Shown one piece after another: positions 1-64,000 of a stretch of 64,000 nucleotides of DNA; position 1 is the first letter of the stretch; each line of letters begins with the position of its first letter. The stretch is from Actinacidiphila oryziradicis (lineage in GTDB: Bacteria > Actinomycetota > Actinomycetes > Streptomycetales > Streptomycetaceae). The stretch lies in NCBI RefSeq assembly GCF_005047355.1, contig NZ_SUMC01000002.1, positions 62,001-126,000 on the forward strand, in the 5' to 3' direction. The notes beneath the pieces are model-generated. The model saw only the letters and a program-made list of their open reading frames with translations. It was not told where the DNA came from and did not search any database. Both the position numbers and the translations under genes were made by a program.

Positions 1-1500
1 CTTGCCCGTGAAGGTGAAGTCCCAGATGGCGGCTGCCTGTCCGCGCCAGCTGGTGGCCTGCAGGCGCAACTGCTGGTAGCCCTGCAACCGGTCGGGGTTG
101 GACGCGGCCGTCAGCTGGGCCTCGACGTCCTTGAAGTGCTGGACGGGGTCCGGGCTCGCGTAGTCCAGGACGCTGATCTTCAGCCCGACCAGGCCGGTCG
201 GGTCGATGTAGTTGATGTCCTGGCCGTTGGCGTTGGCCTGGCGCGTCCAGCCGTCCGGTACGGGGACGGAAAAGCCGAGCCCCGGCTCCTTGGCCAGGCG
301 GTAACCGGCGGGCACCTTCGGCAGGGCGGAAGGGGTCGGCGTGGTCTTCACCGGGGACGCGCTCGCGGTGGGCGGCACGGCCTGGGCAACCGTCGGGGTG
401 GGCCGCCCGGCCTGGGCGGTGGACCCGGTGCCGCCGATCTTCGTGGCCAGGACCGCCCCGCCCGCCGAGAGGGCCGCGATGGCAACGGCGGACCCCACCC
501 ACACGCCCCTCTTACGGCGCCGGGCGCGGCCGCCGTCGCTCCGCGACGCGCTCTTGACGCTGGCCGTGGGGCCGGTCGGCGAGCTGTCCGTCGATGCCTC
601 GGCCTGGGTACCGGCCGGGCCGAAGGCCGGGGGCAGCGCCGGCCCGGCCCGCAGGCCCGTCGCCGTCTGCGGTTCGGCCATGGGGGCCCGCAGCAGCCGC
701 TCCGCCGCATCCAGCGACAGGCGCTCCCCCGGCTCCCGCATGAGCAGGCCCGCTATCAGCGGCTCCAGCGCTCCGGCGTTGGGCGCCGTCGGCACGTCGT
801 CCGCCGCTATCGCGTACGCCGTCTCGATCGCCGTGTCCTTGCGGAACGGCGAGTTCCCTTCCACCGCCTGGAACAGCGTCGCACCAAGCGCCCACAGATC
901 CGCCTCCGGCCCGGGCGTCCCGCCCGTCAGCCGCTCCGGGGCCAGGAAGTCGATCGACCCGATCAGCTCCCCGGTGCGAGTCAGCGTGGAGGTGCCGGAC
1001 GCCTGCGCTATCCCGAAGTCCGTCAGCACGACCCGCCCGTCCTTGCCGAGCAGCACATTGCCGGGCTTGACGTCCCGGTGCAGCACGCCTGCCTCGTGCG
1101 CGGCACGGAGGGCGGCGATCATGCCCCGGCCGATCCGGGCCGCCTCGGCGGGCGACACCGGGCCGCTTCTCTTGATCAGCTCGCCGAGCGTGATGGACGG
1201 CACGTACTCCATGACGATCGTCGGCAGCCCGTCGTCGTCCACCACGTCATGGACGGTCACCACATTCGGGTGGCTGATCCGCGCCGCGCTCCGCGCCTCC
1301 CGGCGGGTCCGCTCGAACAGCGTTGTCAGCTCGTCCTCATGCATATGCGCCTGCGGCGCGTGCAGACGTTTTACAGCGACTTGCCGGCCGAGCAGCTCAT
1401 CCTCGGACCGCCATACGGTGCCCATGCCGCCGCGGCCTATGTGCTCCAGCAGGCGGTATCTGCCCGCCACCAGTCGGCCCTGATCGGTGCTATCGGACAC
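1..1500 (-). CDS. Membrane serine/threonine protein kinase (PknB type), C-terminus beyond window
   Basis: This is a Hanks-type kinase that transfers phosphate from ATP to Ser/Thr of target proteins. The N-terminal catalytic domain (about residues 15-280) shows a glycine loop (GRGGMG, residues 22-27), VAVK with Lys44, the catalytic loop HRDVKPGN with Asp143, a DFG motif, and an APE-like FLAPERLT. A Pro/Ala-rich linker and a basic stretch (RRRKRG) precede one membrane helix near 440-510, then an extracellular part that continues past position 1. The GTG at 1498-1500 begins VSDSTDQGRL; no ATG competes before the kinase fold. No PASTA repeats are visible in the part present. The minus-strand gene runs off the window, so its length is unknown. 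The substrate cannot be read from the sequence. Confidence 0.93.
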   Translation of the reverse strand, partial: MSDSTDQGRLVAGRYRLLEHIGRGGMGTVWRSEDELLGRQVAVKRLHAPQAHMHEDELTTLFERTRREARSAARISHPNVVTVHDVVDDDGLPTIVMEYVPSITLGELIKRSGPVSPAEAARIGRGMIAALRAAHEAGVLHRDVKPGNVLLGKDGRVVLTDFGIAQASGTSTLTRTGELIGSIDFLAPERLTGGTPGPEADLWALGATLFQAVEGNSPFRKDTAIETAYAIAADDVPTAPNAGALEPLIAGLLMREPGERLSLDAAERLLRAPMAEPQTATGLRAGPALPPAFGPAGTQAEASTDSSPTGPTASVKSASRSDGGRARRRKRGVWVGSAVAIAALSAGGAVLATKIGGTGSTAQAGRPTPTVAQAVPPTASASPVKTTPTPSALPKVPAGYRLAKEPGLGFSVPVPDGWTRQANANGQDINYIDPTGLVGLKISVLDYASPDPVQHFKDVEAQLTAASNPDRLQGYQQLRLQATSWRGQAAAIWDFTFTGK

Positions 1501-1589
1501 CGTGCCCCCTTCCTGCTCCCCCGTACACGCTTAGGGGCACGATATCCGGCCCCCTTGCCCGGGCCGAATGTCCCCCTGCCCATGGGGTG

Positions 1590-1776
1590 GACGTGGAGGC
1601 GAAGGTCAAGGTCACGGTGTCACCGGTGGCTGCGTTGAAGGTGTGGTCGGCGGAAGGGACGATCGTGAAGCAGCAGTTGGTTCCCTTGCTGCCGTGGACC
1701 GCCAGGGTCTGGGTGCGGGAGTTCCGGTCAGCCGCCGGACCTTCTCCGGGACGGCCGGGCAGGGGCGCCACCACGC
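1590..1776 (-). pseudogene. Possible coding remnant between glpD and the kinase
   Basis: A minus-strand frame shows coding-like third-position GC and a beta-rich segment ending ...TGDTVTLTFASTSTP. It looks like the last strand region of a secreted or immunoglobulin-like domain. There is no convincing start or ribosome-binding site, and the frame runs into the kinase start at its TAG (1490-1492). It lies after the glpD terminator. I do not recognise a family; it may be a 3' gene fragment or chance. Confidence 0.22.
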
Positions 1777-1818
1777 TCGTGGCGGTCGCCGACCGCGCGT
1801 AACGGCTGACGGTGCTCC

Positions 1819-1857
1819 GGGCCCGCTTTCGCCGGCCGCAGCGGCGAAAACGGGCCC
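1819..1857 (-). terminator. Intrinsic-type terminator of glpD
   Basis: Inverted repeat just after the glpD stop codon. The outer arms GGGCCCG/CGGGCCC and inner arms TTTCGCCG/CGGCGAAA are separated by a single mismatch, with a 7-nt loop. There is no long U tract, as is usual for Streptomyces terminators. Confidence 0.75.
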
Positions 1858-1872
1858 GAACGGGACGGAGTC

Positions 1873-3582
1873 CTACTGGAGCGGGACGATGTCCGGCGCG
1901 CCCAGCCTTGCCGCGTCGGCCGTGAGGTCGTCGGGCTGACGCTGGGACTCGCGCTCGGCCTCGACCCGCTTCTCGTAGTGGGTGACTTCCTTCTCGATCT
2001 GCTCCTTGCCCCAGCCGAGCACCGGCGCCATGAGCTCGGCCGCCTCGCGCGCGCTGAGCGTGCCGCGGTCGAAGGTCTCGATGGAGATCCGGGTGCGGCG
2101 GGTGAGGACATCGTCCAGGTGCCGGGCGCTCTCGTGGGAGGCGGCGTAGACGACCTCGGCGCGGAGATAGTCGTCGGCGGCGGCGAGCGGATGGCCGAGG
2201 GAGGGGTCGTCGGCGATGAGCTGGAAGACTTCCTCGGCCAGGGTGCCGTACCGGTTGAGGAGGTGCTCGACCCGGGCGACATGGAGCCCGGTGCGGGCGG
2301 CGATGCGGGAGCGGGCGTTCCAGAGGGCGTGGTAGCCCTCCGCGCCGAGCAGGGGGATCTCTTCGGTGACACATTCGGCGACACGGTGGTCAAGCCCGTG
2401 GACGGCCTCGTCGACGGCGTCCTTGGCCATGATCCGGTAGGTCGTGTACTTGCCGCCGGCGACGACCACGAGCCCCGGCACGGGGTGCGCCACGCTGTGC
2501 TCGCGCGAGAGTCTGCTGGTGTCCGCCGACTCGCCGGCGAGCAGCGGGCGGAGCCCCGCGTAGACGCCCTGGACGTCGTCCCGGGTGAGGGGGACGTTGA
2601 GGATGGAGTTCACGTGCTCCAGCAGATAGTCGATGTCTGCGCTGGACGCCGCTGGGTGCGCTTTGTCGAGGTTCCATTCGGTGTCGGTGGTGCCGATGAT
2701 CCAGTGCCGGCCCCAGGGGATCACGAAGAGCACGCTCTTCTCGGTGCGGAGGATCAGCCCGCTCGAGGAGTGGATGCGGTCCTTCGGTACGACCAGGTGG
2801 ATGCCCTTGGACGCCTTGACGTGGATGAGCCCTCGCTCGCCGATGAGCCCCTGGGTGTCGTCCGTCCACACACCGGTGGCGTTGACCACCTGCTGGGCCC
2901 TGACCTCGTACTCGGTTCCCCCTTCGACATCCTGCACCCTGGCACCGACCACGCGTTCGCCCTCCCGCAGGAAGCCGATCACCCGGGACCGGTTGGCGAC
3001 CTGTGCGCCGTACGAGGCTGCGGTCCTGATCAGGGTGGTCACATAGCGGGCGTCGTCGACCTGGGCGTCGTAGTACTGCAGCGCGCCGACCAGGGAGTCC
3101 TTCTTCAGCGATGGAACGATCCGCAGTGCCTTCCGCCGGGTGAGGTGCCGGTGGTGGGGCAGTCCCCGGCCGTGGCGGGAGGCGACCGCCATCGCGTCGT
3201 ACAGGGCCACGCCCGTCCCGGCGTAGAGACGCTCCCAGCCGCGGTGCTGGAGCGGGTAGATGAAGGGCACCGGCTTGACGAGGTGCGGGGCGAGCCGCTG
3301 GACGAGCAGCCCGCGTTCCTTGAGTGCCTCTGCCACGAGCCGGAAGTCCAGCATCTCCAGGTAGCGCAGGCCGCCGTGGATCAGCTTGCTTGAACGGCTG
3401 GAGGTGCCGGACGCCCAGTCCCGCGCCTCGACCAAACCGGTGCTGAGGCCCCGGGTGGCCGCGTCCAGTGCGGTGCCGGCGCCGACGACTCCGCCGCCGA
3501 CGACCAGTACGTCGAGTTCATGATCCGCCATCCGGGCGAGCGCTGTATCGCGCTCCGCCGGTCCGAGTGTCGCCGTGCGCAT
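1873..3582 (-). CDS. glpD: Glycerol-3-phosphate dehydrogenase (FAD-dependent, aerobic)
   Basis: It oxidises sn-glycerol 3-phosphate to dihydroxyacetone phosphate at the membrane, passing electrons to menaquinone. The 569-residue protein has the expected family length. Its N-terminal FAD-binding Rossmann motif is VVGGGVVGAG (about residues 27-36), followed by the family block SSRSSKLIHGGLRYLE and the mid-domain GVWTDD and GTTDTEW motifs. The C-terminal DAO_C domain occupies the last roughly 120 residues. The start is supported by AGGAGG 6 nt upstream of the ATG. It stands alone on the minus strand, divergent from the dehydrogenase at 3780, with no glpF or glpK beside it here. A strong hairpin follows the stop. 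Confidence 0.95.
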   Translation of the reverse strand: MRTATLGPAERDTALARMADHELDVLVVGGGVVGAGTALDAATRGLSTGLVEARDWASGTSSRSSKLIHGGLRYLEMLDFRLVAEALKERGLLVQRLAPHLVKPVPFIYPLQHRGWERLYAGTGVALYDAMAVASRHGRGLPHHRHLTRRKALRIVPSLKKDSLVGALQYYDAQVDDARYVTTLIRTAASYGAQVANRSRVIGFLREGERVVGARVQDVEGGTEYEVRAQQVVNATGVWTDDTQGLIGERGLIHVKASKGIHLVVPKDRIHSSSGLILRTEKSVLFVIPWGRHWIIGTTDTEWNLDKAHPAASSADIDYLLEHVNSILNVPLTRDDVQGVYAGLRPLLAGESADTSRLSREHSVAHPVPGLVVVAGGKYTTYRIMAKDAVDEAVHGLDHRVAECVTEEIPLLGAEGYHALWNARSRIAARTGLHVARVEHLLNRYGTLAEEVFQLIADDPSLGHPLAAADDYLRAEVVYAASHESARHLDDVLTRRTRISIETFDRGTLSAREAAELMAPVLGWGKEQIEKEVTHYEKRVEAERESQRQPDDLTADAARLGAPDIVPLQ

Positions 3583-3779
3583 CGAGTGCCTCCTGTGGTG
3601 GAGGGTGCGTTCCCGTTCTTTCGATGCTTACCCCTCCGGGAGCGAACGGCCAGCCAGAGAGGCGCGGATCCGGGGGAGATCCACGGCACATCGGCGCGGC
3701 GTGCGGTCATATCAGCTATATGTCTGGTTAGCCTGTTTTGCAGCCATTTGGTGGTTTCTTCGTGAGAGGACGGACCTCC

Positions 3780-4946
3780 ATGCCCGCAGACCTCGCCGTC
3801 ATCGGACTCGGCCACACCGGACTTCCCCTCGCCCAAGCCGCCACCGCCGCCGGCGTCCGCACCATCGGCTACGACACCGACCCGCGCACCGTCGACGCCA
3901 TCAACGCCGGCCGGATCCCCTCCGGCGCCCTGGCCGCCGCCGACGTACGCCGCATGCTCAAGGACGGCTTCCGCGCCACCGCCGAACCCGCCGTACTCGG
4001 CCGGGTACGCACCGCCGTCATCTGCGCACCCACCCCGGACGTCGCCGCCGCCGGCCGCATCCTCGCCGCGCACCTGCGGCCGCACACCACAGTCGTCCTC
4101 GAGTCGGCCGTACGCCCCGGAACCACCGAAGAACTGCTCCGACCCATCCTCGAAACCTCCGGCCTCCGGGCCGGCCGCGACTTCCACCTCGCCTACTCCC
4201 CCAGCCGCTTCCCCGGCGCCCCCAAGGTGATCGCCGGCTGCACCCCCGCCTGTACCGAGGCGGCCGCCGTCTTCTACGGCCGCTTCGCCGAACGCGTCGT
4301 ACGCGCCCGCGGGCCGCGCGAGGCCGAGACCGTCAAGCTCCTCGAAACCAACTACCGGCACGTCAACATCGCGCTCGCCAACGAGATGGCCGTCTTCTGC
4401 CACGACGCCGGCATCGACCTCTGGGACGTCATCCGCTGCGCCGAGACCAAGCCCTACGGCTTCCACGCCTTCCGCCCCGGCCCCGGCGTCGGCGGCCCCG
4501 GCGGGCCTCTCCCGCTCCCCCTTCCCCTCGTCGAGCTCGCGCAGCAGATCAACGCACGCATGCCGAGCTACGTCGTCCAGCGGGCCGCGGCCCTCCTCAA
4601 CGAGCACGGCAAATCACTGCGCGGCGCCCGAGTGCTCCTGCTCGGCGTCACCTACAAGGCCGACTTCCCCGACCAGACCGGCGCCCCCGCCCGCGAAATC
4701 GGCACCCTCCTGGCCGGCATGGGCGCCCACCTCAGCTACCACGACCCCTACGCCCCCACCTGGCACCTCCTCGACCGCCCCGTCCCCCGCGCCGATTCCC
4801 TCTGGGACGCCGCCGCCGACGCCGACCTCACGGTGCTGCTGCAGCACCACCGCACGTACGACCTGCAGGGCCTCGCCGTAAAGGCCCAGCTCCTGCTCGA
4901 CACGCGAGGCGCCGCCCCGGCGGGGGCGGCTGCGACCCGGCTGTAG
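3780..4946 (+). CDS. Nucleotide-sugar dehydrogenase homologue, catalytic Cys missing
   Basis: The 388 residues have the three-domain layout of UDP-glucose/UDP-ManNAc dehydrogenases. An N-terminal NAD-binding motif GLGHTG (residues 9-14) comes first. The central helix follows with ETVKLLETNYRHVNIALANE, where Lys186 matches the conserved substrate-site Lys. The C-terminal UDP-binding domain contains GVTYKAD. Active enzymes of the UDP-ManNAc branch carry PGPGVGGHCIPVDP around the catalytic Cys. Here PGPGVGG (233-239) continues PGGPLPLPLPL, so His becomes Pro240 and Cys becomes Gly241. The normal two-step oxidation to a uronic acid therefore looks impossible; a binding or regulatory role is one option. 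The ATG at 3780 has GAGAGGA about 13 nt upstream. An in-frame start at 3738 is less likely. Confidence 0.82.
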   Translation: MPADLAVIGLGHTGLPLAQAATAAGVRTIGYDTDPRTVDAINAGRIPSGALAAADVRRMLKDGFRATAEPAVLGRVRTAVICAPTPDVAAAGRILAAHLRPHTTVVLESAVRPGTTEELLRPILETSGLRAGRDFHLAYSPSRFPGAPKVIAGCTPACTEAAAVFYGRFAERVVRARGPREAETVKLLETNYRHVNIALANEMAVFCHDAGIDLWDVIRCAETKPYGFHAFRPGPGVGGPGGPLPLPLPLVELAQQINARMPSYVVQRAAALLNEHGKSLRGARVLLLGVTYKADFPDQTGAPAREIGTLLAGMGAHLSYHDPYAPTWHLLDRPVPRADSLWDAAADADLTVLLQHHRTYDLQGLAVKAQLLLDTRGAAPAGAAATRL

Positions 4947-5093
4947 AAGGGGCCCGGGGTGTCGGTCAACGACTCTCCCCCAGACTCCGTCCGGGAGGTG
5001 CCCGCACCTTCCTCCACCCCACCTATTCGCGCGGCCTCTTACTCGGCTGACCCTGAGCAGGGGACGCACAGTCGTGACCGCCATAATGCGCGG

Positions 5094-6806
5094 ATGACGC
5101 CGAGTTCAGTGCCGTACGCGGATGTGCCCGCGCGCCCCTGGGTGTCCGCCGACGCCGAGCGGTGGGCGAACGCCCGGGTGCCCGCGTGGGCGCGGCCGGT
5201 GGGGCCCGCAGCGGTGCTGCTGGTGGCCGTGATCATGGCTGCCGTGATGTTGTCGCCCGGCACGGTGTGCACAGTGGCGGCGCCCTGTGGGGCGCAGTGG
5301 CTTGATGCGGCCGGGGCCATGCTCTTCCTGCCACACCTGGTGTGGCTGTTTGTGCTGCCGGAATTCGCTTTGGTGTCGGCGCCGTTGCTGCTGTTCTGGA
5401 TGGCGAATCCCGGCGTGTGGCAGGGCGGCCGGGCCGAGAAGATCGCGGATGCCATCGTTGTCGCGGCGCTGTGCTGGGGCTGGGCGGCCGTCGTGGCGCG
5501 ACTACGGACGCGCCGCCGTCGGCGCTCGCTCGTGCTCGACGCGGCCGGCGGCATCACGGCCCCCGCCCCCGCGACGAACGACGTCCGCGCTTGGCGCCGG
5601 GGCCTGGTCCACGGCATCGCGGGGGCGATCCTGTGCGCGGCAGCCGGTGCCCTGATCACGACCGTCGTCGTGGCCAACCGGGCGGACGACCGCTTGGCCC
5701 GTACGGCCACTCCGCAGAACGCCCGCGTCGTGGCCTACGACACCGACAACTACACCATCACCGTCCGCCTCCCCGACAGCACACGGCACCGGTTCGACAC
5801 CCAGGGCACTTATCGCGCCGGCAGCACCGTGCCCGTACTGGTGCGCGGCGATTGGCTGCGGCTCGCCACCGAGCCCTACGGCGACCACACCGGCCGCCAG
5901 TCCCTCGCCCTCACACTCGCCGGGCTCGGCGTAACCCTGCTCGGCTCGGGCCTGCTCTCCGGCCGCCGGGCGGCCGCGCTGCGCCACGCCCCCGTCCCGG
6001 TACTGCGCGTCCTGGCCCGCCACCATCAGGGCCGTACGGAGATATTCGCCGCCCACGACACGGCTGCGCTGCGCCCGGTGCTGAGCTACAGGCCCCACGT
6101 CCACACCCGCACGGCACTGCGCCAGGCCCTGCTCTACGGCACACCGAACGAGGGCGGTGAGCTGATCCTGGCGAGCGCCACGGAATCCGGGCACTGGCTC
6201 GTCGAGGCCACCGCGTCCCCGATACGGCGCGGCTCCCCCGCCGCCGGCAAGCCCGGCACAGACCGTCCCGGCACAGACCGCGCCGCCGCACACCTCCGGG
6301 CCGCCGAGGTCCGCGTCCAGAACGCCCTCGCCACGATGACTCCCGCCACCGGACCGGTCCGCTGGCAAGCGGGACCGGTAGCACGCTCGGTCGGAGCAGT
6401 GTTCCTCGTCGTGAGCCTCATGCTGCTGGGGACGCTCTTCACGAGTTCGCACACGTGGTGGCAGCTGCCCATCTGGTCGGTAGGTGGCGTGTACTGGGTG
6501 AGCGTCTGCCTCCGGATGATGACCTGGCGGATCACCGCCGACTCCGCCGGACTGCACGTCCGCGGTCTCGGGCGTACCCGTCACCTCCCGTGGGCGGATG
6601 TCACCCACGCCGTCTACACCCCCGGAAGTGAACTGGTCGTCCGTTGCCGCACCGGTGTCGACGACACCCGCGTCGGCAGCGTCGGCTTCCCCCCACTGGA
6701 GCGGCTGCTGCGCCGCCCCGGCCGCGCCGAGCACGCCGCCGCCGAGATCACCGCCATGGTCCGCGAGCCGATCCTGCGGCCGACAAGCGACACCGGACGC
6801 ACCTGA
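5094..6806 (+). CDS. Multi-pass membrane protein with C-terminal PH-like domain
   Basis: This 570-residue protein has no firm function. About five hydrophobic helices are visible: two near residues 40-120, others near 130-160, 190-215 and 275-300, then a pair near 450-500. Between them is a soluble beta-rich segment (NARVVAYDTDNYTITVRLPD) resembling the DUF3592 extracytoplasmic fold. The tail (ITADSAGLHVRGLGRTRHLPW) resembles bacterial PH-like (bPH) domains. The chosen ATG has no Shine-Dalgarno sequence. CATAAT at 5082-5087 sits 6 nt before it, which suggests a leaderless transcript. The frame is open back to 4959, but that part overlaps a dispersed repeat and is probably untranslated. Family assignments are from memory of such proteins. 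Confidence 0.8.
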   Translation: MTPSSVPYADVPARPWVSADAERWANARVPAWARPVGPAAVLLVAVIMAAVMLSPGTVCTVAAPCGAQWLDAAGAMLFLPHLVWLFVLPEFALVSAPLLLFWMANPGVWQGGRAEKIADAIVVAALCWGWAAVVARLRTRRRRRSLVLDAAGGITAPAPATNDVRAWRRGLVHGIAGAILCAAAGALITTVVVANRADDRLARTATPQNARVVAYDTDNYTITVRLPDSTRHRFDTQGTYRAGSTVPVLVRGDWLRLATEPYGDHTGRQSLALTLAGLGVTLLGSGLLSGRRAAALRHAPVPVLRVLARHHQGRTEIFAAHDTAALRPVLSYRPHVHTRTALRQALLYGTPNEGGELILASATESGHWLVEATASPIRRGSPAAGKPGTDRPGTDRAAAHLRAAEVRVQNALATMTPATGPVRWQAGPVARSVGAVFLVVSLMLLGTLFTSSHTWWQLPIWSVGGVYWVSVCLRMMTWRITADSAGLHVRGLGRTRHLPWADVTHAVYTPGSELVVRCRTGVDDTRVGSVGFPPLERLLRRPGRAEHAAAEITAMVREPILRPTSDTGRT

Positions 6807-6833
6807 CCGCCGCGCCCGCTCCGGCCCGCAAAA

Positions 6834-6869
6834 GGGAGGCTGCCGGTCAGCGGACACGAGCAGCCTCCC
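6834..6869 (+). terminator. Hairpin after the membrane-protein gene
   Basis: Perfect 10-bp stem GGGAGGCTGC/GCAGCCTCCC with a 16-nt loop, 28 bp after the stop at 6806. It is followed by a fragment resembling the dispersed cctcccccagcc repeat. It may serve both converging genes. The rest of 6870-7021 shows nothing else coding. Confidence 0.6.
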
Positions 6870-7021
6870 CCAGCCTTCGGCCAGAAGTGCCCCGGCGCGG
6901 CGGGCGCCGATGACCGTCCGGGCACGGCCTGGGGCCATGGTGAGGCCGTTGGCCTCCTGGCGGCTGGATATGAAGCGCGAGTGCGCCGGTCGAGTTCGAA
7001 AAGGACCAGGCCGCCGGGCGC

Positions 7022-7798
7022 TCAGTCCCGGTTGCGCAGGCGCAGGCGCAAAGGCACAAGGGCGGACTCGATCTGGGTACCGAAGCTCATCTTGGAGACT
7101 CCTTCGGTGCGCTCTTCGAAGCGGATGGGAATCTCGACCCCGTTGTGGCCGATGCGAGTCGCCCTGAACTTGAGCTCGACCTGGAAGCTGTAGCCGGCGC
7201 TGCCCAGGGTGGAGAGGTCGACGTCGCGGAGGGTCCGGGCGCTCCAGAGATTGAAGCCGGCCGTGATGTCGCGGATTCGCGTCGACAGCACCGTACCGGC
7301 GTAGAAATTGGCCCATTTGGACAGCAGGCGGCGGTGCAGCCCCCAGTCCTCGGCGAGGGAGCCGCCGTCGACGTAGCGGCTGCCGACGACAAAGTCGGCG
7401 CCGGTGGCGAGGGCGGTGCCGAGCATTTGGGGGACGACATGAACGGGGTGGCTGCCGTCGCCGTCCATTTGGACGATGAAGGCGGCGCCTTCGCCGAGGG
7501 CGGCGGTCATGCCGGCGGCGTAGGCGCGGCCGAGGCCGTCCTTGGCGGTGCGGTGGAGGACGCTCATGCGTCTGCGACCGCCTGCGTTGGCCGCATCGGC
7601 GAGTTCTTCGGCGACGCGCCCGGTGCCATCGGGGCTGGAGTCATCGACGATCTTGAGGTGGAGCCCGGGGAGCGGCAACGCCAGGACGAGTCCGGCGATA
7701 CGGGGCAGGTTGGCCGCTTCGTTGTAGGTCGGTATGACGACGGTGACGGCTGTACCGGCCCAGGCTGCGGGCAGATCCGCCGGACGCGAATGGGTCAT
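7022..7798 (-). CDS. Polyprenol monophosphomannose synthase-like GT2 glycosyltransferase
   Basis: It probably transfers mannose from GDP-mannose to polyprenyl phosphate on the cytoplasmic membrane face, supplying lipid-linked mannose for protein O-mannosylation or lipoglycans. The 258 residues form a single GT-A catalytic domain. Visible motifs are VVIPTYNEAANLPRI near the N-terminus, the nucleotide-binding VDDSSPDGT, the metal-binding QMDGDGSHP, FVVGSRYVDGG, and the acceptor-site block FQVELKFRA...IPIRFEERTEGVSKM typical of Dpm1/Ppm1 catalytic domains. No N-acyltransferase domain is fused, unlike some actinobacterial Ppm1 proteins. It could use another prenyl-linked sugar. It follows the guaB genes on the same strand after a terminator. 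Confidence 0.85.
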   Translation of the reverse strand: MTHSRPADLPAAWAGTAVTVVIPTYNEAANLPRIAGLVLALPLPGLHLKIVDDSSPDGTGRVAEELADAANAGGRRRMSVLHRTAKDGLGRAYAAGMTAALGEGAAFIVQMDGDGSHPVHVVPQMLGTALATGADFVVGSRYVDGGSLAEDWGLHRRLLSKWANFYAGTVLSTRIRDITAGFNLWSARTLRDVDLSTLGSAGYSFQVELKFRATRIGHNGVEIPIRFEERTEGVSKMSFGTQIESALVPLRLRLRNRD

Positions 7799-7828
7799 GA
7801 GAGTTTCTCCTTGTCCTCCGCGGTAAAA

Positions 7829-7855
7829 GCCCGGACCGCGTCCGCGAATCCGGGC
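7829..7855 (-). terminator. Terminator of guaB3
   Basis: On the minus strand a 7-bp stem GCCCGGA/TCCGGGC with GC-rich pairing inside the 13-nt loop is followed directly by TTTT. It lies 20 bp past the guaB3 stop codon. Confidence 0.65.
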
Positions 7856-7874
7856 CCTTACTACCTCCGCCAGG

Positions 7875-8996
7875 TCAGCGGTGGTGCGTCGGAGACACCG
7901 TCACCTCGACGCGCTGGAACTCCTTGAGGTCGCTGTAGCCGGTGGTGGCCATGGAGCGGCGCAGCGCACCGAAGAAGTTCATCGACCCGTCGGGCGCGTG
8001 CGACGGACCGAGCAGGATCTCCTCCGTCGTACCGGCCGTGCCCAGGTTCATACGCTTGCCACGCGGCAGCTCGGTGTTGACCGCCTCCATGCCCCAGTGG
8101 AATCCACGGCCGGGCGCGTCGGTCGCACGGGCCAGCGGGGAGCCCATCATCACCGCGTCGGCGCCGCAGGCGACCGCCTTCGGGAGGTCACCGCTGGATC
8201 CAAAGCCACCGTCGGCGATCACGTGCACATAGCGGCCGCCGGACTCGTCCATGTAGTCCCGGCGGGCTGCGGCCACATCGGCCACCGCGGTCGCCATCGG
8301 CACCTGGATACCCAGCACGCTGCGCGTGGTGTGCGCCGCGCCGCCGCCGAAGCCGACGAGTACGCCCGCCGCGCCCGTACGCATCAGGTGCAGCGCCGCG
8401 GTGTATGTGGCGCAGCCGCCGACGATCACCGGGACGTCGAGCTCGTAGATGAACTGCTTCAGGTTGAGCGGCTCGTGCGAGCCGGAGACATGCTCGGCCG
8501 ACACGGTGGTGCCCCGGATCACGAACAGGTCCACGCCCGCGTCCACCACGGCCTTGCTGAACTGCGCCGTCCGCTGCGGCGAGAGCGCGGCGGCGGTGAC
8601 CACGCCCGCGTCACGCACCTCCTTGATGCGCTGGCCGATCAGTTCTTCCTTGATCGGGGCCGCGTAGATCTCCTGAAGGCGCCGGGTGGCGGCGGCGTCG
8701 TCCAGCTCCGCGATCTCGGCGAGCAGCGGCTCCGGGTCCTCGTACCGCGTCCACAGGCCTTCGAGGTTCAGCACGCCGAGGCCGCCGAGATTGCCGATCC
8801 GGATGGCCGTCTCCGGGGACACCACGGAGTCCATCGGCGCCGCGAGGAAGGGCAGCTCAAAGCGGTAGGCGTCGATCTGCCAGGCGATCGAGACCTCTTC
8901 CGGGTCCCGTGTGCGCCGGCTGGGGACGACCGCGATGTCGTCAAACGCGTAGGCCCTGCGGCCTCGCTTGCCCCGTCCGATCTCGATCTCAGTCAC
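7875..8996 (-). CDS. guaB3: GuaB3-family IMP dehydrogenase-related protein
   Basis: TIM-barrel protein of the IMP dehydrogenase/GMP reductase superfamily, 373 residues. It lacks the two CBS domains present in GuaB next door. Conserved features are the N-terminal FDDIAVVPSRRTRDP, PFLAAPMDSVVS, and the phosphate-binding VIADGGFGSSGDL. The loop that in IMPDH reads [11 protein letters not shown] is GFGGGAAHTTR here, so the catalytic Cys is absent. The physiological reaction of actinobacterial GuaB3 is unsettled. The GTG at 8996 starts VTEIEIGRGKRGRRAYAF; the longer open frame upstream runs into intergenic repeats. It lies 319 bp downstream of guaB, as in mycobacteria. Confidence 0.9.
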   Translation of the reverse strand: MTEIEIGRGKRGRRAYAFDDIAVVPSRRTRDPEEVSIAWQIDAYRFELPFLAAPMDSVVSPETAIRIGNLGGLGVLNLEGLWTRYEDPEPLLAEIAELDDAAATRRLQEIYAAPIKEELIGQRIKEVRDAGVVTAAALSPQRTAQFSKAVVDAGVDLFVIRGTTVSAEHVSGSHEPLNLKQFIYELDVPVIVGGCATYTAALHLMRTGAAGVLVGFGGGAAHTTRSVLGIQVPMATAVADVAAARRDYMDESGGRYVHVIADGGFGSSGDLPKAVACGADAVMMGSPLARATDAPGRGFHWGMEAVNTELPRGKRMNLGTAGTTEEILLGPSHAPDGSMNFFGALRRSMATTGYSDLKEFQRVEVTVSPTHHR

Positions 8997-9315
8997 AGCG
9001 TGTGCCTTTCCTTGCGGTCTGCGGTCCCCAGTATCCCCCGCGCTGCCCTCGCCGGGCAGGCCGGGACGATGCCGGGTACGCCCGGCGCGGCTTGCGTTTG
9101 TCCGGCTGGACCGGCGCGGCAGGGTGTCCCCGGTGCTGGCGCGCCGATTCCGGTGCGAGGGTGGCAAACAAGAGGTGCGCCCGTCCGGCGTTTGCGGGGG
9201 GCACCTCCTGGGGGCACCTCCCGGCCGAAGGCTGGGGGAGGTAGCTGGGGGAGGATCGGCAACCCCGGCGCCGGGGCCACCCGGCGCCGCACCGGCCAGC
9301 CCGGCGAGGGCAACG
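8997..9315. other. guaB-guaB3 spacer with dispersed Streptomyces repeats
   Basis: No gene is visible. It holds a copy of the motif gcccgtccggcgtttgcggg at 9179-9198, and at about 9199-9251 a hairpin repeat of the form gggggcacctccc...gggggag. The second element is nearly identical to one at 27581-27631. Both look like mobile or self-propagating intergenic repeats. Confidence 0.6.
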
Positions 9316-10887
<1,572 letters not shown>

Positions 10888-10947
10888 CTACGGCCCGGCC
10901 CGCGCTTCCGGCCCGCTGGGGCGTGTTTTGCGCCAGGGCCGTATGGG

Positions 10948-11063
10948 CCGAGCCCGTCCGGAGGACAGAACGCCGAGCCCGTCCGGAGGACAGACCGAGC
11001 CCGTCCGGAGGACAGAACGCCGAGCCCGTCCGGAGGACAGACCGAGCCCGTCCGGAGGACAGA
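10948..11063. repeat. Five-unit tandem repeat between the sigma-factor gene and guaB
   Basis: Units begin at 10948, 10973, 10995, 11020 and 11042 and share the 20-bp core CCGAGCCCGTCCGGAGGACA. Spacing alternates 25 and 22 bp, so a 47-bp higher-order unit was duplicated. Each unit contains the small palindrome GTCCGGAGGAC. The array ends 2 bp before the stop of the sigma gene and about 130 bp upstream of guaB, so it lies in the guaB leader or promoter region. Confidence 0.9.
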
Positions 11064-11065
11064 AC

Positions 11066-11680
11066 TCAGCCCGCCCGGCGGGTGAGGGCGTCCGCCGTCT
11101 CCTCCGCCAACGCCCGCAACCGGCTGAGCGCCCGGTGCTGGGCGACCCGGACGGCCCCCGGCGACATGCCGAGCACCTGTCCGGTCTCCTCCGCCGTGAG
11201 GCCGACGGCAACCCGCAGCAGCACCAGCTCCCGCTGGTTGTCGGGCAGATTGGCCAGCAGCTTCTTCGCCCAGGCGGCGTCGCTGCTCAGCAGGGCCCGT
11301 TCCTCGGGGCCGAGGGAGTCGTCCGGCTGTTCCGGCATCTCGTCCGAGGGGACGGCCGTGCTGCCGGGCCCGCGCATCGCGGCCCGCTGGAGGTCGGCGA
11401 CCTTGTGGGCGGCGATGCCGAAGACGAAGGCCTCGAAGGGCCGCCCCTGGTCCCGGTAGCGCGGCAGCGCGCACAGGACGGCGAGGCAGACCTCTTGTGC
11501 GAGGTCGTCCACGAAGTGGCGCGCGTCGCCGGGCAGCCGGTTGAGCCGGGTGCGGCAGTAACGCTCGGCCAGTGGATGTACCTGGGCCAATAGGTCGTGC
11601 GTCGCCCGTTCGTCGCCGTCGACGGCGCGACGGACCAGAGCACCGATGACTGTGCTGTTGCCGGTCGCCTCGTCGCGCAT
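11066..11680 (-). CDS. shbA: ECF-type RNA polymerase sigma factor, SigD/ShbA group
   Basis: It directs RNA polymerase to specific promoters. From [18 protein letters not shown] the protein has region 2 ([12 protein letters not shown]...[13 protein letters not shown]...[18 protein letters not shown]), a short linker ([17 protein letters not shown]), and region 4 ([41 protein letters not shown]). The position next to guaB, bldM and whiD matches ShbA of Streptomyces and SigD of mycobacteria. In S. griseus, ShbA drives transcription of hrdB, the principal sigma factor gene (recalled literature). The ATG at 11680 is chosen by similarity. The frame stays open to 11818, with an in-frame ATG near 11773, and the Shine-Dalgarno is weak. 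No anti-sigma gene is adjacent. Confidence 0.87.
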
Positions 11681-11917
11681 CCGTCCATAGTGCCTCGCCG
11701 CAGGACGATCCGTCGCATCCCAGCCGGACTTCTGCTCCGAAGCGTTATGAGAGATCGCACCCGTAGCCGTCATGTCATGCACCCGCCACCCCGCCCGCCC
11801 ATCCCCGAGGAATTCCATACATCAAGCATGCGTCCTCTCCCGGGAAACCGGATACGCGCAGGGTAAGTGCATAGTCAGCTCACAGCCGCACCAGCGTCGG
11901 CGGGCGCTCCCGGACCG

Positions 11918-11975
11918 TGTCCGGCCGATCATGAACGATGGCTCGAACGCCCATGATCGGCCGGACAGGCCCTAG
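11918..11975 (-). terminator. bldM terminator made from a repeat-family end
   Basis: A perfect 16-bp stem (11918-11933 with 11952-11967, containing CCGGCCGATCATG) and an 18-nt loop sit immediately after bldM. The segment next to the gene, gatcggccggacaggccctag, matches the terminal inverted repeat of the MITE-like elements at 14544, 22017 and 32889. Its final CTAG (11972-11975) supplies the TAG stop of bldM. It is probably a minimal or decayed member of that family now acting as a terminator. Confidence 0.72.
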
Positions 11976-12583
11976 CGGACCAGGCCCCAGCGAAAGCCGA
12001 GCGCGACGGCATGCGCCCGGTCCGAGGCGCCGAGCTTCTTGAACAGCCGACGGGCATGGGTCTTCACGGTGTCCTCGGAGAGGAAGAGTTCACGGCCGAT
12101 CTCGGCGTTCGACCGTCCATGGCTCATACCTTCCAAAACCTGGATCTCGCGGGCGGTCAGCGTCGGGGCCGCGCCCATCTCCGCCGAGCGAAGCCGGCGC
12201 GGAGCCAGCCGCCAGGTCGGGTCGGCCAGGGCCTGGGTGACCGTGGCCCGCAGTTCGGCGCGCGAGGCGTCCTTGTGCAGATAGCCACGGGCGCCGGCCG
12301 CCACAGCGAGCGCGACACCGTCCAGGTCCTCGGCGACGGTGAGCATGATGATGCGCGCCCCGGGGTCGGCGGACAGCAGCCGCCGTACCGTTTCCACACC
12401 CCCGAGGCCGGGCATGCGCACGTCCATGAGAATGAGGTCCGAGCGGTCCGCACCCCAGCGGCGGAGGACTTCCTCGCCGTTGGCCGCGGTCGTTACGCGC
12501 TCGACGCCGGGCACGGTAGCCACCGCGCGGCGCAGGGCCTCTCGGGCAAGCGGGGAGTCGTCGCAGACGAGGACGGAAGTCAT
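11972..12583 (-). CDS. bldM: BldM orphan response regulator of aerial development
   Basis: This NarL/FixJ-type regulator is needed for aerial mycelium and spore formation. It acts as a homodimer and, with WhiI, as a heterodimer. The 203-residue sequence matches S. coelicolor BldM as I recall it. The receiver domain (residues 1-120) has Asp8/Asp9, Asp54 (LMDVRMPG), MLTVAED and HKDAS. The C-terminal LuxR helix-turn-helix reads LTAREIQVLEGMSHGRSNAEIGRELFLSEDTVKTHARRLFKKL. GGAGGA precedes the ATG at 12583. No sensor kinase is adjacent. A sigma-BldN-like promoter lies about 125 bp upstream. It is divergent from whiD. Confidence 0.96.
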   Translation of the reverse strand: MTSVLVCDDSPLAREALRRAVATVPGVERVTTAANGEEVLRRWGADRSDLILMDVRMPGLGGVETVRRLLSADPGARIIMLTVAEDLDGVALAVAAGARGYLHKDASRAELRATVTQALADPTWRLAPRRLRSAEMGAAPTLTAREIQVLEGMSHGRSNAEIGRELFLSEDTVKTHARRLFKKLGASDRAHAVALGFRWGLVR

Positions 12584-12705
12584 GACCGTCCTCCGCAGCT
12601 GATCCGCGTCACGTTGAGCCTCCAGGCTGTACGAATCGTCACCAGTGGGGCTGACGGCTTCGGGCACCCGCCCGATTGGCCCCACCGTCAAGCACTTCCG
12701 CACTC

Positions 12706-12733
12706 CTAACGACCCTCACTCGAAAGAGTTACG
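12706..12733 (-). promoter_or_regulatory. Sigma-BldN-type promoter of bldM
   Basis: On the minus strand CGTAAC (12728-12733), a 16-bp spacer and CGTTAG (12706-12711) fit the consensus I recall for BldN promoters, CGTAAC-N16-CGTTGA. Established work places bldM under BldN. The implied 5' leader is about 115 nt. An inverted repeat GTGAG-N10-CTCAC at 12763-12782 lies just upstream of the -35 element and could bind a regulator. Confidence 0.7.
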
Positions 12734-12955
12734 AAGTTTGGCAGGCGCCTCCAGCACTCTATGTGAGCGTTCCGGCACTCACCGACTAGGCCGCAGGTCC
12801 GGTAGGCGCACCGGGCCCCGCGCGGGAGCACATCGCGCGCCCGCTTCCCCGGCGTGCCCCCCGCCAACCGGGGGGAAATGTAATGGTTTGCCGGTTTGGC
12901 TGCTTTTTGCCTGTATGGCGGGACTTCGATACAGAAGATGTGATGAATCATATTT

Positions 12956-12978
12956 ACATCTACTTCGATAGTAGATGT
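12956..12978. promoter_or_regulatory. Palindrome in the AT-rich whiD upstream region
   Basis: ACATCTAC (12956-12963) and GTAGATGT (12971-12978) form a perfect 8-bp inverted repeat with a 7-bp gap, 74 bp before the whiD start. The surrounding 12880-12985 is unusually AT rich for this genome. It is a candidate operator for a developmental regulator; which one cannot be told. The rest of the 468-bp bldM-whiD spacer holds no gene. Confidence 0.5.
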
Positions 12979-13051
12979 ACCGTCGGGGCAGCTGCCCTCA
13001 CACGACCTCTCACCACCCGCACACGCAGCCCACCTCATGAGGAGATGAGCA

Positions 13052-13360
13052 ATGGCAGACTTCTCCCGCCTCCCGGGCCCGAACGCCGACCTCTGGGACT
13101 GGCAGCTGGTCGCCGCCTGCCGCGGTGTCGACAGCTCTCTGTTCTTCCACCCCGAGGGGGAGCGAGGCGCCGCCCGCAGTGCGCGCGAAGCTTCGGCGAA
13201 GGAGGTGTGCATGCGCTGTCCCGTACGAGCGGAGTGCGCTACCCACGCTCTGGCGGTCCGCGAGCCCTACGGGGTCTGGGGTGGGCTGACCGAGGACGAG
13301 CGCGAAGAGATGATGGGGCGCTCCCGCAACCGGCTGGTCAGCACCACGCACACCGACTGA
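13052..13360 (+). CDS. whiD: WhiD, WhiB-family iron-sulfur regulator of spore maturation
   Basis: This is a 102-residue Wbl protein that holds a [4Fe-4S] cluster and binds the principal sigma factor to control late sporulation genes. The four cluster cysteines are Cys23, Cys53, Cys56 and Cys62 (C-x29-C-x2-C-x5-C). The G(V/I)WGG turn (GVWGG) follows, then a short basic tail. The sequence start MADFSRLPGPNADLWDWQL and the position next to bldM match S. coelicolor WhiD. GAGGAG lies a few nt before the ATG. It is transcribed divergently from bldM and ends at a clear hairpin. Confidence 0.95.
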   Translation: MADFSRLPGPNADLWDWQLVAACRGVDSSLFFHPEGERGAARSAREASAKEVCMRCPVRAECATHALAVREPYGVWGGLTEDEREEMMGRSRNRLVSTTHTD

Positions 13361-13398
13361 AGAATCGTTTCAGCGAACCTCTGCCGCTGGCCACGAGG

Positions 13399-13420
13399 GT
13401 GCCGTCGGTGTCGACGGCAC
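13399..13420 (+). terminator. whiD terminator hairpin
   Basis: Perfect 9-bp stem GTGCCGTCG/CGACGGCAC with a 4-nt loop, 38 bp beyond the whiD stop. It has no U tract. Confidence 0.65.
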
Positions 13421-13470
13421 GCCGCGCGCACTGTGGACTTCGGCACCGGGCCGCGTCACGCTGATGGCTC

Positions 13471-14547
13471 ATGGAGACCAATTTCGCCGAACTTGTCGAT
13501 GCGGAATTCGCGCTCGAACCCGGAATCACCTACCTCAACACCGCCTCGCTGGGGATCGGCCCGCAGCGCGCCGCCGCTGCCCTGCACCACGGCGCCGACG
13601 CCTGGACCTCCGGCCGGTCCACCTTCGCCGAGGCCGAGGCCGCAGTGGACTCCGTGCGCCGGGCGTACGCCCGGCTCACAAATGTGCCCCCCGACCGTGT
13701 CGCGGTCGGCTCAACTGTCTCGGCCCACGTCGGGCTGATCGCTGCGGCCCTGCCGGAGGGCGCCGAGGTGCTCATCGCCGACGACGACTTCGCCTCGCTC
13801 GTCACCCCCTTCGCCACCCGGCACGACGTGAAGCTGCGCTCCGTCCCCCTCGAACGGCTCGCCGACGCCGTACGGCCCGGGACAGATCTCGTCGCCGTCA
13901 GCGCAGTGCAGTCCGTCGACGGCCGGACCGCCGATCTCACCGCCCTCCGGCACGCCGCCGAGGCCGCCGGGGCCCGCGTCCTCCTCGACGCCACCCAGGC
14001 CGCGGGATGGCTGCCCCTGCAGGCCGACGGCTTCGACTACGTGGTCTGCGGGGCCTACAAATGGCTTCTCTGCCCGCGCGGCGTCTCCCTCCTCACCGTC
14101 CGCGAAGGCTCCGAGGACGGGATCTCCCCCCACTTCGCCGGCTGGTACAACGCCGACGACATCTGGGCCGATCTCTACGGCCCGATCCCCGAGGGCAGCC
14201 TCGCCTCCTCCGCCCGGCGGTTCGACTCCGCCCCGTCCTACCTTCCCTATCTCGGGGCTGCCCGGTCACTCGCCCTCGTCGAAGAGCTCGGCATCGACGC
14301 CATCCGCGCCCATGACGTCGCTCTCGCCGAGCGTTTCCATGCCGGGCTCGCCTCGCTCGGCCTTGACGCCCCTTCGCGCGGCAGCGCGATCGTCGCTGTG
14401 CCCGGCCTCGGGCGGCTCGCGGCGCCACTCGCCGATGCCGGCATCTTCGTCGCGACGCGGGGCGGGCGTCTGCGGGCGGCGTTTCATCTCTACAACGGGA
14501 CCGCGGATGTGGACCGCTTGCTCGACGCGGTGGCAGGGCGGCTCTAG
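13471..14547 (+). CDS. Aminotransferase class V-fold PLP enzyme
   Basis: The 358-residue protein has the fold-type I layout of the cysteine desulfurase/isopenicillin N epimerase-like family. YLNTASLGI lies at the N-terminus, a central SAVQSVDGRTAD, then LLDATQAAGWLPL. The PLP lysine is in CGAYKWLLCPRG (Schiff-base Lys). The C-terminal domain is short. The substrate is not predictable; there is no sulfur-acceptor partner gene nearby. There is no ribosome-binding site before the ATG at 13471, so the message may be leaderless. The stop codon TAG is part of the CTAG at which a MITE-like repeat is inserted. Confidence 0.85.
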   Translation: METNFAELVDAEFALEPGITYLNTASLGIGPQRAAAALHHGADAWTSGRSTFAEAEAAVDSVRRAYARLTNVPPDRVAVGSTVSAHVGLIAAALPEGAEVLIADDDFASLVTPFATRHDVKLRSVPLERLADAVRPGTDLVAVSAVQSVDGRTADLTALRHAAEAAGARVLLDATQAAGWLPLQADGFDYVVCGAYKWLLCPRGVSLLTVREGSEDGISPHFAGWYNADDIWADLYGPIPEGSLASSARRFDSAPSYLPYLGAARSLALVEELGIDAIRAHDVALAERFHAGLASLGLDAPSRGSAIVAVPGLGRLAAPLADAGIFVATRGGRLRAAFHLYNGTADVDRLLDAVAGRL

Positions 14548-14737
14548 GTCCTGTCCGGGCGATCTCCGCGGGAGAAGGAGCGGGGTCCGGTGCCTGCGAT
14601 CGCAAGGCGGAGGAAGGAAGCGACGCGATGGGGGTCCCCCCTGCTCGAGCGGAGCCGAGAGCTTGGTGGGGGCACCTCCCAGCCGCCAGGCTGGGGGAGC
14701 GCCGCGGGGCAGGCGGGGTTTGCCGGACAGGGCCTAA
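14544..14737. mobile_element. MITE-like element, copy A
   Basis: About 186 bp between CTAG (14544-14547) and CTAA (14734-14737). The ends are inverted: GTCCTGTCCGG at the left against CCGGACAGGGC at the right. The interior shares gatctccg-ggagaaggagcgggg and the gatcgcaaggcggag block with copies B and C, and includes the hairpin gggggcacctccc...gggggag (about 14667-14699). It encodes no protein. The left CTAG overlaps the TAG stop of the aminotransferase gene. It would have to be moved by a transposase in trans; family inference only. Confidence 0.75.
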
Positions 14738-14800
14738 CCCGTCCGCCCGGGCGCCGGAAAACCGGTGGGGCGGGCGGAGGGCCGAAGATACCGTCCTCGG

Positions 14801-15490
14801 ATGCAGGTACTGACGGTAAATGTGGGCCATCCGCGGCCGAACCCCTGGAAGGGCCTGGCGGCGACCGGCATCGACAAGCGTCCGGTGGAGGGCCCGGTGG
14901 CCGTGAGCGCGCCGGGCCCCAAGGGCACGGGGGCGGTGGGGCTGGCCGGGGACCGGGTATACGACGTGCGGCATCACGGCGGCACGGACCAGGCGGTGTA
15001 CGCCTACGCACGCGAAGACCTGGACGGCTGGGAGCGGGAGCTCACCCGCGAACTGCGGAACGGCGCGTTCGGTGAGAACCTCACCACCGGCGGGATCGAT
15101 GTGAACGCGGCGCTGATCGGAGAGCGCTGGCGCATCGGCCGGGACGTGGTGCTGGAAGTCTCCTGCGCCCGGATCCCGTGCTCGACCTTCCAGGGCTGGC
15201 TGGACCGTGCGGGCTGGCTCAGGCGGTTCACACAGGAGGCCCGCCCCGGCGCATACCTGAGGGTGATCGAACCCGGCGATATCCGCGCCGGGGACCCGAT
15301 CACCGTCGTACACCGGCCGGACCACGAAGTGACGGTGGCGCTGGGCTTCCGCGCGCTGACGACGCGTCCGGAGCTGCTCCCCCGGCTGCTGCCGGCGGCG
15401 GACGCGCTGCCGGAGGAGACCGTGGCGAGGATCCATGAGCGCATGGCCCCGGGCCTGGGGCACGAGGAGGATCAGGCCCCGGAGGATTAG
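14801..15490 (+). CDS. MOSC domain protein (YiiM-like)
   Basis: The 229 residues form a MOSC domain, the sulfur/molybdenum-handling fold of molybdenum cofactor sulfurase C-termini. Members such as YiiM help reduce N-hydroxylated compounds. Visible signatures are GLAGDRVYDVRHHGGTDQAVYAY, GAFGENLTTGGID and the conserved Cys region EVSCARIPCSTFQG. A C-terminal 3-alpha segment follows. The ATG at 14801 gives MQVLTVNVG. Its nearest GGAGG is about 20 nt upstream, so initiation may be leaderless. It converges on groEL across a strong bidirectional hairpin. Confidence 0.88.
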   Translation: MQVLTVNVGHPRPNPWKGLAATGIDKRPVEGPVAVSAPGPKGTGAVGLAGDRVYDVRHHGGTDQAVYAYAREDLDGWERELTRELRNGAFGENLTTGGIDVNAALIGERWRIGRDVVLEVSCARIPCSTFQGWLDRAGWLRRFTQEARPGAYLRVIEPGDIRAGDPITVVHRPDHEVTVALGFRALTTRPELLPRLLPAADALPEETVARIHERMAPGLGHEEDQAPED

Positions 15491-15579
15491 GCTGGTATTT
15501 GAGCCTTGATCCGGAGCGCGGGGTCGCCCGTGGGAGGCGCGAGGCACCGTTGATCAAGCAATAGAGACCCGCAAGGGGC

Positions 15580-15626
15580 AGAAGGCCTCTGTTCCCGCCG
15601 CTCACGAGCGGGAACAGAGGCCTTCT
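15580..15626. terminator. Bidirectional terminator between the MOSC gene and groEL
   Basis: Perfect 19-bp inverted repeat (15580-15598 and 15608-15626, containing GGCCTCTGTTCCCGC) with a 9-nt loop. It starts 20 bp past the groEL stop and serves the converging MOSC gene from the other side. Confidence 0.85.
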
Positions 15627-15645
15627 CTTGGATCAGGCGCGTGCG

Positions 15646-17710
<2,065 letters not shown>

Positions 17711-17812
17711 GATCCGACCTCCCCCTTCAAAGGGCTTACGGGAGTGTCTGTATGGGGTGGCGACCTGGTAGGCCCGTCGTCGCGGGTGCCGGACCTGCCC
17801 GTCGCTGTGTGT

Positions 17813-17839
17813 TTGGCACTCGGCAGTGCTGAGTGCCAG
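17813..17839 (-). promoter_or_regulatory. CIRCE operator 1
   Basis: TTGGCACTC-N9-GAGTGCCAG, the HrcA-binding inverted repeat (consensus TTAGCACTC-N9-GAGTGCTAA). It is placed just downstream of the groES -10 element, so HrcA bound here would block transcription initiation or clearance. Confidence 0.9.
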
Positions 17840-17844
17840 TTCTG

Positions 17845-17885
17845 AGACTAGGACGGACTTAGCACTCGGTCAAGTAGAGTGCCAA
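17845..17885 (-). promoter_or_regulatory. groES promoter overlapping CIRCE operator 2
   Basis: On the minus strand TTGACC (17868-17873), a 17-bp spacer and TAGTCT (17845-17850) form a vegetative-type promoter. The second CIRCE, TTAGCACTC-N9-GAGTGCCAA (17859-17885), lies across its -35 region. Two operators bracketing one promoter imply tight HrcA repression, relieved by heat. Confidence 0.85.
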
Positions 17886-17947
17886 CGCGTCGCCCCGGCG
17901 GTTTGTTGACGGCGGCTCGGGCACCACGGCTCGTTCACAATGACTGT

Positions 17948-19117
17948 GTGGATCTCGAAGCGTTCTCCGCGCTGCTGACCGGCCAGGGCCAGGCCCTGCT
18001 GGCCGGGCTGCGCGACTACGACCCCGCCCAGGAGCTCGGGACAGCGACAAGACTGCGCCGCGAGCACCCCGCGGCGCTGGTATCGGCGGCGCTCGCCCAG
18101 GCGCGGCTGCGGCAGCGGGGGGCGGCGAAGTTCGGCGAGGACGCCTACCGCATGTACTTCACGCCGGACGGCGTCGAGCAGGCCACCCGCACCTCCGTCG
18201 CCGCCCACCGCGCCGCCCGCTTCACCGCGCTGGGAGTGCGGCGGGTCGCCGACCTGTGCGGCGGTATCGGCGGCGACGCGATAGCGCTGGCTCGGGCCGG
18301 GGTGAAGGTGCTGGCCGTCGACCGCTCCCCGCTGACCTGCGCGGTCGCGAACGCCAACGCGCGGGCGCTGGGGCTGGAGGGGCTGATCGAGGTGCGGTGC
18401 GCGGATGTCACGGAGGTTGACACAGGTGCGTACGACGCCGTGTTCGTCGACCCGGCACGGCGCGGCGGCAGGGGCCGGATCTTCGACCCCGAGGCGTACT
18501 CACCGCCGCTGTCGTGGGCCGTCGCGGCCGCCCGCAAGGCACCGTACGCGGCCCTGAAGATCGCCCCGGGCATACCCCACGAGGCCGTACCCGAGGAGGC
18601 CGAGGCCGAGTGGGTCTCCGACCGGGGCGATGTGAAGGAGGCCGTGCTCTGGTTCGGCACCGCCCCCGGTGCCCGGCGCGCGACCTTGCTGCCATCGGGA
18701 GCGTCCCTGGTCGGCGAGGGACTCCAGGACCCCGCCGCGCGGCCCGTGGGGCGGTATCTGTACGAGCCCGACGGCGCCGTCATCCGCGCCCACCTGGTCG
18801 CGGACATCGCGCGGACGCTGGGGGGCGGGCTCATCGACGAGACCATCGCCTACATCACGGCCGACGAGCTGCGGCCGACGCCTTACGCGACCCCGTACGA
18901 GATCACCGATGTGCTGCCCTTCAACCTGAAGCGGCTCAAGGCGCTGCTGCGCGAGCGCCGGGTCGGGACCGCCGTCATCAAGAAGCGCGGTTCGGCGGTC
19001 GAGCCGGAGGAACTGCGCAAGCGGCTCAGACTCGAAGGAGTGAACACCTGCGTGATCGTCCTCACCCGCGTCGCGGGGGCTCCGATGATGCTGCTGGGGA
19101 ACCCGGCCCAGGCGTAG
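17948..19117 (+). CDS. SAM-dependent methyltransferase, THUMP-like C-terminus
   Basis: The 389-residue class I methyltransferase has SAM motif I in VADLCGGIGGDAIALARAG, motif II in VLAVDRSPLT and the catalytic-type motif DAVFVDPARRGGRGR. That last motif resembles the (D/N)PPY-like loop of nucleic-acid methyltransferases. The C-terminal third (VIKKRGSAVEPEELRKRLRLEG) matches the THUMP-like tail found in this actinobacterial family. An RNA substrate is likely but not proven. The GTG at 17948 starts VDLEAFSALLTG. CACAAT at 17936-17941 stands 6 nt upstream with no Shine-Dalgarno, pointing to a leaderless mRNA. It is divergent from groES. Confidence 0.85.
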   Translation: MDLEAFSALLTGQGQALLAGLRDYDPAQELGTATRLRREHPAALVSAALAQARLRQRGAAKFGEDAYRMYFTPDGVEQATRTSVAAHRAARFTALGVRRVADLCGGIGGDAIALARAGVKVLAVDRSPLTCAVANANARALGLEGLIEVRCADVTEVDTGAYDAVFVDPARRGGRGRIFDPEAYSPPLSWAVAAARKAPYAALKIAPGIPHEAVPEEAEAEWVSDRGDVKEAVLWFGTAPGARRATLLPSGASLVGEGLQDPAARPVGRYLYEPDGAVIRAHLVADIARTLGGGLIDETIAYITADELRPTPYATPYEITDVLPFNLKRLKALLRERRVGTAVIKKRGSAVEPEELRKRLRLEGVNTCVIVLTRVAGAPMMLLGNPAQA

Positions 19118-19213
19118 CCTGGCACCTCGTCCGAGCTGGGCGGCAAGGTGCCGCTCCCCGATCCCTACCCGGTGCTGGACACCTCGGCCCTGCTGCCCTG
19201 AGCCCCGACCGGG

Positions 19214-19348
19214 CTACAACAGCCCCAGGCTGGTGACGAGCACGGCGAGCAGGACCACCAGCGCCCAGCCGATCGCATGCTCCAGCACATTGCCGCTGTC
19301 GTCCTTCGGTCCGCCAGTACGCGCCCGGGGCGCCGCCATCTCGGTCAT
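19214..19348 (-). CDS. Small single-pass membrane protein, 44 residues
   Basis: MTEMAAPRARTGGPKDDSG is followed by one hydrophobic helix (ALVVLLAVLVTSLGLL) that ends the protein. Codon third positions are GC rich as in real genes here. No family is recognised. The Shine-Dalgarno is weak (GTGGG). The helix at the extreme C-terminus suggests a small tail-anchored or membrane-embedded peptide. It is downstream of the 84-residue gene on the same strand. Confidence 0.55.
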   Translation of the reverse strand: MTEMAAPRARTGGPKDDSGNVLEHAIGWALVVLLAVLVTSLGLL

Positions 19349-19413
19349 CCCACAACCGTAAAGCGCCGTTCGCCCCATTACGGCCACAGGTGACCCAATT
19401 CACCACTCATGTG

Positions 19414-19668
19414 CTACGAGCCGAGTGACTCGAAGCGCCAGCGGTGCGGCGGACGGCTCACCAAGCCGCCGTCCGGCTCGGGGAGTTCCGGGAGTTCGGC
19501 GTCGTACGGCGCGTCCCACCAGGTGATCACAAGGACGCGGTTCCCAGGGGCGGTAAGGGTCTCGCGGCGCAGCGGCGGGGCGGAGAGTTCCTGCCCCCGT
19601 ACCCACTCCAGCAGTTCGGTCCCCCGGCCCTCCGCCGCGCGGGCCTCCCACATCAGGGCGACGGCCAT
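19414..19668 (-). CDS. Hypothetical protein, 84 residues
   Basis: [23 protein letters not shown] suggests a small ferredoxin-like alpha/beta (antibiotic-biosynthesis monooxygenase-like) fold. NRVLVITWWD and RPPHRWRFESLG follow. Its start overlaps the tsaD stop by one base (TGATG), so it is probably translationally coupled to tsaD. No catalytic motif is visible and the function is unknown. Confidence 0.75.
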   Translation of the reverse strand: MAVALMWEARAAEGRGTELLEWVRGQELSAPPLRRETLTAPGNRVLVITWWDAPYDAELPELPEPDGGLVSRPPHRWRFESLGS

Positions 19669-20720
19669 CAGTGGGTGTGTCCCGGTACGGAGACCTCGGT
19701 GACTGGCAGCGAGGAGTCGGCGGGCAGGTCCCAGGTGGACGCCGGGCGGCCCCGGGCGACCATCTCCGCGCCCAGCGCGGCCACCATCGCGCCATTGTCC
19801 GTGCAGAGCCCCGGCCTCGGCACCCGGAGCACGATGCCGGCGTCGGCGCAGCGTTCCTGGGCCAGCGACCGCAGCCGCGAATTCGCGGCGACACCGCCGC
19901 CGATCATCAGATGATCCACGCCGTTGTCCTTGCAGGCGCGGACGGCCTTCCGGGTCAGCACATCGACAACCGCCTCCTGGAAGGACGCGGCCACGTCGGC
20001 GACCGGCACCGCCACCCCCTCCCGGCGCTTGCCCTCCACCCAGCGCGCGACAGCGGTCTTCAGACCCGAGAAGGAGAAGTCATAGATCGGGTCGCGGCCC
20101 CCCGTGAGGCCGCGCGGGAAGCGGATGGCCCCGGGGTCGCCGTCGCGCGCCTGGCGGTCGATGGCCGGGCCGCCGGGGAAGCCGAGGCCCAGCACCCGGG
20201 CGACCTTGTCGAAGGCCTCGCCCGCCGCATCGTCGATGGTCGAGCCGAGCGGCCGCACATCGGTGGTGATATCGGGCGCGAGCAGCAGTGACGAGTGTCC
20301 GCCGGAGACCAGCAGCGCCATGGTCGGCTCGGGCAGCGCACCGTGTTCCAACTGGTCGACGCAGATGTGGGAGGCCAGGTGATTGACGCCGTAGAGCGGC
20401 TTTCCCAGGGCGTACGCATACGCCTTCGCCGCCGATACGCCCACCAGTAGCGCCCCCGCCAGCCCCGGCCCCGCCGTGACGGCGATACCGTCCAAGTCCG
20501 AAGCGGCGACACCGGCGTCCTTCAGGGCGCGCTGGATGGTCGGCACCATCGCCTCAAGGTGCGCCCGGCTCGCCACCTCCGGCACGACGCCGCCGAAACG
20601 GGCGTGCTCGTCGACGCTGGAGGCGATGGCGTCGGCGAGGAGAGTGTGGCCCCGGACGATGCCGACACCGGTCTCGTCGCACGAGGTTTCGATGCCGAGG
20701 ACAAGAGGCTCGTCAGCCAT
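19668..20720 (-). CDS. tsaD: tRNA N6-adenosine threonylcarbamoyltransferase TsaD
   Basis: It transfers the threonylcarbamoyl group from TC-AMP to A37 of ANN-decoding tRNAs (t6A), working with TsaB and TsaE. It is a 350-residue ASKHA-fold ATPase: [15 protein letters not shown] (N-terminal phosphate loop), the metal-binding [17 protein letters not shown], and the C-terminal [11 protein letters not shown]. The rimI stop lies inside its start region (8-nt overlap), so tsaB-rimI-tsaD and the 84-residue gene form one tightly packed minus-strand unit. Confidence 0.97.
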
Positions 20721-21219
20721 GGATCTCTGTTCCTTGTACGGAGGAAGGGTCGGTCAGCCGCATCACCAGCGCGTCGACATTGCCCGGCTGGTAGTAGCCA
20801 CGCCGGAAGCCGATCGACTCGAAGCCGAAACGGGTGTAGAGGCGCTGGGCACGCTCGTTGTCCACCCGCACTTCGAGCAGCACCTCATGGCACTCGAAAG
20901 AGGTGGCCTGGCGCAGCAGTTCCCGCAACAGCCTGGCGCCGAGGCCGGTGCCCCACTGGCCCCGGGCCGTGCCGATCGTCTGTATGTCGCCGGTCCCGGC
21001 GATCGCGGCGAGCCCCCCATAGCCCGCGACACGCCCGGACTCGTCCTCGGCCACCACATAGTGACGCGTTGCGTCGGGGTGGCGCGCGTCGGCCAGTTCC
21101 GACCAGAACATGCCGCGCGACCAGGCATCGTCCGGGAAGAGCTCGTGTTCCAGCTCCATCACCGCATCGATGTCCCACCAGCGCATCTCGCGCAACACAA
21201 TGCTTGTTACGGCGTTCAT
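20713..21219 (-). CDS. rimI: Ribosomal protein bS18 N-alanine acetyltransferase-like RimI (GNAT)
   Basis: N-terminal protein acetyltransferase using acetyl-CoA. The 168 residues form one GNAT domain: [26 protein letters not shown], the acetyl-CoA loop [15 protein letters not shown] (Q/RxxGxG/A form), and the family block [30 protein letters not shown]. The ATG at 21219 overlaps the tsaB stop by 4 nt (ATGA), and its own stop overlaps tsaD. The gene order tsaB-rimI-tsaD is widespread. Its true substrate in actinobacteria may be broader than bS18. Confidence 0.93.
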
Positions 21220-21875
21220 TTCGGCAGGACCGCCTTGTAGCCAGCCGGCACTTGAGCGTCCGGCCGCCGCAGATACAGCGGCAGCGCCGGCAGGAACTCC
21301 TCGCCCTCCGCCAGCTTCAAGGCGGCCAACGCCGCCAGAGCCCCGGCCGACTGATGCCCAGGCGGTCGTACGTCCGTGAACACATCCGGATACAGCGCAG
21401 CCCCCGCGCCCACCGCCGGCAGCCCGGCAACAGCCCCTGCGATCTTCGCCGGACGGTCCACGGCGGCCTCGGTGACCCGGGTACGGGCGTTCAAGTACCG
21501 CGCCCAGTACACCTCTTTCCGCCGCGCATCGGTCGCGACGACGAACGGCTCGTCCAGGCCGGCCGCGTAAGCGATGCCGTCCAGCGTGCACACCCCGTGC
21601 ACCGGCACCCCCAGCGCGTCCCCGAACGCCGCGGCCGTCACCAGGCCGACTCTCAGCCCCGTGTACGGCCCCGGCCCGACCCCGACCACGATGCCGGTCA
21701 CCGCGTCGAGCTTCACCCCCGCCTCCCCCAGCACCCGGTCCACGGCGGGCATCAGCAGTTCCCCGTGCCGCCGCGCGTCGACGGTCGTCGATTCGGCGAG
21801 CACACCCTGCCCGTCGTGCAGGGCGGCGGTGACGGCGGGAGTGGCGGTATCAAAGGCGAGCAGCAGCACGACCAC
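21216..21875 (-). CDS. tsaB: t6A modification protein TsaB
   Basis: Inactive ASKHA paralogue of TsaD that dimerises with it and is required for t6A synthesis. It has 219 residues: LLLAFDTATPAVTAALHDG at the start, then VGVGPGPYTGLRVGL, the family signature. There is no metal-binding HxxxH, as expected for TsaB. It is the first gene of the tsaB-rimI-tsaD unit. In-frame ATG and GTG starts lie within two codons of each other. Confidence 0.95.
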   Translation of the reverse strand: MVVLLLAFDTATPAVTAALHDGQGVLAESTTVDARRHGELLMPAVDRVLGEAGVKLDAVTGIVVGVGPGPYTGLRVGLVTAAAFGDALGVPVHGVCTLDGIAYAAGLDEPFVVATDARRKEVYWARYLNARTRVTEAAVDRPAKIAGAVAGLPAVGAGAALYPDVFTDVRPPGHQSAGALAALAALKLAEGEEFLPALPLYLRRPDAQVPAGYKAVLPK

Positions 21876-21990
21876 AGCCTACGGCGCGGGAGTCCCCCCA
21901 CCGGCCCCAAGACGCAGCCTGGCAGCCCGCTGCCGCCGTCTTGTCACCCCTTACCGGCCGTGAGCCCGCGACGAGACGCAAGGGGGGCGG

Positions 21991-22028
21991 GACAGGCCCT
22001 AGTGCCCGTACGGGCACTAGGGCCTGTC
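21991..22028. repeat. Perfect 38-bp palindrome at the junction of MITE copy B
   Basis: The sequence equals its own reverse complement across 38 bp, centred on CCCGTACGGG. It arises where an isolated element end (gacaggcccta) faces the left end of copy B (tagggcctgtc). It suggests a second, mostly deleted copy or nested insertion. It lies in the 508-bp space between divergent tsaB and the secreted-protein gene. Confidence 0.85.
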
Positions 22029-22208
22029 CGGCCGATCTCCGTGGGAGAAGGAGCGGGGTCTGGCGCCTGTGATCGCAAGGCGGAGGAGGGAGGCGACGCG
22101 GAGCGTCGTCGACTGACGACAACGCCGCGAGCTCCCCCAGCTACCGCTGGGAGGTGCCCCCAGTGCCAGGGCACGCGACGCCGCGGAGATCGGCCGGACA
22201 GGCCCTAA
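22017..22208. mobile_element. MITE-like element, copy B
   Basis: 184 bp between CTAG (22017-22020) and CTAA (22205-22208). The terminal inverted repeat GGCCTGTCCGGCCGATCTCC is repeated inverted at the right end. The interior has the shared gagaaggagcggggtc block, a gtcgtcgactgacgac segment and one cctccc hairpin. Coding capacity is nil. It lies in the divergent spacer, so it could affect promoters of tsaB or the downstream gene. Confidence 0.8.
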
Positions 22209-22383
22209 AGCGACGCAGGGCGGGTGGCCACACGGCGGCAGCCGCAAATCGACCGCAGCGCCGCCCGCTAGGGCCCACGCCGCCCCACCCCGACCCACCC
22301 GCACCGGTGTGCGCCTTCCGGCGCCGAGTAACGGCCGGGCGCTGCTAACGTCGCAACAGAGCGCAAACCCCTCCGGAGGAGAA

Positions 22384-22944
22384 ATGGCAAGGATCAGCCC
22401 GGGGACCATCGTGGCCGGCCTCACCGCGGCCGCGGTGGCCGCGATCGCCGCGCTGGCTGTCCAGGCGTCGGGCGCGGCACCGATCGCCCGCCCGGGCAAC
22501 CCCGGTGGAGCGGCGGCCTCGCCCTCCACTGCCTCGTCGCAATCGACGGCGAAGGCGAAGGCCAACGCGTTGCCGGGCGGCTCCGGAAGCGGCCTGCGCG
22601 TCGTGTACTCGCTCGGCGAGAACCGGGTCTGGCTGGTGGACGCGGCCGGCAAGGCGACCCGCACCTTCCTGGTCACCCCCGGCACCGTCGATCCCGCGCT
22701 CGGCTCGTACACCGTGACGTCACGCACCGCACAGGGCCTGGGCGGCGACGGGGTGTCGATCGAGCATGTGGTGCGGTTCGCGACGCACAACGGTGTGATC
22801 ATCGGCTTCAGCGCGGCGCAGGACGGCTCACTGCCCACCCCGAACCCCGCGCAGAAGACCGGCGGCATTCGCGAAAAGCGGGCGGACGGCACAGCGGTGT
22901 GGGACACGGCGGTGACCGGAACAAAGGTCGTCGTAGTGAAGTAA
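22384..22944 (+). CDS. Secreted or lipid-free exported protein, unknown
   Basis: The 186 residues start with a signal-peptide or anchor helix (TIVAGLTAAAVAAIAALAVQA). A Ser/Ala-rich linker comes next, then a compact beta-rich domain (RVVYSLGENRVWLVDAAGKATRTFLVTPGTVDPALGSY is one such stretch, split by turns). The domain resembles the first half of an L,D-transpeptidase fold, but there is no HGC or SxGC active site, so it is not an active enzyme of that class. GGAGGAG precedes the ATG. It converges on the 66-residue gene. Confidence 0.75.
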   Translation: MARISPGTIVAGLTAAAVAAIAALAVQASGAAPIARPGNPGGAAASPSTASSQSTAKAKANALPGGSGSGLRVVYSLGENRVWLVDAAGKATRTFLVTPGTVDPALGSYTVTSRTAQGLGGDGVSIEHVVRFATHNGVIIGFSAAQDGSLPTPNPAQKTGGIREKRADGTAVWDTAVTGTKVVVVK

Positions 22945-22950
22945 CCCGAC

Positions 22951-23151
22951 TCAATGACTGACGGCGGCGTCCGGCTCGTCCCCGGCGCCGGCGCCCGGTT
23001 CCGGGTCGGCCTCGGCGGCGTCGTCGCCCTCCGGCGGCGTACTGATCGTGTTCGCGGCGGCGCCTGCCGCCAGCAGGTCCCGCATCGAGAAACCCGGGCA
23101 GCCCGGCGCCTTCGGGGCGCTGGGTGCGTCCTTCGTGCCGTAGGCCGACAT
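22951..23151 (-). CDS. Unknown 66-residue protein behind an iron box
   Basis: MSAYGTKDAPSAPKAPG leads into CPGFSMRDLLAAGAAANTIS and a long acidic Pro/Glu/Asp tail. There is a strong ribosome-binding site (AGGAGG, 5 nt before the ATG). It has one Cys and no membrane helix. The promoter region carries a DtxR/DmdR-like inverted repeat at 23176-23196, so expression is probably iron-repressed. It sits between tsaE and the secreted-protein gene. I recognise no domain; a small iron-responsive peptide is an inference. Confidence 0.72.
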   Translation of the reverse strand: MSAYGTKDAPSAPKAPGCPGFSMRDLLAAGAAANTISTPPEGDDAAEADPEPGAGAGDEPDAAVSH

Positions 23152-23175
23152 GCGTGCCTCCTGGGACCAGGCAGG

Positions 23176-23196
23176 TGAGGTTAGGTCGCCCTAACC
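23176..23196 (-). promoter_or_regulatory. DtxR/DmdR-type iron box
   Basis: GGTTAGG and CCTAACC (23179-23185 and 23190-23196) form a perfect 7-bp inverted repeat with a 4-bp gap. The 19-bp window TGAGGTTAGGTCGCCCTAA (23176-23194) agrees with the Streptomyces iron-box form TTAGGTTAGGCTCACCTAA at 14 of 19 positions. It lies 25-45 bp before the start of the 66-residue gene. Confidence 0.65.
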
Positions 23197-23245
23197 GGCT
23201 CTCTGCCTCCAGCAGAACACGTATGGGTGCCTCTGCGCAACATCT

Positions 23246-23264
23246 TGCCGACACCTTGTCGGCA
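23246..23264 (-). terminator. Small hairpin after tsaE
   Basis: TGCCGACA/TGTCGGCA, an 8-bp stem with a 3-nt loop, 45 bp past the tsaE stop on the minus strand. Confidence 0.4.
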
Positions 23265-23308
23265 CGTAAGCGCCGGAAACGCCAGAAGCCCCGGAAGCCC
23301 CACAGCCC

Positions 23309-23818
23309 TCAAACCGCGAGCGCCGACAGATCCTGGGCCGCCCAGCGCTCACCGATCCCGGTGACGGTCACCTCCCGCTCGTCGTGGTCGTCCTCGGCGA
23401 GCTCGACCATGCCGACAGCCCGCTGGATCACGACCTGCAGGCGCGCCTCGGACAGCTTCTCGACCTTGCCCTCGCCCCACTCCACGACCACCACCGATTC
23501 CGGCAGCGACACATCCAGGTCCAGATCCTCCATCTCGTCAAGCCCGCCGCCCAGCCGGTACGCGTCCACGTGCACCAGCGCGGGGCCGCCGCTCTGCGAC
23601 GGATGCACGCGCGCGATCACGAACGTCGGCGATGTGACCGCCCCCCGCACCCCGAGTCCCTCGCCCAGCCCCCGGGTCAGCGTCGTCTTGCCCGCCCCCA
23701 GCTCACCGCTGAGCAGCACCAGGTCGCCGGGCGCGAGCAGCCCCGCGAGCCTGCGGCCCAGCTCCCGCATGTGCTCCGGGGTCTTGACGGTGATACGGAC
23801 TTCCTGAGGTGCTCCCAT
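23309..23818 (-). CDS. tsaE: tRNA t6A modification ATPase TsaE
   Basis: P-loop ATPase that resets the TsaB-TsaD complex during t6A synthesis. It has 169 residues. Walker A is SGELGAGKTTLTRGLGEGLG, followed by SPTFVI, VHVDAYRL and the VVVVEWGEG Walker-B-like segment, all family signatures. It is separated from tsaB by the iron-box gene and the secreted-protein gene, which split the usual tsaE-tsaB neighbourhood. It lies downstream of the hydrolase and alr on the same strand. Confidence 0.95.
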   Translation of the reverse strand: MGAPQEVRITVKTPEHMRELGRRLAGLLAPGDLVLLSGELGAGKTTLTRGLGEGLGVRGAVTSPTFVIARVHPSQSGGPALVHVDAYRLGGGLDEMEDLDLDVSLPESVVVVEWGEGKVEKLSEARLQVVIQRAVGMVELAEDDHDEREVTVTGIGERWAAQDLSALAV

Positions 23819-23857
23819 GAGCCCGAATGTACCGGTGCCGGGCGCGGTGCAGAGCCG

Positions 23858-25108
23858 CTACGCCCCTTCGGCCGCCGCCGCGGACCCCAACTCGCGGAGC
23901 GCCTGCGGCAGCGGGGCCCTGGCGGCGTCCGCAGCCTCCGTGAGCAGCGCGGCGAGATGAGCGTTGACCAGGTCGGGACGCTCCAGCATCACGAGGTGCC
24001 CGGCGCCGGGGACGACGACGAACTCGGCGTCCGGCAGCCGCTCGGCGATGTCGCGGCTGTGGTCGCTGGGCGTCAGCAGGTCCTTGTCCCCGGCGAGCAC
24101 AAGCCCCGGCAGGCTGTCGAAAACCTCCAGGGCCTCGGTCTTCTCGTGCTCGGTGAAGGCCGGATAGAACTCCGCCACGACATCGATCGGCGTCGACTCG
24201 ATCATCCGCTCCGCGAACCTGCCGACTCCCGGGTCCACGTCGTCCGAGCCGAAGGAGTACCGCTTCACGATCCCGGCGAAGAGGTCCGCGGTCGCCCGCC
24301 GCCCCCGCTCCACCAGGTCCACCTGGGTGCCCAGCACCCGCAGCACGCCGGGCGCCAGCACTCGGAACGCCCGCGTGGCCGCCGCCGGCAGGCCGAGCGT
24401 GACGGCGGCCATCTTGCCGGAGGACGTGCCGACGAAGGCGACACCGGCCACCCGTTCGTGGACCAGGTCCGGGAACTGCTCGGCGAACGCCATGACCGTC
24501 ATGCCGCCCATGGAGTGGCCGACGAGGACCAGCGGCCCGTCGGGCGCGGCGGCGTCGATGACCCGCTTCAGATCCCGTCCGAGCTGGTCGATGGTGGCGG
24601 GGGCGCCGCCGAGCTGGTCCTTGCCGCGCGCGGAGCGGCCGTGGGAGCGCTGGTCCCAGTACACGGCCCGTACGCTGCCGCGCAGGGCTGCGCGCTGGAA
24701 GTGCCAGGAGTCCTGGTTCAGGCAGTAACCATGGCTGAAGACAACGGTCAGCGGCGGTGAGGCCCCGTTTCGCCGGAAAAGCCCGGCCCGCCGCCTCTTG
24801 CCCCGGCGCGGGGCGGCCTCCGCCGGCGCGGACTCGATCTCGTCGGTCTCGTAGTAGAGCTCGGTGCCGTCCTCGGCGAAAACCGTGCTCGGGGTGCCGC
24901 GCAGAGTGCCGTACGGCCCGTAGGTGTCCAGCGCCAGCAGCGCCTTGCGGCGCACTCCGCGGCCGACGGTGGCCCGCTCGATGGCGACGCCCGCCGCCGC
25001 CCCCGCCGCGACGACGCCGATCGCGGCGCCGACGAGCCCGGCACGTGCCCAGCGCCCGGACGAGGTGGCCTCGGCCACCGCCTCCAATGCAGTTTTGGTC
25101 TCGCTCAT
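23858..25108 (-). CDS. Alpha/beta-hydrolase with N-terminal membrane helix
   Basis: 416 residues. A hydrophobic Ala/Gly/Val helix (about residues 22-45) anchors the protein. The hydrolase core follows with the oxyanion region VVFSHGYCLNQ, YWDQRSHGRS, the nucleophile elbow GHSMGGM, a late acid residue (LAGDKDLLTPS) and the catalytic His in VVPGAGHLVMLE. Substrate unknown; lipase, esterase and peptidase activities are all possible. It sits between alr and tsaE, a common actinobacterial arrangement, 33 bp after alr. Confidence 0.88.
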   Translation of the reverse strand: MSETKTALEAVAEATSSGRWARAGLVGAAIGVVAAGAAAGVAIERATVGRGVRRKALLALDTYGPYGTLRGTPSTVFAEDGTELYYETDEIESAPAEAAPRRGKRRRAGLFRRNGASPPLTVVFSHGYCLNQDSWHFQRAALRGSVRAVYWDQRSHGRSARGKDQLGGAPATIDQLGRDLKRVIDAAAPDGPLVLVGHSMGGMTVMAFAEQFPDLVHERVAGVAFVGTSSGKMAAVTLGLPAAATRAFRVLAPGVLRVLGTQVDLVERGRRATADLFAGIVKRYSFGSDDVDPGVGRFAERMIESTPIDVVAEFYPAFTEHEKTEALEVFDSLPGLVLAGDKDLLTPSDHSRDIAERLPDAEFVVVPGAGHLVMLERPDLVNAHLAALLTEAADAARAPLPQALRELGSAAAAEGA

Positions 25109-25141
25109 GGTCGTATTCGCTGCTCCCGGTCGGCCTACGCG

Positions 25142-26278
25142 TTACTTACCCACGTAGACACGCGGCACCCGGGTTCCGATCCGAGTAATGATCTCGTAAG
25201 AGATGGTGTCGGCGGCCAGCGCCCAGTCCTCGGCCGTCGGCTCGCCCCGGTCACCCGGCCCGAAGAGCAGCGCCTCGTCGCCCACCTCCGCCGAGTCGCC
25301 GCCCAAGTCCACGACGAACTGGTCCATCGCCACCCTCCCCGCCACCGTCCGCCACTTGCCCGCGACCAGCACCGGCCCGGTGCCCGACGCATGGCGCGGG
25401 ATGCCGTCCGCGTAGCCGACCGGCACCAGGGCGAGGGTCGTCGCACCCGGAGTGGTGTATTTGTGGCCGTAACTGATGCCGTGCCCGCCCGGTACCGCCT
25501 TGACCAGCGCGATCCGAGCACCGAGCGTCATCACCGGACGCAGCCCGAAGTCCGCCGGCGCCCCCAGCTGCGGCACGGGCGAGATCCCGTACATCGCGAC
25601 CCCGGTCCGCACGAGATCGAAGTGCGACTCGGGGAGGGTGAGCGTCGCCGGGGAGTTCGCCATATGCCGGACCTCGGGCCGCAGGCCCGCACGCTCCGCA
25701 TGCGCCAGTGCTTCGCGGTACGAGGCAAGTTGGGCGGCGATGGAGGGATGACCGGGCTCATCCGCGCACGCGAAGTGCGACCAGAGACCGGTCACCTGTA
25801 GGGCGCCCTCCGCCTCGGCCGCGCGTGCCGCCGCGACGAGTTCCGGCCAATCGGCGGGCTGCGCGCCGTTACGGCCCAACCCTGTGTCGGCTTTGAGGTG
25901 CACCCGGGCGTGTCGCCCGGCCGCGCGCGCGGCGGCGACGACCTCGCGCAGCGCCCACATGCCGCTCACCGATACGTCGATGTCCGCCTCGATGGCCTCG
26001 CGCCACGGGCCGCCCGGCGTCCACAGCCAGCACAGCGCCCTGGCGCCGACGCCCGCCGCGCGCAGCTCCAGCGCCTCCTGCGGCGTTGCCGTGCCCAGCC
26101 AGGTCGCGCCCGCCTCGATCGCCGCACGGGCGCACGGCACCATGCCGTGGCCATAGGCGTCCGATTTCACCACGGCCATCAGCCCGGCGCCGGGTGCACG
26201 GGCCCGCAGCGCCTCCACATTGGCCCGGAGCGCGGCCAGATCTATCCGGGCCCAGGCACGCATCGCAGTACTGTCCAT
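25142..26278 (-). CDS. alr: Alanine racemase
   Basis: PLP enzyme making D-alanine for peptidoglycan. It has 378 residues with an N-terminal TIM-barrel; the PLP lysine is Lys38 in VVKSDAYGHG. RVHLKADTGLGRNG and HMANSPATL follow. The C-terminal beta domain carries the second catalytic base region (YGHKY) and GRVAMDQFVVDLG. It begins the alr-hydrolase-tsaE run on the minus strand. Confidence 0.96.
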   Translation of the reverse strand: MDSTAMRAWARIDLAALRANVEALRARAPGAGLMAVVKSDAYGHGMVPCARAAIEAGATWLGTATPQEALELRAAGVGARALCWLWTPGGPWREAIEADIDVSVSGMWALREVVAAARAAGRHARVHLKADTGLGRNGAQPADWPELVAAARAAEAEGALQVTGLWSHFACADEPGHPSIAAQLASYREALAHAERAGLRPEVRHMANSPATLTLPESHFDLVRTGVAMYGISPVPQLGAPADFGLRPVMTLGARIALVKAVPGGHGISYGHKYTTPGATTLALVPVGYADGIPRHASGTGPVLVAGKWRTVAGRVAMDQFVVDLGGDSAEVGDEALLFGPGDRGEPTAEDWALAADTISYEIITRIGTRVPRVYVGK

Positions 26279-26316
26279 CGAACCCAGTGTCTCAGGCTTC
26301 TGTCATGCCCCTCGCG

Positions 26317-27090
26317 TTACGTCCCTGGCTTGCGGCCCCACACGTACACCCGGTCCTTCAGCTTCAGCACGCCCCACAGGCTCTGCGCGTCGCTATAGGA
26401 GAGGTTTACGCAGCCGTACGAGCCCGGCGGGCCGTACACGCTCCCGCTGCTGATCGCGTGCAACGCCTCTCCCCCGTCGAAGAACTGGCTGAACGGCATC
26501 TTCGTACCGTAGATCTCCGACACCTGGTCCCGCTTGCGCTCGTACACCTCGTGCCATCCGATGCGCGTCTCGTACCCGCGCCGGCCGGTGCGGATCGAGA
26601 CCGGGCCGTAGATGACCTTCTTGCCGCTCTGCACCCACAGCAGCTGCCGGTCCAAGTCCACGCACACCACGCGCTGTCTGGTGCGCACCGGGCACTTCCC
26701 GGCCGCGTTCGGGTTGCCCTGCGCCTGTTCGAGCCGCATCCAGCCCCAGGTCACGGGCCCGGCGTAGCCGGTGTCCGGGGTAATGCCGTACTCCGACTGG
26801 AATGCCCTGATCGCTTCGCAGTCCGCGGGCGACTGACTGCCGTCGACCGGCAGCTTCAGGTACTTCTCCACCTCGCGCTGGTACGGCCCGCTCTGCCCGG
26901 TGCAGGCACCGGCATCCGCGTCGCCGCCCGGCTCCCCAGCGTCAGAATCGTCGTCCGGTACCAACTCCACCAGGTCCACGTTCACGCTGTGACCGGAGCC
27001 CGGTCCGTCGTCGGCTATCGCTCTGGTCGGAGCGAGCGCCGTCATCGCGGCCAGTGCCACAGCCGCGAGACGCATCCTTTTCGTCACCAT
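26317..27090 (-). CDS. Secreted L,D-transpeptidase with peptidoglycan-binding domain
   Basis: Likely makes or remodels 3-3 peptidoglycan cross-links outside the membrane. It has 257 residues: a signal peptide (RMRLAAVALAAMTALAPTRAIA), an acidic linker, a PG_binding_1-like segment (REVEKYLKL...IRAFQSEYGI), then the YkuD catalytic domain. The catalytic His is in ALHAISSGSVYG and the nucleophile Cys in GSYGCVNLS. The ATG at 27090 is preferred because the signal peptide begins there; the Shine-Dalgarno is weak. It is 38 bp beyond the alr start on the same strand. Confidence 0.88.
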   Translation of the reverse strand: MVTKRMRLAAVALAAMTALAPTRAIADDGPGSGHSVNVDLVELVPDDDSDAGEPGGDADAGACTGQSGPYQREVEKYLKLPVDGSQSPADCEAIRAFQSEYGITPDTGYAGPVTWGWMRLEQAQGNPNAAGKCPVRTRQRVVCVDLDRQLLWVQSGKKVIYGPVSIRTGRRGYETRIGWHEVYERKRDQVSEIYGTKMPFSQFFDGGEALHAISSGSVYGPPGSYGCVNLSYSDAQSLWGVLKLKDRVYVWGRKPGT

Positions 27091-27758
27091 GCCGGATGCA
27101 TTCCGCGTACACCGGCCCACGGCACGGTCCGAGGCCCCGATTCCCCCGCTTGGGGGATGCGCCAGCTGCTGCGCAGGGCCGGCCTGCATGGTCCCGCCCC
27201 GTCTGCCGGGGTTGCCGCTTTGTCCTCAAACGCCGGACGGGCTGGGTTGTCGTGCGCGGGGTCGGGGCCGCTGTGGGGTGATCTCCTCGGGGCTCGCGCG
27301 TGCGGGTCCGCAGCATGCTTGCCCGGGGTGCACACGCTCGTCCCCTGCGGGGACACCCCGGCGCGTCCCCTCCCAGCCGCATGGGCGCGTGACGGCCTCG
27401 CCGTGGCGGAGACCGTAAAACGAACGCACCGCACCCGGTGGTTTGGACCCCAAGAGAACACGCACCGCAAGGCGCTGTGACGGCCGGAGGGGGCGGTGCA
27501 GGGGTGTCCCCGCAGACTGTGTCGCCGTATGCCGGTGGCGATGGCGCATGGTGCAGGGGATGCTGGCGACACAGTCGTAAGGGCACCTCCTGGGGGCACC
27601 TCCCGGCCGAAGGCTGGGGGAGGTAGCTGGTGGGGGCACCTCCCGGCCGAAGGTTGGGGGAGAGAGTCACCCCGGAGGCGCCACCGACCCACCCACCGAA
27701 CAAAGCGCACCCCGCGCAACGGCGCAGGGCCAGAAAGGCAGAGCCCGCCGCAGGGGCG
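27091..27758. other. Repeat-rich intergenic region, no gene
   Basis: 668 bp without a credible gene. Contents: the dispersed motif tcctcaaacgccggacgggc at 27223-27242; an inverted repeat GACTGTGTCGCC/GGCGACACAGTC (27515-27526, 27565-27576) with a 38-nt loop; and two direct copies of the hairpin repeat gggggcacctccc...gggggag at 27591-27622 and 27631-27662. The second element also occurs near 9209. Confidence 0.7.
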
Positions 27759-29207
27759 CTACGCCGACCGTACGTCGCGCCACGCGGCAGGCAGCGAGTC
27801 GGCGATATCGGCGGCGGCGATGGGTGAGCCGGCGGCGATACGGCCCGCCAGACCGTGCAGGTAGGCGCCGACGGACGCCGCGTCGCGGGCGGCGAGGCCG
27901 GCCGCCAGCAGGGAGCCGGTCAGGCCGGACAGGACATCGCCGCTGCCCGCGGTGGCCAGCCACGGCGTGCCGGTGGGGTTCACCCGTACCGGCGTGTCCG
28001 GGTCCGGCTCGGCGACGAGGGTCGTCGAGCCCTTGAGCAGTGCGGTCGCCCGGTAGGCCGCCGCGAGGCGGCGCACCGAGGCGAGACGGGCGGCCTCGAC
28101 CTCCTCGCGGGAGGCGCCCAGCAGCGCCGCCGCCTCCCCTGCGTGCGGGGTGAGTACAGTCGGCGCGCGCCGGGAGCGGACCTGTTCCCGTTCCATGAGC
28201 CGCAGGCCATCGGCGTCCACGAGAACCGGCACCTCGGCCGCCAGTACCTCCGCCACGGCCTGCCGCGCGTCCGACCCGTCGCCCAGGCCCGGGCCCACCA
28301 CCCAGGCCTGCACGCGCCCCGCCTTGGCCGGCGGGCCCGCCGACACCAGCGTCTCGGGAAAGCGGGCCAGCACCGCGTCCGCCCCGGTGCCGACGTAGCG
28401 GACCGCGCCCGCCCCGCCCCGCAGCGCCCCGGCCACCGCTAGCACCGCCGCGCCGGGGTAGCGCTCCGAGCCCGCGACGATTCCGACGACGCCCCGGCGG
28501 TACTTGTCGCTCTCGGCGGAGGGCGTGGGCAGCAGCGCCGCCACGTCCGCGTGCTGAAGCGCTTCGAGCACGGGGTCCCGGAGGGCGAGCCCGATGTCGA
28601 TGAGCCGCAGGGCTCCGGCGCGGCTCGCCGCCGGGTCGATCAGCAGGCCCGGCTTGTACGTCCCGAACGTGACCGTGAAGTCCGCCCGCACCGCCGGGCC
28701 GTGCAGTTCGCCGGTGTCGGCGTCGATGCCGCTCGGCAGATCCACCGCGACGACCGTCGCCCCCGACGCGGTGGCCGCCGCCGCCAGCTCCGCCGCTTCC
28801 GGGCGCAGCCCGCCCTTCCCACCGATGCCCACGATCCCGTCCAGGATCAGTTCCGCCCGTGCGATGAGCGGCCCCGCCGCCGCCGGGGTCACCGCCCTGC
28901 CGCCGGACGCTCTCAGTGCGGCCAGGCCCTGGGCGTGCGCGCGCTCAGGTGAGAGGAGTACGGCTGTCACGCCTGCTCCGCGCCTGGCGAGGCGCGCGCC
29001 CGCGTAGAGCGCGTCGCCGCCGTTGTCGCCGCTGCCGACGAGCAGCACGACGCGTGCGCCGTACACCCTGCGGAGCGCTTCCGTGCAGGTCGCGGCCAGG
29101 CCTGCCGCCGCGCGCTGCATGAGCGCGCCATCGGGGAGCGCGGCCATCAGGGCCCGCTCGGCGGTCCGGATCGTTTCGACACTGTGCGCTTGCCTCATGC
29201 GCACCAT
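27759..29207 (-). CDS. nnr: Bifunctional NAD(P)H-hydrate epimerase / dehydratase
   Basis: It repairs hydrated NADH and NADPH. The N-terminal half (YjeF_N, about residues 1-220) epimerises R/S-hydrates: VLLVGSGDNGGDALYAGARL and VDLPSGIDADTG. The C-terminal half (YjeF_C, ribokinase-like fold) is the ADP-dependent dehydratase: VVGIVAGSERYPGAAVLA, VVGPGLGDG, LTPHAGEAAALLG, and the GTPWLATAGSGDVLSG active-site loop. The 482-residue length suits the fused form. The start could equally be at 29198 (MRQAHSVETI). It lies 25 bp after acpS. Confidence 0.95.
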   Translation of the reverse strand: MVRMRQAHSVETIRTAERALMAALPDGALMQRAAAGLAATCTEALRRVYGARVVLLVGSGDNGGDALYAGARLARRGAGVTAVLLSPERAHAQGLAALRASGGRAVTPAAAGPLIARAELILDGIVGIGGKGGLRPEAAELAAAATASGATVVAVDLPSGIDADTGELHGPAVRADFTVTFGTYKPGLLIDPAASRAGALRLIDIGLALRDPVLEALQHADVAALLPTPSAESDKYRRGVVGIVAGSERYPGAAVLAVAGALRGGAGAVRYVGTGADAVLARFPETLVSAGPPAKAGRVQAWVVGPGLGDGSDARQAVAEVLAAEVPVLVDADGLRLMEREQVRSRRAPTVLTPHAGEAAALLGASREEVEAARLASVRRLAAAYRATALLKGSTTLVAEPDPDTPVRVNPTGTPWLATAGSGDVLSGLTGSLLAAGLAARDAASVGAYLHGLAGRIAAGSPIAAADIADSLPAAWRDVRSA

Positions 29208-29232
29208 TGAACAGCCCCAGGGGGTTTTTCGT

Positions 29233-29601
29233 TCACCCCTCCGCGATCACCACGGCGGAAGCGATCCCCGCGTCGTGGCTCAACGACACGTGCCACGCCC
29301 GTACCCCGAGCTCCGCCGCGCACGCGGCCACCGTGCCGGAGACGGCCAGCCGGGGCCGTCCGGAGTCCTCCGTGACGATCTCGGCGTCGAGCCACCGCAG
29401 CCCGCCGGGGGCGCCCAGCGCCTTGGCCAGGGCCTCCTTGGCGGCGAAGCGGGCGGCGAGGGAGGCGACGCCGCGCCGGGCGCCGTCCGGGAGGTAGAAC
29501 TCGTTCCGGAGGAACAAGCGGTCGGCCAGCCCCGGAGTGCGTTCCAGTGAAGCGGCGAAGCGGTCGATCTCGGCGACGTCGATGCCGACTCCGATGATCA
29601 C
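29233..29601 (-). CDS. acpS: Holo-[acyl-carrier-protein] synthase
   Basis: It transfers 4'-phosphopantetheine from CoA to ACPs of fatty-acid and possibly polyketide synthesis. It has 122 residues, of the trimeric AcpS type. The Mg-binding [11 protein letters not shown] at the N-terminus is followed by [13 protein letters not shown] and [16 protein letters not shown]. Its start overlaps the glmS stop by 4 nt (ATGA), indicating coupled translation. Confidence 0.95.
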
Positions 29602-31445
29602 TCGACGGTCACCGACTTGGCGAGGTTGCGCGGCTGGTCCACTTCGTTGCCGCGCGCGGTGGCGAGTTCGCAGGCGAAGACCTGGAGGGGGACGGTGGCG
29701 ACGAGCGGCTGGAGCAGGACGGGGGTCTGCGGGACGCGCACGAGGTGGTCCGCGTACGGGACCACCGCCTCGTCACCCTCCTCGGCGATGACGATGGTCC
29801 GGGCCCCGCGTGCACGGATCTCCTGGATGTTGGAGACGATCTTGTCGTGCAGGACGGACCGCCCGCGCGGCGAGGGCACGACGACCACGACCGGCAGGTC
29901 GTCCTCGATGAGCGCGATCGGCCCGTGCTTCAGCTCGCCGGCGGCGAAGCCCTCGGCGTGCATATAGGCCAGTTCCTTGAGCTTGAGCGCACCCTCCAGG
30001 GCGACCGGGTATCCCACATGCCGCCCGAGGAAGAGGACCGTGTTCTTGTCTTTGAGCGAGCGCGCGAGCTCCCGCACCGGCTCCATGGTCTCGAGCACCT
30101 GCTCGACCTGCTTGGAGATGTCGGAGAGCTCGCGGATCACGGAGAGGATCTCGTCGCCCCACTTGGTGCCGCGTACCTGCCCGAGGTAAAGCGCCACCAG
30201 ATAGCAGGCGACGACCTGCGTGAGGAACGCCTTCGTCGAGGCCACGGCGACTTCCGGCCCGGCGTGCGTATATAGCACGGCGTCCGATTCGCGCGGGATG
30301 GTCGAGCCGTTCGTATTGCAGATGGCCAGCACCTTGGAGCCCTGTTCGCGGGCGTGCCGGAGCGCCATGAGGGTGTCCATGGTCTCGCCGGACTGGCTGA
30401 TGGCGACGACGAGGGTCCGCTGGTCGAGGATCGGGTCGCGGTAGCGGAACTCGCTGGCGAGTTCGACCTCGCAGGGCACCCGCGTCCAGTGCTCGATGGC
30501 GTACTTGGCGATCATCCCGGCGTGGAAGGCTGTTCCGCAGGCGACTATCACGACCTTGTCGATCTCGCGGAGTACGTGGTCGGGGATACGGACCTCATCC
30601 AGGGCGAGGCTGCCGGAGGCGTCGATCCGCCCGAGGAGGGTGTCGGCGACGGCCTTGGGCTGCTCGGCGATCTCCTTGAGCATGAAGTAGTCGTAGCCGC
30701 CCTTCTCGGCGGCGGACGCGTCCCAGGTGACGTGGTACGGCCGCACTTCGGCCGGCTTGCCGTCGAAGTCCGTGACCGTCACGCCCTCCCGGCGCAGCTC
30801 CACGACCTGGTCCTGGCCGAGCTCGATCGCCTCGCGGGTGTGCGCGATGAAGGCGGCGACGTCGGAGGCGAGGAAGTTCTCGCCCTGGCCGACTCCGACG
30901 ACGAGCGGGGAGTTGCGGCGGGCACCGACCACCACATCCGGCTCGTCCGCGTGCACCGCGACCAGGGTGAAGGCGCCGTCAAGACGGCGGCAGACCTGCC
31001 GCATGGCCTCGGCGAGGTCGCCGCAGGAGGAGAAGTTCTCGGCGAGGAGGTGCGAGACGACCTCGGTGTCGGTCTCGGAGGCGAGGACGTGACCCCGTTC
31101 GGCGAGCTCCGCCCGCAGCGCGGCGAAGTTCTCGATGATGCCGTTGTGGACGACGGCGACCCGGCCGGCGTTGTCGAGGTGCGGATGCGCGTTGGCGTCG
31201 GTGGGGCCGCCATGGGTGGCCCAGCGGGTGTGGCCGATACCGGCGGGGCCGGTGGGCAGCGGACGCTCCTCCAGCAGCGCCTGGAGGTTGGCCAGCTTGC
31301 CCGCCTTCTTGGCACCGGCGAGCCCGCCGTCGGCGAGAACGGCGACGCCCGCCGAGTCGTAGCCGCGGTACTCCAGCCGCTTCAGGCCTGCGATGACGAC
31401 GTCGAGGGCGGACTGGCCGCCTACGTAACCCACGATTCCACACAT
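29598..31445 (-). CDS. glmS: Glucosamine-6-phosphate synthase (isomerizing)
   Basis: It makes glucosamine 6-phosphate from fructose 6-phosphate and glutamine, the first step to UDP-GlcNAc. It has 615 residues: an N-terminal Ntn glutaminase domain with Cys1 after Met removal (CGIVGYVGG), [18 protein letters not shown] and HNGIIEN. Two SIS isomerase domains follow ([50 protein letters not shown]). The C-terminus reads [19 protein letters not shown], as in the family. Divergent from coaA. Confidence 0.97.
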
Positions 31446-31533
31446 GACGGTCAGCCTAGGCCGTGTGCGGCACCGCGCGCCGACCCCCGGCGTCAGCCCC
31501 GTGCCGCCCGGCCGGACAATGGTGGCCGTGCCC

Positions 31534-32511
31534 ATGACCGACCAGCACCAGCGCCGCGTGGATGTCACCCCGTTCGTGGACCTCACCCGCGCGGAGTGGA
31601 GTGCCCTGCGCGACCGGACCCCGCTGCCACTGACCGCCGCTGAGGTCGAGCGGCTGCGGGGCCTCGGCGACGTGGTGGACCTGGATGAGGTCCGCGACAT
31701 CTACCTGCCGCTCTCCCGGCTGCTCAATCTCTACGTCGGTGCCACCAGCGGCCTGCGCGGCGCCCTCAACACCTTCCTCGGCGACGCCGGGAACGGCCAC
31801 GGTGCCCAGGCCGGCACCCCCTTCGTCATAGGCGTCGCCGGCAGCGTGGCCGTCGGCAAGTCGACCGTCGCCCGCATCCTCCAGGCAGTGCTGGCCCGCT
31901 GGCCCGAACACCCGCGCGTCGAGCTGGTCACCACCGACGGCTTCCTGCTGCCCAAGGCGGAACTGCTGCGCCGCGGGCTGATGTCGCGGAAGGGTTTCCC
32001 CGAGTCCTACGACCGCCGGGCGCTGACGCGCTTTGTCGCGGACGTGAAGTCCGGCAAGGACGAGGTGACCGCGCCCGTCTACTCCCACCTGATCTACGAC
32101 ATCGTCCCCGACGAGCGGCTCGTGGTGCGCAGGCCCGACATCCTCATCGTCGAAGGGCTCAATGTGCTCCAGCCCGCGCTGCCGGGCAAGGACGGCCTGA
32201 CCCGGGTCGGGCTGGCGGACTTCTTCGACTTCAGCGTCTATGTGGACGCGCGCACCGAGGACATCGAGCAGTGGTATCTCACCCGGTTCCGCAAGCTGCG
32301 CGAGACGGCCTTCCAGAACCCGCTCTCGTACTTCCACAAGTACACAAAGGTGTCGGAGGAGGAGGCGCTGGAGTACGGCCGTATGACGTGGCGCACCATC
32401 AACCTGCCGAATCTGCAGCAGAATGTGCTGCCCACCCGGGGGCGGGCGACGCTCGTGCTCCGCAAGGGGCCGGATCACAAGGTGCGGCGGCTGTCGCTGC
32501 GCAAGCTGTAG
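31534..32511 (+). CDS. coaA: Pantothenate kinase type I
   Basis: First step of coenzyme A synthesis: ATP-dependent phosphorylation of pantothenate, feedback-inhibited by CoA. It has 325 residues. The P-loop is [43 protein letters not shown] and VEGLNVLQ follow, all PanK-I signatures. No Shine-Dalgarno is seen; GTG at 31528 and ATG at 31519 are in-frame alternatives, and the message may be leaderless. It is divergent from glmS. A decayed DUF389 gene follows directly. Confidence 0.95.
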
Positions 32512-32880
32512 CCCCCCCGGCCGCACGGACGAAGTCATCGCTCTCGTCGAGCGGACCATCGGCCCGCCGGGGACGTGGTCACGTGCGACGTCGCCCGGGA
32601 GGCGGCCGGCGAACCGCTGGCCGGATTGCGGGCGCCGGGCATCGCGGCGCACGGGTCGATCGCGATGGAAAGCATCGGCCTGGTCCTCTGGGAGTCGCTC
32701 ACCGACGCCGCCGGCGACGATGCTCGCGGCCTGCGGGGTGCTGCTGGACAGCGCGACCCTGATCGTGGGTGCCAGGTGGTGGGTCCGGAGTCCGGGCCGC
32801 TGGCGGGGATCGTGCTCGCGGGCACGCTCACGCTGCTCGCCCAGAAGTGGCTCTGGGCGAGGCAGCGCGCCACCGGCTGA
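32512..32880 (+). pseudogene. Decayed DUF389-family membrane protein gene
   Basis: Pieces of a DUF389 protein lie in order but in alternating frames. First comes TDEVIALVERTIG (frame of 32423), then VVTCDVAREAAGEPLAGLRAPG...VLWESLTDA (frame of 32575). Next is TMLAACGVLLDSATLIVGA (first frame again), then GPESGPLAGIVLAGTLTLLAQKW (second frame). The start codon and the long central membrane region are missing. At least three frameshifts and an internal deletion are implied. Identification rests on recall of DUF389 sequences. Confidence 0.65.
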
Positions 32881-32888
32881 CGGGCGGT

Positions 32889-33150
32889 CTAGGGCCTGTC
32901 CGGCCGATCTCCGTGGGAGAAGGAGCGGGGTCTGGCGCCTGTGATCGCAAGGCGGAGGTGGGGGCACCTCCCAGCGGTAGCTGGGGGAGGAGGCGACGCG
33001 ATGGGGGTCCCCCCTGCTCGAGCGGAGCCGAGAGCTTGGTGGGGGCACCTCCCGGACGGAGTCTGGGGGAGAGTCGTCGACTGACGACAACGCCGCGAGC
33101 GCTGGTGCCAGGGCACGCGACGCCGCGGAGATCGGCCGGACAGGCCCTAG
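32889..33150. mobile_element. MITE-like element, copy C (full length)
   Basis: A 254-bp element (32893-33146) flanked by perfect CTAG duplications (32889-32892 and 33147-33150). The terminal inverted repeats are identical for at least 20 bp (GGCCTGTCCGGCCGATCTCC). The interior holds two hairpin repeats of the gggggcacctccc type (about 32959-32989 and 33038-33073) and the gtcgtcgactgacgac segment shared with copy B. It has no ORF of its own. The right-hand CTAG supplies the stop codon of glmM. Confidence 0.85.
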
Positions 33151-34505
33151 CCCAGCGCGCTCTTGACGACGTCCGCCAGGCGTCCGGCCACCGCACGGGC
33201 GTGGTCGATGTCCGCGGCCTCGACCATGACCCGTACGAGGGGCTCCGTCCCGGAGGACCGCAGCAGGACCCGTCCGGTGGAGCCGAGTTCGGCCTCGGCC
33301 TCGGCCACGGCGGCGGTCAGCTCGGGCGAGGAGGCGACCCGGGACTTGTCGACGTCACGTACGTTGATGAGCACTTGGGGCAGCCGCCGCATGACGGCGG
33401 CCAGCTCGTCGAGGGGCCGTCCCGTGGCGACGACCCGGGCGGCGAGCATGAGGCCGGTGAGGGTGCCGTCGCCGGTCGTGGCGTGGTCGAGGATGATGAC
33501 GTGGCCGGACTGCTCGCCGCCGAGCGCGTAGCCCTGGGCTTTCATCTCCTCCAGCACATAGCGGTCGCCGACCGCGGTCTGCACCAGGTCGATGCCTTCG
33601 CGCTCCATCGCCAGCTTGAAGCCGAGGTTGGACATGACGGTGCCGACGACGGTGTTCTTGCGCAGCCCGCCCGCCTCGCGCAGCGCCAGCGCCAGCACGG
33701 CCAGGATCTGGTCGCCGTCGACCTCCTCGCCCTTGGCGTCCACGGCGAGGCAGCGGTCGGCGTCACCGTCGTGGGCGATGCCGAGGTCGGCGCCGTGGTC
33801 GACGACGGCGGCCTTGAGCAGGTCCAGATGGGTGGACCCGCAGCCGTCGTTGATGTTGAGGCCGTCCGGGTCCGTGCCGATGGTGACGATCTCCGCGCCG
33901 GCCCGGGTGAAAGCCTCCGGGGAGACCCGGGCGGCGGCGCCGTGTGCCTCGTCCAGGACGACCTTGAGTCCGTCCAGGCGGTTGGGGAGTACGGCGACGA
34001 GGTGGGCGACGTAGCGGTCGAAGCCCTCGTCGTACGCCTTCACGCGGCCGACCCCGGCGCCGGTCGGTCTGTCCCAGGGCTCACCGGCCGCGTGCGAGTG
34101 GTACGTGTCCTCGATACGGTCCTCCAGCTCGTCGGCGAGCTTCTGCCCGCCCCGGGCGAAGAACTTGACGCCGTTGTCCGGCATCGCGTTGTGGCTCGCG
34201 GAGAGCATCACACCGAGGTCGGCGCCCAGCGCACCGGTGAGATACGCCACCGCCGGGGTGGGCAGCACACCGACCCGCAGGACGTCCACGCCGGCGCTCG
34301 CGAGGCCCGCCACTACGGCGGCCTCCAGGAACTCCCCGGACGCCCGCGGATCACGCCCGACCACGGCCACCGGCCGATGGCCCGCGAACGTGCCCGCCTC
34401 GGCCAGCACATGCGCCGCCGCGACCGACAAGCCGAGCGCCAGCTCCGCCGTCAGATCCGCGTTGGCGACGCCGCGCACGCCGTCCGTACCGAAGAGTCGT
34501 CCCAC
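33147..34505 (-). CDS. glmM: Phosphoglucosamine mutase
   Basis: It converts glucosamine 6-phosphate to glucosamine 1-phosphate, the step after GlmS toward UDP-GlcNAc. It has 452 residues: [15 protein letters not shown] at the N-terminus, the phospho-serine loop [11 protein letters not shown] with Ser104, the metal site DGDADRC, the sugar-binding GGEQSGHVI and the C-terminal phosphate loop [15 protein letters not shown] start with GGAGGT 6 nt before it replaces the longer open frame. The TAG stop is part of the CTAG target of MITE copy C. Confidence 0.97.
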
Positions 34506-34597
34506 TGTTGTACCTCCGAGATTGCCGATCCTGGGCGTCTGCACCAGATTCACTGGCTTCAGCTGGCTTCACCAGATATACGCCCTGAGCCCCGAAA

Positions 34598-34642
34598 CGC
34601 GTACGCCCCGGAGAAGCACAATGTGCCTCCGGGGCGTACGCG
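34598..34642 (-). terminator. Terminator of rplM-rpsI
   Basis: A 16-bp perfect stem (34598-34613 with 34627-34642, containing GTACGCCCCGGAG). The loop can itself pair as GCAC/GTGC. It stands 10 bp after the rpsI stop. Confidence 0.85.
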
Positions 34643-34651
34643 ATAGCGTGC

Positions 34652-35152
34652 TTAGCGCTTGCTGTACTGCGGAGCCTTACGGGCCTTCTTCAGACCGGCC
34701 TTCTTGCGCTCGACCGTACGGTCGTCGCGGGTGAGGAAGCCGGCCTTCTTGAGCGCGGCGCGGTTGTTGTCCACGTCCGCCTCGTTCAGGGCGCGGGCCA
34801 CGCCGTGGCGCAGGGCGCCGGCCTGGCCGGAGATGCCGCCGCCGCTGATGCGGGCGACGACGTCGTAGCGGTTGTCGAGCTCAAGGATCTTGAACGGCTC
34901 GTTGACTGCCTGCTGGTGCACCTTGTTGGGGAAGTAGCCCTCAAGGGTACGACCGTTGATCTTCCACTTGCCGGAGCCCGGCACGATGCGGACGCGCGCG
35001 ATGGACTCCTTGCGGCGGCCGGTGCCGGCAGCCGGCTGCGGGTCGCCGAAGCGGCCCACGAGAGACTCGGAGGTGTACTCCTCCGGGATCTCGATGTTCT
35101 CGACGATCTCGCCGTCCTCGACGACGGGGGCCTCAGCGGTGGTCTCAGCCAC
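34652..35152 (-). CDS. rpsI: 30S ribosomal protein S9
   Basis: Small-subunit protein near the P site. It has 166 residues with an acidic N-terminal extension ([20 protein letters not shown]) ahead of the conserved [17 protein letters not shown]. The C-terminal [12 protein letters not shown] tail contacts P-site tRNA. Second gene of the rplM-rpsI operon. Confidence 0.97.
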
Positions 35153-35193
35153 GATTCTCCTCAGATTGCTTTCTGTGATGTTGGTGGCTGGGA

Positions 35194-35646
35194 CTAGCCC
35201 TGCGCGACCTGGCTGATCTCGAACGGCACCGGCTGCTGGGCAGCGTGCGGGTGATCCGGGCCCGAGTAGACCTTCAGCTTCGAGAGCATCTGACGGCCCA
35301 GGGTGTTCTTGGGGACCATGCCCTTGATGGCCTTCTCGACGGCCTTCTCCGGGTTCTTGTCCAGGAGCTCGTCGTAGCGGACGGACCGCAGACCGCCCGG
35401 GAAGCCGGAGTGGCGGTAGGCGAGCTTCTGGGTCCGCTTGTTGCCGGACAGGTGCACCTTGTCGGCGTTGATGATGATGACGAAGTCACCCGTGTCAACG
35501 TGCGGCGCGTAAATCGGCTTGTGCTTGCCCCGGAGGAGGTTCGCGGCCTGAGTGGCCAGACGGCCCAGGACAACGTCCTGCGCGTCAATGACGTGCCACT
35601 GGCGCTGGACATCGCCGGGCTTGGGGCTGAACGTACGCGCGGTCAT
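35194..35646 (-). CDS. rplM: 50S ribosomal protein L13
   Basis: Early-assembling 23S rRNA-binding protein. The 150 residues include [35 protein letters not shown] (two adjoining family blocks) and [19 protein letters not shown]. It is first in the operon, 41 bp upstream of rpsI, with a vegetative promoter about 175 bp ahead. Confidence 0.97.
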
Positions 35647-35819
35647 AGCCTTCGCTTCTTCAGTGAGTGAGTCCTGACAAGGCCACCTGGACGATCACGA
35701 CAGCCTTGACGAGATACGGGGACGCAACCCGCAGCCCATCGCTGGATCATCGGCCCGGTGGACCGGCGTAACGGCCTCTCACGTGAGAACGAGCAAGCCA
35801 ATACGCATAACGAACTCGC

Positions 35820-35849
35820 AGAATACCCGCCCGGCCCCGGACGGGTCAA
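35820..35849 (-). promoter_or_regulatory. Promoter for rplM-rpsI
   Basis: Minus strand TTGACC (35844-35849), 18-bp spacer, TATTCT (35820-35825): a near-consensus vegetative promoter. The leader would be about 165 nt. The remaining 35850-36127 shows no gene, only GC-rich sequence with repeat fragments. Confidence 0.65.
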
Positions 35850-36127
35850 AACGCGCTCCGCCACAGCACTCAACGGCGGACTCCTCCGCCGCGCCGGGGC
35901 GCCCGGCGCCACACCTGGCCGCGGGCCTGACCGGCACCCCAGCCGCGCCCTCGCCGGGCACCCGGGCCCGGGGCACGGGCGCGGCACCCCCGCCGGCGGC
36001 GCGGCCGGTTCAGCACCGCCGGGCTGCGCTGTCGCGCCTCGCGGCGTCGCGGCGTCGCGGCGGAATCCGGGCGCGCCCGGCGCCACAGGCGGCCGGAGGG
36101 GGCTCGGGGCGCCGGACGAACGGCGCC

Positions 36128-37402
36128 CTACGGGCCGGGCGGCCCCGTCTTCTCGAGCCCGCCCGGCGTTTGAGGGCGAGACGTCAGCCCGTCGGGCTCC
36201 TGAGGACACAGGGGCGGGCCGGCGGGGGAAGCCCGCCGCAGGCGGACGGGCCGCACCGGCACCGCGCACCGCCACGCGAGCACGGCCGCGAGGCCGCAGA
36301 ACATGGCCGCGTCCTTGAAGGCACGCCGGGTAAGCGGCGTCACATACGGCCAGTCGATCACCGGGATCTGCGGAACCAGCGCGATCCAGAACCAGGGCGT
36401 ACGGGCTGCCGAGCCCGGCACCACCACGGAGGCGAGCAATGGAAGGAGCACGACGAGGACGTAGTGGTCGAAGGAGGGCCGCGAGACGAGGAAAGCGGAA
36501 AGCATCAGCATGGTGCCGGTTTCCACAACGCGCATCGGCGTGTCGTCCGCCCGCCGCCAGCGCCGCCAGGCGCACCACACGCCTACGGCGGCGACGGCCA
36601 TCGCGAACGCCAGCGCCAGGCCCCGCGGCACCCCCAGCCGTGGCAGCACGGCACCCAGCGAAGCGTCGTACAGCCCGGCGAAGGGATCCTGCCCCCGCAG
36701 CAGAAAAGGCACCGTACGCGTGAAGAAGTAACCGGGGTGCGGGATCGCGAGCGCCGCCGCCACGGACCCCGCCGCCGGGATCGCCACGGCCACCGCGAGC
36801 GCCCGCCAGCGCCCGGCGAAGACGAAGAGCAGCGCGAAGGGCACCAGCATCGGCTTGACCGCGACCGCCGCCCCGATCACGGCCCCCGCCGCGACCCACC
36901 GTGCCCGCACCACCAGCAGCAGCGCGAGCGGCAGCGCGGCGACCGAGACCGCCGTCCAGTTGCCCAGCAGCAGCAGGTTCCGGAACGGCGCGAAGTACGC
37001 CAGCCCGCCCGCGCCCAGCACCGCGAGCCGGCTCCCGGCCCAGACGCCGAAGATCCGCAGGGAACACCACCAGCCGCCCAGCACCAGCCCAGCCACCCCC
37101 ACCGGCACCACCGCCCGCAGCACCCGGTCCGGCAGCAGCGCCTCCGGTACCGCCGCCAGCACCGCGCTGGGCAGATAGAGGAACCGCTTGTCCGCGTACG
37201 GCGACCCCCCGTCCAGGAAGCTGCGGGCGGCCCGCACCACAAAGGCGTTGTCCATCCCCCCGGAGTGGCTGCGCCGGTACACCTCCAGCACCGCCGCCAC
37301 CAGCACTGCGGCGGCAGCCGCCCGTACAGGCCAGGAAGCCGGCCGTAGCAGCCAGCCCACCCCGCCCGTCTTGTCCGCGTCCATACGGATCAGGCCATCC
37401 AT
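36128..37402 (-). CDS. GT-C membrane glycosyltransferase (GT87/DUF2029-like)
   Basis: 424 residues with about nine to ten hydrophobic helices. It probably uses polyprenyl-phosphate mannose (or arabinose) as donor outside the membrane. The region SHSGGMDNAFVVRAARSFLDGGSPYADKRFLY holds acidic residues in the first extracellular loop, as in GT-C enzymes. GNWTAVSVAALPLALLL and SFDHYVLVVLLPLL are membrane segments. The last roughly 30 residues (PLCPQEPDGLTSRPQTPGG and beyond) are encoded by dispersed intergenic repeat, so the native C-terminus was probably replaced. The start at 37402 (MDGLIRMDADK) is uncertain by a few codons. Confidence 0.8.
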   Translation of the reverse strand: MDGLIRMDADKTGGVGWLLRPASWPVRAAAAAVLVAAVLEVYRRSHSGGMDNAFVVRAARSFLDGGSPYADKRFLYLPSAVLAAVPEALLPDRVLRAVVPVGVAGLVLGGWWCSLRIFGVWAGSRLAVLGAGGLAYFAPFRNLLLLGNWTAVSVAALPLALLLVVRARWVAAGAVIGAAVAVKPMLVPFALLFVFAGRWRALAVAVAIPAAGSVAAALAIPHPGYFFTRTVPFLLRGQDPFAGLYDASLGAVLPRLGVPRGLALAFAMAVAAVGVWCAWRRWRRADDTPMRVVETGTMLMLSAFLVSRPSFDHYVLVVLLPLLASVVVPGSAARTPWFWIALVPQIPVIDWPYVTPLTRRAFKDAAMFCGLAAVLAWRCAVPVRPVRLRRASPAGPPLCPQEPDGLTSRPQTPGGLEKTGPPGP

Positions 37403-37455
37403 ACGACTCAGGCTAGGTGGCCGCCGACCAGCTCCCCGGCGCGACACGAGCGCGC

Positions 37456-37493
37456 CGGGGCCCAGCCGCCCGGGGCCGGACGGCTGGGCCCCG
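37456..37493 (-). terminator. Terminator of the ABC-F gene
   Basis: Perfect 13-bp stem CGGGGCCCAGCCG/CGGCTGGGCCCCG with a 12-nt loop, 16 bp past the stop codon. Confidence 0.8.
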
Positions 37494-37508
37494 GGGCGAA
37501 GACGGCCC

Positions 37509-39128
37509 CTACCGCTCGCGCGCCACCCGCCGCTCGTCCCACACCGGCTCGGTCGACTCCCGTACCAACCCGTCCGACCCGAAGACCAGATACCGGTCGA
37601 AGGTCCGCGCGAACCACCGGTCGTGCGTCACCGCCAGCACCGTCCCGTCGTACGCCTCAAGGCCGTCCTGCAACGCCTCCGCGCTCTCCAGGTCGAGGTT
37701 GTCCGTCGGCTCGTCCAGCAGCAGCGCGGTGGTCCCCGCCAGTTCGAGCAGCAGGATCTGGAAGCGCGCCTGCTGCCCGCCCGACAGATTCCCGAAGAGC
37801 TGGTCCCCCTGGCCCTCCAGTTCGTACCGCCGCAGGGCCCCCATCGCCTTGCCGCGGTCCCGGGCGTGCTCGGTCCACAGGATGTCGACGAGGGTGCGCC
37901 CCTGAAGCTCCGGATGCGCGTGGGTCTGCGCGAAGTGCCCGGGCACCACCCGCGCGCCGAGCTTCCACTCCCCCGAGTGCCGCACCGGCTCCCCCGCCAG
38001 CAGCCGCAGGAAGTGCGACTTCCCCGAGCCGTTCGACCCCAGCACCGCCACCCGTTCCCCGTAGAAAACCTCCAGGTCGAACGGCTGCATCAGCCCCGTC
38101 AGCTCCAGCCCCTTGCAGGTCACGGCCCGGATCCCGGTGCGGCCGCCCTGGAGCCGCATCTTGATGTCCTGCTCACGCGGCGGCTCCGGCGGCGGGCCGA
38201 TCTCCTCGAACTTCCGCAGCCGGGTCTGCGCGGCGGCGTAGCGCGAGGCCATGTCGGGGCTGATGGCGGCCTGCTGCCGCAGCCGGAACACCAGCTGCTT
38301 CAGCTTGGTGTGCTCCTCCTCCCAACGCCGCCGCAGCTCCTCGAAGCGCGCGAAGCGTTCCTTGCGTGCCTGGTGGTACGTCTCGAATCCGGCGCCGTGC
38401 ACCCACACGTCGGACCCCGAGGCTCCCGGCTCGACGCTCACGATCTTCTCCGCCGACCGTGCCAGCAGTTCCCGGTCGTGGCTGACGAAGAGCACCGTCT
38501 TCTTCGTCTCGCGCAGCCGTTCCTCAAGCCATCGCTTGCCGGGTACGTCCAGATAGTTGTCCGGCTCGTCCAGGAGCAGCACCTCGTCCGTGCCGCGCAG
38601 CAGAGCCTCCAGTACGAGCCGTTTCTGCTCGCCGCCCGAGAGGGTCTTCACCTCGCGCCACTGGGCCCGCTCGTACGGGACGCCCAGCGCGGCCATGGTG
38701 CACATGTCCCATACCGTCTCGGCCTCGTAGCCGCGTACCTCCGCCCAGTCGCTGAGGGACTGGGCGTACTCCATCTGCGCGGCCTCGTCGTCCTGCGCGA
38801 GGATCGCGAGTTCGGCGGCGTCCACCGCCTTCGCGGCCTCACGGATACGGGGGTGGGCCACGGACACCAGCAGGTCCCGTACGGTCCGGTCGTCCCGCAC
38901 CGACCCGACGAACTGCGGCATCACCCCCAGGCCGCCGCTCACCTTCACCGTGCCGCCGTGCGGTTTCAGCTCCCCCGCGATCAGCCGCAGCAGCGTCGTC
39001 TTCCCCGCGCCGTTCGCCCCGACCAGGGCCACCGCGGCGCCTTCTCCCACCCGGAACGAGACGTCGCCGAGCAGCACCCGCCCGTCCGGCAGGTAGTACT
39101 CCAGATGTGCCGCCTCAACATGTCCCAT
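37509..39128 (-). CDS. ABC-F family ATPase
   Basis: 539 residues with two nucleotide-binding domains and no membrane helices. ABC-F proteins bind the ribosomal E site and act in translation rescue or antibiotic protection. NBD1 has Walker A GANGAGKTT, signature LSGGEQKR and Walker B VLLLDEPDNYLD. The charged inter-domain linker runs about residues 250-320 (FARFEELRRRWEEEHTKLK). NBD2 has GSNGSGKSHF, LSGGQQAR and LLLDEPTDNLD. The linker is of ordinary length; no drug specificity can be inferred. The ATG at 39128 gives MGHVEAAHLEYYL. Confidence 0.9.
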   Translation of the reverse strand: MGHVEAAHLEYYLPDGRVLLGDVSFRVGEGAAVALVGANGAGKTTLLRLIAGELKPHGGTVKVSGGLGVMPQFVGSVRDDRTVRDLLVSVAHPRIREAAKAVDAAELAILAQDDEAAQMEYAQSLSDWAEVRGYEAETVWDMCTMAALGVPYERAQWREVKTLSGGEQKRLVLEALLRGTDEVLLLDEPDNYLDVPGKRWLEERLRETKKTVLFVSHDRELLARSAEKIVSVEPGASGSDVWVHGAGFETYHQARKERFARFEELRRRWEEEHTKLKQLVFRLRQQAAISPDMASRYAAAQTRLRKFEEIGPPPEPPREQDIKMRLQGGRTGIRAVTCKGLELTGLMQPFDLEVFYGERVAVLGSNGSGKSHFLRLLAGEPVRHSGEWKLGARVVPGHFAQTHAHPELQGRTLVDILWTEHARDRGKAMGALRRYELEGQGDQLFGNLSGGQQARFQILLLELAGTTALLLDEPTDNLDLESAEALQDGLEAYDGTVLAVTHDRWFARTFDRYLVFGSDGLVRESTEPVWDERRVARER

Positions 39129-39230
39129 AGTCAACGATTCTCCCTGGGCACCGGCCCGCTCCCAACCGGATTTCACTGCCGGGGCCCAGGGGCCGCCCCA
39201 TCACCCCATCGGCCCAATATGATGCCCGCC

Positions 39231-40148
39231 ATGACCGATGGGCCGCAGCAGCCGCAGGACCCCCATCAGGGGTTCCCGGGCAACAACCCCTTCCCCCCGT
39301 ATCAGCAGCAGGGACCGCCGCCGGCCTGGAACACCCCCGGGCCGGCGGCCCCGCGTCCCGCCGAGCCGGACTGGAGCGCTCTCGCCGAGCAGTCCGAGGC
39401 CCGGGACAGGCGCCGCAAGCTCCTCTTCGTGAGCGGCGGAGTGCTCGCGGTCGCCGCGATAGCCGGCATCGTCGCGACCGCCGTGGTCAGCTCCAACCAC
39501 AGCAGCGACGACAAGAAGACCCAGGCGGGCCCCTCCGCAAGCGCCTCCGAGGAGCCCCTCCCCCCTCAGCCCACCTTCTCCGACGTCTCCATCCCGCCCC
39601 CGCCCAACCCCCTGGACTTCATCTCCACCGCCAAGAAGGACACCGCGCCCCTGACCACCGCCACCCTCTTCCCCGGCAAGTCCCTCCTCTGGCAGAGCCA
39701 CACCTACGCCAAGACCGCCACCACCCGCACCACCCACTGCACCACCGCCGCCGCCGGCACCCTCTCCACCGTCCTGGCCAAAAACGGCTGCCGCCAGCTC
39801 TTCCGTGCCACCTACGTCCGCGGCACCGTCGCCGTCACCGTCGGCATCGCCATCTTCGACAACAGCGCCTCGGCCGCCAAGCTCAAAAACACCGCCGCCT
39901 ACATACGGCCCCTCAACGGCGGTGGCGTCGTGGACTTCTGCCACGCCGTCAACTGCCGCTTCACCACCAACGCCATCGGCCGCTACGCCTACTTCACCAC
40001 CGCCGGCCTCAAGAACAACCAGACCATCACCGAGGCCGACACCGCCGCCAAGCAGGCCGGCACCGACATCTCCGACTTCGCCTTCAACCAGATCCGCCAG
40101 CGCGGCATCACCCAGGCCGGCGCGGCAGCAGCAAGCCCGACAAACTGA
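39231..40148 (+). CDS. Membrane-anchored extracytoplasmic protein, unknown
   Basis: 305 residues. A Pro/Gln-rich cytoplasmic N-terminus (MTDGPQQPQDPHQGFPGNN) comes before a basic stretch RDRRRKLL, then one membrane helix (FVSGGVLAVAAIAGIVATAVV). A Ser/Thr/Pro linker leads to a globular Thr-rich outer domain with three or four Cys (THCTT, NGCRQLF, DFCHAVNCRF) that could pair as disulfides. The layout is common in Streptomyces; the function is unknown. TATGAT at 39218-39223 lies 7 nt before the ATG and there is no Shine-Dalgarno, so translation is probably leaderless. Confidence 0.82.
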   Translation: MTDGPQQPQDPHQGFPGNNPFPPYQQQGPPPAWNTPGPAAPRPAEPDWSALAEQSEARDRRRKLLFVSGGVLAVAAIAGIVATAVVSSNHSSDDKKTQAGPSASASEEPLPPQPTFSDVSIPPPPNPLDFISTAKKDTAPLTTATLFPGKSLLWQSHTYAKTATTRTTHCTTAAAGTLSTVLAKNGCRQLFRATYVRGTVAVTVGIAIFDNSASAAKLKNTAAYIRPLNGGGVVDFCHAVNCRFTTNAIGRYAYFTTAGLKNNQTITEADTAAKQAGTDISDFAFNQIRQRGITQAGAAAASPTN

Positions 40149-40204
40149 CCCAAGTCGTGGGCAGGCGTCCCGCGAGGCGGGACCGGGGACTGTGACGTAC
40201 GTCA

Positions 40205-40491
40205 CGGGGCCGCGGCCAGGATCCCCGGAGTCGTCCTGGTTTCGGATGCCACGGACGCGGCGGGGCGGCACGGGGTCGCCGTGGCCCGTACGGACGAGGC
40301 CACCGGCCGGCGCATCGAGTGGATCTTCGACCGGAGGACCAACGAGTTCCTCGGCGAGCGCACGGTACAGACGAAACCCACAGGCAGCGCGAAGAGCCTG
40401 CTGAAACCCGGCACCGTCGTCTCCAGCACCGCCGTCCCTCGCGCGCGTCGTCGTCAACGGCATCAAGCAGACCCCGTGGCGGACCGGCTGA
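40205..40491 (+). pseudogene. 3' remnant of a CU044_5270-type protein gene
   Basis: GVAVARTDEATGRRIEWIFD, RTNEFLGERTVQTKPTG and GTVVSSTAV match the C-terminal end of this actinobacterial secreted family as I recall it. Near 40440 the frame shifts by one and continues VVVNGIKQTPWRTG to a TGA at 40489-40491. No start codon or N-terminal two thirds are present. A decayed fragment overlapping the 3' end of the facing DUF6191 gene. Confidence 0.6.
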
Positions 40492-40666
40492 CGCCCTCGT
40501 CCCCGGAGCGCGCCCTGACCACCACGACACCCGCGTCGAGGTCTATCGGGCCGCGCCCCGGGTCGGCGTCCCCCGGCTCGTCCCGGGTAAGCGCGAGGCG
40601 GTTCTGCTCCTCCTCCAGATGACGGCGGCCGGGCTGGAAGAGCTCGTCGAACATACCCGTCAGCAT
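40463..40666 (-). CDS. DUF6191-like small protein
   Basis: 67 residues: MLTGMFDELFQPGRRHLEEE and QNRLALTRDEPGDADPGRGP, then IDLDAGVVVVRA. This pattern resembles the actinobacterial DUF6191 family (from memory). A strong GGAGGA lies 5 nt before the ATG. A longer reading to 40750 lacks a ribosome-binding site. Function unknown; no membrane segment or Cys. It is divergent from gnd with about 210 bp between. Confidence 0.7.
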   Translation of the reverse strand: MLTGMFDELFQPGRRHLEEEQNRLALTRDEPGDADPGRGPIDLDAGVVVVRARSGDEGVSRSATGSA

Positions 40667-40880
40667 GCGTTCCTCCGGGGTGCGGCAAAGGCGGAAACGA
40701 TTCGGCCCCGCATAGTGAGACGCCGCAGGTGCCCGAAGCATTCCCGGCACCGCCGAAGCGGAATGTGGCGTTGACGCCCGTGGTTAGCTCGTAAGAACAG
40801 CGGGGCGCTCATCTGCGCGAGCGCCCCTTGAACGCGGCCGCGCCGTATTACGTATGGGCAGCCGACGAATGGAGCGCTCG

Positions 40881-42323
40881 ATGACGACACCCACCGCACA
40901 GATCGGCGTCACCGGCCTGGCAGTGATGGGCCGCAATCTGGCCCGTAACTTCGCGCGGCACGGCCATACGGTGGCCATCCACAACCGCACCGCCGCCAAG
41001 ACGACCGCACTGGCCGAGGAATTCGGTCACGAGGGGACGTTCATCCCCGCCACCACCGCCGCGGAGTTCGTGGCCGCGCTGGAACGCCCGCGCCGGCTGG
41101 TGATCATGGTCAAGGCGGGCGGACCGACCGATGCCGTGATCGACGAGTTCGCACCGCTACTGGAACCCGGTGACATGATCATTGACGGCGGGAACGCGCA
41201 CTTCGCCGACACCCGGCGCCGGGAGGCGGCACTGCGCCCGAGCGGCGTCCACTTCGTGGGCGCCGGGATCTCCGGCGGCGAGGAGGGCGCGCTGCACGGC
41301 CCGAGCATCATGCCGGGCGGCTCCCCGGAGTCGTACGAGAGCCTGGGGCCGCTGCTGGAGGACATCGCCGCGAAGGCCGACGACGGCACTCCGTGCTGCG
41401 CGCACATCGGGCCGGACGGCGCCGGGCACTTCGTGAAGATGGTGCACAACGGCATCGAGTACGCCGACATGCAGCTCATCGCCGAGGCGTACGACCTGCT
41501 GCGCAATGTCGCCGGATACGAACCGGCCCAGATCGCGGAGACCTTCCACGGCTGGAACAAGGGCCGCCTGGACTCCTACCTGATCGAGATCACCGCCGAG
41601 ATCCTCGCCCACAAGGACGCCGCCACCGGCAAGCCGTTCGTCGATGTCGTCGCCGACGCCGCCGAGCAGAAGGGCACCGGCCGCTGGACCGTACAGACCG
41701 CCCTGGACCTGGGCGTCCCGGTCTCCGGCATCGCCGAGGCGGTCTTCGCCCGCGCGGTGTCCGGCCACGGCGAGCTGCGGCGCAGCGCCGCGGGGCTGCC
41801 CGGACCGCACCCGAGCGTGCTGGACCCGCGGGACGCGGCGCGCTTCGCGGACCAGGTGGAGCAGGCGCTGTACGCGTCGAAGGTGATCTCGTACACGCAG
41901 GGCTTCCACCAGATCCAGGCGGCCGGCGCGGAGTACGGCTGGGACATCGACCTCGGCGCCGTCGCCGCCCTCTGGCGGGGCGGCTGCATCATCCGTGCCG
42001 CGTTCCTGGACGACATCCGGGCCGCGTACGCCGCCGATCCGGCCCTGCCCGGCCTCCTGGCCGACCAGCGGTTCGCCACCGGGGTGGGCGAGGCGCAGCA
42101 CGCCTGGCGCACCGTCGTGGCAAGCGCCGCACGGCACGGTATCGCCGCGCCCGGGTTCTCCGCTTCCCTCGCCTATTACGACGCCCTGCGCGCCGAGCGG
42201 CTCCCGGCGGCCCTGACCCAGGGCCAGCGCGACTACTTCGGCGCCCACACCTACCGGCGGACGGACCGCGAGGGGTCCTTCCACACTCTCTGGGGCGGCG
42301 ACCGCTCGGAGGTCGAGGCGTAA
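40881..42323 (+). CDS. gndA: 6-phosphogluconate dehydrogenase, decarboxylating
   Basis: Oxidative pentose phosphate pathway: converts 6-phosphogluconate to ribulose 5-phosphate, CO2 and NADPH. It has 480 residues. The NADP fold reads GVTGLAVMGRNLARNFARHG with HNRTAAKT, where the Arg suggests NADP preference. IDGGNAHFADTRRREA and GAGISGGEEGALHGPSIMPGG follow, with the catalytic Lys in HFVKMVHNGIEY. The homodimer tail has GAHTYRRTDREGSFHTLWGGD. The ATG at 40881 has GGAG about 10 nt ahead. A 17-bp tandem duplication spans the stop codon. Confidence 0.95.
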   Translation: MTTPTAQIGVTGLAVMGRNLARNFARHGHTVAIHNRTAAKTTALAEEFGHEGTFIPATTAAEFVAALERPRRLVIMVKAGGPTDAVIDEFAPLLEPGDMIIDGGNAHFADTRRREAALRPSGVHFVGAGISGGEEGALHGPSIMPGGSPESYESLGPLLEDIAAKADDGTPCCAHIGPDGAGHFVKMVHNGIEYADMQLIAEAYDLLRNVAGYEPAQIAETFHGWNKGRLDSYLIEITAEILAHKDAATGKPFVDVVADAAEQKGTGRWTVQTALDLGVPVSGIAEAVFARAVSGHGELRRSAAGLPGPHPSVLDPRDAARFADQVEQALYASKVISYTQGFHQIQAAGAEYGWDIDLGAVAALWRGGCIIRAAFLDDIRAAYAADPALPGLLADQRFATGVGEAQHAWRTVVASAARHGIAAPGFSASLAYYDALRAERLPAALTQGQRDYFGAHTYRRTDREGSFHTLWGGDRSEVEA

Positions 42324-42434
42324 GCCAGGTCGAGGCGTAAGCTGGTCCGGCGGATCTTCGCCGGGGTGCGGCCGGTTCGAAAGCGCCGGTCCGCGCCCCG
42401 GCGGTCACTCGCCATCGCCGCGGCGCGGACCGGT

Positions 42435-42457
42435 GGCCCCGGAACGCTCCAGGGGCC
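42435..42457. terminator. Possible hairpin between converging gnd and truA
   Basis: GGCCCC/GGGGCC with an 11-nt loop in the 240-bp convergent spacer. The spacer otherwise holds only GC-rich sequence and the second copy of the gnd stop-codon duplication (42327-42342). Confidence 0.35.
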
Positions 42458-42563
42458 AGCGCCCCGGCATTTCCCTCCGCCGCGACGGCGAGCAACCACT
42501 ACCGCGCAGCCCGGCGGCCATGAACCCGCCGCACGCCAGGACACCGCAAACCCGCCGGCCGGC

Positions 42564-43409
42564 TCAACGGCAGCCCGGCAGCGTCCGCATATTGCGCGCC
42601 TCCCGGTTGCGGGCCGCCAGCAGTTCGTCCGCCGGGTAGCCGACCTCCTCCAGCGTCAGGCCGTGCGGCCGCACCACGTTCACCGCCGAGTGCCGGACTT
42701 GGCCGGCCAGGACCTCGCCGGGGAAGCCGATCGGGCGGTGCCCGTCACCGACCAGGATCATGGCTCCGACCAGGGCCCGCACCATGTTGTGGCAGAAGGC
42801 GTCGGCCCGCACCGTCGCGACGGCCACCCCTTCCGGCGTCCGCTCCCACCGGAGCTCCAGCAGGGTGCGGATCGTCGTCGCGCCCTCGCGCTTCTTGCAG
42901 TAGGCGGCGAAGTCGTGCTCCCCGAGGAGCTTCTCGGCCGCCTCGTTCATCAGGTCCACGTCCACCGGCCGGTCGTGCCAGAGCACATGCCCGCGCAGCA
43001 GCGGATCGACCCCGGCCTCGTGGTCCCCGACCCGGTAGGCGTACCGGCGCCAGATCGCCGAGAAGCGCGCGTTGAAACCGTCCGGCGCGGGTTCGGCCTT
43101 CCACACCCGTACGTCCCAGGGCAGCCGCCCGGCCAGCCGGCGCCGCAGCCGCTCGCCCTCCACGGCCCACACCTCCGCCGGCAGGTCCACATGCGCGACC
43201 TGGCCGCGCGCGTGCACCCCGGCGTCGGTCCGCCCGGCCACGGTCAGGTCCACCGGCTCCGGCAGCCGCAGCACGGTCTGGATGGCGGACTCCAGTTCAC
43301 CCTGGACCGTACGCCGGTTCCGCTGCTTGGCCCAGCCGGAGAATTCGGCCCCGTCGTAGGACAGGTCCAGCCGTACCCGTACGCGGCCGGGCTCGATCTC
43401 GTCGCTCAC
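42564..43409 (-). CDS. truA: tRNA pseudouridine(38-40) synthase TruA
   Basis: It converts U38-U40 of the anticodon arm to pseudouridine. It has 281 residues: [17 protein letters not shown] at the start, the catalytic Asp in the [16 protein letters not shown] motif, [16 protein letters not shown], and [20 protein letters not shown]. It is at the end of the alpha operon, 80 bp after rplQ with a terminator between them, as in many actinobacteria. Confidence 0.96.
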
Positions 43410-43432
43410 GCGATGATCCTCTCAAACACGCG

Positions 43433-43471
43433 GAACGGGCCCGTCCCCAGAAACTGGGGGCGGGCCCGTTC
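43433..43471 (-). terminator. Terminator after rplQ
   Basis: Stem GAACGGGCCCG-CCCCAG/CTGGGG-CGGGCCCGTTC with one mismatch and a 3-nt loop, 17 bp after the rplQ stop. It marks the end of the ribosomal superoperon. Confidence 0.85.
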
Positions 43472-43488
43472 GTCAGCCAGGAGACGCC

Positions 43489-44001
43489 TCAGGCGTCCTT
43501 CGACTCCTCGGCCGGGGTCTCAGTCGCGGCCTCGGGGGCAGCGTCCTCGGCGTCGGTGTCAGCAGCCTCGGCCTTGACCTCGGACTCCTTGACCGCGCGC
43601 TTGGTGGCCGCCTCGGCCTCACCGGTGGCCTCCTGGGCCACAGTCAGCGCCTCGACCAGCTCGATGACCGCCATCGGGGCGTTGTCGCCACGACGGTTCC
43701 CGATCTTGGTGATACGGGTGTAGCCACCGGGGCGGTTCTCGTACCGCGGGGCGATCTCGGTGAAGAGCGTGTGGACGATGCTCTTGTCCGTGATCGTCTG
43801 CAGCACCAGGCGACGGTTGTGGATGTCGCCCTTCTTCGCCTTGGTGACCAGGCGCTCCGCGACCGGACGCAGCCGGCGCGCCTTGGCCTCGGTGGTGGTG
43901 ATGCGGCCGTGCTCGAACAGCGACCTCGCGAGGTTCGCGAGAAGCAGCCGCTCGTGCGCGGCGCTGCCGCCCAGACGGGCGCCCTTGGCGGGCTTCGGCA
44001 T
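43489..44001 (-). CDS. rplQ: 50S ribosomal protein L17
   Basis: Large-subunit protein near the exit tunnel. It has 170 residues: [20 protein letters not shown], the [21 protein letters not shown] block, then [21 protein letters not shown] long acidic C-terminal extension (about 45 residues of Glu/Ala/Asp) is typical of streptomycetes. Last gene of the alpha operon. Confidence 0.97.
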
Positions 44002-44108
44002 GGTCTTTCTCCTTCATTCCTGCACCGGCCGTATCAGGTACCGGTGTCAGTACCTCTGAGGCGGTCGCCTCAGCGGGGGGTGTGCGGGGGCAGGGCCCCC
44101 GCACGGAC

Positions 44109-45131
44109 TCAGTACTGCTCGGTCTCCACGAAGCCCGCGTCCGCGTCGTCGTCCGCGCCGAACGCGTCCGCCGCGGCGGTGGGGTCAAATCCGGGCGGGC
44201 TGTCCTTGAGGGCCAGGCCCATGCCGGCCAGCTTCGCCTTGACCTCGTCGATCGACTTCGCACCGAAGTTGCGGATGTCGAGCAGGTCCGCCTCGGAACG
44301 GGCCACGAGCTCACCCACGGAGTGGATGCCCTCGCGCTTGAGGCAGTTGTACGAACGGACGGTGAGCTCGAGCTCCTCGATCGGGAGCGCGAGGTCCGCC
44401 GCCAGGGCGGCGTCCGTCGGGGACGGGCCCATGTCGATGCCCTCGGCGTCGACATTGAGCTCGCGGGCGAGCCCGAAGAGCTCGACCAGGGTCTTGCCGG
44501 CCGAGGCCATCGCGTCACGCGGGCGCATGGCCTGCTTGGTCTCGACGTCGACGATCAGCTTGTCGAAGTCGGTGCGCTGCTCGACACGGGTCGCCTCGAC
44601 CTTGTACGTGACCTTGAGCACGGGCGAGTAGATGGAGTCGACCGGGATACGGCCGATCTCCTGGCCCTGCTGCTTGTTCTGGACGGCGGAGACATAGCCG
44701 CGACCGCGCTCGACGGTCAGCTCCATCTCCAGCTTGCCCTTGGCGTTCAGGGTGGCCAGAACCAGGTCGGGGTTGTGGCATTCGACACCGGCCGGAGGCG
44801 CGATGTCGGCGGCGGTGACCACACCCGGTCCCTGCTTGCGCAGGTACATCACGACCGGCTCGTCGTGCTCCGAGGAGACGACCAGCTGCTTGATGTTGAG
44901 GATGAGGTCGGTGACGTCCTCCTTGACGCCCGGCACGGTGGTGAACTCGTGCAGGACCCCGTCGACCCGGATGCTGGTGACAGCGGCACCGGGGATCGAG
45001 GAGAGGAGCGTACGGCGGAGCGAGTTGCCGAGGGTGTAGCCGAAGCCCGGCTCCAGCGGCTCGATCACGAACCGGGAGCGGAATTCGTCGACGACCTCTT
45101 CGGTCAACGAGGGGCGCTGAGCGATCAGCAT
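44109..45131 (-). CDS. rpoA: RNA polymerase alpha subunit
   Basis: It dimerises to start polymerase assembly and contacts UP elements and activators. It has 340 residues, with the N-terminal assembly domain ([29 protein letters not shown] is split by turns) and the C-terminal domain ([20 protein letters not shown]). It ends in an acidic tail. The ATG at 45131 begins [12 protein letters not shown]; the frame upstream is not conserved. In the alpha operon between rpsK and rplQ. Confidence 0.97.
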
Positions 45132-45258
45132 TTGGTGTTGCCTCCAGTCTTCGGCACCCACTATTTGATGCCGACGCATACTGCTGGTACTGCAAGGGTA
45201 CGGGCGGCACGACGCTTACGCGCCGTACCGCCCATGCCGTCTTCGCAAAGCCAGGTCG

Positions 45259-45663
45259 TCAGACCCGGCGACGCTTCGGCGGGCGGCAGCCGTTGTGCGG
45301 GGTCGGGGTGACGTCCTGGATCGAACCCACCTCCAGGCCGGTGGCCTGGAGGGAGCGGATCGCGGTCTCACGGCCGGAGCCGGGACCCTTGACGAACACG
45401 TCGACCTTGCGCATGCCGTGCTCCTGCGCCCGGCGGGCGGCCGACTCGGCGGCCATCTGCGCGGCGAAGGGGGTGGACTTGCGCGAGCCCTTGAAGCCGA
45501 CATGGCCGGCAGAGGCCCAGGAGATCACATTCCCGGCGGGGTCAGTGATCGAGACGATGGTGTTGTTGAACGTGCTCTTGATGTGAGCATGCCCATGAGC
45601 GACGTTCTTCTTCTCCTTGCGGCGCACCTTCTTGGCGCCGGCCTGACGACCCTTCGGAGGCAT
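45259..45663 (-). CDS. rpsK: 30S ribosomal protein S11
   Basis: Platform protein near the E-site mRNA path. It has 134 residues: [40 protein letters not shown], and the C-terminal [15 protein letters not shown] signature. The ATG at 45663 is chosen over an open frame 18 nt longer. It follows rpsM in the alpha operon. Confidence 0.97.
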
Positions 45664-45769
45664 AAGTCTGTTAACTCCCATGGAGGTGGTCGGTCCTACA
45701 GCACGGACCGCTTATGACCTGCGGAGATCCAGGGATCCTCCCGGAAAACCGCAGTGCGTCCGGTGCGGA

Positions 45770-46150
45770 CTACTTCTTACCCGGCTTCTTCTTACCGGCG
45801 ATGGCGCGACGCGGGCCCTTGCGGGTGCGGGCGTTGGTGTGAGTCCGCTGACCGTGGACCGGCAGGCCGCGACGGTGGCGCAGACCCTGGTAGCAGCCGA
45901 TCTCGACCTTGCGGCGGATGTCCGCCTGGACCTCGCGACGGAGGTCACCCTCGGTCTTGAAGTTGGCGTCCACGTACTCGCGGAGCTTGACGAGGTCTTC
46001 CTCGGCAAGATCGCGGACGCGGGTGTCCGGGTTCACACCGGTGTTCTTCAGGGTCTCCTGAGCACGGGTGCGACCGATGCCGAAGACGTACGTGAGGGCG
46101 ATCTCCACGCGCTTTTCGCGCGGGAGGTCAACGCCTGCAAGGCGTGCCAT
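45770..46150 (-). CDS. rpsM: 30S ribosomal protein S13
   Basis: Head protein contacting the P-site tRNA and the B1 intersubunit bridge. It has 126 residues: [20 protein letters not shown], the [20 protein letters not shown]-type block (here [20 protein letters not shown]), and a Lys-rich tail ending GKKKPGKK. Preceded by GGAG. Confidence 0.97.
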
Positions 46151-46324
46151 TCATTGGCTCCTGGTGAGATCGGAGGTCTTCCGCAGCCCCGCTCCCGACC
46201 GGTATCGGCGGGTCCCCGGCCTCCGCCGGGGGTGTCATCCCCCTTGAACAGGGGGATGGGTGACTGCGTATATACGTTTGTGCGCGTCGCGCGAAGTTCT
46301 GCGGATGCAGAGGGTGGTCGTACG

Positions 46325-46438
46325 TCAGCCCTGGCGCTGCTTGTGGCGCAGGTTGTCGCAGATGACCATGACCCGACCATGACGGCGGATCACCTTGCAC
46401 TTGTCGCAGATCTTCTTGACGCTCGGCTTGACCTTCAT
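46325..46438 (-). CDS. rpmJ: 50S ribosomal protein L36
   Basis: 37-residue zinc-ribbon ribosomal protein, too short for most ORF cut-offs. [17 protein letters not shown] gives Cys11 and Cys14; a third Cys and a His ([10 protein letters not shown]) complete the C+ zinc site. It sits between infA and rpsM as expected. The C+ form suggests expression in zinc-sufficient conditions, with a zinc-free paralogue often elsewhere in Streptomyces. Confidence 0.95.
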
Positions 46439-46466
46439 GGGGTTCAGGTTCTCCGGGTCGTGAGAT

Positions 46467-46688
46467 CTACTTGTAGCGGTAGACGATCCGTCCGCGCGTC
46501 AGGTCGTATGGAGACAGCTCCACCACAACCCTGTCATCGGGGAGGATACGGATGTAGTGCATCCGCATCTTGCCGCTGATGTGCGCGAGGACCTTGTGAC
46601 CGTTCTGCAGCTCCACTTTGAACATCGCGTTCGGCAGAGATTCGATCACGGTGCCCTCGATCTCGATGGCGCCTTGCTTCTTGGCCAT
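46467..46688 (-). CDS. infA: Translation initiation factor IF-1
   Basis: 73-residue OB-fold factor that binds the 30S A site during initiation. [20 protein letters not shown] and [20 protein letters not shown] are diagnostic. The ATG at 46688 is chosen because MAKKQG is invariant; upstream in-frame codons are not conserved. It opens the alpha segment after map. Confidence 0.97.
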
Positions 46689-46759
46689 GTCCTGCTTTCG
46701 GGATCGACTACCTTGATCGGCCCTCGGCATGCCGATAGACATACGTGAGCCGACGTGTC

Positions 46760-46788
46760 AGTCTACGTCAGCGCTACGGGAACACGAA
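46760..46788 (-). promoter_or_regulatory. Possible infA promoter
   Basis: Minus strand TTCGTG (46783-46788), 17-bp spacer, TAGACT (46760-46765). The -10 is good and the -35 weak. The leader would be about 65 nt. The spacer from map otherwise contains a GGAnCCCCTG/CAGGGGATCC hairpin (about 46811-46840). Confidence 0.38.
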
Positions 46789-46849
46789 ATCGGGCCCCCA
46801 TCCAATGCCCAGGACCCCTGATCGTTATGCCAGGGGATCCAGCGGCCCG

Positions 46850-46888
46850 ACTCAGCCCAGCGGATCCGGCGCCGCAGTGACCCCGTAC
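46850..46888. repeat. 39-bp duplicate of the map 3' end
   Basis: Identical to 46983-47021, which holds the map stop codon and its last 12 or so codons. The copy lies 94 bp downstream of map, so part of the gene end was duplicated in direct orientation, leaving a non-functional fragment before infA. Confidence 0.9.
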
Positions 46889-46984
46889 ACAGCACCCTCT
46901 CCACGCCCCTCTCGCGGGCTCGGCGCCCCGGGGGCGCCTCACAAGCTTCGAGCGGCTGCGCCGGGCTCCGCCCGCCGGGGCCAC

Positions 46985-47821
46985 TCAGCCCAGCGGATCC
47001 GGCGCCGCAGTGACCCCGTACTCCGCGAGCTTCGCCTTGCCTCCGTCGACCGCCGTGAGGACCAGCGGGCCCTGCTCGGTCAGCGCGATGGAGTGCTCCC
47101 AGTGCGAGGACCAGCTGCCGTCGTCCGTCTTAACGGTCCAGTTGTCCTCGAGGACATGGGTGAGCGGGGTACCCAGGCTCACCATCGGCTCGATCGCGAG
47201 GCAGACCCCCGGCACCAGCTTGATGCCCCGGCCGCGCTTGCGCGAGACATAGTTCAGCAGATGCGGGTCCATGTGCATCTCGGAGCCGATGCCATGGCCG
47301 CCGTAGTCCTCGACGATCCCGTACTTGCCGGTCGCCGGGCGCGGCTGGCGGCGGATGTAGGACTCGATGGCCTTGGAGATGTCGACCAGCCGGTTGCCGT
47401 TGCGGAAGGCTGCGACGCCGGCCCACATCGACTCCTCGGTCACCCGGCTGAGCTCCAGCAGCTCCGGCGCGTGACCCGACCCCACAAAGGCGGTGAAGGC
47501 GGCATCGCCGTGCCAGCCCTCGATGATCGCGCCGGCGTCGATGGAGATGATGTCGCCGTCCTTGAGCACCGTCTCCCGGTCCGGGATGCCATGCACCACG
47601 ACATCGTTCACCGAGGTGCAGATGTTGCCGGGGAAGCCCCCGTAACCCAGGAAGTTCGGCTTGGCGCCATGGTCCGCGATCACCTTCGCCGCGACCTCGT
47701 CCAAGTCCTTCGTGCTCGCCCCCGGGACGGCCGCCTTCCGGGTCGCCTCATGGATGGCGGCGACAACGAGCCCCGCCGCGCGCATCTTCGCGATCTGTTC
47801 GGGGTTCTTGATCTCCACCAT
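46985..47821 (-). CDS. map: Methionine aminopeptidase, type I
   Basis: Removes N-terminal Met from new proteins. It has 278 residues of pita-bread fold. The dimetal ligands can be read as Asp in ISIDAGAII and GWHGDAAFT, His in GGHGIGSEMH and Glu in AIEPMV and WEHSIALTE. The ATG at 47821 gives MVEIKNPEQIAKMRAAG. It lies in the adk-map-infA order of the superoperon. Its terminal 39 bp are duplicated downstream. Confidence 0.96.
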   Translation of the reverse strand: MVEIKNPEQIAKMRAAGLVVAAIHEATRKAAVPGASTKDLDEVAAKVIADHGAKPNFLGYGGFPGNICTSVNDVVVHGIPDRETVLKDGDIISIDAGAIIEGWHGDAAFTAFVGSGHAPELLELSRVTEESMWAGVAAFRNGNRLVDISKAIESYIRRQPRPATGKYGIVEDYGGHGIGSEMHMDPHLLNYVSRKRGRGIKLVPGVCLAIEPMVSLGTPLTHVLEDNWTVKTDDGSWSSHWEHSIALTEQGPLVLTAVDGGKAKLAEYGVTAAPDPLG

Positions 47822-47975
47822 GGTGGCGGTCGCCTTTCTGCATCCGAGTGGCTGTGTACCGCTCCAGTCTGCCGCATGGGCCCTGCCTGGGCGGCGGCCG
47901 ACCGGGAGCAAAGAGCAGCCGCGACGCCCACTGGGGCATCGCGGCCGCATTCACACAGCAACCATCAATTGATCA

Positions 47976-48656
47976 CTAGCCACGAGAAGGGGCGACCGCG
48001 TCCTTGTTCCGCTCCCGCAGCGCGTCCATCGCTCGCTGGGTGACTTCGGAGACCGGGCCCAGCGCGGGGATCGTGATCAGGAGATCCTGGTCGCGGTAGT
48101 AGTCGATGATCGGCTCGGTCTCGCGATGGTAGACCTCCAGCCGCCGCCGCACCGTCTCCTCGCTGTCGTCGTCGCGCTGGTACAGCTCACCGCCGCACTC
48201 GTCGCAGACGCCGTCGACCTTGGGCTTCTTGTACTCGACGTGGAAGGTGTGGCTGCTGTCGTTACGGCAGGTCCGCCGGCCGGCGATCCGCTTGACGACC
48301 TCCTCCTCCGGGACCTCCAGGTCGAGCACGGCGTCGAGCCCTATGCCCTCGTCCTTGAGGATCCGGTCCAGCGCCTCGGCCTGCTTCACATTGCGCGGGA
48401 AGCCGTCGAGCAGGAAGCCGTGCGCGGCGTCCGGCTGCTCCCAGCGGTCCTTGGCCATCGCGATGGTGAGTTCGTCGGGAACCAGGTCGCCGGCCTTCAT
48501 ATAGGCCTGCGCCCGCTTACCGAGGTTCGATCCCTGGCTGATGTTCGCCCTGAAGAGGTCACCCGTGGAGATGTGCGGAATCGACAGGTTCTTGGCCAGG
48601 TACGCGGCCTGCGTACCCTTGCCGGCCCCGGGCGGCCCAACGAGGACGATGCGCAT
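47976..48656 (-). CDS. adk: Adenylate kinase
   Basis: Interconverts ATP + AMP and 2 ADP. It has 226 residues. The P-loop is GPPGAGKGTQ. ISTGDLFRANI and DGFPRNVKQAEALD (AMP and core sites) follow. The long LID has Cys-x..His and CDECGGELY, a zinc-binding type LID with a C..H..C-x2-C arrangement. Its start overlaps the secY stop by one base. Confidence 0.97.
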   Translation of the reverse strand: MRIVLVGPPGAGKGTQAAYLAKNLSIPHISTGDLFRANISQGSNLGKRAQAYMKAGDLVPDELTIAMAKDRWEQPDAAHGFLLDGFPRNVKQAEALDRILKDEGIGLDAVLDLEVPEEEVVKRIAGRRTCRNDSSHTFHVEYKKPKVDGVCDECGGELYQRDDDSEETVRRRLEVYHRETEPIIDYYRDQDLLITIPALGPVSEVTQRAMDALRERNKDAVAPSRG

Positions 48657-49969
48657 CAGCGGAGGAACCCTTCGTAATTACGCTGCTGGAGCTGGCTCTC
48701 GATCTGCTTCACCGTCTCCAGACCCACACCCACGATGATCAGGATGCTGGTTCCGCCGAACGGGAAGTTACCGGTCGCATTGAAAAGCACCAGCGCCACA
48801 GTGGGCACCAGCGCAATCAGTCCCAGGTACATCGCTCCCGGCCACGTGATCCTGTTGAGCACGTAGCTGAGGTACTCCGCGGTGGGGCGGCCGGCCCGGA
48901 TGCCCGGGATGAACCCACCATACTTCTTCATGTTGTCGGCCACTTCTTCGGGGTTGAAGGAGATGGCGACGTAGAAGAAGGCGAAGAAGACGATCAGCAA
49001 AAAGTACGTAGCGATGTAAATCGGGTGATCGCCCTTCACCATGTTGTCCCGGATCCAGTTCGCCCAGCTCGCCGTGGACCCGCTGAACTGCACCAGCAGT
49101 GACGGAATGTAGAGCAGCGACGACGCGAAGATGACGGGAATCACACCCGCCTGGTTCACCTTCAACGGGATGTATGTGGACGTACCACCGTAGGACCGGC
49201 GGCCGACCATTCGCTTCGCGTACTGCACGGGAATGCGGCGCTGAGCCTGCTCGACGAAGACCACCAGGGCCACCATCGCCAGGCCGACCGCGATCACCGC
49301 GAAGAACTCGACCCAGCCACCGGCGATCTTGCCGGACTTCTTGATGGCCCACAGCTGGGTGGGGAAGCCGGCCGCGATCGACAGGAACATCAGGATCGAC
49401 ATGCCGTTGCCGATACCGCGGTCGGTGATCAGCTCACCCAGCCACATGATCATCGCGGTACCCGAGGTCATCGTGACGACCATGGTGATCGTGGTGAAGA
49501 TCGACTGGTTCGGGATGATCTGGCTCGCCACGGTGCAGTTGCCGAAGAGGCTGCCGCTACGAGCGGTGGCCACCAGGCCGGTGCCCTGCAGGACCGCGAG
49601 CGCGACCGTGAGGTAACGCGTGTACTGCGTGATCTTCGTGGTGCCGGCCTGACCCTCCTTCTTGAGGGCCTCCAGGCGAGGGATCACCACGGTCAGCAGC
49701 TGCAGGATGATGCTCGCCGTGATGTACGGCATGATCCCAAGCGCGAAGATGGTCAGCTGGAGCAGTGCGCCGCCGCTGAACAGGTTCACCAGACCGAAGA
49801 GGCCGCCGCTGCCGCCGACCTCGGTGACACAGGTCTGGACAGCCTTGTAGTCGACCCCCGGTACGGGGATGTGCGAGCCCAGGCGGAACAGCAGCATGAT
49901 GCCCAGCGTGAACAGCAGCTTCTTGCGCAGGTCGGGCGTCCTGAACGCCCGGGCGAACGCGGTGAGCAC
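48656..49969 (-). CDS. secY: Preprotein translocase subunit SecY
   Basis: Channel of the Sec translocon in the cytoplasmic membrane. It has 437 residues with ten hydrophobic helices. LFTLGIMLLFRLGSHIPVPG is near the N-terminus, then the plug region FSGGALLQLTIFALGIMPYI and the cytoplasmic loop RRIPVQYAKRMVGRRSYGG. It is the last spc gene, but a 663-bp spacer separates it from rplO where a few hundred bases at most are usual, and that spacer contains a gene remnant. Confidence 0.97.
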   Translation of the reverse strand: MLTAFARAFRTPDLRKKLLFTLGIMLLFRLGSHIPVPGVDYKAVQTCVTEVGGSGGLFGLVNLFSGGALLQLTIFALGIMPYITASIILQLLTVVIPRLEALKKEGQAGTTKITQYTRYLTVALAVLQGTGLVATARSGSLFGNCTVASQIIPNQSIFTTITMVVTMTSGTAMIMWLGELITDRGIGNGMSILMFLSIAAGFPTQLWAIKKSGKIAGGWVEFFAVIAVGLAMVALVVFVEQAQRRIPVQYAKRMVGRRSYGGTSTYIPLKVNQAGVIPVIFASSLLYIPSLLVQFSGSTASWANWIRDNMVKGDHPIYIATYFLLIVFFAFFYVAISFNPEEVADNMKKYGGFIPGIRAGRPTAEYLSYVLNRITWPGAMYLGLIALVPTVALVLFNATGNFPFGGTSILIIVGVGLETVKQIESQLQQRNYEGFLR

Positions 49970-50086
49970 GGTGCCTCCTGCGACCCCCGCGTCATGCGCA
50001 GGGGGTAACGGTCTCGGTTATCGAAAAGGATTCAGCCGGGACCCGCGGCAGGGCAGACCCCCGCGCAAGGTAACAGCTAGGACACC

Positions 50087-50503
50087 CTACCGGGCCCGAC
50101 AGCCTGTGAGGAACATATGGCGGCCATCACTAATTCCACGCGGCCCGGTTACCCCCCCAAACAGCCTCGCCTGCCCACTGTCGGACACGCACATATAGGG
50201 CCATCTGACCCCCGCGAACGACTGCCGAAAGGTCAGCTGGCCGCGAAGGGCCAGAGGACGTCGGCCGGCCGCCCCGTTCACGCTGGTGATGGCTCGCCCG
50301 CAGACCAGCTTGTCCGGGTGCTCGTTCAACTGGCTCGCGGTGGCCTACAGATGGGCCTTGGCAGCTCCGATGGTGCCTTGCCGGTAGATCGCCGCCGTCA
50401 GGGGGGAGCCGCCGCAGGACAGGGCGGCCGTGGTGAAGCCGTCGGCGATTGGCTCCCGGTCGGCGAGGAAGACGATCCAGCGTTCCCAGTCCGCGCCGCC
50501 CAC
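50087..50503 (-). pseudogene. Unknown gene broken by an in-frame TAG, between rplO and secY
   Basis: One frame keeps coding-like GC at third positions from a GTG at 50501-50503 to 50087. It reads VGGADWERWIVFLADREPIA, ...AALSCGGSPLTAAIYRQGTI, GAAKAHL, then TAG (50345-50347), then ATASQLNEHPDKLVCGRAIT, ...RRPLALRGQLTFRQS, GVRWPYMCVSDSG. The last 100 bp lose the third-position bias. I do not recognise the family. The in-frame amber and lack of a ribosome-binding site suggest a pseudogene; the alternative is two small genes, the second starting with TTG at 50329. Confidence 0.45.
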
Positions 50504-50632
50504 GCGTGAGCATGGCAATCTCCAACCTCCAGTGGATTCGCCAGTACGCCTTCCGAGGCAACCAGCACAAAAAGAGAGGGGCCGGGCCTTCCTCACGGAA
50601 GTCCCGGCCCCCCTCTTCGTACGGTGTACCGA

Positions 50633-51088
50633 CTAGATGAGCTCGGTAACAGTGCCGCCGGCAGCGGCGATCTTCTCCTTGGCGGAGCCGGAGACCGCGT
50701 CAACGGTCACCTGCAGCGCCACGGAGACCTCGCCGGTGCCAAGCACCTTGACGAGCTGGTTCTTACGGACCGCACCCTTGGCGACCAGGTCCGCGACCGT
50801 GACGTCACCACCCTCGGGGTAGAGGGTGGCGAGCTTGTCCAGGTTGACGACCTGGTACTCGGTGCGGAACGGGTTCTTGAAGCCCTTGAGCTTCGGCAGA
50901 CGCATGTGGAGGGGCATCTGCCCACCCTCGAAGCGCGCCGGAACCTGGTAGCGGGCCTTGGTGCCCTTGGTGCCACGACCGGCCGTCTTGCCCTTGGACG
51001 CCTCGCCACGACCCACGCGGGTCTTGGCGGTCTTGGCGCCCGGGGCCGGACGGAGGTTGTGGATCTTGATCGGGTTCTCAGCACCCAT
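50633..51088 (-). CDS. rplO: 50S ribosomal protein L15
   Basis: Late-assembling large-subunit protein. It has 151 residues: the [21 protein letters not shown]-terminus, [15 protein letters not shown], then [20 protein letters not shown]. It follows rpmD by 2 bp. Confidence 0.97.
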
Positions 51089-51090
51089 GA

Positions 51091-51273
51091 TCAGTCGACC
51101 TCCTCAACCGTGACGAGGTGGCGGACGGTCTGGACCATGCCGCGGATCTCCGGCCGGTCCTCCTTGACCACAACGTCGTGCATACGCTTGAGACCGAGCG
51201 AACGCAGAGTGTCACGGTGGTTCTGCTTGCTACCGATGTAGGACTTCGTCTGCGTGACCTTGAGGCGAGCCAT
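51091..51273 (-). CDS. rpmD: 50S ribosomal protein L30
   Basis: 60 residues: [20 protein letters not shown] and [20 protein letters not shown] are diagnostic. The rpsE stop and its ATG share a base (TAATG), so translation is coupled. Confidence 0.96.
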
Positions 51274-51878
51274 TACGCACCCACCCCGGCACGAGCACGC
51301 AGCAGAGCTGCGGGCGCGACGTCCTCCAGCGGCAGGCCGCGGCGGGCAGCGATCTCCTCGGGCCGCTGAAGGCCCTGGAGCGCGGCCACCGTGGCGTGCA
51401 CGATGTTGATCGCGTTCGACGACCCGAGCGACTTCGACAGGATGTCGTGAACGCCGGCGCACTCCAGAACGGCGCGCACCGGGCCACCCGCGATCACGCC
51501 GGTACCGGGGGAAGCCGGCTTCAGCATGACCACGCCCGCGGCCTTCTCACCCTGGATCGGGTGCGGGATGGTGCCCTGGATACGGGGGACCTTGAAGAAG
51601 TGCTTCTTGGCCTCCTCAACACCCTTGGCGATGGCGGCCGGCACCTCCTTGGCCTTGCCGTAACCGACGCCGACGGTGCCGTCACCATCGCCCACCACGA
51701 CCAGCGCGGTGAAGCTGAAGCGACGACCACCCTTCACAACCTTGGCGACGCGGTTGATCGCGACAACGCGCTCGACGTAGGCGGTCTTCTCGGCCTGCTG
51801 GCCACCGTCCCGCCGGTCCTTGCGTTCCCGCCGCTCGCCGCCACCGGCACCGCTTCCGCGGCGCTGGGGTCCAGGCAT
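51273..51878 (-). CDS. rpsE: 30S ribosomal protein S5
   Basis: Decoding-fidelity protein with S4. It has 201 residues. A basic Gly/Arg N-terminal extension ([20 protein letters not shown]) precedes the double-stranded RNA-binding domain ([20 protein letters not shown]), followed by [14 protein letters not shown] and [13 protein letters not shown]. Coupled to rpmD. Confidence 0.97.
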
Positions 51879-51921
51879 TGTAATTACCTCTCTTCGTTGC
51901 TTCCGCTAGCTACGAGCGGAC

Positions 51922-52305
51922 TCAGAACTTGAGCCCGGCTTCGCGGGCGGCGTCCGCCAGGGCGGCAATGCGCCCGGCGTACTGGTTGCCGCCACGGTCG
52001 AATACGACAACCTCGACGCCTGCAGCCTTGGCACGCTCGGCCACGAGCTGGCCGACCTGCTTCGACAGCGCCGTCTTGTCGCCTTCGCCGCCGCGGATGG
52101 ACGTGTCGAGAGTCGACGCCGACGCGAGCGTGTGGCCCGCGATGTCGTCGATGACCTGCGCCACGATGTTCCGGTTGGACCGGGTCACGACCAGACGCGG
52201 ACGCTCGGGGGTACCCGAGATGCGCTTCCGGACGCGGATGTGGCGGCGCTTGAGAGCGGCGCCCTTGTAGGCCTTGCCCTTGGCAATCTTTACACCGTAT
52301 GCCAT
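51922..52305 (-). CDS. rplR: 50S ribosomal protein L18
   Basis: 5S rRNA-binding protein, 127 residues. [20 protein letters not shown] and the C-terminal [20 protein letters not shown] are family blocks. It starts 2 bp after the rplF stop. Confidence 0.97.
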
Positions 52306-52307
52306 GG

Positions 52308-52847
52308 CTACTTACCAGCCTTTCCGACCTTGCGGCGGATGACTTCGCCCGCGTACTTAACGCCCTTGGCCTTGTACGGGTCGGGCTTCCGCAGCTTGCG
52401 GATGTTCGCGGCGACCTCGCCGACCTTCTGCTTGTCGATGCCCTCGACGCTGAACTTCGTCGGGTTCTCGACCTTGAAGGAGATGCCCTCAGGGGCCTCG
52501 ACGAGAACAGGGTGGCTGAAGCCCAGCGCGAACTCCAGGTTGGAACCCTTCGCCTGGACGCGGTAGCCGACACCGCTGATCTCGAGCGCCTTGCTGTAAC
52601 CCGCGGTCACGCCGGTGATCATGTTCGCCACCAGAGTGCGCGACAGGCCGTGCAGGGCCTTCGAAACACGCTCGTCGTTCGGGCGGGTGACCAGCAGCGT
52701 GCCGTCCTCGCCCTTAGCGATGTCGATGGGTGCGGCAATGGTGTGGGAAAGGGAGCCCTTGGGACCCTTCACCGCGACCGTGCGGCCATCGATGGTGACG
52801 TCCACGCCGGCGGGAACCGGGATGGGCAGCTTGCCGATGCGCGACAT
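52308..52847 (-). CDS. rplF: 50S ribosomal protein L6
   Basis: 179 residues with two tandem L6 folds: [28 protein letters not shown], and the second-domain signature [19 protein letters not shown]. It lies near the sarcin-ricin loop in the ribosome. Preceded by GGAGG. Confidence 0.97.
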
Positions 52848-52868
52848 TGCTTTACCTCCGTTTCCCGA

Positions 52869-53267
52869 TTACCAGACGTAAGCGAGGACTTCCCCGCCTA
52901 CACCCTTCTTGGCAGCCTGCTGGCCGGTGAGCAGCCCATGGGACGTGGAGATGATCGCCACGCCCAGGCCGCCGAGCACCTTCGGCAGGTTGGTGGACTT
53001 TGCGTAGACCCGCAGGCCCGGCTTGCTGATGCGCTTGATGCCGGCGATCGAACGCTCACGGTTCGGGCCGAACTTCAGCTCGAGGATGAGGTTCTTGCCG
53101 ACCTCGGCGTCCTCGACCTTCCAGCCGGTGATGTAGCCCTCCTGCTGGAGGATCTCCGCGATGTGGGACTTGATCTTGCTGAACGGCATCGCGACATCGT
53201 CGTGGTACGCCGAGTTCGCGTTACGCAGACGGGTCAGCATGTCTGCGATGGGGTCTGTCATGGTCAT
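52869..53267 (-). CDS. rpsH: 30S ribosomal protein S8
   Basis: 16S rRNA central-domain binder, 132 residues. [20 protein letters not shown] and the C-terminal [20 protein letters not shown] are characteristic. A 252-bp spacer containing a hairpin separates it from rpsN, so it may have its own control point. Confidence 0.97.
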
Positions 53268-53385
53268 GAGTTGGCCCTAGGCCTCTCTCGCCGGGGTTTC
53301 CTATCTGCGCCATCCCTCTCCCCGAACACCAATGGTGTCGGGACGGGTGCGGCACGGGGACCTACGGCGTAGTAAGCGACTTCTG

Positions 53386-53410
53386 GCGGGCTGTGTGTTG
53401 GACAGCCCGC
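53386..53410 (-). promoter_or_regulatory. Hairpin in the rpsN-rpsH spacer
   Basis: GCGGGCTGT/ACAGCCCGC, a 9-bp stem with a 7-nt loop, in an unusually long 252-bp spacer within the spc operon. It could be an attenuator, a processing site or the leader of an internal promoter. Nothing else is visible in 53268-53519. Confidence 0.4.
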
Positions 53411-53519
53411 GTGCGGTCATGGGCGACAGGCGCCCAACCCTTCCACCTTACGGGATGAAGAGCTGGGCCCCTGCCACCCAGATGCTTACCGAGAGCCCTG
53501 ATAATCCCTGAAAAGAGAT

Positions 53520-53705
53520 TTACCAGGAGCTCTTGGTCACGCCCGGCAGCTCGCCGCGGTGGGCCATCTCGCGAAGGCACACACGGCAGAGGCCGAACTT
53601 GCGGTAGACGGAGTGGGGACGACCGCAGCGCTGGCAGCGGTTGTAGGCACGGACCGCAAACTTGGGCTTGCGGGCGGCCTTGGCAATGAGAGCCTTCTTC
53701 GCCAC
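53520..53705 (-). CDS. rpsN: 30S ribosomal protein S14, zinc type
   Basis: 61 residues (type Z). Zinc ligands Cys24, Cys27, Cys40 and Cys43 (CQRC and CRVC) are all present. The C-terminus is [12 protein letters not shown]. The long zinc-free S14 paralogue, if any, lies elsewhere. It follows rplE by 3 bp. Confidence 0.97.
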
Positions 53706-53708
53706 GGC

Positions 53709-54266
53709 TCACGCCTCCTTGAACGGGAAGCCGAGGTGACGAAGGAGCGCACGGCCCTCAGCGTCATTGGTCGCCGTGGTAACCACGGTGATGTCCATAC
53801 CCCGGACGCGGTCGATCTTGTCCTGGTCGATCTCGTGGAACATGACCTGCTCCGTGAGACCGAAGGTGTAGTTGCCACGGCCGTCGAACTGCTTCGGCGA
53901 CAGACCGCGGAAGTCGCGGATGCGCGGAAGCGCCAGCGACAGCGTGCGGTCCAGGAACTCCCACATGCGGTCCCCGCGAAGGGTGACGTGGGCGCCGATC
54001 GGCTGGCCCTCGCGCAGCTTGAACTGCGCGATGGACTTACGGGCCTTGGTGACGGACGGCTTCTGACCGGTGATCGTGGAGAGGTCCTTGATGGCGCCCT
54101 CGATCAGCTTGGAGTCGCGGGCGGCGTCGCCCACACCCATGTTGACCACGATCTTGACGAGGCCGGGGATCTGCATGACGTTCTCGTAGGAGAACTCCTC
54201 ACGCAGCTTGCCCGCGATTTCCTCGCGGTAGCGCTGCTTGAGGCGCGGCTGGGTGGTGGTAGTCAT
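53709..54266 (-). CDS. rplE: 50S ribosomal protein L5
   Basis: 5S rRNA-associated protein, 185 residues. [20 protein letters not shown] and [15 protein letters not shown] lie near the N-terminus, with [20 protein letters not shown] further on. Its start overlaps the rplX stop by one base. Confidence 0.97.
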
Positions 54267-54589
54267 CAGATGTCCTCACCAGTCCGCTTGGCAACGCGGA
54301 CCTTTTTGCCCTCGTCGTCGAAACGGAACCCGACGCGAGTGACGACCTTCTTGCCGTCCTTCTCCACCACCAGCTGAACGTTGCTGACGTGGATCGGGGC
54401 CTCGGTCGTGATGATGCCGCCGGTCTGGGAACCACGAGCCGTCTGACCGGCCTTGGTGTGCTTCTTGACCCGGTTGACACCCTCGACCAGGACGCGGTCG
54501 TCAGTGGGGTAGGCCACGATGACCTTGCCCTGCTTGCCCTTGTCCTTACCGGTGATGACCTGGACCAGGTCGCCCTTCTTGATCTTCAT
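54266..54589 (-). CDS. rplX: 50S ribosomal protein L24
   Basis: 107-residue KOW-domain protein initiating large-subunit assembly: [20 protein letters not shown] then [20 protein letters not shown]. It starts 3 bp after the rplN stop. Confidence 0.97.
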
Positions 54590-54592
54590 CGG

Positions 54593-54961
54593 TTACAGCA
54601 CCTCCGGCGCGAGAGAAACGATCTTCATAAACTTCTTCTCGCGCAGCTCGCGGCCCACCGGGCCGAAGATGCGGGTACCGCGGGGGTCGCCGTCGTTCTT
54701 GAGGATCACGGCGGCGTTCTCGTCGAAGCGGATGTACGAGCCATCCGCGCGGCGGCGCTCCTTGACGGTCCGGACGATGACCGCCTTGACGACCTCGCCC
54801 TTCTTCACGTTGCCACCGGGGATCGCGTCCTTGACGGTGGCGACGATGACGTCACCGATTCCCGCGTAGCGGCGGCCCGAGCCACCGAGAACACGGATGC
54901 AAAGAATTTCCTTCGCACCGGTGTTGTCGGCGATCCGAAGCCGCGACTCCTGCTGGATCAC
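54593..54961 (-). CDS. rplN: 50S ribosomal protein L14
   Basis: 122 residues. [20 protein letters not shown] and [20 protein letters not shown] are highly conserved. It contacts the 30S subunit at bridge B8. A 106-bp spacer separates it from rpsQ. Confidence 0.97.
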
Positions 54962-55067
54962 GTCTATCTCCTGATTGTCGCGTCGGTTCCCGGCGGGGGT
55001 TCGGACCTAGATACGAACCCCACGCCGAGCCTGACGGAACGGTCCTGAGGGGAAAGCCCCTCAGGGA

Positions 55068-55352
55068 TTACTTGGCCTTCTCGAGGATCTCGACGACGCG
55101 CCAGCGCTTCGTCGCGGACAGCGGCCGGGTCTCCATGAGGAGGACACGGTCGCCGATGCCCGCAGCGTTCTGCTCGTCGTGCGCCTTGAGCTTGTTGGTG
55201 CGGCGGATGACCTTGCCATAGAGGGCGTGCTTCACACGGTCCTCGACGGCGACCACTACGGTCTTGTCCATCTTGTCGCTGACGACAAGGCCCTCGCGGG
55301 TCTTGCGGTCGCCGCGCTGCTCGCTGGTCTCAGTCACAGTCTTCTCGCTCAT
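55068..55352 (-). CDS. rpsQ: 30S ribosomal protein S17
   Basis: 94-residue OB-fold 16S rRNA binder. An acidic N-terminal extension precedes the core [40 protein letters not shown] follows. Its start overlaps the rpmC stop by one base. Confidence 0.97.
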
Positions 55353-55582
55353 CAGACGCTCTCGCTCTCCACCGTCTCGATGCCGAGCTCACGCTCACGC
55401 ATCAGGGTGTAGATCCGGGCGATGTCCTTGCGGACGATCTTGAGCCGGGTGTTGTTCTCGAGCTGGCCGGTGGCCGCCTGGAAACGGAGGTTGAACAGCT
55501 CCTCCTTGGCCTCGCGCAGCTTGCCGAGGAGACCCTCGTCATCCAGCTCGCGCAGCTCTGCCGTCTTGGTGCCGGCCGCCAT
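55352..55582 (-). CDS. rpmC: 50S ribosomal protein L29
   Basis: 76 residues, two helices. [20 protein letters not shown] and [20 protein letters not shown] are the family signature. It lies near the exit tunnel and is coupled to rplP (one-base overlap). Confidence 0.97.
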
Positions 55583-56001
55583 TACGACTCACCTGCCTCG
55601 CGCCGGATGATCCGGCACTTCATCGGAAGCTTGTGGGCGGCGCGGGTCAGCGCCTCCTTGGCTACCTTTTCGTTCGGGAAGGACAGCTCGAACATCACCC
55701 GGCCGGGGTGGACGTTCGCGATCCACCACTCCGGAGAACCTTTACCGGAACCCATGCGGGTTTCGGCCGGCTTCTTCGTCAGCGGACGGTCCGGGTAGAT
55801 GTTGATCCAGACCTTGCCGCCACGGCGGATGTGACGGGTGATGGCGATACGAGCGGACTCGATCTGCCGGTTCGTCACATACGCCGGGGTGACGGCCTGA
55901 ATGCCGTACTCGCCGAACGCCAGCTCGGTGCCACCCTTGGCCATACCGCGACGGCTCGGGTGGTGCTGCTTACGGTGCTTGACCCGACGGGGGATCAGCA
56001 T
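55582..56001 (-). CDS. rplP: 50S ribosomal protein L16
   Basis: 139 residues: [20 protein letters not shown], then [20 protein letters not shown] and the [20 protein letters not shown] loop near the A-site tRNA. 5 bp after rpsC. Confidence 0.97.
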
Positions 56002-56006
56002 GACTG

Positions 56007-56849
56007 TCAGGCCTCCGTTCCAGGGGTCTCCGGGCTCGCGGCCTCAGCGGTCACGGCCTCGGCCTTGGGGGCCTGAGGAGCGTCACCCTGGGGACGACGG
56101 GCACGGCCGCCGCGCTCGCCACCGCGGCGCTGCGGACGGTCGTTGCCGCCGCCGCCACCGCCGCCGCCACGGGCCGGGCGGTTGCCGGCGCGGGCAGCGG
56201 CGTTGTCGGCGCGGACCTCGGCGATGTTCTTGACATCGCCCTTGTAGATCCAGACCTTCACGCCGATCCGGCCGAAGGTGGTCTTGGCCTCGAAGAAGCC
56301 GTAGTCCACGTTGGCACGGAGCGTGTGCAGGGGCACACGGCCCTCGCGGTAGAACTCCGAGCGGGACATCTCCGCGCCGCCGAGACGGCCACCACACTGG
56401 ATCTTGATGCCCTTGGCGCCGGCCTTCATGGTGCTCTGCATGCTCTTGCGCATCGCACGACGGAAGGAGACGCGGGAGGAGAGCTGCTCGGCGACGGCCT
56501 GGGCCACCAGCTGAGCGTCGACCTCGGGGTTCTTGACCTCGAGGATGTTCAGCTGCACCTGCTTGCCGGTGAGCTTCTCCAGCTCGCCGCGGATACGGTC
56601 GGCCTCCGCGCCGCGACGGCCGATGACGATGCCCGGCCGGGCGGTGTGGATGTCGACGCGGACGCGGTCACGGGTGCGCTCGATCTCAACCTTCGAGATG
56701 CCGGCCCGCTCCATGCCCTTCGTCATCATCCTGCGGATGGCGACGTCTTCCTTGACGTAGTCCTTGTACAGCTTGTCGGCGTACCACCGGGACTTGAAGT
56801 CCGTGGTGATGCCGAGCCGGAACCCATGCGGGTTAACCTTCTGGCCCAT
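56007..56849 (-). CDS. rpsC: 30S ribosomal protein S3
   Basis: mRNA-entry-tunnel protein, 280 residues. The N-terminal KH domain carries the [22 protein letters not shown]-binding loop; the C-terminal domain follows. A long low-complexity Gly/Arg tail (about residues 215-280), with a run of eight Gly, is longer than in E. coli S3 and typical of high-GC actinobacteria. Overlaps the rplV stop by one base. Confidence 0.97.
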
Positions 56850-57196
56850 TACCGGGTCCCTTCCTTGCTGGAGACGACCACGGTGATGTGGCTGGTCCGC
56901 TTGCGGATCCGGTAGGCGCGGCCCTGGGCGCGCGGCCGGAACCGCTTCAGGGTCGGGCCCTCGTCCACGAACGCCTCGCTGATGAACAGCGACTGGGCGT
57001 CCGTGTGGTCGTAGTTGTGCGCGGCGTTGGCAATGGCGCTGTCCAGCACCTTGCCCACCGGCACGCTCGCGGCCTGCGGGGCGAAACGCAGGACCGCCTG
57101 AGCCTCCGTGGCGTCGAGGCCACGGATGAGGTCCACCACGCGGCGGGCCTTCATGGGCGTGACGCGGATGTACCGCGCCTGGGCCCTGGCTTCCAT
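56849..57196 (-). CDS. rplV: 50S ribosomal protein L22
   Basis: 115 residues lining the exit tunnel. [20 protein letters not shown] and [20 protein letters not shown] are diagnostic. The ATG at 57196 has AAGGG 8 nt upstream; an in-frame ATG at 57220 is the alternative start. Confidence 0.96.
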
Positions 57197-57239
57197 GGTT
57201 GTCCCTTCGGTGTCAGTCATAGTCTTCGCACTCCGCCGA

Positions 57240-57521
57240 TCAGCGACGCCGCGTCTTGCGGTCGTCCTTCTCGTGGCCGCGGAAGGTGCGGGTCGGCGCG
57301 AACTCGCCGAGCTTGTGGCCGACCATCGACTCGGTGACAAACACCGGGACGTGCTTACGGCCGTCATGCACCGCGATCGTGTGGCCCAGCATCGCCGGGA
57401 TGATCATCGAGCGGCGGGACCAGGTCTTGATGACGTTGTGGGTGCCTGCATCGTTCTGTACGTCCACCTTTTTGACCAGGTGGTCGTCGACGAAGGGCCC
57501 TTTCTTCAGACTGCGCGGCAT
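57240..57521 (-). CDS. rpsS: 30S ribosomal protein S19
   Basis: 93 residues: [40 protein letters not shown] and [20 protein letters not shown]. It contacts A-site tRNA with S13. 12 bp after rplB. Confidence 0.97.
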
Positions 57522-57533
57522 CTAAACCTGCTC

Positions 57534-58370
57534 CTAGCGCTTCTTGTTCGTCTTGCGGCGGCGGACGATGTACTTGTTGCTGGCCTTCTTCGGCGAGCGA
57601 GTACGACCCTCCTTCTGGCCCCACGGGCTGACCGGGTGGCGGCCACCGGAGGTCTTGCCCTCACCACCACCGTGCGGGTGGTCAACAGGGTTCATCGCGA
57701 CACCGCGGACGGTCGGGCGGACGCCCTTCCAGCGCATACGGCCGGCCTTACCCCAGTTGATGTTCGACTGCTCGGCGTTGCCGACCTCGCCAACAGTGGC
57801 GCGGCAGCGGACGTCGACCATGCGGACTTCACCGGACGGCATACGCAGGCTCGCGAACGAGCCCTCCTTCGCCAGCAGCTGGACGGAAGAACCCGCACTG
57901 CGGGCGATCTTCGCGCCGCCGCCGGGGCGCAGCTCGATGGCGTGGACGGTCGTACCCACCGGGATGTTGCGCAGCGGGAGGTTGTTGCCCGGCTTGATGT
58001 CGGCGCCAGGGCCGTTCTCAATCCGGTCGCCCTGGCCGAGCTTGGCCGGGGCAAGGATGTAGCGCTTCTCGCCGTCCGCGTAATGCAGCAGCGCGATGCG
58101 AGCGGTGCGGTTGGGGTCGTACTCGATGTGCGCGACCTTGGCCGGCACGCCGTCCTTGTCGTGACGACGGAAGTCGATCACTCGGAAGGCGCGCTTGTGG
58201 CCACCGCCCTGGTGACGAACGGTCACACGACCGGCGTTGTTACGGCCGCCCTTGCTGTGCAGAGGGCGGACCAGCGACTTCTCCGGCGTGGACCGCGTGA
58301 TCTCGACGAAGTCGGCGACGCTGGAGCCACGACGGCCCGGCGTCGTCGGCTTGTACTTGCGGATACCCAT
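57534..58370 (-). CDS. rplB: 50S ribosomal protein L2
   Basis: Needed for subunit association and peptidyl transfer. It has 278 residues: [40 protein letters not shown], and the C-terminal [20 protein letters not shown] with the conserved His near the peptidyl-transferase centre. Confidence 0.97.
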
Positions 58371-58418
58371 TTCTCAGTCCTCGGAAAGTTCCGGACTTCT
58401 GAACGACTCCGGCCTCCG

Positions 58419-58751
58419 TTAGGAGACCGGGCCGCCGAAGATGTCGATGCGGTCGCCCTCGGCGAGGGTCACGATGGCGCGCTTGGTGTCCTTGCGCTTG
58501 CCGAAACCAGACTTGGTCCGCTTGCGCTTACCCTGCCGGTTGATCGTGTTGACCCCGGTGACCTTGACCGAGAAGACCGCCTCGACGGCCTGCTTGATCT
58601 GGGTCTTGTTGCTACCCGGCGCGACGATGAACGTGTACTTGTTCTCGTCGAGCAGCGCGTAGCTCTTCTCGGAAACCACCGGCTTGACCAGGATGTCACG
58701 GTGGTCCGTGTAGGTCTTGCTGGTGACGACCGCTGCAGTGGTCTCGCTCAT
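58419..58751 (-). CDS. rplW: 50S ribosomal protein L23
   Basis: Exit-tunnel protein and docking site for trigger factor and SRP. It has 110 residues: [40 protein letters not shown]. The ATG at 58751 overlaps the rplD stop (ATGA); upstream in-frame sequence belongs to rplD in another frame. Confidence 0.96.
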
Positions 58752-59404
58752 CAGGCGTCGCTCCCTTCGAGCTCGGCCTCGGCGGCGGCACCGGTGAAGC
58801 GGTCGAAGGCGTCCTTCGTGAAGACCACGTCGTCGGAGACGAGCACGTCGTACGTGTTCAGCTGGCCGGCCTCCAGGATGTGCACCTGGGGCAGGTTGCG
58901 GGCGGACAGCCACGCGGCCTCGTCAGCACGCTCGACGACCAGGAGCACGTGCTTGCGCTCGCTGATCTTGCCGAGGAGGCTCTTGGCGGCCTTCGTCGAC
59001 GGGGCATCGCCCTCGATGACGCCGGTCACGACGTGGATGCGGTTGTGACGCGCCCGGTCGGTCAGAGCGCCCTTGAGGGCGGCCTTGACCATCTTCTTCG
59101 GCGTCCGCTGCGAGTAGTCACGCGGCTTGGGACCGTGGACGACGCCACCGCCGACGAACTGCGGAGCGCGGGTCGAACCCTGACGGGCGCGGCCGGTGCC
59201 CTTCTGACGGTACGGCTTCTTGCCACCACCACGGACTTCGCCACGGCGCTTGGTGCTGTGCGTGCCCTGACGGGCCGCGGCAAGCTGCGCCACGACGACC
59301 TGGTGGATCAGCGGGATGCTGACCTTGGCGTCGAAGATCTCAGCCGGGAGCTCAAGGCTGCCGGTCGTGTCGCCGGCGGGCGACAGAATGTCAATGGTGC
59401 TCAT
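58751..59404 (-). CDS. rplD: 50S ribosomal protein L4
   Basis: 217 residues. The extended tunnel loop carries [20 protein letters not shown] and [20 protein letters not shown]. In E. coli L4 is the autoregulator of the S10 operon; whether this holds here is not shown. 4 bp after rplC. Confidence 0.97.
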
Positions 59405-59408
59405 ATCC

Positions 59409-60053
59409 TCAGGCCCCCTTGGCCGCGGTGCGGACCAGGACGAGGCCGCCGTTCGGACCGGGGATGGCTCCCTTGATCAGGAGCAGTCCCTTCTCCGCGT
59501 CAACGGCGTGGACGGTCAGGTTCTGGGTGGTGACCCGCTCGTTGCCCATACGGCCCGCCATGCGCATGCCCTTGAACACACGACCCGGGGTGGCACAGCC
59601 ACCGATGGAGCCGGGCGAACGGTGCTTGCGCTGGGTGCCGTGACCGGCGCCGAGGCCCTTGAAGTTGTGACGCTTCATGACACCGGCGAAGCCCTTGCCC
59701 TTGCTCTTGCCCGTGACGTCGACCTTGACGCCGGACTCGAACACCTCGGCAGTGATCTCCTGGCCGAGCGTGTACTCGCTGGCGTCGGAGGTGCGGAGCT
59801 CCACCAGGTGGCGGCGCGGGGTCACATCGGCCTTGGCGAAGTGGCCCTTGAGGGGCTTGTTCACCTTGCGGGGATCGATCTCGCCGAAGGCGATCTGGAC
59901 CGCTTCGTAGCCGTCGACAACGTTCGTACGAACCTGGGTCACGACATTCGGGCCGGCCTTGACGACGGTCACCGGGACGACACGGTTGTTCTCGTCCCAG
60001 ACCTGGGTCATGCCGAGCTTCTCGCCCAGGATGCCCTTGATCTGCTTTGCCAT
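59409..60053 (-). CDS. rplC: 50S ribosomal protein L3
   Basis: Peptidyl-transferase-proximal protein, 214 residues. [40 protein letters not shown] and [20 protein letters not shown] are family blocks. 14 bp after rpsJ. Confidence 0.97.
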
Positions 60054-60067
60054 CTTGTCCGCGCCTC

Positions 60068-60376
60068 TCAGAGCTTGATCTCGATGTCAACGCCGGCCGG
60101 AAGGTCCAGGCGCATCAACGAGTCAACGGTCTTGGGCGTCGGGTCGAGGATGTCGATCAAGCGCTTGTGAGTGCGCATCTCGAAGTGCTCGCGCGAGTCC
60201 TTGTACTTGTGCGGCGACTTGATGACGCAGTACACGTTCTTCTCAGTGGGCAGCGGCACCGGGCCCGCGACCTGCGCACCAGTACGAGTCACCGTCTCGA
60301 CGATCTTCTTCGCCGAAGAGTCGATGACCTCGTGGTCGTAGGCCTTGAGCCGGATGCGGATCTTCTGTCCCGCCAT
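60068..60376 (-). CDS. rpsJ: 30S ribosomal protein S10
   Basis: Head protein, also the NusE transcription factor. It has 102 residues: [20 protein letters not shown] and [20 protein letters not shown]. The ATG at 60376 has GGAG 7 nt ahead. First gene of the superoperon; a promoter at 60716-60743 implies a leader of about 330 nt, which holds a TCCGCATGCGGA palindrome at 60479-60490. Confidence 0.97.
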
Positions 60377-60715
60377 GGCTACTCCGTAGTCCTGTCTCTT
60401 CTTACGCTCTGGAACCCGGCGGACGACCGTCTTCTCCGACCCACGCGGTCGGGCGTGTCGCGCCCCTTCCCGTAATTCTCCGCATGCGGAAAATCCCTCG
60501 GGAGGGGGTTTGTGGGAGATGACACCCACCGGGTGCCTGGTCTGCACCGCGTTCACGCTTCCCGGAAGATTCCCGTACGTCCGTCCACAAGGGACGACGA
60601 GTACTGTGGGACTCGCTTCCGGTCCTCCCGACGGGAGGCGCGCAACATCGGCGCTCGACCGAGCAACTTGGCTAGTCTGCCATACGCGGGGCACCCCGCG
60701 CCAATCGAGCCGGGA

Positions 60716-60743
60716 AGCCTACCCCTGCGGGGGTGAGGGTCAA
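60716..60743 (-). promoter_or_regulatory. Promoter for the S10 superoperon
   Basis: Minus strand TTGACC (60738-60743), 16-bp spacer, TAGGCT (60716-60721), a good vegetative match. A weaker second candidate (TTGGCG...CAGACT) lies about 40 bp downstream. The region 60377-60715 otherwise holds no gene. Confidence 0.62.
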
Positions 60744-60769
60744 ACCCGGGGCCCGCCGGAGGCGGCGGA

Positions 60770-60976
60770 TCAGCCCTTTGCCGCGTACGAGACGAACTCG
60801 GCCCACGCCTGCGATGTGAACGCGAACTGCGGACCCTGGGGGTCCTTGGAGTCGCGGACGTGGACGGCGCCGGGGGCGGTTGCGATCTCGACGCAGGAAG
60901 GACCGTCGTCGGTGCTGTAACTGCTCTTGAACCACTCCAGCGCGGAACCGGCTCTGGCAGAGGGCTTGAGGGTCAT
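60770..60976 (-). CDS. DUF397 domain protein
   Basis: 68 residues: WFKSSYSTDDGPSCVEIATA, VHVRDSKDPQGPQFAFTSQA, WAEFVSYA, the complete DUF397 motif. These small proteins are usually encoded with an Scr1-type helix-turn-helix regulator and an RsbW-like ATPase. BldB and the WhiJ partners belong here and affect development. Its start overlaps the regulator stop by 4 nt. Confidence 0.93.
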   Translation of the reverse strand: MTLKPSARAGSALEWFKSSYSTDDGPSCVEIATAPGAVHVRDSKDPQGPQFAFTSQAWAEFVSYAAKG

Positions 60977-61839
60977 GTCTCTCCCAGCACTTTCTGGATG
61001 ACGGCCAGCGATTCACGCGGCGTATGAGCCTGCGCCCGGATCATGCCATACCGCATCTCAAGGATCTGGACCTCCCGGGGATCGGCGATCAGGCGACTGG
61101 TGAGCTGCACTTCATTCAGCCCGACCGCTGTGCCGTCCTTGAGTTTCAGGACGCGCAACGAGCCGCCGAGCCCGGAGTGCTCCTCGACCGCCGTGGGCAT
61201 CACCTGGATCTCGACGTACCGCAACTGGCTGGCCTCCAGCAGGTGTTCGAGTTGGCGTCGCAACACCATTCTGCCCCCGATCGGCCGCCGGAGCGTCGCC
61301 TCTTCCTGGACGAAGGTCAGCAGTGGGGCGGGCCGCCGCTCGTAGATCTCCTGGCGAGCCATGCGAGCAGCCACCAGCCGCTCAAGTTCGTCCTCTCCGT
61401 ACGCCGGGCGCCGCAGGCCAAGGAGCGCCCGTGCGTACTCCTCCGTCTGCAAGAGGCCATCCACGACGGTGCTTGCATAGGAGCCCAGCTCTCCCGCCTC
61501 ATACTCCAGCTTCGCGACGTCCCGCACCTTCTTCGGGTACCGGGCCTCGGCCACGTCATCCTTCATCGCGGCGAGCTTGCCGCCGGCCCCCAGCACCTCG
61601 TCCGCCTTGTCCAGGAACTCCGGCTTGGGGACCCGCCGCCCCCGCTCGACGGACGAGACCATCTCCTCGCCATACCCGATGGCCGCCCCGAACTCGATCC
61701 GCCGCAGCCCCGCCGCTTCCCGCCAGAGCTTGATCTGCCGCCCGACCGCCTTCATCACGGCCCCGGAATCGTCGTCCTCCAGCCCGGCGTCCCAGTGAGA
61801 GCCGTCCGCCCCGTCCGCTCCGTCTGCCGTGTAGTCCAT
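60973..61839 (-). CDS. Helix-turn-helix regulator with DUF5753 (Scr1/WhiJ type)
   Basis: 288 residues from MDYTADGADGADG. The N-terminal XRE helix-turn-helix reads QIKLWREAAGLRRIEFGAAI with GYGEEMVSSVERGRRVPKPE. The DUF5753 effector domain follows (YEAGELGSYASTVVDGLLQT, EEYARALL, ...RRQLEHLLEASQLRYVEIQV). It probably forms a regulatory pair with the DUF397 protein, possibly antagonist and regulator as in whiJ loci. GGGGGCGG lies directly before this ATG; in-frame ATGs at 61854 and 61887 are possible starts. Confidence 0.9.
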   Translation of the reverse strand: MDYTADGADGADGSHWDAGLEDDDSGAVMKAVGRQIKLWREAAGLRRIEFGAAIGYGEEMVSSVERGRRVPKPEFLDKADEVLGAGGKLAAMKDDVAEARYPKKVRDVAKLEYEAGELGSYASTVVDGLLQTEEYARALLGLRRPAYGEDELERLVAARMARQEIYERRPAPLLTFVQEEATLRRPIGGRMVLRRQLEHLLEASQLRYVEIQVMPTAVEEHSGLGGSLRVLKLKDGTAVGLNEVQLTSRLIADPREVQILEMRYGMIRAQAHTPRESLAVIQKVLGET

Positions 61840-62079
61840 ACCGCCCCCGCTCATTTGGCACCCGCGTACGGCAATCACTGTCCGCACTCGGCTAGTTACC
61901 CCGAAGCGTAAACACGGCGGGGCGCGTTGATGACATTGGCCCAGAAAATCACCCGCCCCGGGCCTCGGTGGGGTTATTTCGGCATGGGTGGCGTGCGGGA
62001 GCGCTGGCTCCCTTCGGTCGCGAAGAAAAAGGCGCTCCTACGGGAAGGGGGAGGGGCGCTGCCGCTTGTCACCGGGCCG

Positions 62080-62250
62080 CCGGGCCGGTGGGTTGCGGAG
62101 GTCAAGGCGGCTTGTGCGGCATCGGTTCGGTGGGTGTCTGGGGTCTCGTTGCCGGATCCTGGTAGAGATGGTCGGTGGCGACGCCTGTTGTCCGTGGGGG
62201 GTTGCGCTGCCGTAACCGGCGGCTGTCGGGTGCTTGGTGGCTTGGCCCCG
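62080..62250. repeat. Left arm of a 171-bp perfect inverted repeat
   Basis: Identical to the reverse complement of 62996-63166 over all 171 bp. Weaker similarity extends outward on both sides (the GCTCCCTT-GGTCGC block at about 62006 and 63229) and inward through GGCGGCTT-like sequence and AACGTT motifs. No gene is visible from 61840 to 63413. Confidence 0.9.
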
Positions 62251-62332
62251 TTGTCGACGGGGCGGGCGGGGGCCCGGCGGCTTCCCTCTCGGCCGGTGGG
62301 CGGATGGGCGGGGGCCCGGGCCCGGCGGGGGC

Positions 62333-62423
62333 GCAGAAACGTTCCGGCGGGGGGCGAGTGGTTGCTCTCCCGACCAGTGGGCGGCCGGCGTTCATGCGGG
62401 GGGATGCAGAAACGTTCCGGCGG
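62333..62423. repeat. Two direct copies of an AACGTT-centred motif
   Basis: GCAGAAACGTTCCGGCGG at 62333-62350 and 62406-62423. An inverted copy lies at 62907-62924 and a degenerate inverted copy (GGCAAAAACGTTCCTGCC) at 62861-62878. A variant with ACGATT is at about 62750-62770. They lie inside the inverted-repeat region and could be protein-binding sites. Confidence 0.7.
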
Positions 62424-62614
62424 AGCGCCATACCGGGTTCACCACCCCCGGGGCAGCATTTACCCCACTTTGGGCATACCTTTTGGGCCCATCTGGATTG
62501 TCAGTGCTGAAAGTGAAGAGATATGCCCGAATTGCCAATTTCTGGACTTCACTAACTGCACTCAAATCCGTCCCAGGGGTCGCCGGTGGCCCGCCAGCGA
62601 CCCCACAGCCCGCC

Positions 62615-62699
62615 CGCCTGCGTGCACTACAGCCCATGCCTGCGTACACCCCGGCGTGGCGGGGGTGTACGCAGGCATGGGCTGTAGTGCACGCAGGCG
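62615..62699. repeat. Hairpin with perfect 38-bp stem
   Basis: Arms 62615-62652 and 62662-62699 pair without mismatch around a 9-nt loop (GGCGTGGCG). The arms contain GTGCACTACAGCCCATGCC. The hairpin is centred at about 62657, close to the midpoint (62623) of the large inverted repeat. It is far longer than terminators in this window. It could be a structured RNA, a recombination or replication site, or a folded mobile element. Confidence 0.85.
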
Positions 62700-62995
62700 C
62701 GAGAGGAATTGACCGATATGCCGGATGCGGGGAAGCCTCCTCGCTCCCGCTGAAACGATTCTGCGGCGGAGCGGATCCATGAGGTGCCCCGATGAGACAG
62801 CGACACTACGAGCGGGGCCCGTGAGAGTGTCCCATTCGGGCACCTAATGTCCCGATCCCCGGCAAAAACGTTCCTGCCCCGAACCCGGAGGAGAGCCACC
62901 CGCCCTCCGCCGGAACGTTTCTGCACCCCCGCGCCTGGACCCCCACCCACCGGCCGGGAGGGCAGCCACCGGGCCCCCGCTCACTTCCCCCGCCC

Positions 62996-63166
62996 CGGGG
63001 CCAAGCCACCAAGCACCCGACAGCCGCCGGTTACGGCAGCGCAACCCCCCACGGACAACAGGCGTCGCCACCGACCATCTCTACCAGGATCCGGCAACGA
63101 GACCCCAGACACCCACCGAACCGATGCCGCACAAGCCGCCTTGACCTCCGCAACCCACCGGCCCGG
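62996..63166. repeat. Right arm of the 171-bp perfect inverted repeat
   Basis: Exact reverse complement of 62080-62250. Together the arms enclose 745 bp, so homologous recombination between them would invert 62251-62995. Confidence 0.9.
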
Positions 63167-63413
63167 GAGCCAACCGACGAGACGAGCCCCCCTCCTCCCC
63201 CTCCGCAGTTGCGTCTTTGATCTTTGCGACCAAAGGGAGCAAAACGCACCCGCACCCGGCCAATCAGAAATGGCGAGACCGGCAACCCCGACCACCCCAA
63301 CCACCCCAACCACGGCGTACCGGCCGGACAGGTCCAGGCCACGGACGGACAGTCACGCTCCGTACAAGCCCCACGCCTATCCAGTTGTCACACGCCCGAT
63401 CACGCTAAGTCGC

Positions 63414-63833
63414 GTGAACCAGGAAATCACCAGCCCCGAAACAGCCCCCGCCACCCGCCAGTTCCATGTCCAGCTCTCCGCCACCCGCAGGGGCGCCCGG
63501 CTTGCCCGGCTGCTCGCGACCGAGCAGCTGCGCAGCTGGGGGCTGTCGATCGAGGCGGCGGCACACGTTGTCGCTGAGCTGGCCGCGAACGCGGCGCTCC
63601 ATGGCCGCGTACCGGGCCGCGACTTCCGGCTGACGCTCACCGTCACGAACGCCGGCACACTCCGCATCGAGGTGACGGACGCCCGCGCGGAGCGCCTTCC
63701 GTCTGTCCACCGCGAGGCGCTCCCGGAGGACGAGTCGGGGCGCGGCCTCATGCTCGTGGACGCGCTGGCCGACCGCTGGGGTGTCGCGCCGGGCCCGGCG
63801 CCCTGCAAGACGGTGTGGGCCGAGCTGGGCTGA
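63414..63833 (+). CDS. RsbW-like ATP-binding protein (HATPase_c)
   Basis: 139 residues of a GHKL ATPase domain like anti-sigma kinases. The N-box is VVAELAANAALHG (Glu and Asn of E-x3-N). The G1 box reads IEVTDARAERLP and the G2 box ESGRGLMLVDALADRWG. No sensor or sigma gene is adjacent. The GTG at 63414 starts VNQEITSPETAPATRQ; the open frame upstream is inverted-repeat DNA. It faces away from the DUF397 and helix-turn-helix pair, and the three probably form one regulatory set, as is common in Streptomyces. Confidence 0.88.
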   Translation: MNQEITSPETAPATRQFHVQLSATRRGARLARLLATEQLRSWGLSIEAAAHVVAELAANAALHGRVPGRDFRLTLTVTNAGTLRIEVTDARAERLPSVHREALPEDESGRGLMLVDALADRWGVAPGPAPCKTVWAELG

Positions 63834-64000
63834 AGAGAGGCAGCGAGGCCCCGACCTCCTGGGGGGCGGGGGGTGTGAGCTGTTGATCGTTGCGTACGAA
63901 GGAGTGTGTATGAGTTCGCTTGAGTGAGTGTGCTGGTGTGAGGGTGGTGATCGTGTCGCCCGGTCTGTTGGCGCCGTGCTGGGGAACTCGTTCGGGTGAA
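63834..64000. other. Window end, no assignable gene
   Basis: A ribosome-binding-like GAAGGAG precedes an ATG at 63910 that meets TGA after five codons (MSSLE). The same frame then continues VCWCEGGDRVARSVGAVLG to a TGA at 63996-63998. Another frame from a GTG at 63938 is open to the end of the window. Neither can be judged without the next bases. Confidence 0.3.

Follow-up and report, generated by a model that had tools for sequence, protein, structure and literature searches.

The window analysed here, a stretch of 64,000 nucleotides from the soil bacterium Actinacidiphila oryziradicis, carries on its minus strand rplO, the gene for 50S ribosomal protein L15 (50633–51088; NCBIfam TIGR01071, E 3.5e-44), followed downstream by secY (48656–49969; TIGR00967, E 3.6e-144). 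These two genes of the ribosomal superoperon are separated by a spacer of 663 bp. The same spacer measures 177–316 bp (median 222) in 33 genus mates, the genus set comprising 34 other genomes of which 33 yielded rplO, and the nearest of them differ by 10% from this genome in rplO and part of secY. Across 13 other genomes of the family the gap spans 158–624 bp, and since two of these spacers reach 424 and 624 bases, its length is evidently variable; the premise of the original prediction, that superoperons rarely tolerate inserts, is therefore untrue of this gap. Both of these long spacers have a strong hairpin after rplO and, as judged by eye, a promoter-like stretch before secY ending in GGTATGGTAG. 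Within the 663-bp spacer, a single minus-strand frame runs from 50596 to 50087 and is open but for one TAG at 50347–50345; an in-frame TAG in this place had been predicted from the sequence.

Once both halves of this frame are translated together, with the TAG read as X, the joined product matches the Pfam family PF12241 (Enoyl_reductase; FabV, trans-2-enoyl-CoA reductase) with an E value of 2.5e-20. The score is 73.3 bits, the cut-off being set at 22.1 bits; a protein search with the joined halves had been suggested beforehand as a check. The half upstream of the TAG is recognised by PF12241 on its own (E 4.8e-15), and the downstream open reading frame alone (50329–50087) has no Pfam match. 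The homology covers residues 32–110 of the joined frame, which correspond to positions 50503–50267 of the window, so that the upper bound of the predicted gene remnant coincides exactly with the fabV edge. The NCBIfam FabV model NF010177 aligns over its positions 196–272 of 398 (E 3.4e-21, 75 bits, which falls below the whole-protein cut-off of 403 bits). In the PDB, sixteen distinct FabV-type reductase sequences align with all or part of this stretch. Pfam, NCBIfam and PDB therefore agree on FabV residues of about 196–272 of 398, and the feature at 50267–50503 on the minus strand is an internal fragment, 79 codons long, of fabV, the gene of the trans-2-enoyl-CoA / enoyl-ACP reductase.

Compared with FabV proper (PF12241; NF010177, NF043048), the fragment shares the sequence of the catalytic middle region, but it represents only some 79 of about 400 residues, around one fifth of the enzyme, and holds the TAG at 50345–50347 inside it. 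The C-terminal part and most of the NADH-binding half, both belonging to a full-length FabV of about 400 residues with an uninterrupted frame, are absent. Yx8K, which a review (PMC9260719) gives as the FabV catalytic motif, retains its spacing in the fragment's translation. Truncation, an inactivating change and the existence of intact homologues elsewhere are what characterise a pseudogene fragment, and all of them are found here.

These intact homologues are spread over the family. A protein search found fabV matches in ten of the 34 other genus genomes, the weakest of which (E 0.0086) is doubtful, and 60 of 297 family genomes, this one included, have a fabV match, with an internal stop in this genome only. 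The search for an intact gene in relatives succeeded in the three genus mates that served as positive controls, where PF12241 and PF07055, the C-terminal family, both occur in one open frame, elsewhere in the genome. In the own genome, the profile search returned neither a further PF12241 match, whole or partial, nor any match to PF07055, and the N-terminal family PF12242 produced one sub-threshold match in another gene, which on visual inspection resembles an ordinary short-chain dehydrogenase. With no whole PF12241 and no PF07055, this genome has a fabV relic and no detected intact fabV. The best named relatives of the fragment are fabV genes from Streptomyces, with protein identity reaching 78% across residues 32–110 (80 loci kept of 85 confirmed in the named collection), and its DNA is 73–85% identical to the best-scoring fabV genes of the family over spacer positions 131–367 or parts of them. 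Among the matches listed for the phage and plasmid collections (20 of 103 plasmid records in the latter), only distant or intact-type FabV relatives appear. FabV relatives with 47–49% identity over the fragment's stretch were also seen in three metagenome bins of Omnitrophota.

The fragment bears several signs of decay. In an alignment that kept 66 of 95 sequences, the column of the TAG is a sense codon encoding an identical residue in all 66 intact sequences. Out of 41 columns with at least 97% conservation, five are broken: the TAG column, three other positions, and a tyrosine ten residues ahead of Yx8K that intact copies conserve and the fragment has lost; the first column, which lies at the junction and is changed too, is excluded from this count. 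Intact copies break a mean of 0.36 conserved columns, against five in the fragment. However, one intact copy breaks six, and the measure cannot decide the matter by itself. Of the differences between the fragment and intact copies, 0.50 fall at codon positions 1 and 2, compared with 0.41 in intact pairs of like divergence; this shift is suggestive only, as 10.8% of 425 such pairs reach 0.50. GC content at codon positions 1, 2 and 3 is 0.65, 0.57 and 0.91 in the fabV part, close to the 0.68, 0.58 and 0.93 of intact fabV. This third-position value, together with the 76–80% DNA identity to the best relatives, indicates that the decay is modest.

The same composition bears on the claim that coding bias is strong on both sides of the TAG, which stands for the fabV part, the bias being weaker beyond it. 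The value of 0.91 ends where the fabV part ends, and the bias thus extends past the TAG for 26 codons only; the remainder, 50266–50087, has 0.65, 0.62 and 0.70 at the three codon positions, the weaker value at the third. A bias that spans the TAG could be taken to favour either two small functional genes or a protein made by readthrough through amber suppression. We regard both as scarcely credible, given that most of the enzyme is missing from the fragment and the downstream half matches no family. The suggested pair of small genes finds no footing in DNA comparison either, as DNA from 50050 to 50240 has no match in 149 other family genomes. Recoding of the TAG was also considered and rejected: the neighbouring rplO terminates in TAG, which makes it a normal stop here, and the fragment would be truncated in any case. 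The suspicion of a killed gene is supported, but what remains is an internal piece truncated at both ends rather than a gene halted by a single amber codon.

How this piece came to lie between rplO and secY has to be judged from its edges and from the relatives. A fabV gene at this position is absent from all 33 genus mates, 29 of them searched by tblastn and the other four judged by reading their spacers of 202–316 bp. The left edge of the homology is abrupt, at 76–80% DNA identity, and upstream of 50503 nothing is fabV-like (score 41 for the left residue; shuffle mean 37.4, maximum 48). These observations argue against a whole fabV gene that once stood between rplO and secY and was eroded in place from both ends. 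In favour of such an erosion, the insert, of about 440 bp, exceeds the 237 bp that are recognisable as fabV, and the best alignments continue weakly for some 27 bases further downstream. Outside the fabV part, the spacer aligns locally to fabV genes with a best score of 51, within the range of shuffles (mean 48.5, maximum 59). Altogether, we hold erosion in place to be unlikely, even though it is by a wide way the most serious of the alternatives.

The remainder of the insert (50114–50266, minus strand) has no detectable relative in DNA searches, and its first 27 bases or so may be decayed fabV. The left part, 50504–50632, matched three other genomes, only across 32–40 bases of the hairpin described below, which we take as chance; one weak 33-base match came from the own genome. 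Three further open reading frames over the spacer (50117–50509 on the plus strand, 50130–50570 on the minus strand and 49869–50198 on the plus strand) have no Pfam match, and an Rfam search of 49700–51100 gave sub-threshold matches only, mostly eukaryotic hairpin families placed on the hairpin after rplO.

The fabV fragment is positioned between two elements that flank this gap in most relatives. The first one, at 50564–50618 on the minus strand, is a strong hairpin with a U run behind it, a probable intrinsic terminator with a minimum free energy of −49 kcal/mol (z −7.16). All 34 genus spacers have a hairpin within 150 bases of the end of rplO, with −32.8 to −49.7 kcal/mol (z from −1.5 to −9.6, with 30 shuffles each), and so do the 13 other family genomes read. 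The hairpin sequence itself differs from that of other genus members, among which a CCGGGGATGCCC-type hairpin is common, and the stop codon of rplO is TAG here and TGA in 33 relatives; the insertion may have come with a replacement of the stretch immediately downstream of rplO. The second element is a probable secY promoter motif, TTCC-N20-TAGGGT, at 50084–50113 on the minus strand, and the TAG at 50089–50087 that closes the predicted frame is the first half of its −10-like box TAGGGT. The pattern TTC[CT]-N19-21-TA[AG]NNT precedes secY in 30 of the 34 genus spacers, counting the present one, and in ten of 13 family spacers, three being devoid of it; the four genus spacers lacking it make up most of one divergent clade. 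It arises in eight of 1000 shuffles of the 3' part of the own spacer, and since it was from these same spacers that the motif had been picked out by eye, its counts in them are partly circular. A scan for consensus promoters and terminators reported neither hairpin nor motif; its consensus is strict and misfits both the motif and the long stem, and the comparison of relatives was used instead. The literature search on secY transcription in Streptomyces gave nothing relevant within the texts available to it.

We infer from this comparison that the hairpin and the motif act as terminator and promoter, and the simplest reading would be that secY stands separate from the spc genes regardless of the insert. 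The suggestion that the insert uncouples secY from spc transcription is thus not borne out: the hairpin is found in 34 and the promoter-like motif in 30 of 34 genus spacers, 33 of which are without the insert. A role of the insert in regulating secY, for instance as upstream promoter DNA or leader RNA, could be imagined from the fact that its end is the start of the probable secY promoter, but it appears very improbable, as the insert lies upstream of the motif, hence not within the secY leader, and relatives have hairpin and motif without it. It is just as improbable that the spacer would be an insertion-tolerant spot collecting foreign pieces in Streptomycetaceae, with the fabV piece co-opted as upstream control DNA of secY. 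An assembly error would be conceivable in a draft of 389 contigs with 6.25% contamination; we give it almost no credence, since the contig, 330,768 bases long, has the two normal neighbours and the promoter-like motif where they belong, and the fragment copies nothing else in the assembly.

That the fragment is a non-functional fabV relic, whether it landed here as a piece or was eroded in place, is highly probable. The reading that we prefer, with a probability of roughly 0.7, is that a stretch of fabV was inserted into a permissive spacer, in this lineage specifically, and is now decaying. A piece of about one fifth of the gene would have entered the rplO–secY spacer, probably by illegitimate recombination, or the fragment would be the leftover of a larger insert; it would then have decayed without function, acquiring the TAG and losing several conserved residues. 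Its persistence would be explained by its location downstream of the probable ribosomal-operon terminator and upstream of a separate probable secY promoter, where it presumably disturbs neither.

Such a history is that of ordinary intergenic pseudogene fragments in bacteria, which are likewise truncated at both ends, interrupted by a stop codon, deprived of conserved residues and lineage-specific; the difference is that this one lies inside a ribosomal superoperon, in a gap with an apparent terminator and promoter of its own. The fragment documents that foreign DNA can be accommodated in the rplO–secY gap of these actinobacteria, since secY seems to be served by a promoter of its own, located behind a terminator-like hairpin. 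The unannotated stretch before secY is accounted for as a fabV relic, an ordinary one with probably little effect, and its significance is small overall; only an influence of the fragment on secY expression would raise it.

Follow-up and report, generated by a model that had tools for sequence, protein, structure and literature searches.

A dispersed family of long non-coding palindromes in Actinacidiphila, with one copy in a whiJ/abaA-type spacer

The window, a 64,000-nucleotide stretch of Actinacidiphila oryziradicis DNA, contains a long inverted repeat that is one copy of a multicopy, dispersed, non-coding palindromic element of about 1.32 kb. The element is probably a non-autonomous, non-coding insertion element of the foldback/MITE type with long inverted arms, conserved termini, and a conserved arm core. 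The family was previously unnamed, and a search of the open-access literature, with subscription journals outside its scope, found no description of it. The preliminary description of the locus had proposed either an uncharacterised palindromic element or a phase-variable switch, and had attributed the identity of the arms to recent duplication or to gene conversion. The palindromic element and the recent duplication or conversion of its arms are supported; the switch is not.

Results

Structure of the element

The two 171-bp arms first noticed are identical reverse complements over exactly that length, and the exact match stops at both ends. They are nested in 293-bp arms that are 85% complementary, and blastn extends the arm homology to about 61993–62370 and 62890–63255. 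The full element is thus wider than the 62080–63166 interval first described, and its ends are placed with an accuracy of about 5 bp. The window has no other exact inverted repeat of at least 40 bp, which excludes a chance origin for the 171-bp arms. Codon usage confirms that the central segment between the arms is non-coding, as had been claimed, and the lower GC content reported around 62455–62560 is also present (46% compared to 70% for the window, in the lowest 0.05% of equal-size windows). The arms are predicted to fold as one giant hairpin, and there is an additional near-perfect hairpin in the central segment. The gene caller found no gene inside any complete copy. An Rfam search of the window gave no match in the element; its sole match was the L17 ribosomal protein leader RNA at 44020–44075.

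Table 1. Parts of the palindromic element and its flanking genes (window positions)
Feature	Position	Strand	Basis
Complete palindromic element, ~1,318 bp	61965..63282		Sharp homology limits among five copies and insertion point in relatives' spacers
Left terminus TCGGTGGGGTTATTTCGGCATGGGTG	61965..61990	+	Terminal motif CGGTGGGGCCATTTCGGCGTGGGTG
Right terminus, reverse complement CCGGTCTCGCCATTTCTGATTGGCC	63258..63282	-	Five-copy alignment
Left arm, 85% complementary to right arm	62028..62320	+	
Right arm	62926..63218	-	
Left arm, exact 171-bp part	62080..62250	+	
Right arm, exact 171-bp part	62996..63166	-	
Left arm core, common with A. glaucinigra (GTCTCGTTGCCG ... GCCGTAACCGGCG)	62131..62238	+	Model R1, E 1.9e-24; alignment A1
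Right arm core	63008..63115	-	Model R1, E 1.7e-24
Internal motif GCAGAAACGTTCCGGCGG, copy 1	62327..62355	+	
Internal motif GCAGAAACGTTCCGGCGG, copy 2	62400..62428	+	
Internal motif GCAGAAACGTTCCGGCGG, inverted copy	62902..62943	-	
AT-rich block, imperfect dyad (CAGTGCTGAAAGTGAAG ... CTTCACTAACTGCACT)	62455..62571		46% GC over 62455–62560
Central 41-bp hairpin, 3-nt loop	62615..62699		
Flanking gene, WhiJ-type regulator (HTH_31 + DUF5753)	60973..61887	-	Pfam
Flanking gene, BldB-type DUF397 protein	60770..60976	-	Pfam
Flanking gene, AbaA-type HATPase_c_2 protein	63417..63833	+	Pfam

Copies in the A. oryziradicis genome

The element was used to query the window's own genome and returned 59 matches. 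A model of the conserved arm core (R1), built from 31 arms of two species (alignment A1), placed 14 arm cores in this genome, spread over nine loci. These are five complete inverted pairs (L009, the window copy, and L010–L013) and four single arms (L014–L017). The copies have sharp ends and are 75–93% identical, which indicates that they are old and gives no indication of current activity. Alignment of the five complete copies reveals abrupt homology limits and a conserved terminus close to CCGGTGGGGCCATTTCGGCGTGGGTG. The terminal motif CGGTGGGGCCATTTCGGCGTGGGTG, with up to three mismatches allowed, occurs at nine places in the genome, seven of which are element ends, and the reversed-pattern control gave none. 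At C223:54797 and C326:58395 the terminal motif stands alone, without a full element. The distinct TCTCGCC-type terminus lies to the right of the central segment in L009 and L012 and to its left in L010; a past inversion or a swap of ends could explain the L010 arrangement.

The internal parts are less uniform. In the five-copy alignment the AT-rich block is mostly present in L012 and L013 and partly present in L011. The central hairpin occurs at about ten loci in the A. oryziradicis genome and is not matched strongly in any other genome of the genus; this limited range rules it out as a wider element. At L017 (3400–5000; G000, C235) a partial element is apparently divided by a gene for a 172-residue protein (4089–4604, minus strand), with the central hairpin on either side of it (3946–4011 and 4817–4885) and a tandemly repeated unit carrying the GCAGAAACGTTCCGGCGG motif. 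At L144 (2890–3000; G000, C326) an isolated element terminus adjoins DNA similar to the right flank of the window copy (63312–63347) and may be what a deletion left behind at another locus of this kind.

Arm identity and pairing

The identity between the two arms of an element is 100% for the window copy and 99% for L011. In the remaining three copies it drops to 92, 88, and 85%, the level seen between elements. High identity in only some of the elements means that homogenisation is sporadic, as expected of arm-to-arm conversion, and these values support the recent duplication or gene conversion proposed earlier. Pairing was examined in 20 A. glaucinigra elements, where 94.4% of the arm-arm cells are paired. 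Twenty-six pairs have changed on both sides, compared to 14.6 ± 2.2 in shuffles and 8–13 with the partners slid. These alignment counts indicate that compensatory changes keep the arms paired in A. glaucinigra, and the retained pairing is explained by either conversion or selection for the hairpin. The ratio of G-U to A-C cells (119 to 64) was discarded as a test of RNA versus DNA selection because the fold favors G-U by construction.

A related family in A. glaucinigra

A. glaucinigra CGMCC 4.1858 was the only species matched by the exact arm pattern among 84,980, in a collection that possibly does not include the window's own genome. It has about 60 arm cores that can be paired as 28 inverted pairs and four single arms. 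Its copies are ~600-bp near-palindromes with almost no spacer, and their two arms differ in both the outer and inner ends (A and B types), which indicates that the unit was copied whole. A search of 395 genomes gave one good match and a weak second match in G025 and weak single matches in G029, G020, and G115. As judged from these matches, the family is limited to a few Actinacidiphila genomes, with stray matches in the rest of the ~400 Streptomycetaceae genomes. Similar DNA was absent from the plasmid and phage collections, and the arm pattern had no match in viral contigs. Alignment A1 contains 41 invariant columns across 31 arms from two species, so the arm core is either constrained or the part that is recognized.

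Placement relative to genes

In A. glaucinigra, 17 of the 28 complete copies lie in convergent spacers, compared to 15 of 135 other neighboring gene pairs at the same loci (p = 4e-10; gene calls came from a simple codon-usage script, and individual calls may be wrong). The distances from stop codon to core are mostly 143–190 nt, which places the element ends roughly 0–45 bp from the stop codons. These data show that the A. glaucinigra copies start right after stop codons and favor convergent gene pairs. Four of the eight flanked copies in the A. oryziradicis genome are also between convergent genes. Seven of the nine A. oryziradicis loci are within 2.6 kb of a DUF397 gene, where about 2.5% would be expected for each (p about 2e-10, in a test chosen post hoc). 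This proximity is not predicted by random insertion and counts against the insertion-element reading. A general association with DUF397 was ruled out, since none of the 13 A. glaucinigra DUF397 matches is near an element; DUF397 proximity is therefore not a property of the family.

Presence and absence between close relatives

Twenty A. glaucinigra copies were compared with the orthologous spacers of a near relative, G025, whose flanks are mostly 90–96% identical. None of the 20 G025 spacers holds a copy of the family, and the comparison indicates that the element is variable between close species. One site (L055/L089) has the element in both species, and an arm has been lost from the G025 copy; this makes at least one copy ancestral. 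A terminator-like hairpin stands where A. glaucinigra has the element in one G025 spacer (L114/L118), and three of the 20 (L119, L125, and L126) hold a different palindromic family, 376–661 bp long. This second family is unrelated to the first and has the inner block CCCCCAGCCTTCGGCCGGGGGGACCCCC (L119, 1307–1793; L125, 1380–1755; L126, 2094–2754). Fragments of it are present at more than a dozen places in G025. The second family also occurs in A. glaucinigra, and two further genomes give weaker matches. Target-site duplications were not visible at the window locus or in the A. glaucinigra/G025 spacers, which are too diverged for exact comparison. The replaced spacers cannot be aligned, which, together with the lack of a visible duplication, counts against the insertion-element reading.

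The window copy and its whiJ/abaA spacer

The HTH/DUF397 pair and RsbW-like gene named earlier as regulatory neighbors are identified by Pfam as WhiJ-, BldB-, and AbaA-type genes. A whiJ-bldB-abaA arrangement has been described for Streptomyces (PMC10294661), and the window trio resembles it, with XRE-HTH (WhiJ), DUF397 (BldB), and HATPase_c (AbaA) types. Comparison of the locus in related strains had been suggested as a check on the switch. In six relatives (G004, G005, G006, G010, G014, and G027) the trio is next to ribosomal genes and, unlike in the window, the spacer is without the element. Measured between matching points, the whiJ-abaA spacer is 282–464 bp in these relatives compared to ~1.6–1.7 kb in the window. 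Subtracting 1,318 bp from the window spacer leaves 279–402 bp, close to each of the six, and alignment with the relatives' spacers puts the insertion point directly after TCACCCGCCCCGGG. These comparisons indicate that the window copy was inserted between the whiJ-type and abaA-type genes.

Immediately right of the insertion point, all six relatives have a tandem pair of CCGTAC-type repeats separated by 9 to 12 bp. They are degraded in the window (63283–63416), beside the insertion. WhiJ9 of S. venezuelae binds direct repeats in such a spacer and activates the neighboring gene (PMC10294661). The degraded repeats and this precedent suggest that the insertion probably altered an operator. The insertion would also have separated the divergent promoters by about 1.3 kb and probably changed how the whiJ/abaA pair is controlled. 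The corresponding spacer of G024 (L141, 1324–2613) contains a different 1.29-kb stretch with an apparent protein-coding frame, indicating that the whiJ-abaA spacer has received DNA more than once.

Discussion

The best-described dispersed palindromes are the REPs and BIMEs, which are very short. REPINs and BIMEs are REP doublets that form hairpins and are dispersed by RAYT Y1 transposases (PMC3116915, PMC2817692). REPs are 20–40 bp long (PMC3733652), carry GTAG/CGTC tags, and usually number more than 100 copies per genome (PMC2817692). The element is likewise dispersed, extragenic, non-coding, and non-autonomous, with inverted pairs that fold into a hairpin. It differs in having arms of ~290–340 bp, a total length of 0.6–1.3 kb, 9–32 loci, and no RAYT with matching arms, and the aligned copies contain no short GTAG/CGTC-tagged REP units of 20–40 bp. 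Unit size and the missing RAYT link place it outside the REPINs. RAYT/Y1 transposases were also rejected as the mover: none of the eight Y1_Tnp loci in three genomes has arms nearby.

MITEs and foldback transposons have long inverted arms, no coding capacity, and sharp conserved ends, and are present or absent between relatives. The element shares all of these properties. It differs in its strong placement after stop codons, in that no target-site duplication was seen, and in that no partner transposase was found: none of the transposases checked has matching ends, and the terminal motif is confined to elements and the two isolated sites. The dispersed copies, inverted terminal arms, lack of an internal transposase gene, and empty sites in relatives point to a foldback/MITE-type insertion element. 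Its copies would be spread by an enzyme supplied in trans, with either the element ends or the folded single strand as its substrate. Insertions would survive where a large hairpin is least harmful, or where it serves as a two-way transcription terminator. The exact 171-bp arms would come from recent arm-to-arm conversion, or fold-back copying, and not from a switching system.

Host function offers a rather unlikely alternative, in which the palindromes serve as outsized bidirectional terminators or insulators that selection maintains and that recombination, not a transposase, moves as whole intergenic cassettes. The convergent spacers filled from right after the stop codons, the arm cores conserved across two species (41 invariant columns), and the pairing kept through compensatory changes are all consistent with such a role, as are the unrelated palindromes in three of 20 G025 spacers and the terminator-like hairpin at the element's position in L114/L118. 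However, nearly all sites are empty in the closest relatives, very few species carry elements, and the window copy separates the starts of two divergent genes, a position in which a terminator would serve no obvious purpose. We also consider it unlikely that several unrelated giant-palindrome families repeatedly land in the convergent intergenic spacers of this clade and replace one another as exchangeable two-way terminators, by an undescribed mechanism that recognizes gene 3' ends without target duplication.

Among the biological explanations, the phase-variable switch ranks last and is very improbable on this comparative evidence. Recombination between the arms would flip 62251–62995 and alter whiJ/bldB or abaA transcription. 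The fim- and Hin-type invertible segments of phase variation consist of inverted repeats around a non-coding segment, as the element does, and its exact arms have sufficient length for homologous recombination; the left-hand TCTCGCC-type terminus of L010, compared to the right-hand one of L009 and L012, would fit an earlier inversion or a swap of ends. Unlike those segments, the element is multicopy and dispersed, most of its copies are not upstream of genes, and it lacks evidence of a recombinase or promoter. The flanking genes examined include no recombinase, and no sigma-70-like promoter was found in 61800–63450, which is weak evidence because the consensus covers actinomycete promoters poorly. 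The other copies, at unrelated loci, have no promoter tie. The many that lie between convergent genes, namely four of the eight flanked copies here and 17 of the 28 A. glaucinigra copies, have no promoter to switch, and the A. glaucinigra copies have hardly any spacer to flip. The empty spacer in six relatives also fits a dispersed insertion and not a switch. An inverted repeat created by mis-assembly has a negligible probability: the fragmented assembly (389 contigs, 6% contamination) speaks for it, but other inverted-pair copies lie on separate contigs, with unique flanking DNA and arms that have diverged, and the 28 inverted pairs of the related family come from an independent assembly of another species.

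The foldback/MITE-type family combines 0.3-kb arms, preserved pairing, gene 3'-end placement, and a sharp difference between species that are about 94% alike. It is a natural system for the persistence of large palindromes in a bacterial chromosome, their spread without a visible transposase, and their possible part in ending transcription. The window copy is a ready test of a developmental whiJ/abaA promoter region split by 1.3 kb. Elsewhere in the window, shorter exact inverted repeats (25 to <40 bp) connect positions 4969, 22017, 32889, and 33040–33131.

Follow-up and report, generated by a model that had tools for sequence, protein, structure and literature searches.

In bacteria, a long palindrome is as a rule unstable. 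Eukaryotic foldback transposons carry inverted repeats of great length around middle parts that vary, and the element described below is like them in both respects, the likeness considered here being one of architecture.

MITEs are non-coding, multi-copy and intergenic, with terminal inverted repeats and a lineage-specific presence (PMC10969869), and the element resembles them in all of these traits. Unlike MITEs, it has arms of ~ 290 bp that make most of it palindrome, no target duplication was recognised at its ends, and no related autonomous insertion sequence was identified for it. Streptomyces is not mentioned in the text of that review. REP/BIME sequences and the GTAG- or CGTC-tagged palindromes are likewise dispersed, extragenic and close to stop codons, mostly of convergent or co-directional genes (PMC3733652). 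REPs, however, are 20–40 bp long, whereas the elements studied here are 85-nt hairpins inside palindromes of 0.6–1.3 kb; the REP/BIME pattern, a palindrome of 20–40 nt with a GTAG or CGTC tag, does not describe the hairpin, in which no such tag was present. The text of the survey mentions neither Streptomyces nor Actinobacteria.

In a study on Streptomyces clavuligerus, bidirectional transcript ends and long stems are described at 10 of 24 XRE-DUF397 gene pairs, and Streptomyces transcript ends are said often to lack a U-tract (PMC8269248). The long stems and short loops beside XRE-DUF397 pairs are like those found here. The S. clavuligerus sites, however, are mapped RNA ends that the available part of the study does not describe as a dispersed repeat family, and the copy in our window, unlike those sites, is on the promoter side of an XRE gene. 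No description of the present palindrome family was found in the literature searched.

The hairpin and the palindrome around it

The window, that is, the whole stretch of 64,000 nucleotides of Actinacidiphila oryziradicis DNA that was analysed, belongs to a chromosome contig and contains an uninterrupted hairpin at 62615–62699. The perfect 38-bp stem and 9-nt loop claimed for it in an earlier note were confirmed, with positions 62615–62652 (5′ arm, plus strand) pairing with 62662–62699 (3′ arm, plus strand) without a single interruption; both arms were located by folding and by family alignment. Folded as RNA, the hairpin reaches −96.1 kcal/mol, with z = −13.8 relative to dinucleotide shuffles. 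The next longest of the perfect stems in the 64-kb window measures 19 bp, and in eight order-2 Markov surrogates of the window no perfect stem exceeded 14 bp. The adjoining flank at 62700–62830 (plus strand; GAGAGGAATTG..CCGATATG..GCTGAAACGATTCTGCGGCGGAGCGGATCC) is conserved among copies.

In an alignment of ten hairpin copies, 10 of the 38 pairs were changed on both sides, with 24 double-change cells observed against 10.5 ± 2.4 in shuffles, and 87% of the cells were paired, against 23–51% when the partners were slid. The hairpin palindrome is conserved among the copies while the sequence of its stem varies. This covariation alone does not prove that the RNA has a function, since the same pattern results when one arm of a palindrome is corrected from its partner. 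The stability of the fold and the base-pair covariation are nevertheless what would be expected if the hairpin gave rise to a regulatory small RNA, or to a long double-stranded RNA, acting in trans. We regard this as very improbable: a scan for sigma-70-type promoters found none (other Streptomyces promoters fall outside that scan), and an Rfam scan returned nothing above gathering score, the matches being miRNA precursors only, far below that score, which may be what any long hairpin gives. In addition, the hairpin was found in one species only and its two strands read almost alike, as they should in a palindrome at the DNA level.

Nor does the hairpin look like an intrinsic terminator, in which a short GC-rich stem is followed by a U-tract; no T-run follows the 38-bp stem, and the hairpin was not picked up in a terminator scan.

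The hairpin is the tip of a palindrome within a palindrome, in which conserved arms of ~ 290 bp enclose variable inner palindromes. This whole element, termed E1, is a nested palindrome of ~ 1.3 kb at 61966–63282 (no strand assigned), between an XRE gene and an ATPase gene, and was delimited by a nine-copy alignment and by congener sites. Its ends read ..CCTCGGTGGGG / ..GAGACCGG, their positions being approximate. The left long arm (293 nt, 62028–62320, plus strand) is 85% complementary to the right long arm (62926–63218, minus strand); both are dispersed in the genome and conserved in a congener, G013. Within them lies the exact 171-bp inverted repeat that the earlier note had reported, with its left half at 62080–62250 (plus strand) and its right half at 62996–63166 (minus strand), free of mismatches. 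The nearly central position of the hairpin was likewise borne out, its centre at ~ 62657 being offset by ~ 35 bp from the arm midpoint at ~ 62623. There is no gene or conserved frame inside the element, since the arms differ by indels of 1 nt and longer. A single arm was also considered as a structured RNA and rejected, covariation supporting just 1 of 19 pairs.

The inner part of E1 is flanked by GCAGAAACGTTCCGGCGG repeats with a near-palindromic core, AAACGTTC. On the plus strand, copy 1 (62333–62350) has its inverted partner at 62907–62924 and copy 2 (62405–62425) at 62905–62925, the inverted copy itself (62905–62925) being on the minus strand. Three GCAGAAACGTTCCGGCGG copies at 50-bp spacing are present on contig C235 (L025:645–767). 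They might serve as sites for a regulator or simply belong to the element.

The two arms of E1 match over 171 consecutive columns, while 53 mismatches are crowded into the remaining ~ 130 columns (~ 40%). With the 53 mismatches distributed evenly over all 304 columns, a clean run of 171 would, by our own arithmetic, have a probability near 1e-14. Judged by its sequence, the tract is the trace left when one arm was recently copied onto the other, and the perfect 38-bp stem likely arose by the same arm-copying. On this reading, copying from arm to arm, through gene conversion or template switching in a quasi-palindrome, preserves the match of the two halves. The earlier note had held such a palindrome to be unstable unless maintained; its perfection need not mean maintenance by selection, because E1 itself carries this sharp arm-to-arm correction tract. 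The arms of the E3 copy are 98% identical. Homogenisation of arms as a general rule was rejected, the own partner being the nearest relative only for the E3 arms and one E2 arm, and for 0 of 36 arms in G013.

Copies in the genome and the insertion site

The A. oryziradicis genome is a draft of 11.5 Mb in 389 contigs with a contamination estimate of 6.25%. The earlier note had proposed a genome-wide search for the stem, and a 106-bp query containing the hairpin located ~ 11 places, mostly matched on both strands, as palindromes do. Long arms were found at ~ 9 loci. Nine aligned elements share one plan of arms, inner part and arms, and the hairpin is present in eight of the nine. At two further places, on contigs C246 and C335, the hairpin is armless and lies immediately past a stop codon. 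With about ten relatives scattered through the genome, the hairpin seems to belong to an undescribed, protein-less mobile repeat and not to be a one-off terminator. In the 7–12-kb neighbourhoods of the elements, no transposase was noticed in the ORF listing.

A second inner palindrome (GACGGGGGCCTTATGACCACTTTGAATCGATTCAAGTGGTCATAAGGCCCCCGTC) substitutes for part of the inner sequence at L019, L020 and L022 (C112:242.9k, C98:7.9k and C1:328.5k). Since it replaces the inner sequence in some copies, the centres of the elements have apparently been exchanged between copies.

At 8 of the 12 places in the genome, an XRE, DUF397 or HATPase_c_2 gene lies within ~ 2.5 kb; the copies near such clusters are E1–E6, E8 and E11 (L066–L076). 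The chance expectation is ~ 3–5%, a rough estimate from 44 reported XRE matches and 75 candidates, and on this rough cluster count the association looks strong. In addition, ~ 200 bp of flanking DNA, with the end of an ATPase gene in it, is common to E5 and E6, which points to duplication through recombination at least for these two. One interpretation of these data, together with the mosaic make-up of the copies, is that the family as a whole was spread by recombination or duplication of gene-end regions, mainly of XRE-DUF397-ATPase paralogue clusters, and not by transposition. We consider this unlikely, as most copies have no common flanking sequence, the ~ 0.7-kb flanks of the G013 copies contain no XRE/DUF397/HATPase_c_2 module, and the E1 site, when set against that of the congeners, looks like a discrete insertion.

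E1 occupies a divergent intergenic region. To its left are, on the minus strand, an XRE-type HTH regulator with a DUF5753 domain (60973–61887), on whose promoter side the element lies, and a DUF397 protein (60770–60976); to its right, on the plus strand, is a HATPase_c_2 protein (63405–63833), all three being assigned by Pfam. To judge from the listed ORFs, the operon for ribosomal protein S10 is also left of E1. The orthologous DUF397-XRE / ATPase locus was found in six congeners, in which the gap between the aligned gene parts is ~ 280–320 bp (G012, G009, G014 and G031) or ~ 360–460 bp (G016 and G027), compared with ~ 1.6 kb in the A. oryziradicis genome. The copy in the window is therefore interpreted as a lineage-specific insertion of ~ 1.3 kb. 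In an alignment with four congeners, the left flank was recognisable as far as CACCCG..CCGGG and the right flank again from near CCGGC. No clear direct repeat marks a target-site duplication at this copy; note that many element ends read CCGGT..ACCGG, where a palindromic CCGG duplication could hide. The E2 site, downstream of geranylgeranyl reductase, was also compared as a candidate empty site; the element is absent in other species, but as their neighbouring genes differ, the comparison shows no more than this absence.

At the same intergenic site in G021 (L166), a different insert of ~ 1 kb with a helix-turn-helix-like gene lies between XRE and ATPase, which suggests that the site is insertion-prone.

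Related palindromes and their turnover in other species

Presence in related genomes, which the earlier note had put forward as a check, was found for the arms but not for the hairpin: the arms occur in congeners, whereas the hairpin sequence was found only in its own genome. As a query against 99 relatives, the hairpin gave just two short, weak matches, and a hairpin covariance model run on 297 family genomes, with 14 candidates scored per genome, found it only in A. oryziradicis. A weak match to the model in G274 was rejected as a different streptomycete palindrome; at L153 that genome has a near-perfect intergenic palindrome of 67 bp (CGCCTCAAACGCCGGCGAGGCTGG..). Plasmid and phage collections gave zero matches to the element. 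A search of GTDB contigs for the exact arm pattern gave a single match, within a Paractinoplanes coding gene, which was taken as chance.

The G013 genome contains ~ 20 loci related to E1, of which 18 are complete imperfect palindromes of 510–630 bp. One of these elements folds at −498 kcal/mol (z = −23.8). Their arms align with those in the window, with a mean column identity of 83% over a 91-nt block of 40 arms, but another hairpin occupies the centre. In every G013 element the two arms belong to two distinct types, one arm per type, and the elements have therefore spread as whole units.

The position of the G013 elements relative to genes was examined using gene calls by codon bias. The flanking genes are convergent in 10 cases, co-directional in 9 and divergent in none, and the element ends are usually 30–60 bp from a stop codon. 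At the orthologous sites of 14 of these elements in G001, which is 92% identical to G013 over a sampled 4-kb locus, the intergenic region is short or empty in five cases (L107, L108, L113, L114 and L117). A half-element is present at L111, an unrelated giant palindrome of 590 bp occupies the convergent site at L116, and most of the remaining sites hold other sequence.

These observations bear on whether the palindromes function as bidirectional terminators or insulators that selection has retained at gene ends, with their dispersal being secondary. We lean against this explanation but take it to be a serious contender. It would account for the siting of the G013 copies, for the armless hairpins of A. 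oryziradicis directly 3′ of stop codons, and for the finding that one convergent site is occupied by different giant palindromes in two sister species; the bidirectional transcript ends with long stems at S. clavuligerus XRE-DUF397 pairs (PMC8269248) point the same way. However, the genes on either side of the window copy are divergent, several of the sites that hold an element in G013 lack it in the sister species, and gene ends are also where insertions are least harmful. The missing U-tract counts against it too, although by the same study Streptomyces ends often have none.

Close inverted repeats or palindromes were also counted in sampled 400-kb stretches, of which there were 5 in G013, 3 in G001, 3 in G000 and none in G029, several belonging to two recognisable families. 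The second of these, unrelated to the first, consists of palindromes of ~ 510–590 bp with GCGCCTGCGGCGGGC arms (L239:349–938 in G001 and L253:1345–1856 in G013). In G013, half-elements of the window-related family are nested in arms of this second family (L257:6648–7684, L115 and L121). Nesting of palindromes near palindrome centres is thus recurrent, since a half-element of one family lies inside the arms of the other. In G000 (C1, L308:9305–11230), two apparent tRNA genes are inverted ~ 1.6 kb apart around a regulator-like gene, and both are flanked by matching terminator-like hairpins.

It could be that the palindrome arose by chance or in assembly, as the genome is a draft in many contigs with some estimated contamination. 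This is hardly credible, because the family recurs as many diverged copies over several contigs and as related elements in a congener, and another congener, whose chromosome is a single contig, has palindromes of this class too.

Nature of the element and its possible role

Taken together, the hairpin is probably the central module of a non-coding, dispersed, MITE-like palindromic element of ~ 1.3 kb with about ten copies in the genome. The earlier note had suggested that it may be the core of a mobile or regulatory element outside the usual families, and this stands in so far as the hairpin forms the middle of an element that is dispersed and was inserted in this lineage. The features seen in the element and also in MITEs are multiple dispersed copies, small size, a lack of coding capacity, terminal inverted repeats, and presence or absence at orthologous sites (the window copy, and the G013 copies compared with G001). 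It is filed as MITE-like rather than as a proven MITE, because there is no clear target duplication at the window copy and no linked transposase. The element is presumably moved in trans by an enzyme.

Most copies follow closely on a stop codon, and those in the congener are often placed between convergent genes. For this reason, transcribed hairpins would probably stop transcription from both sides, and the element may act as a bidirectional terminator. Such a role makes less sense for the window copy, because it lies between divergent genes.

A broader, tentative proposal, which we think rather unlikely, is that these are undescribed giant mobile palindromes of streptomycetes, in which cruciform-targeted insertion into palindrome tips would build up the nesting and which would also serve as replaceable bidirectional gene ends. 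The cases cited for insertion at tips are the 38-bp hairpin inside E1 and the G013 half-elements inside the other palindrome family.

The palindromes described here are recurrent, inserted and diverging between copies, with a visible tract of arm-to-arm correction. The system makes it testable how bacteria carry palindromes on the kilobase scale, and whether DNA palindrome correction alone can produce apparent RNA-style covariation. If the elements do end transcription, they would supply streptomycetes with bidirectional terminators that differ from strain to strain.
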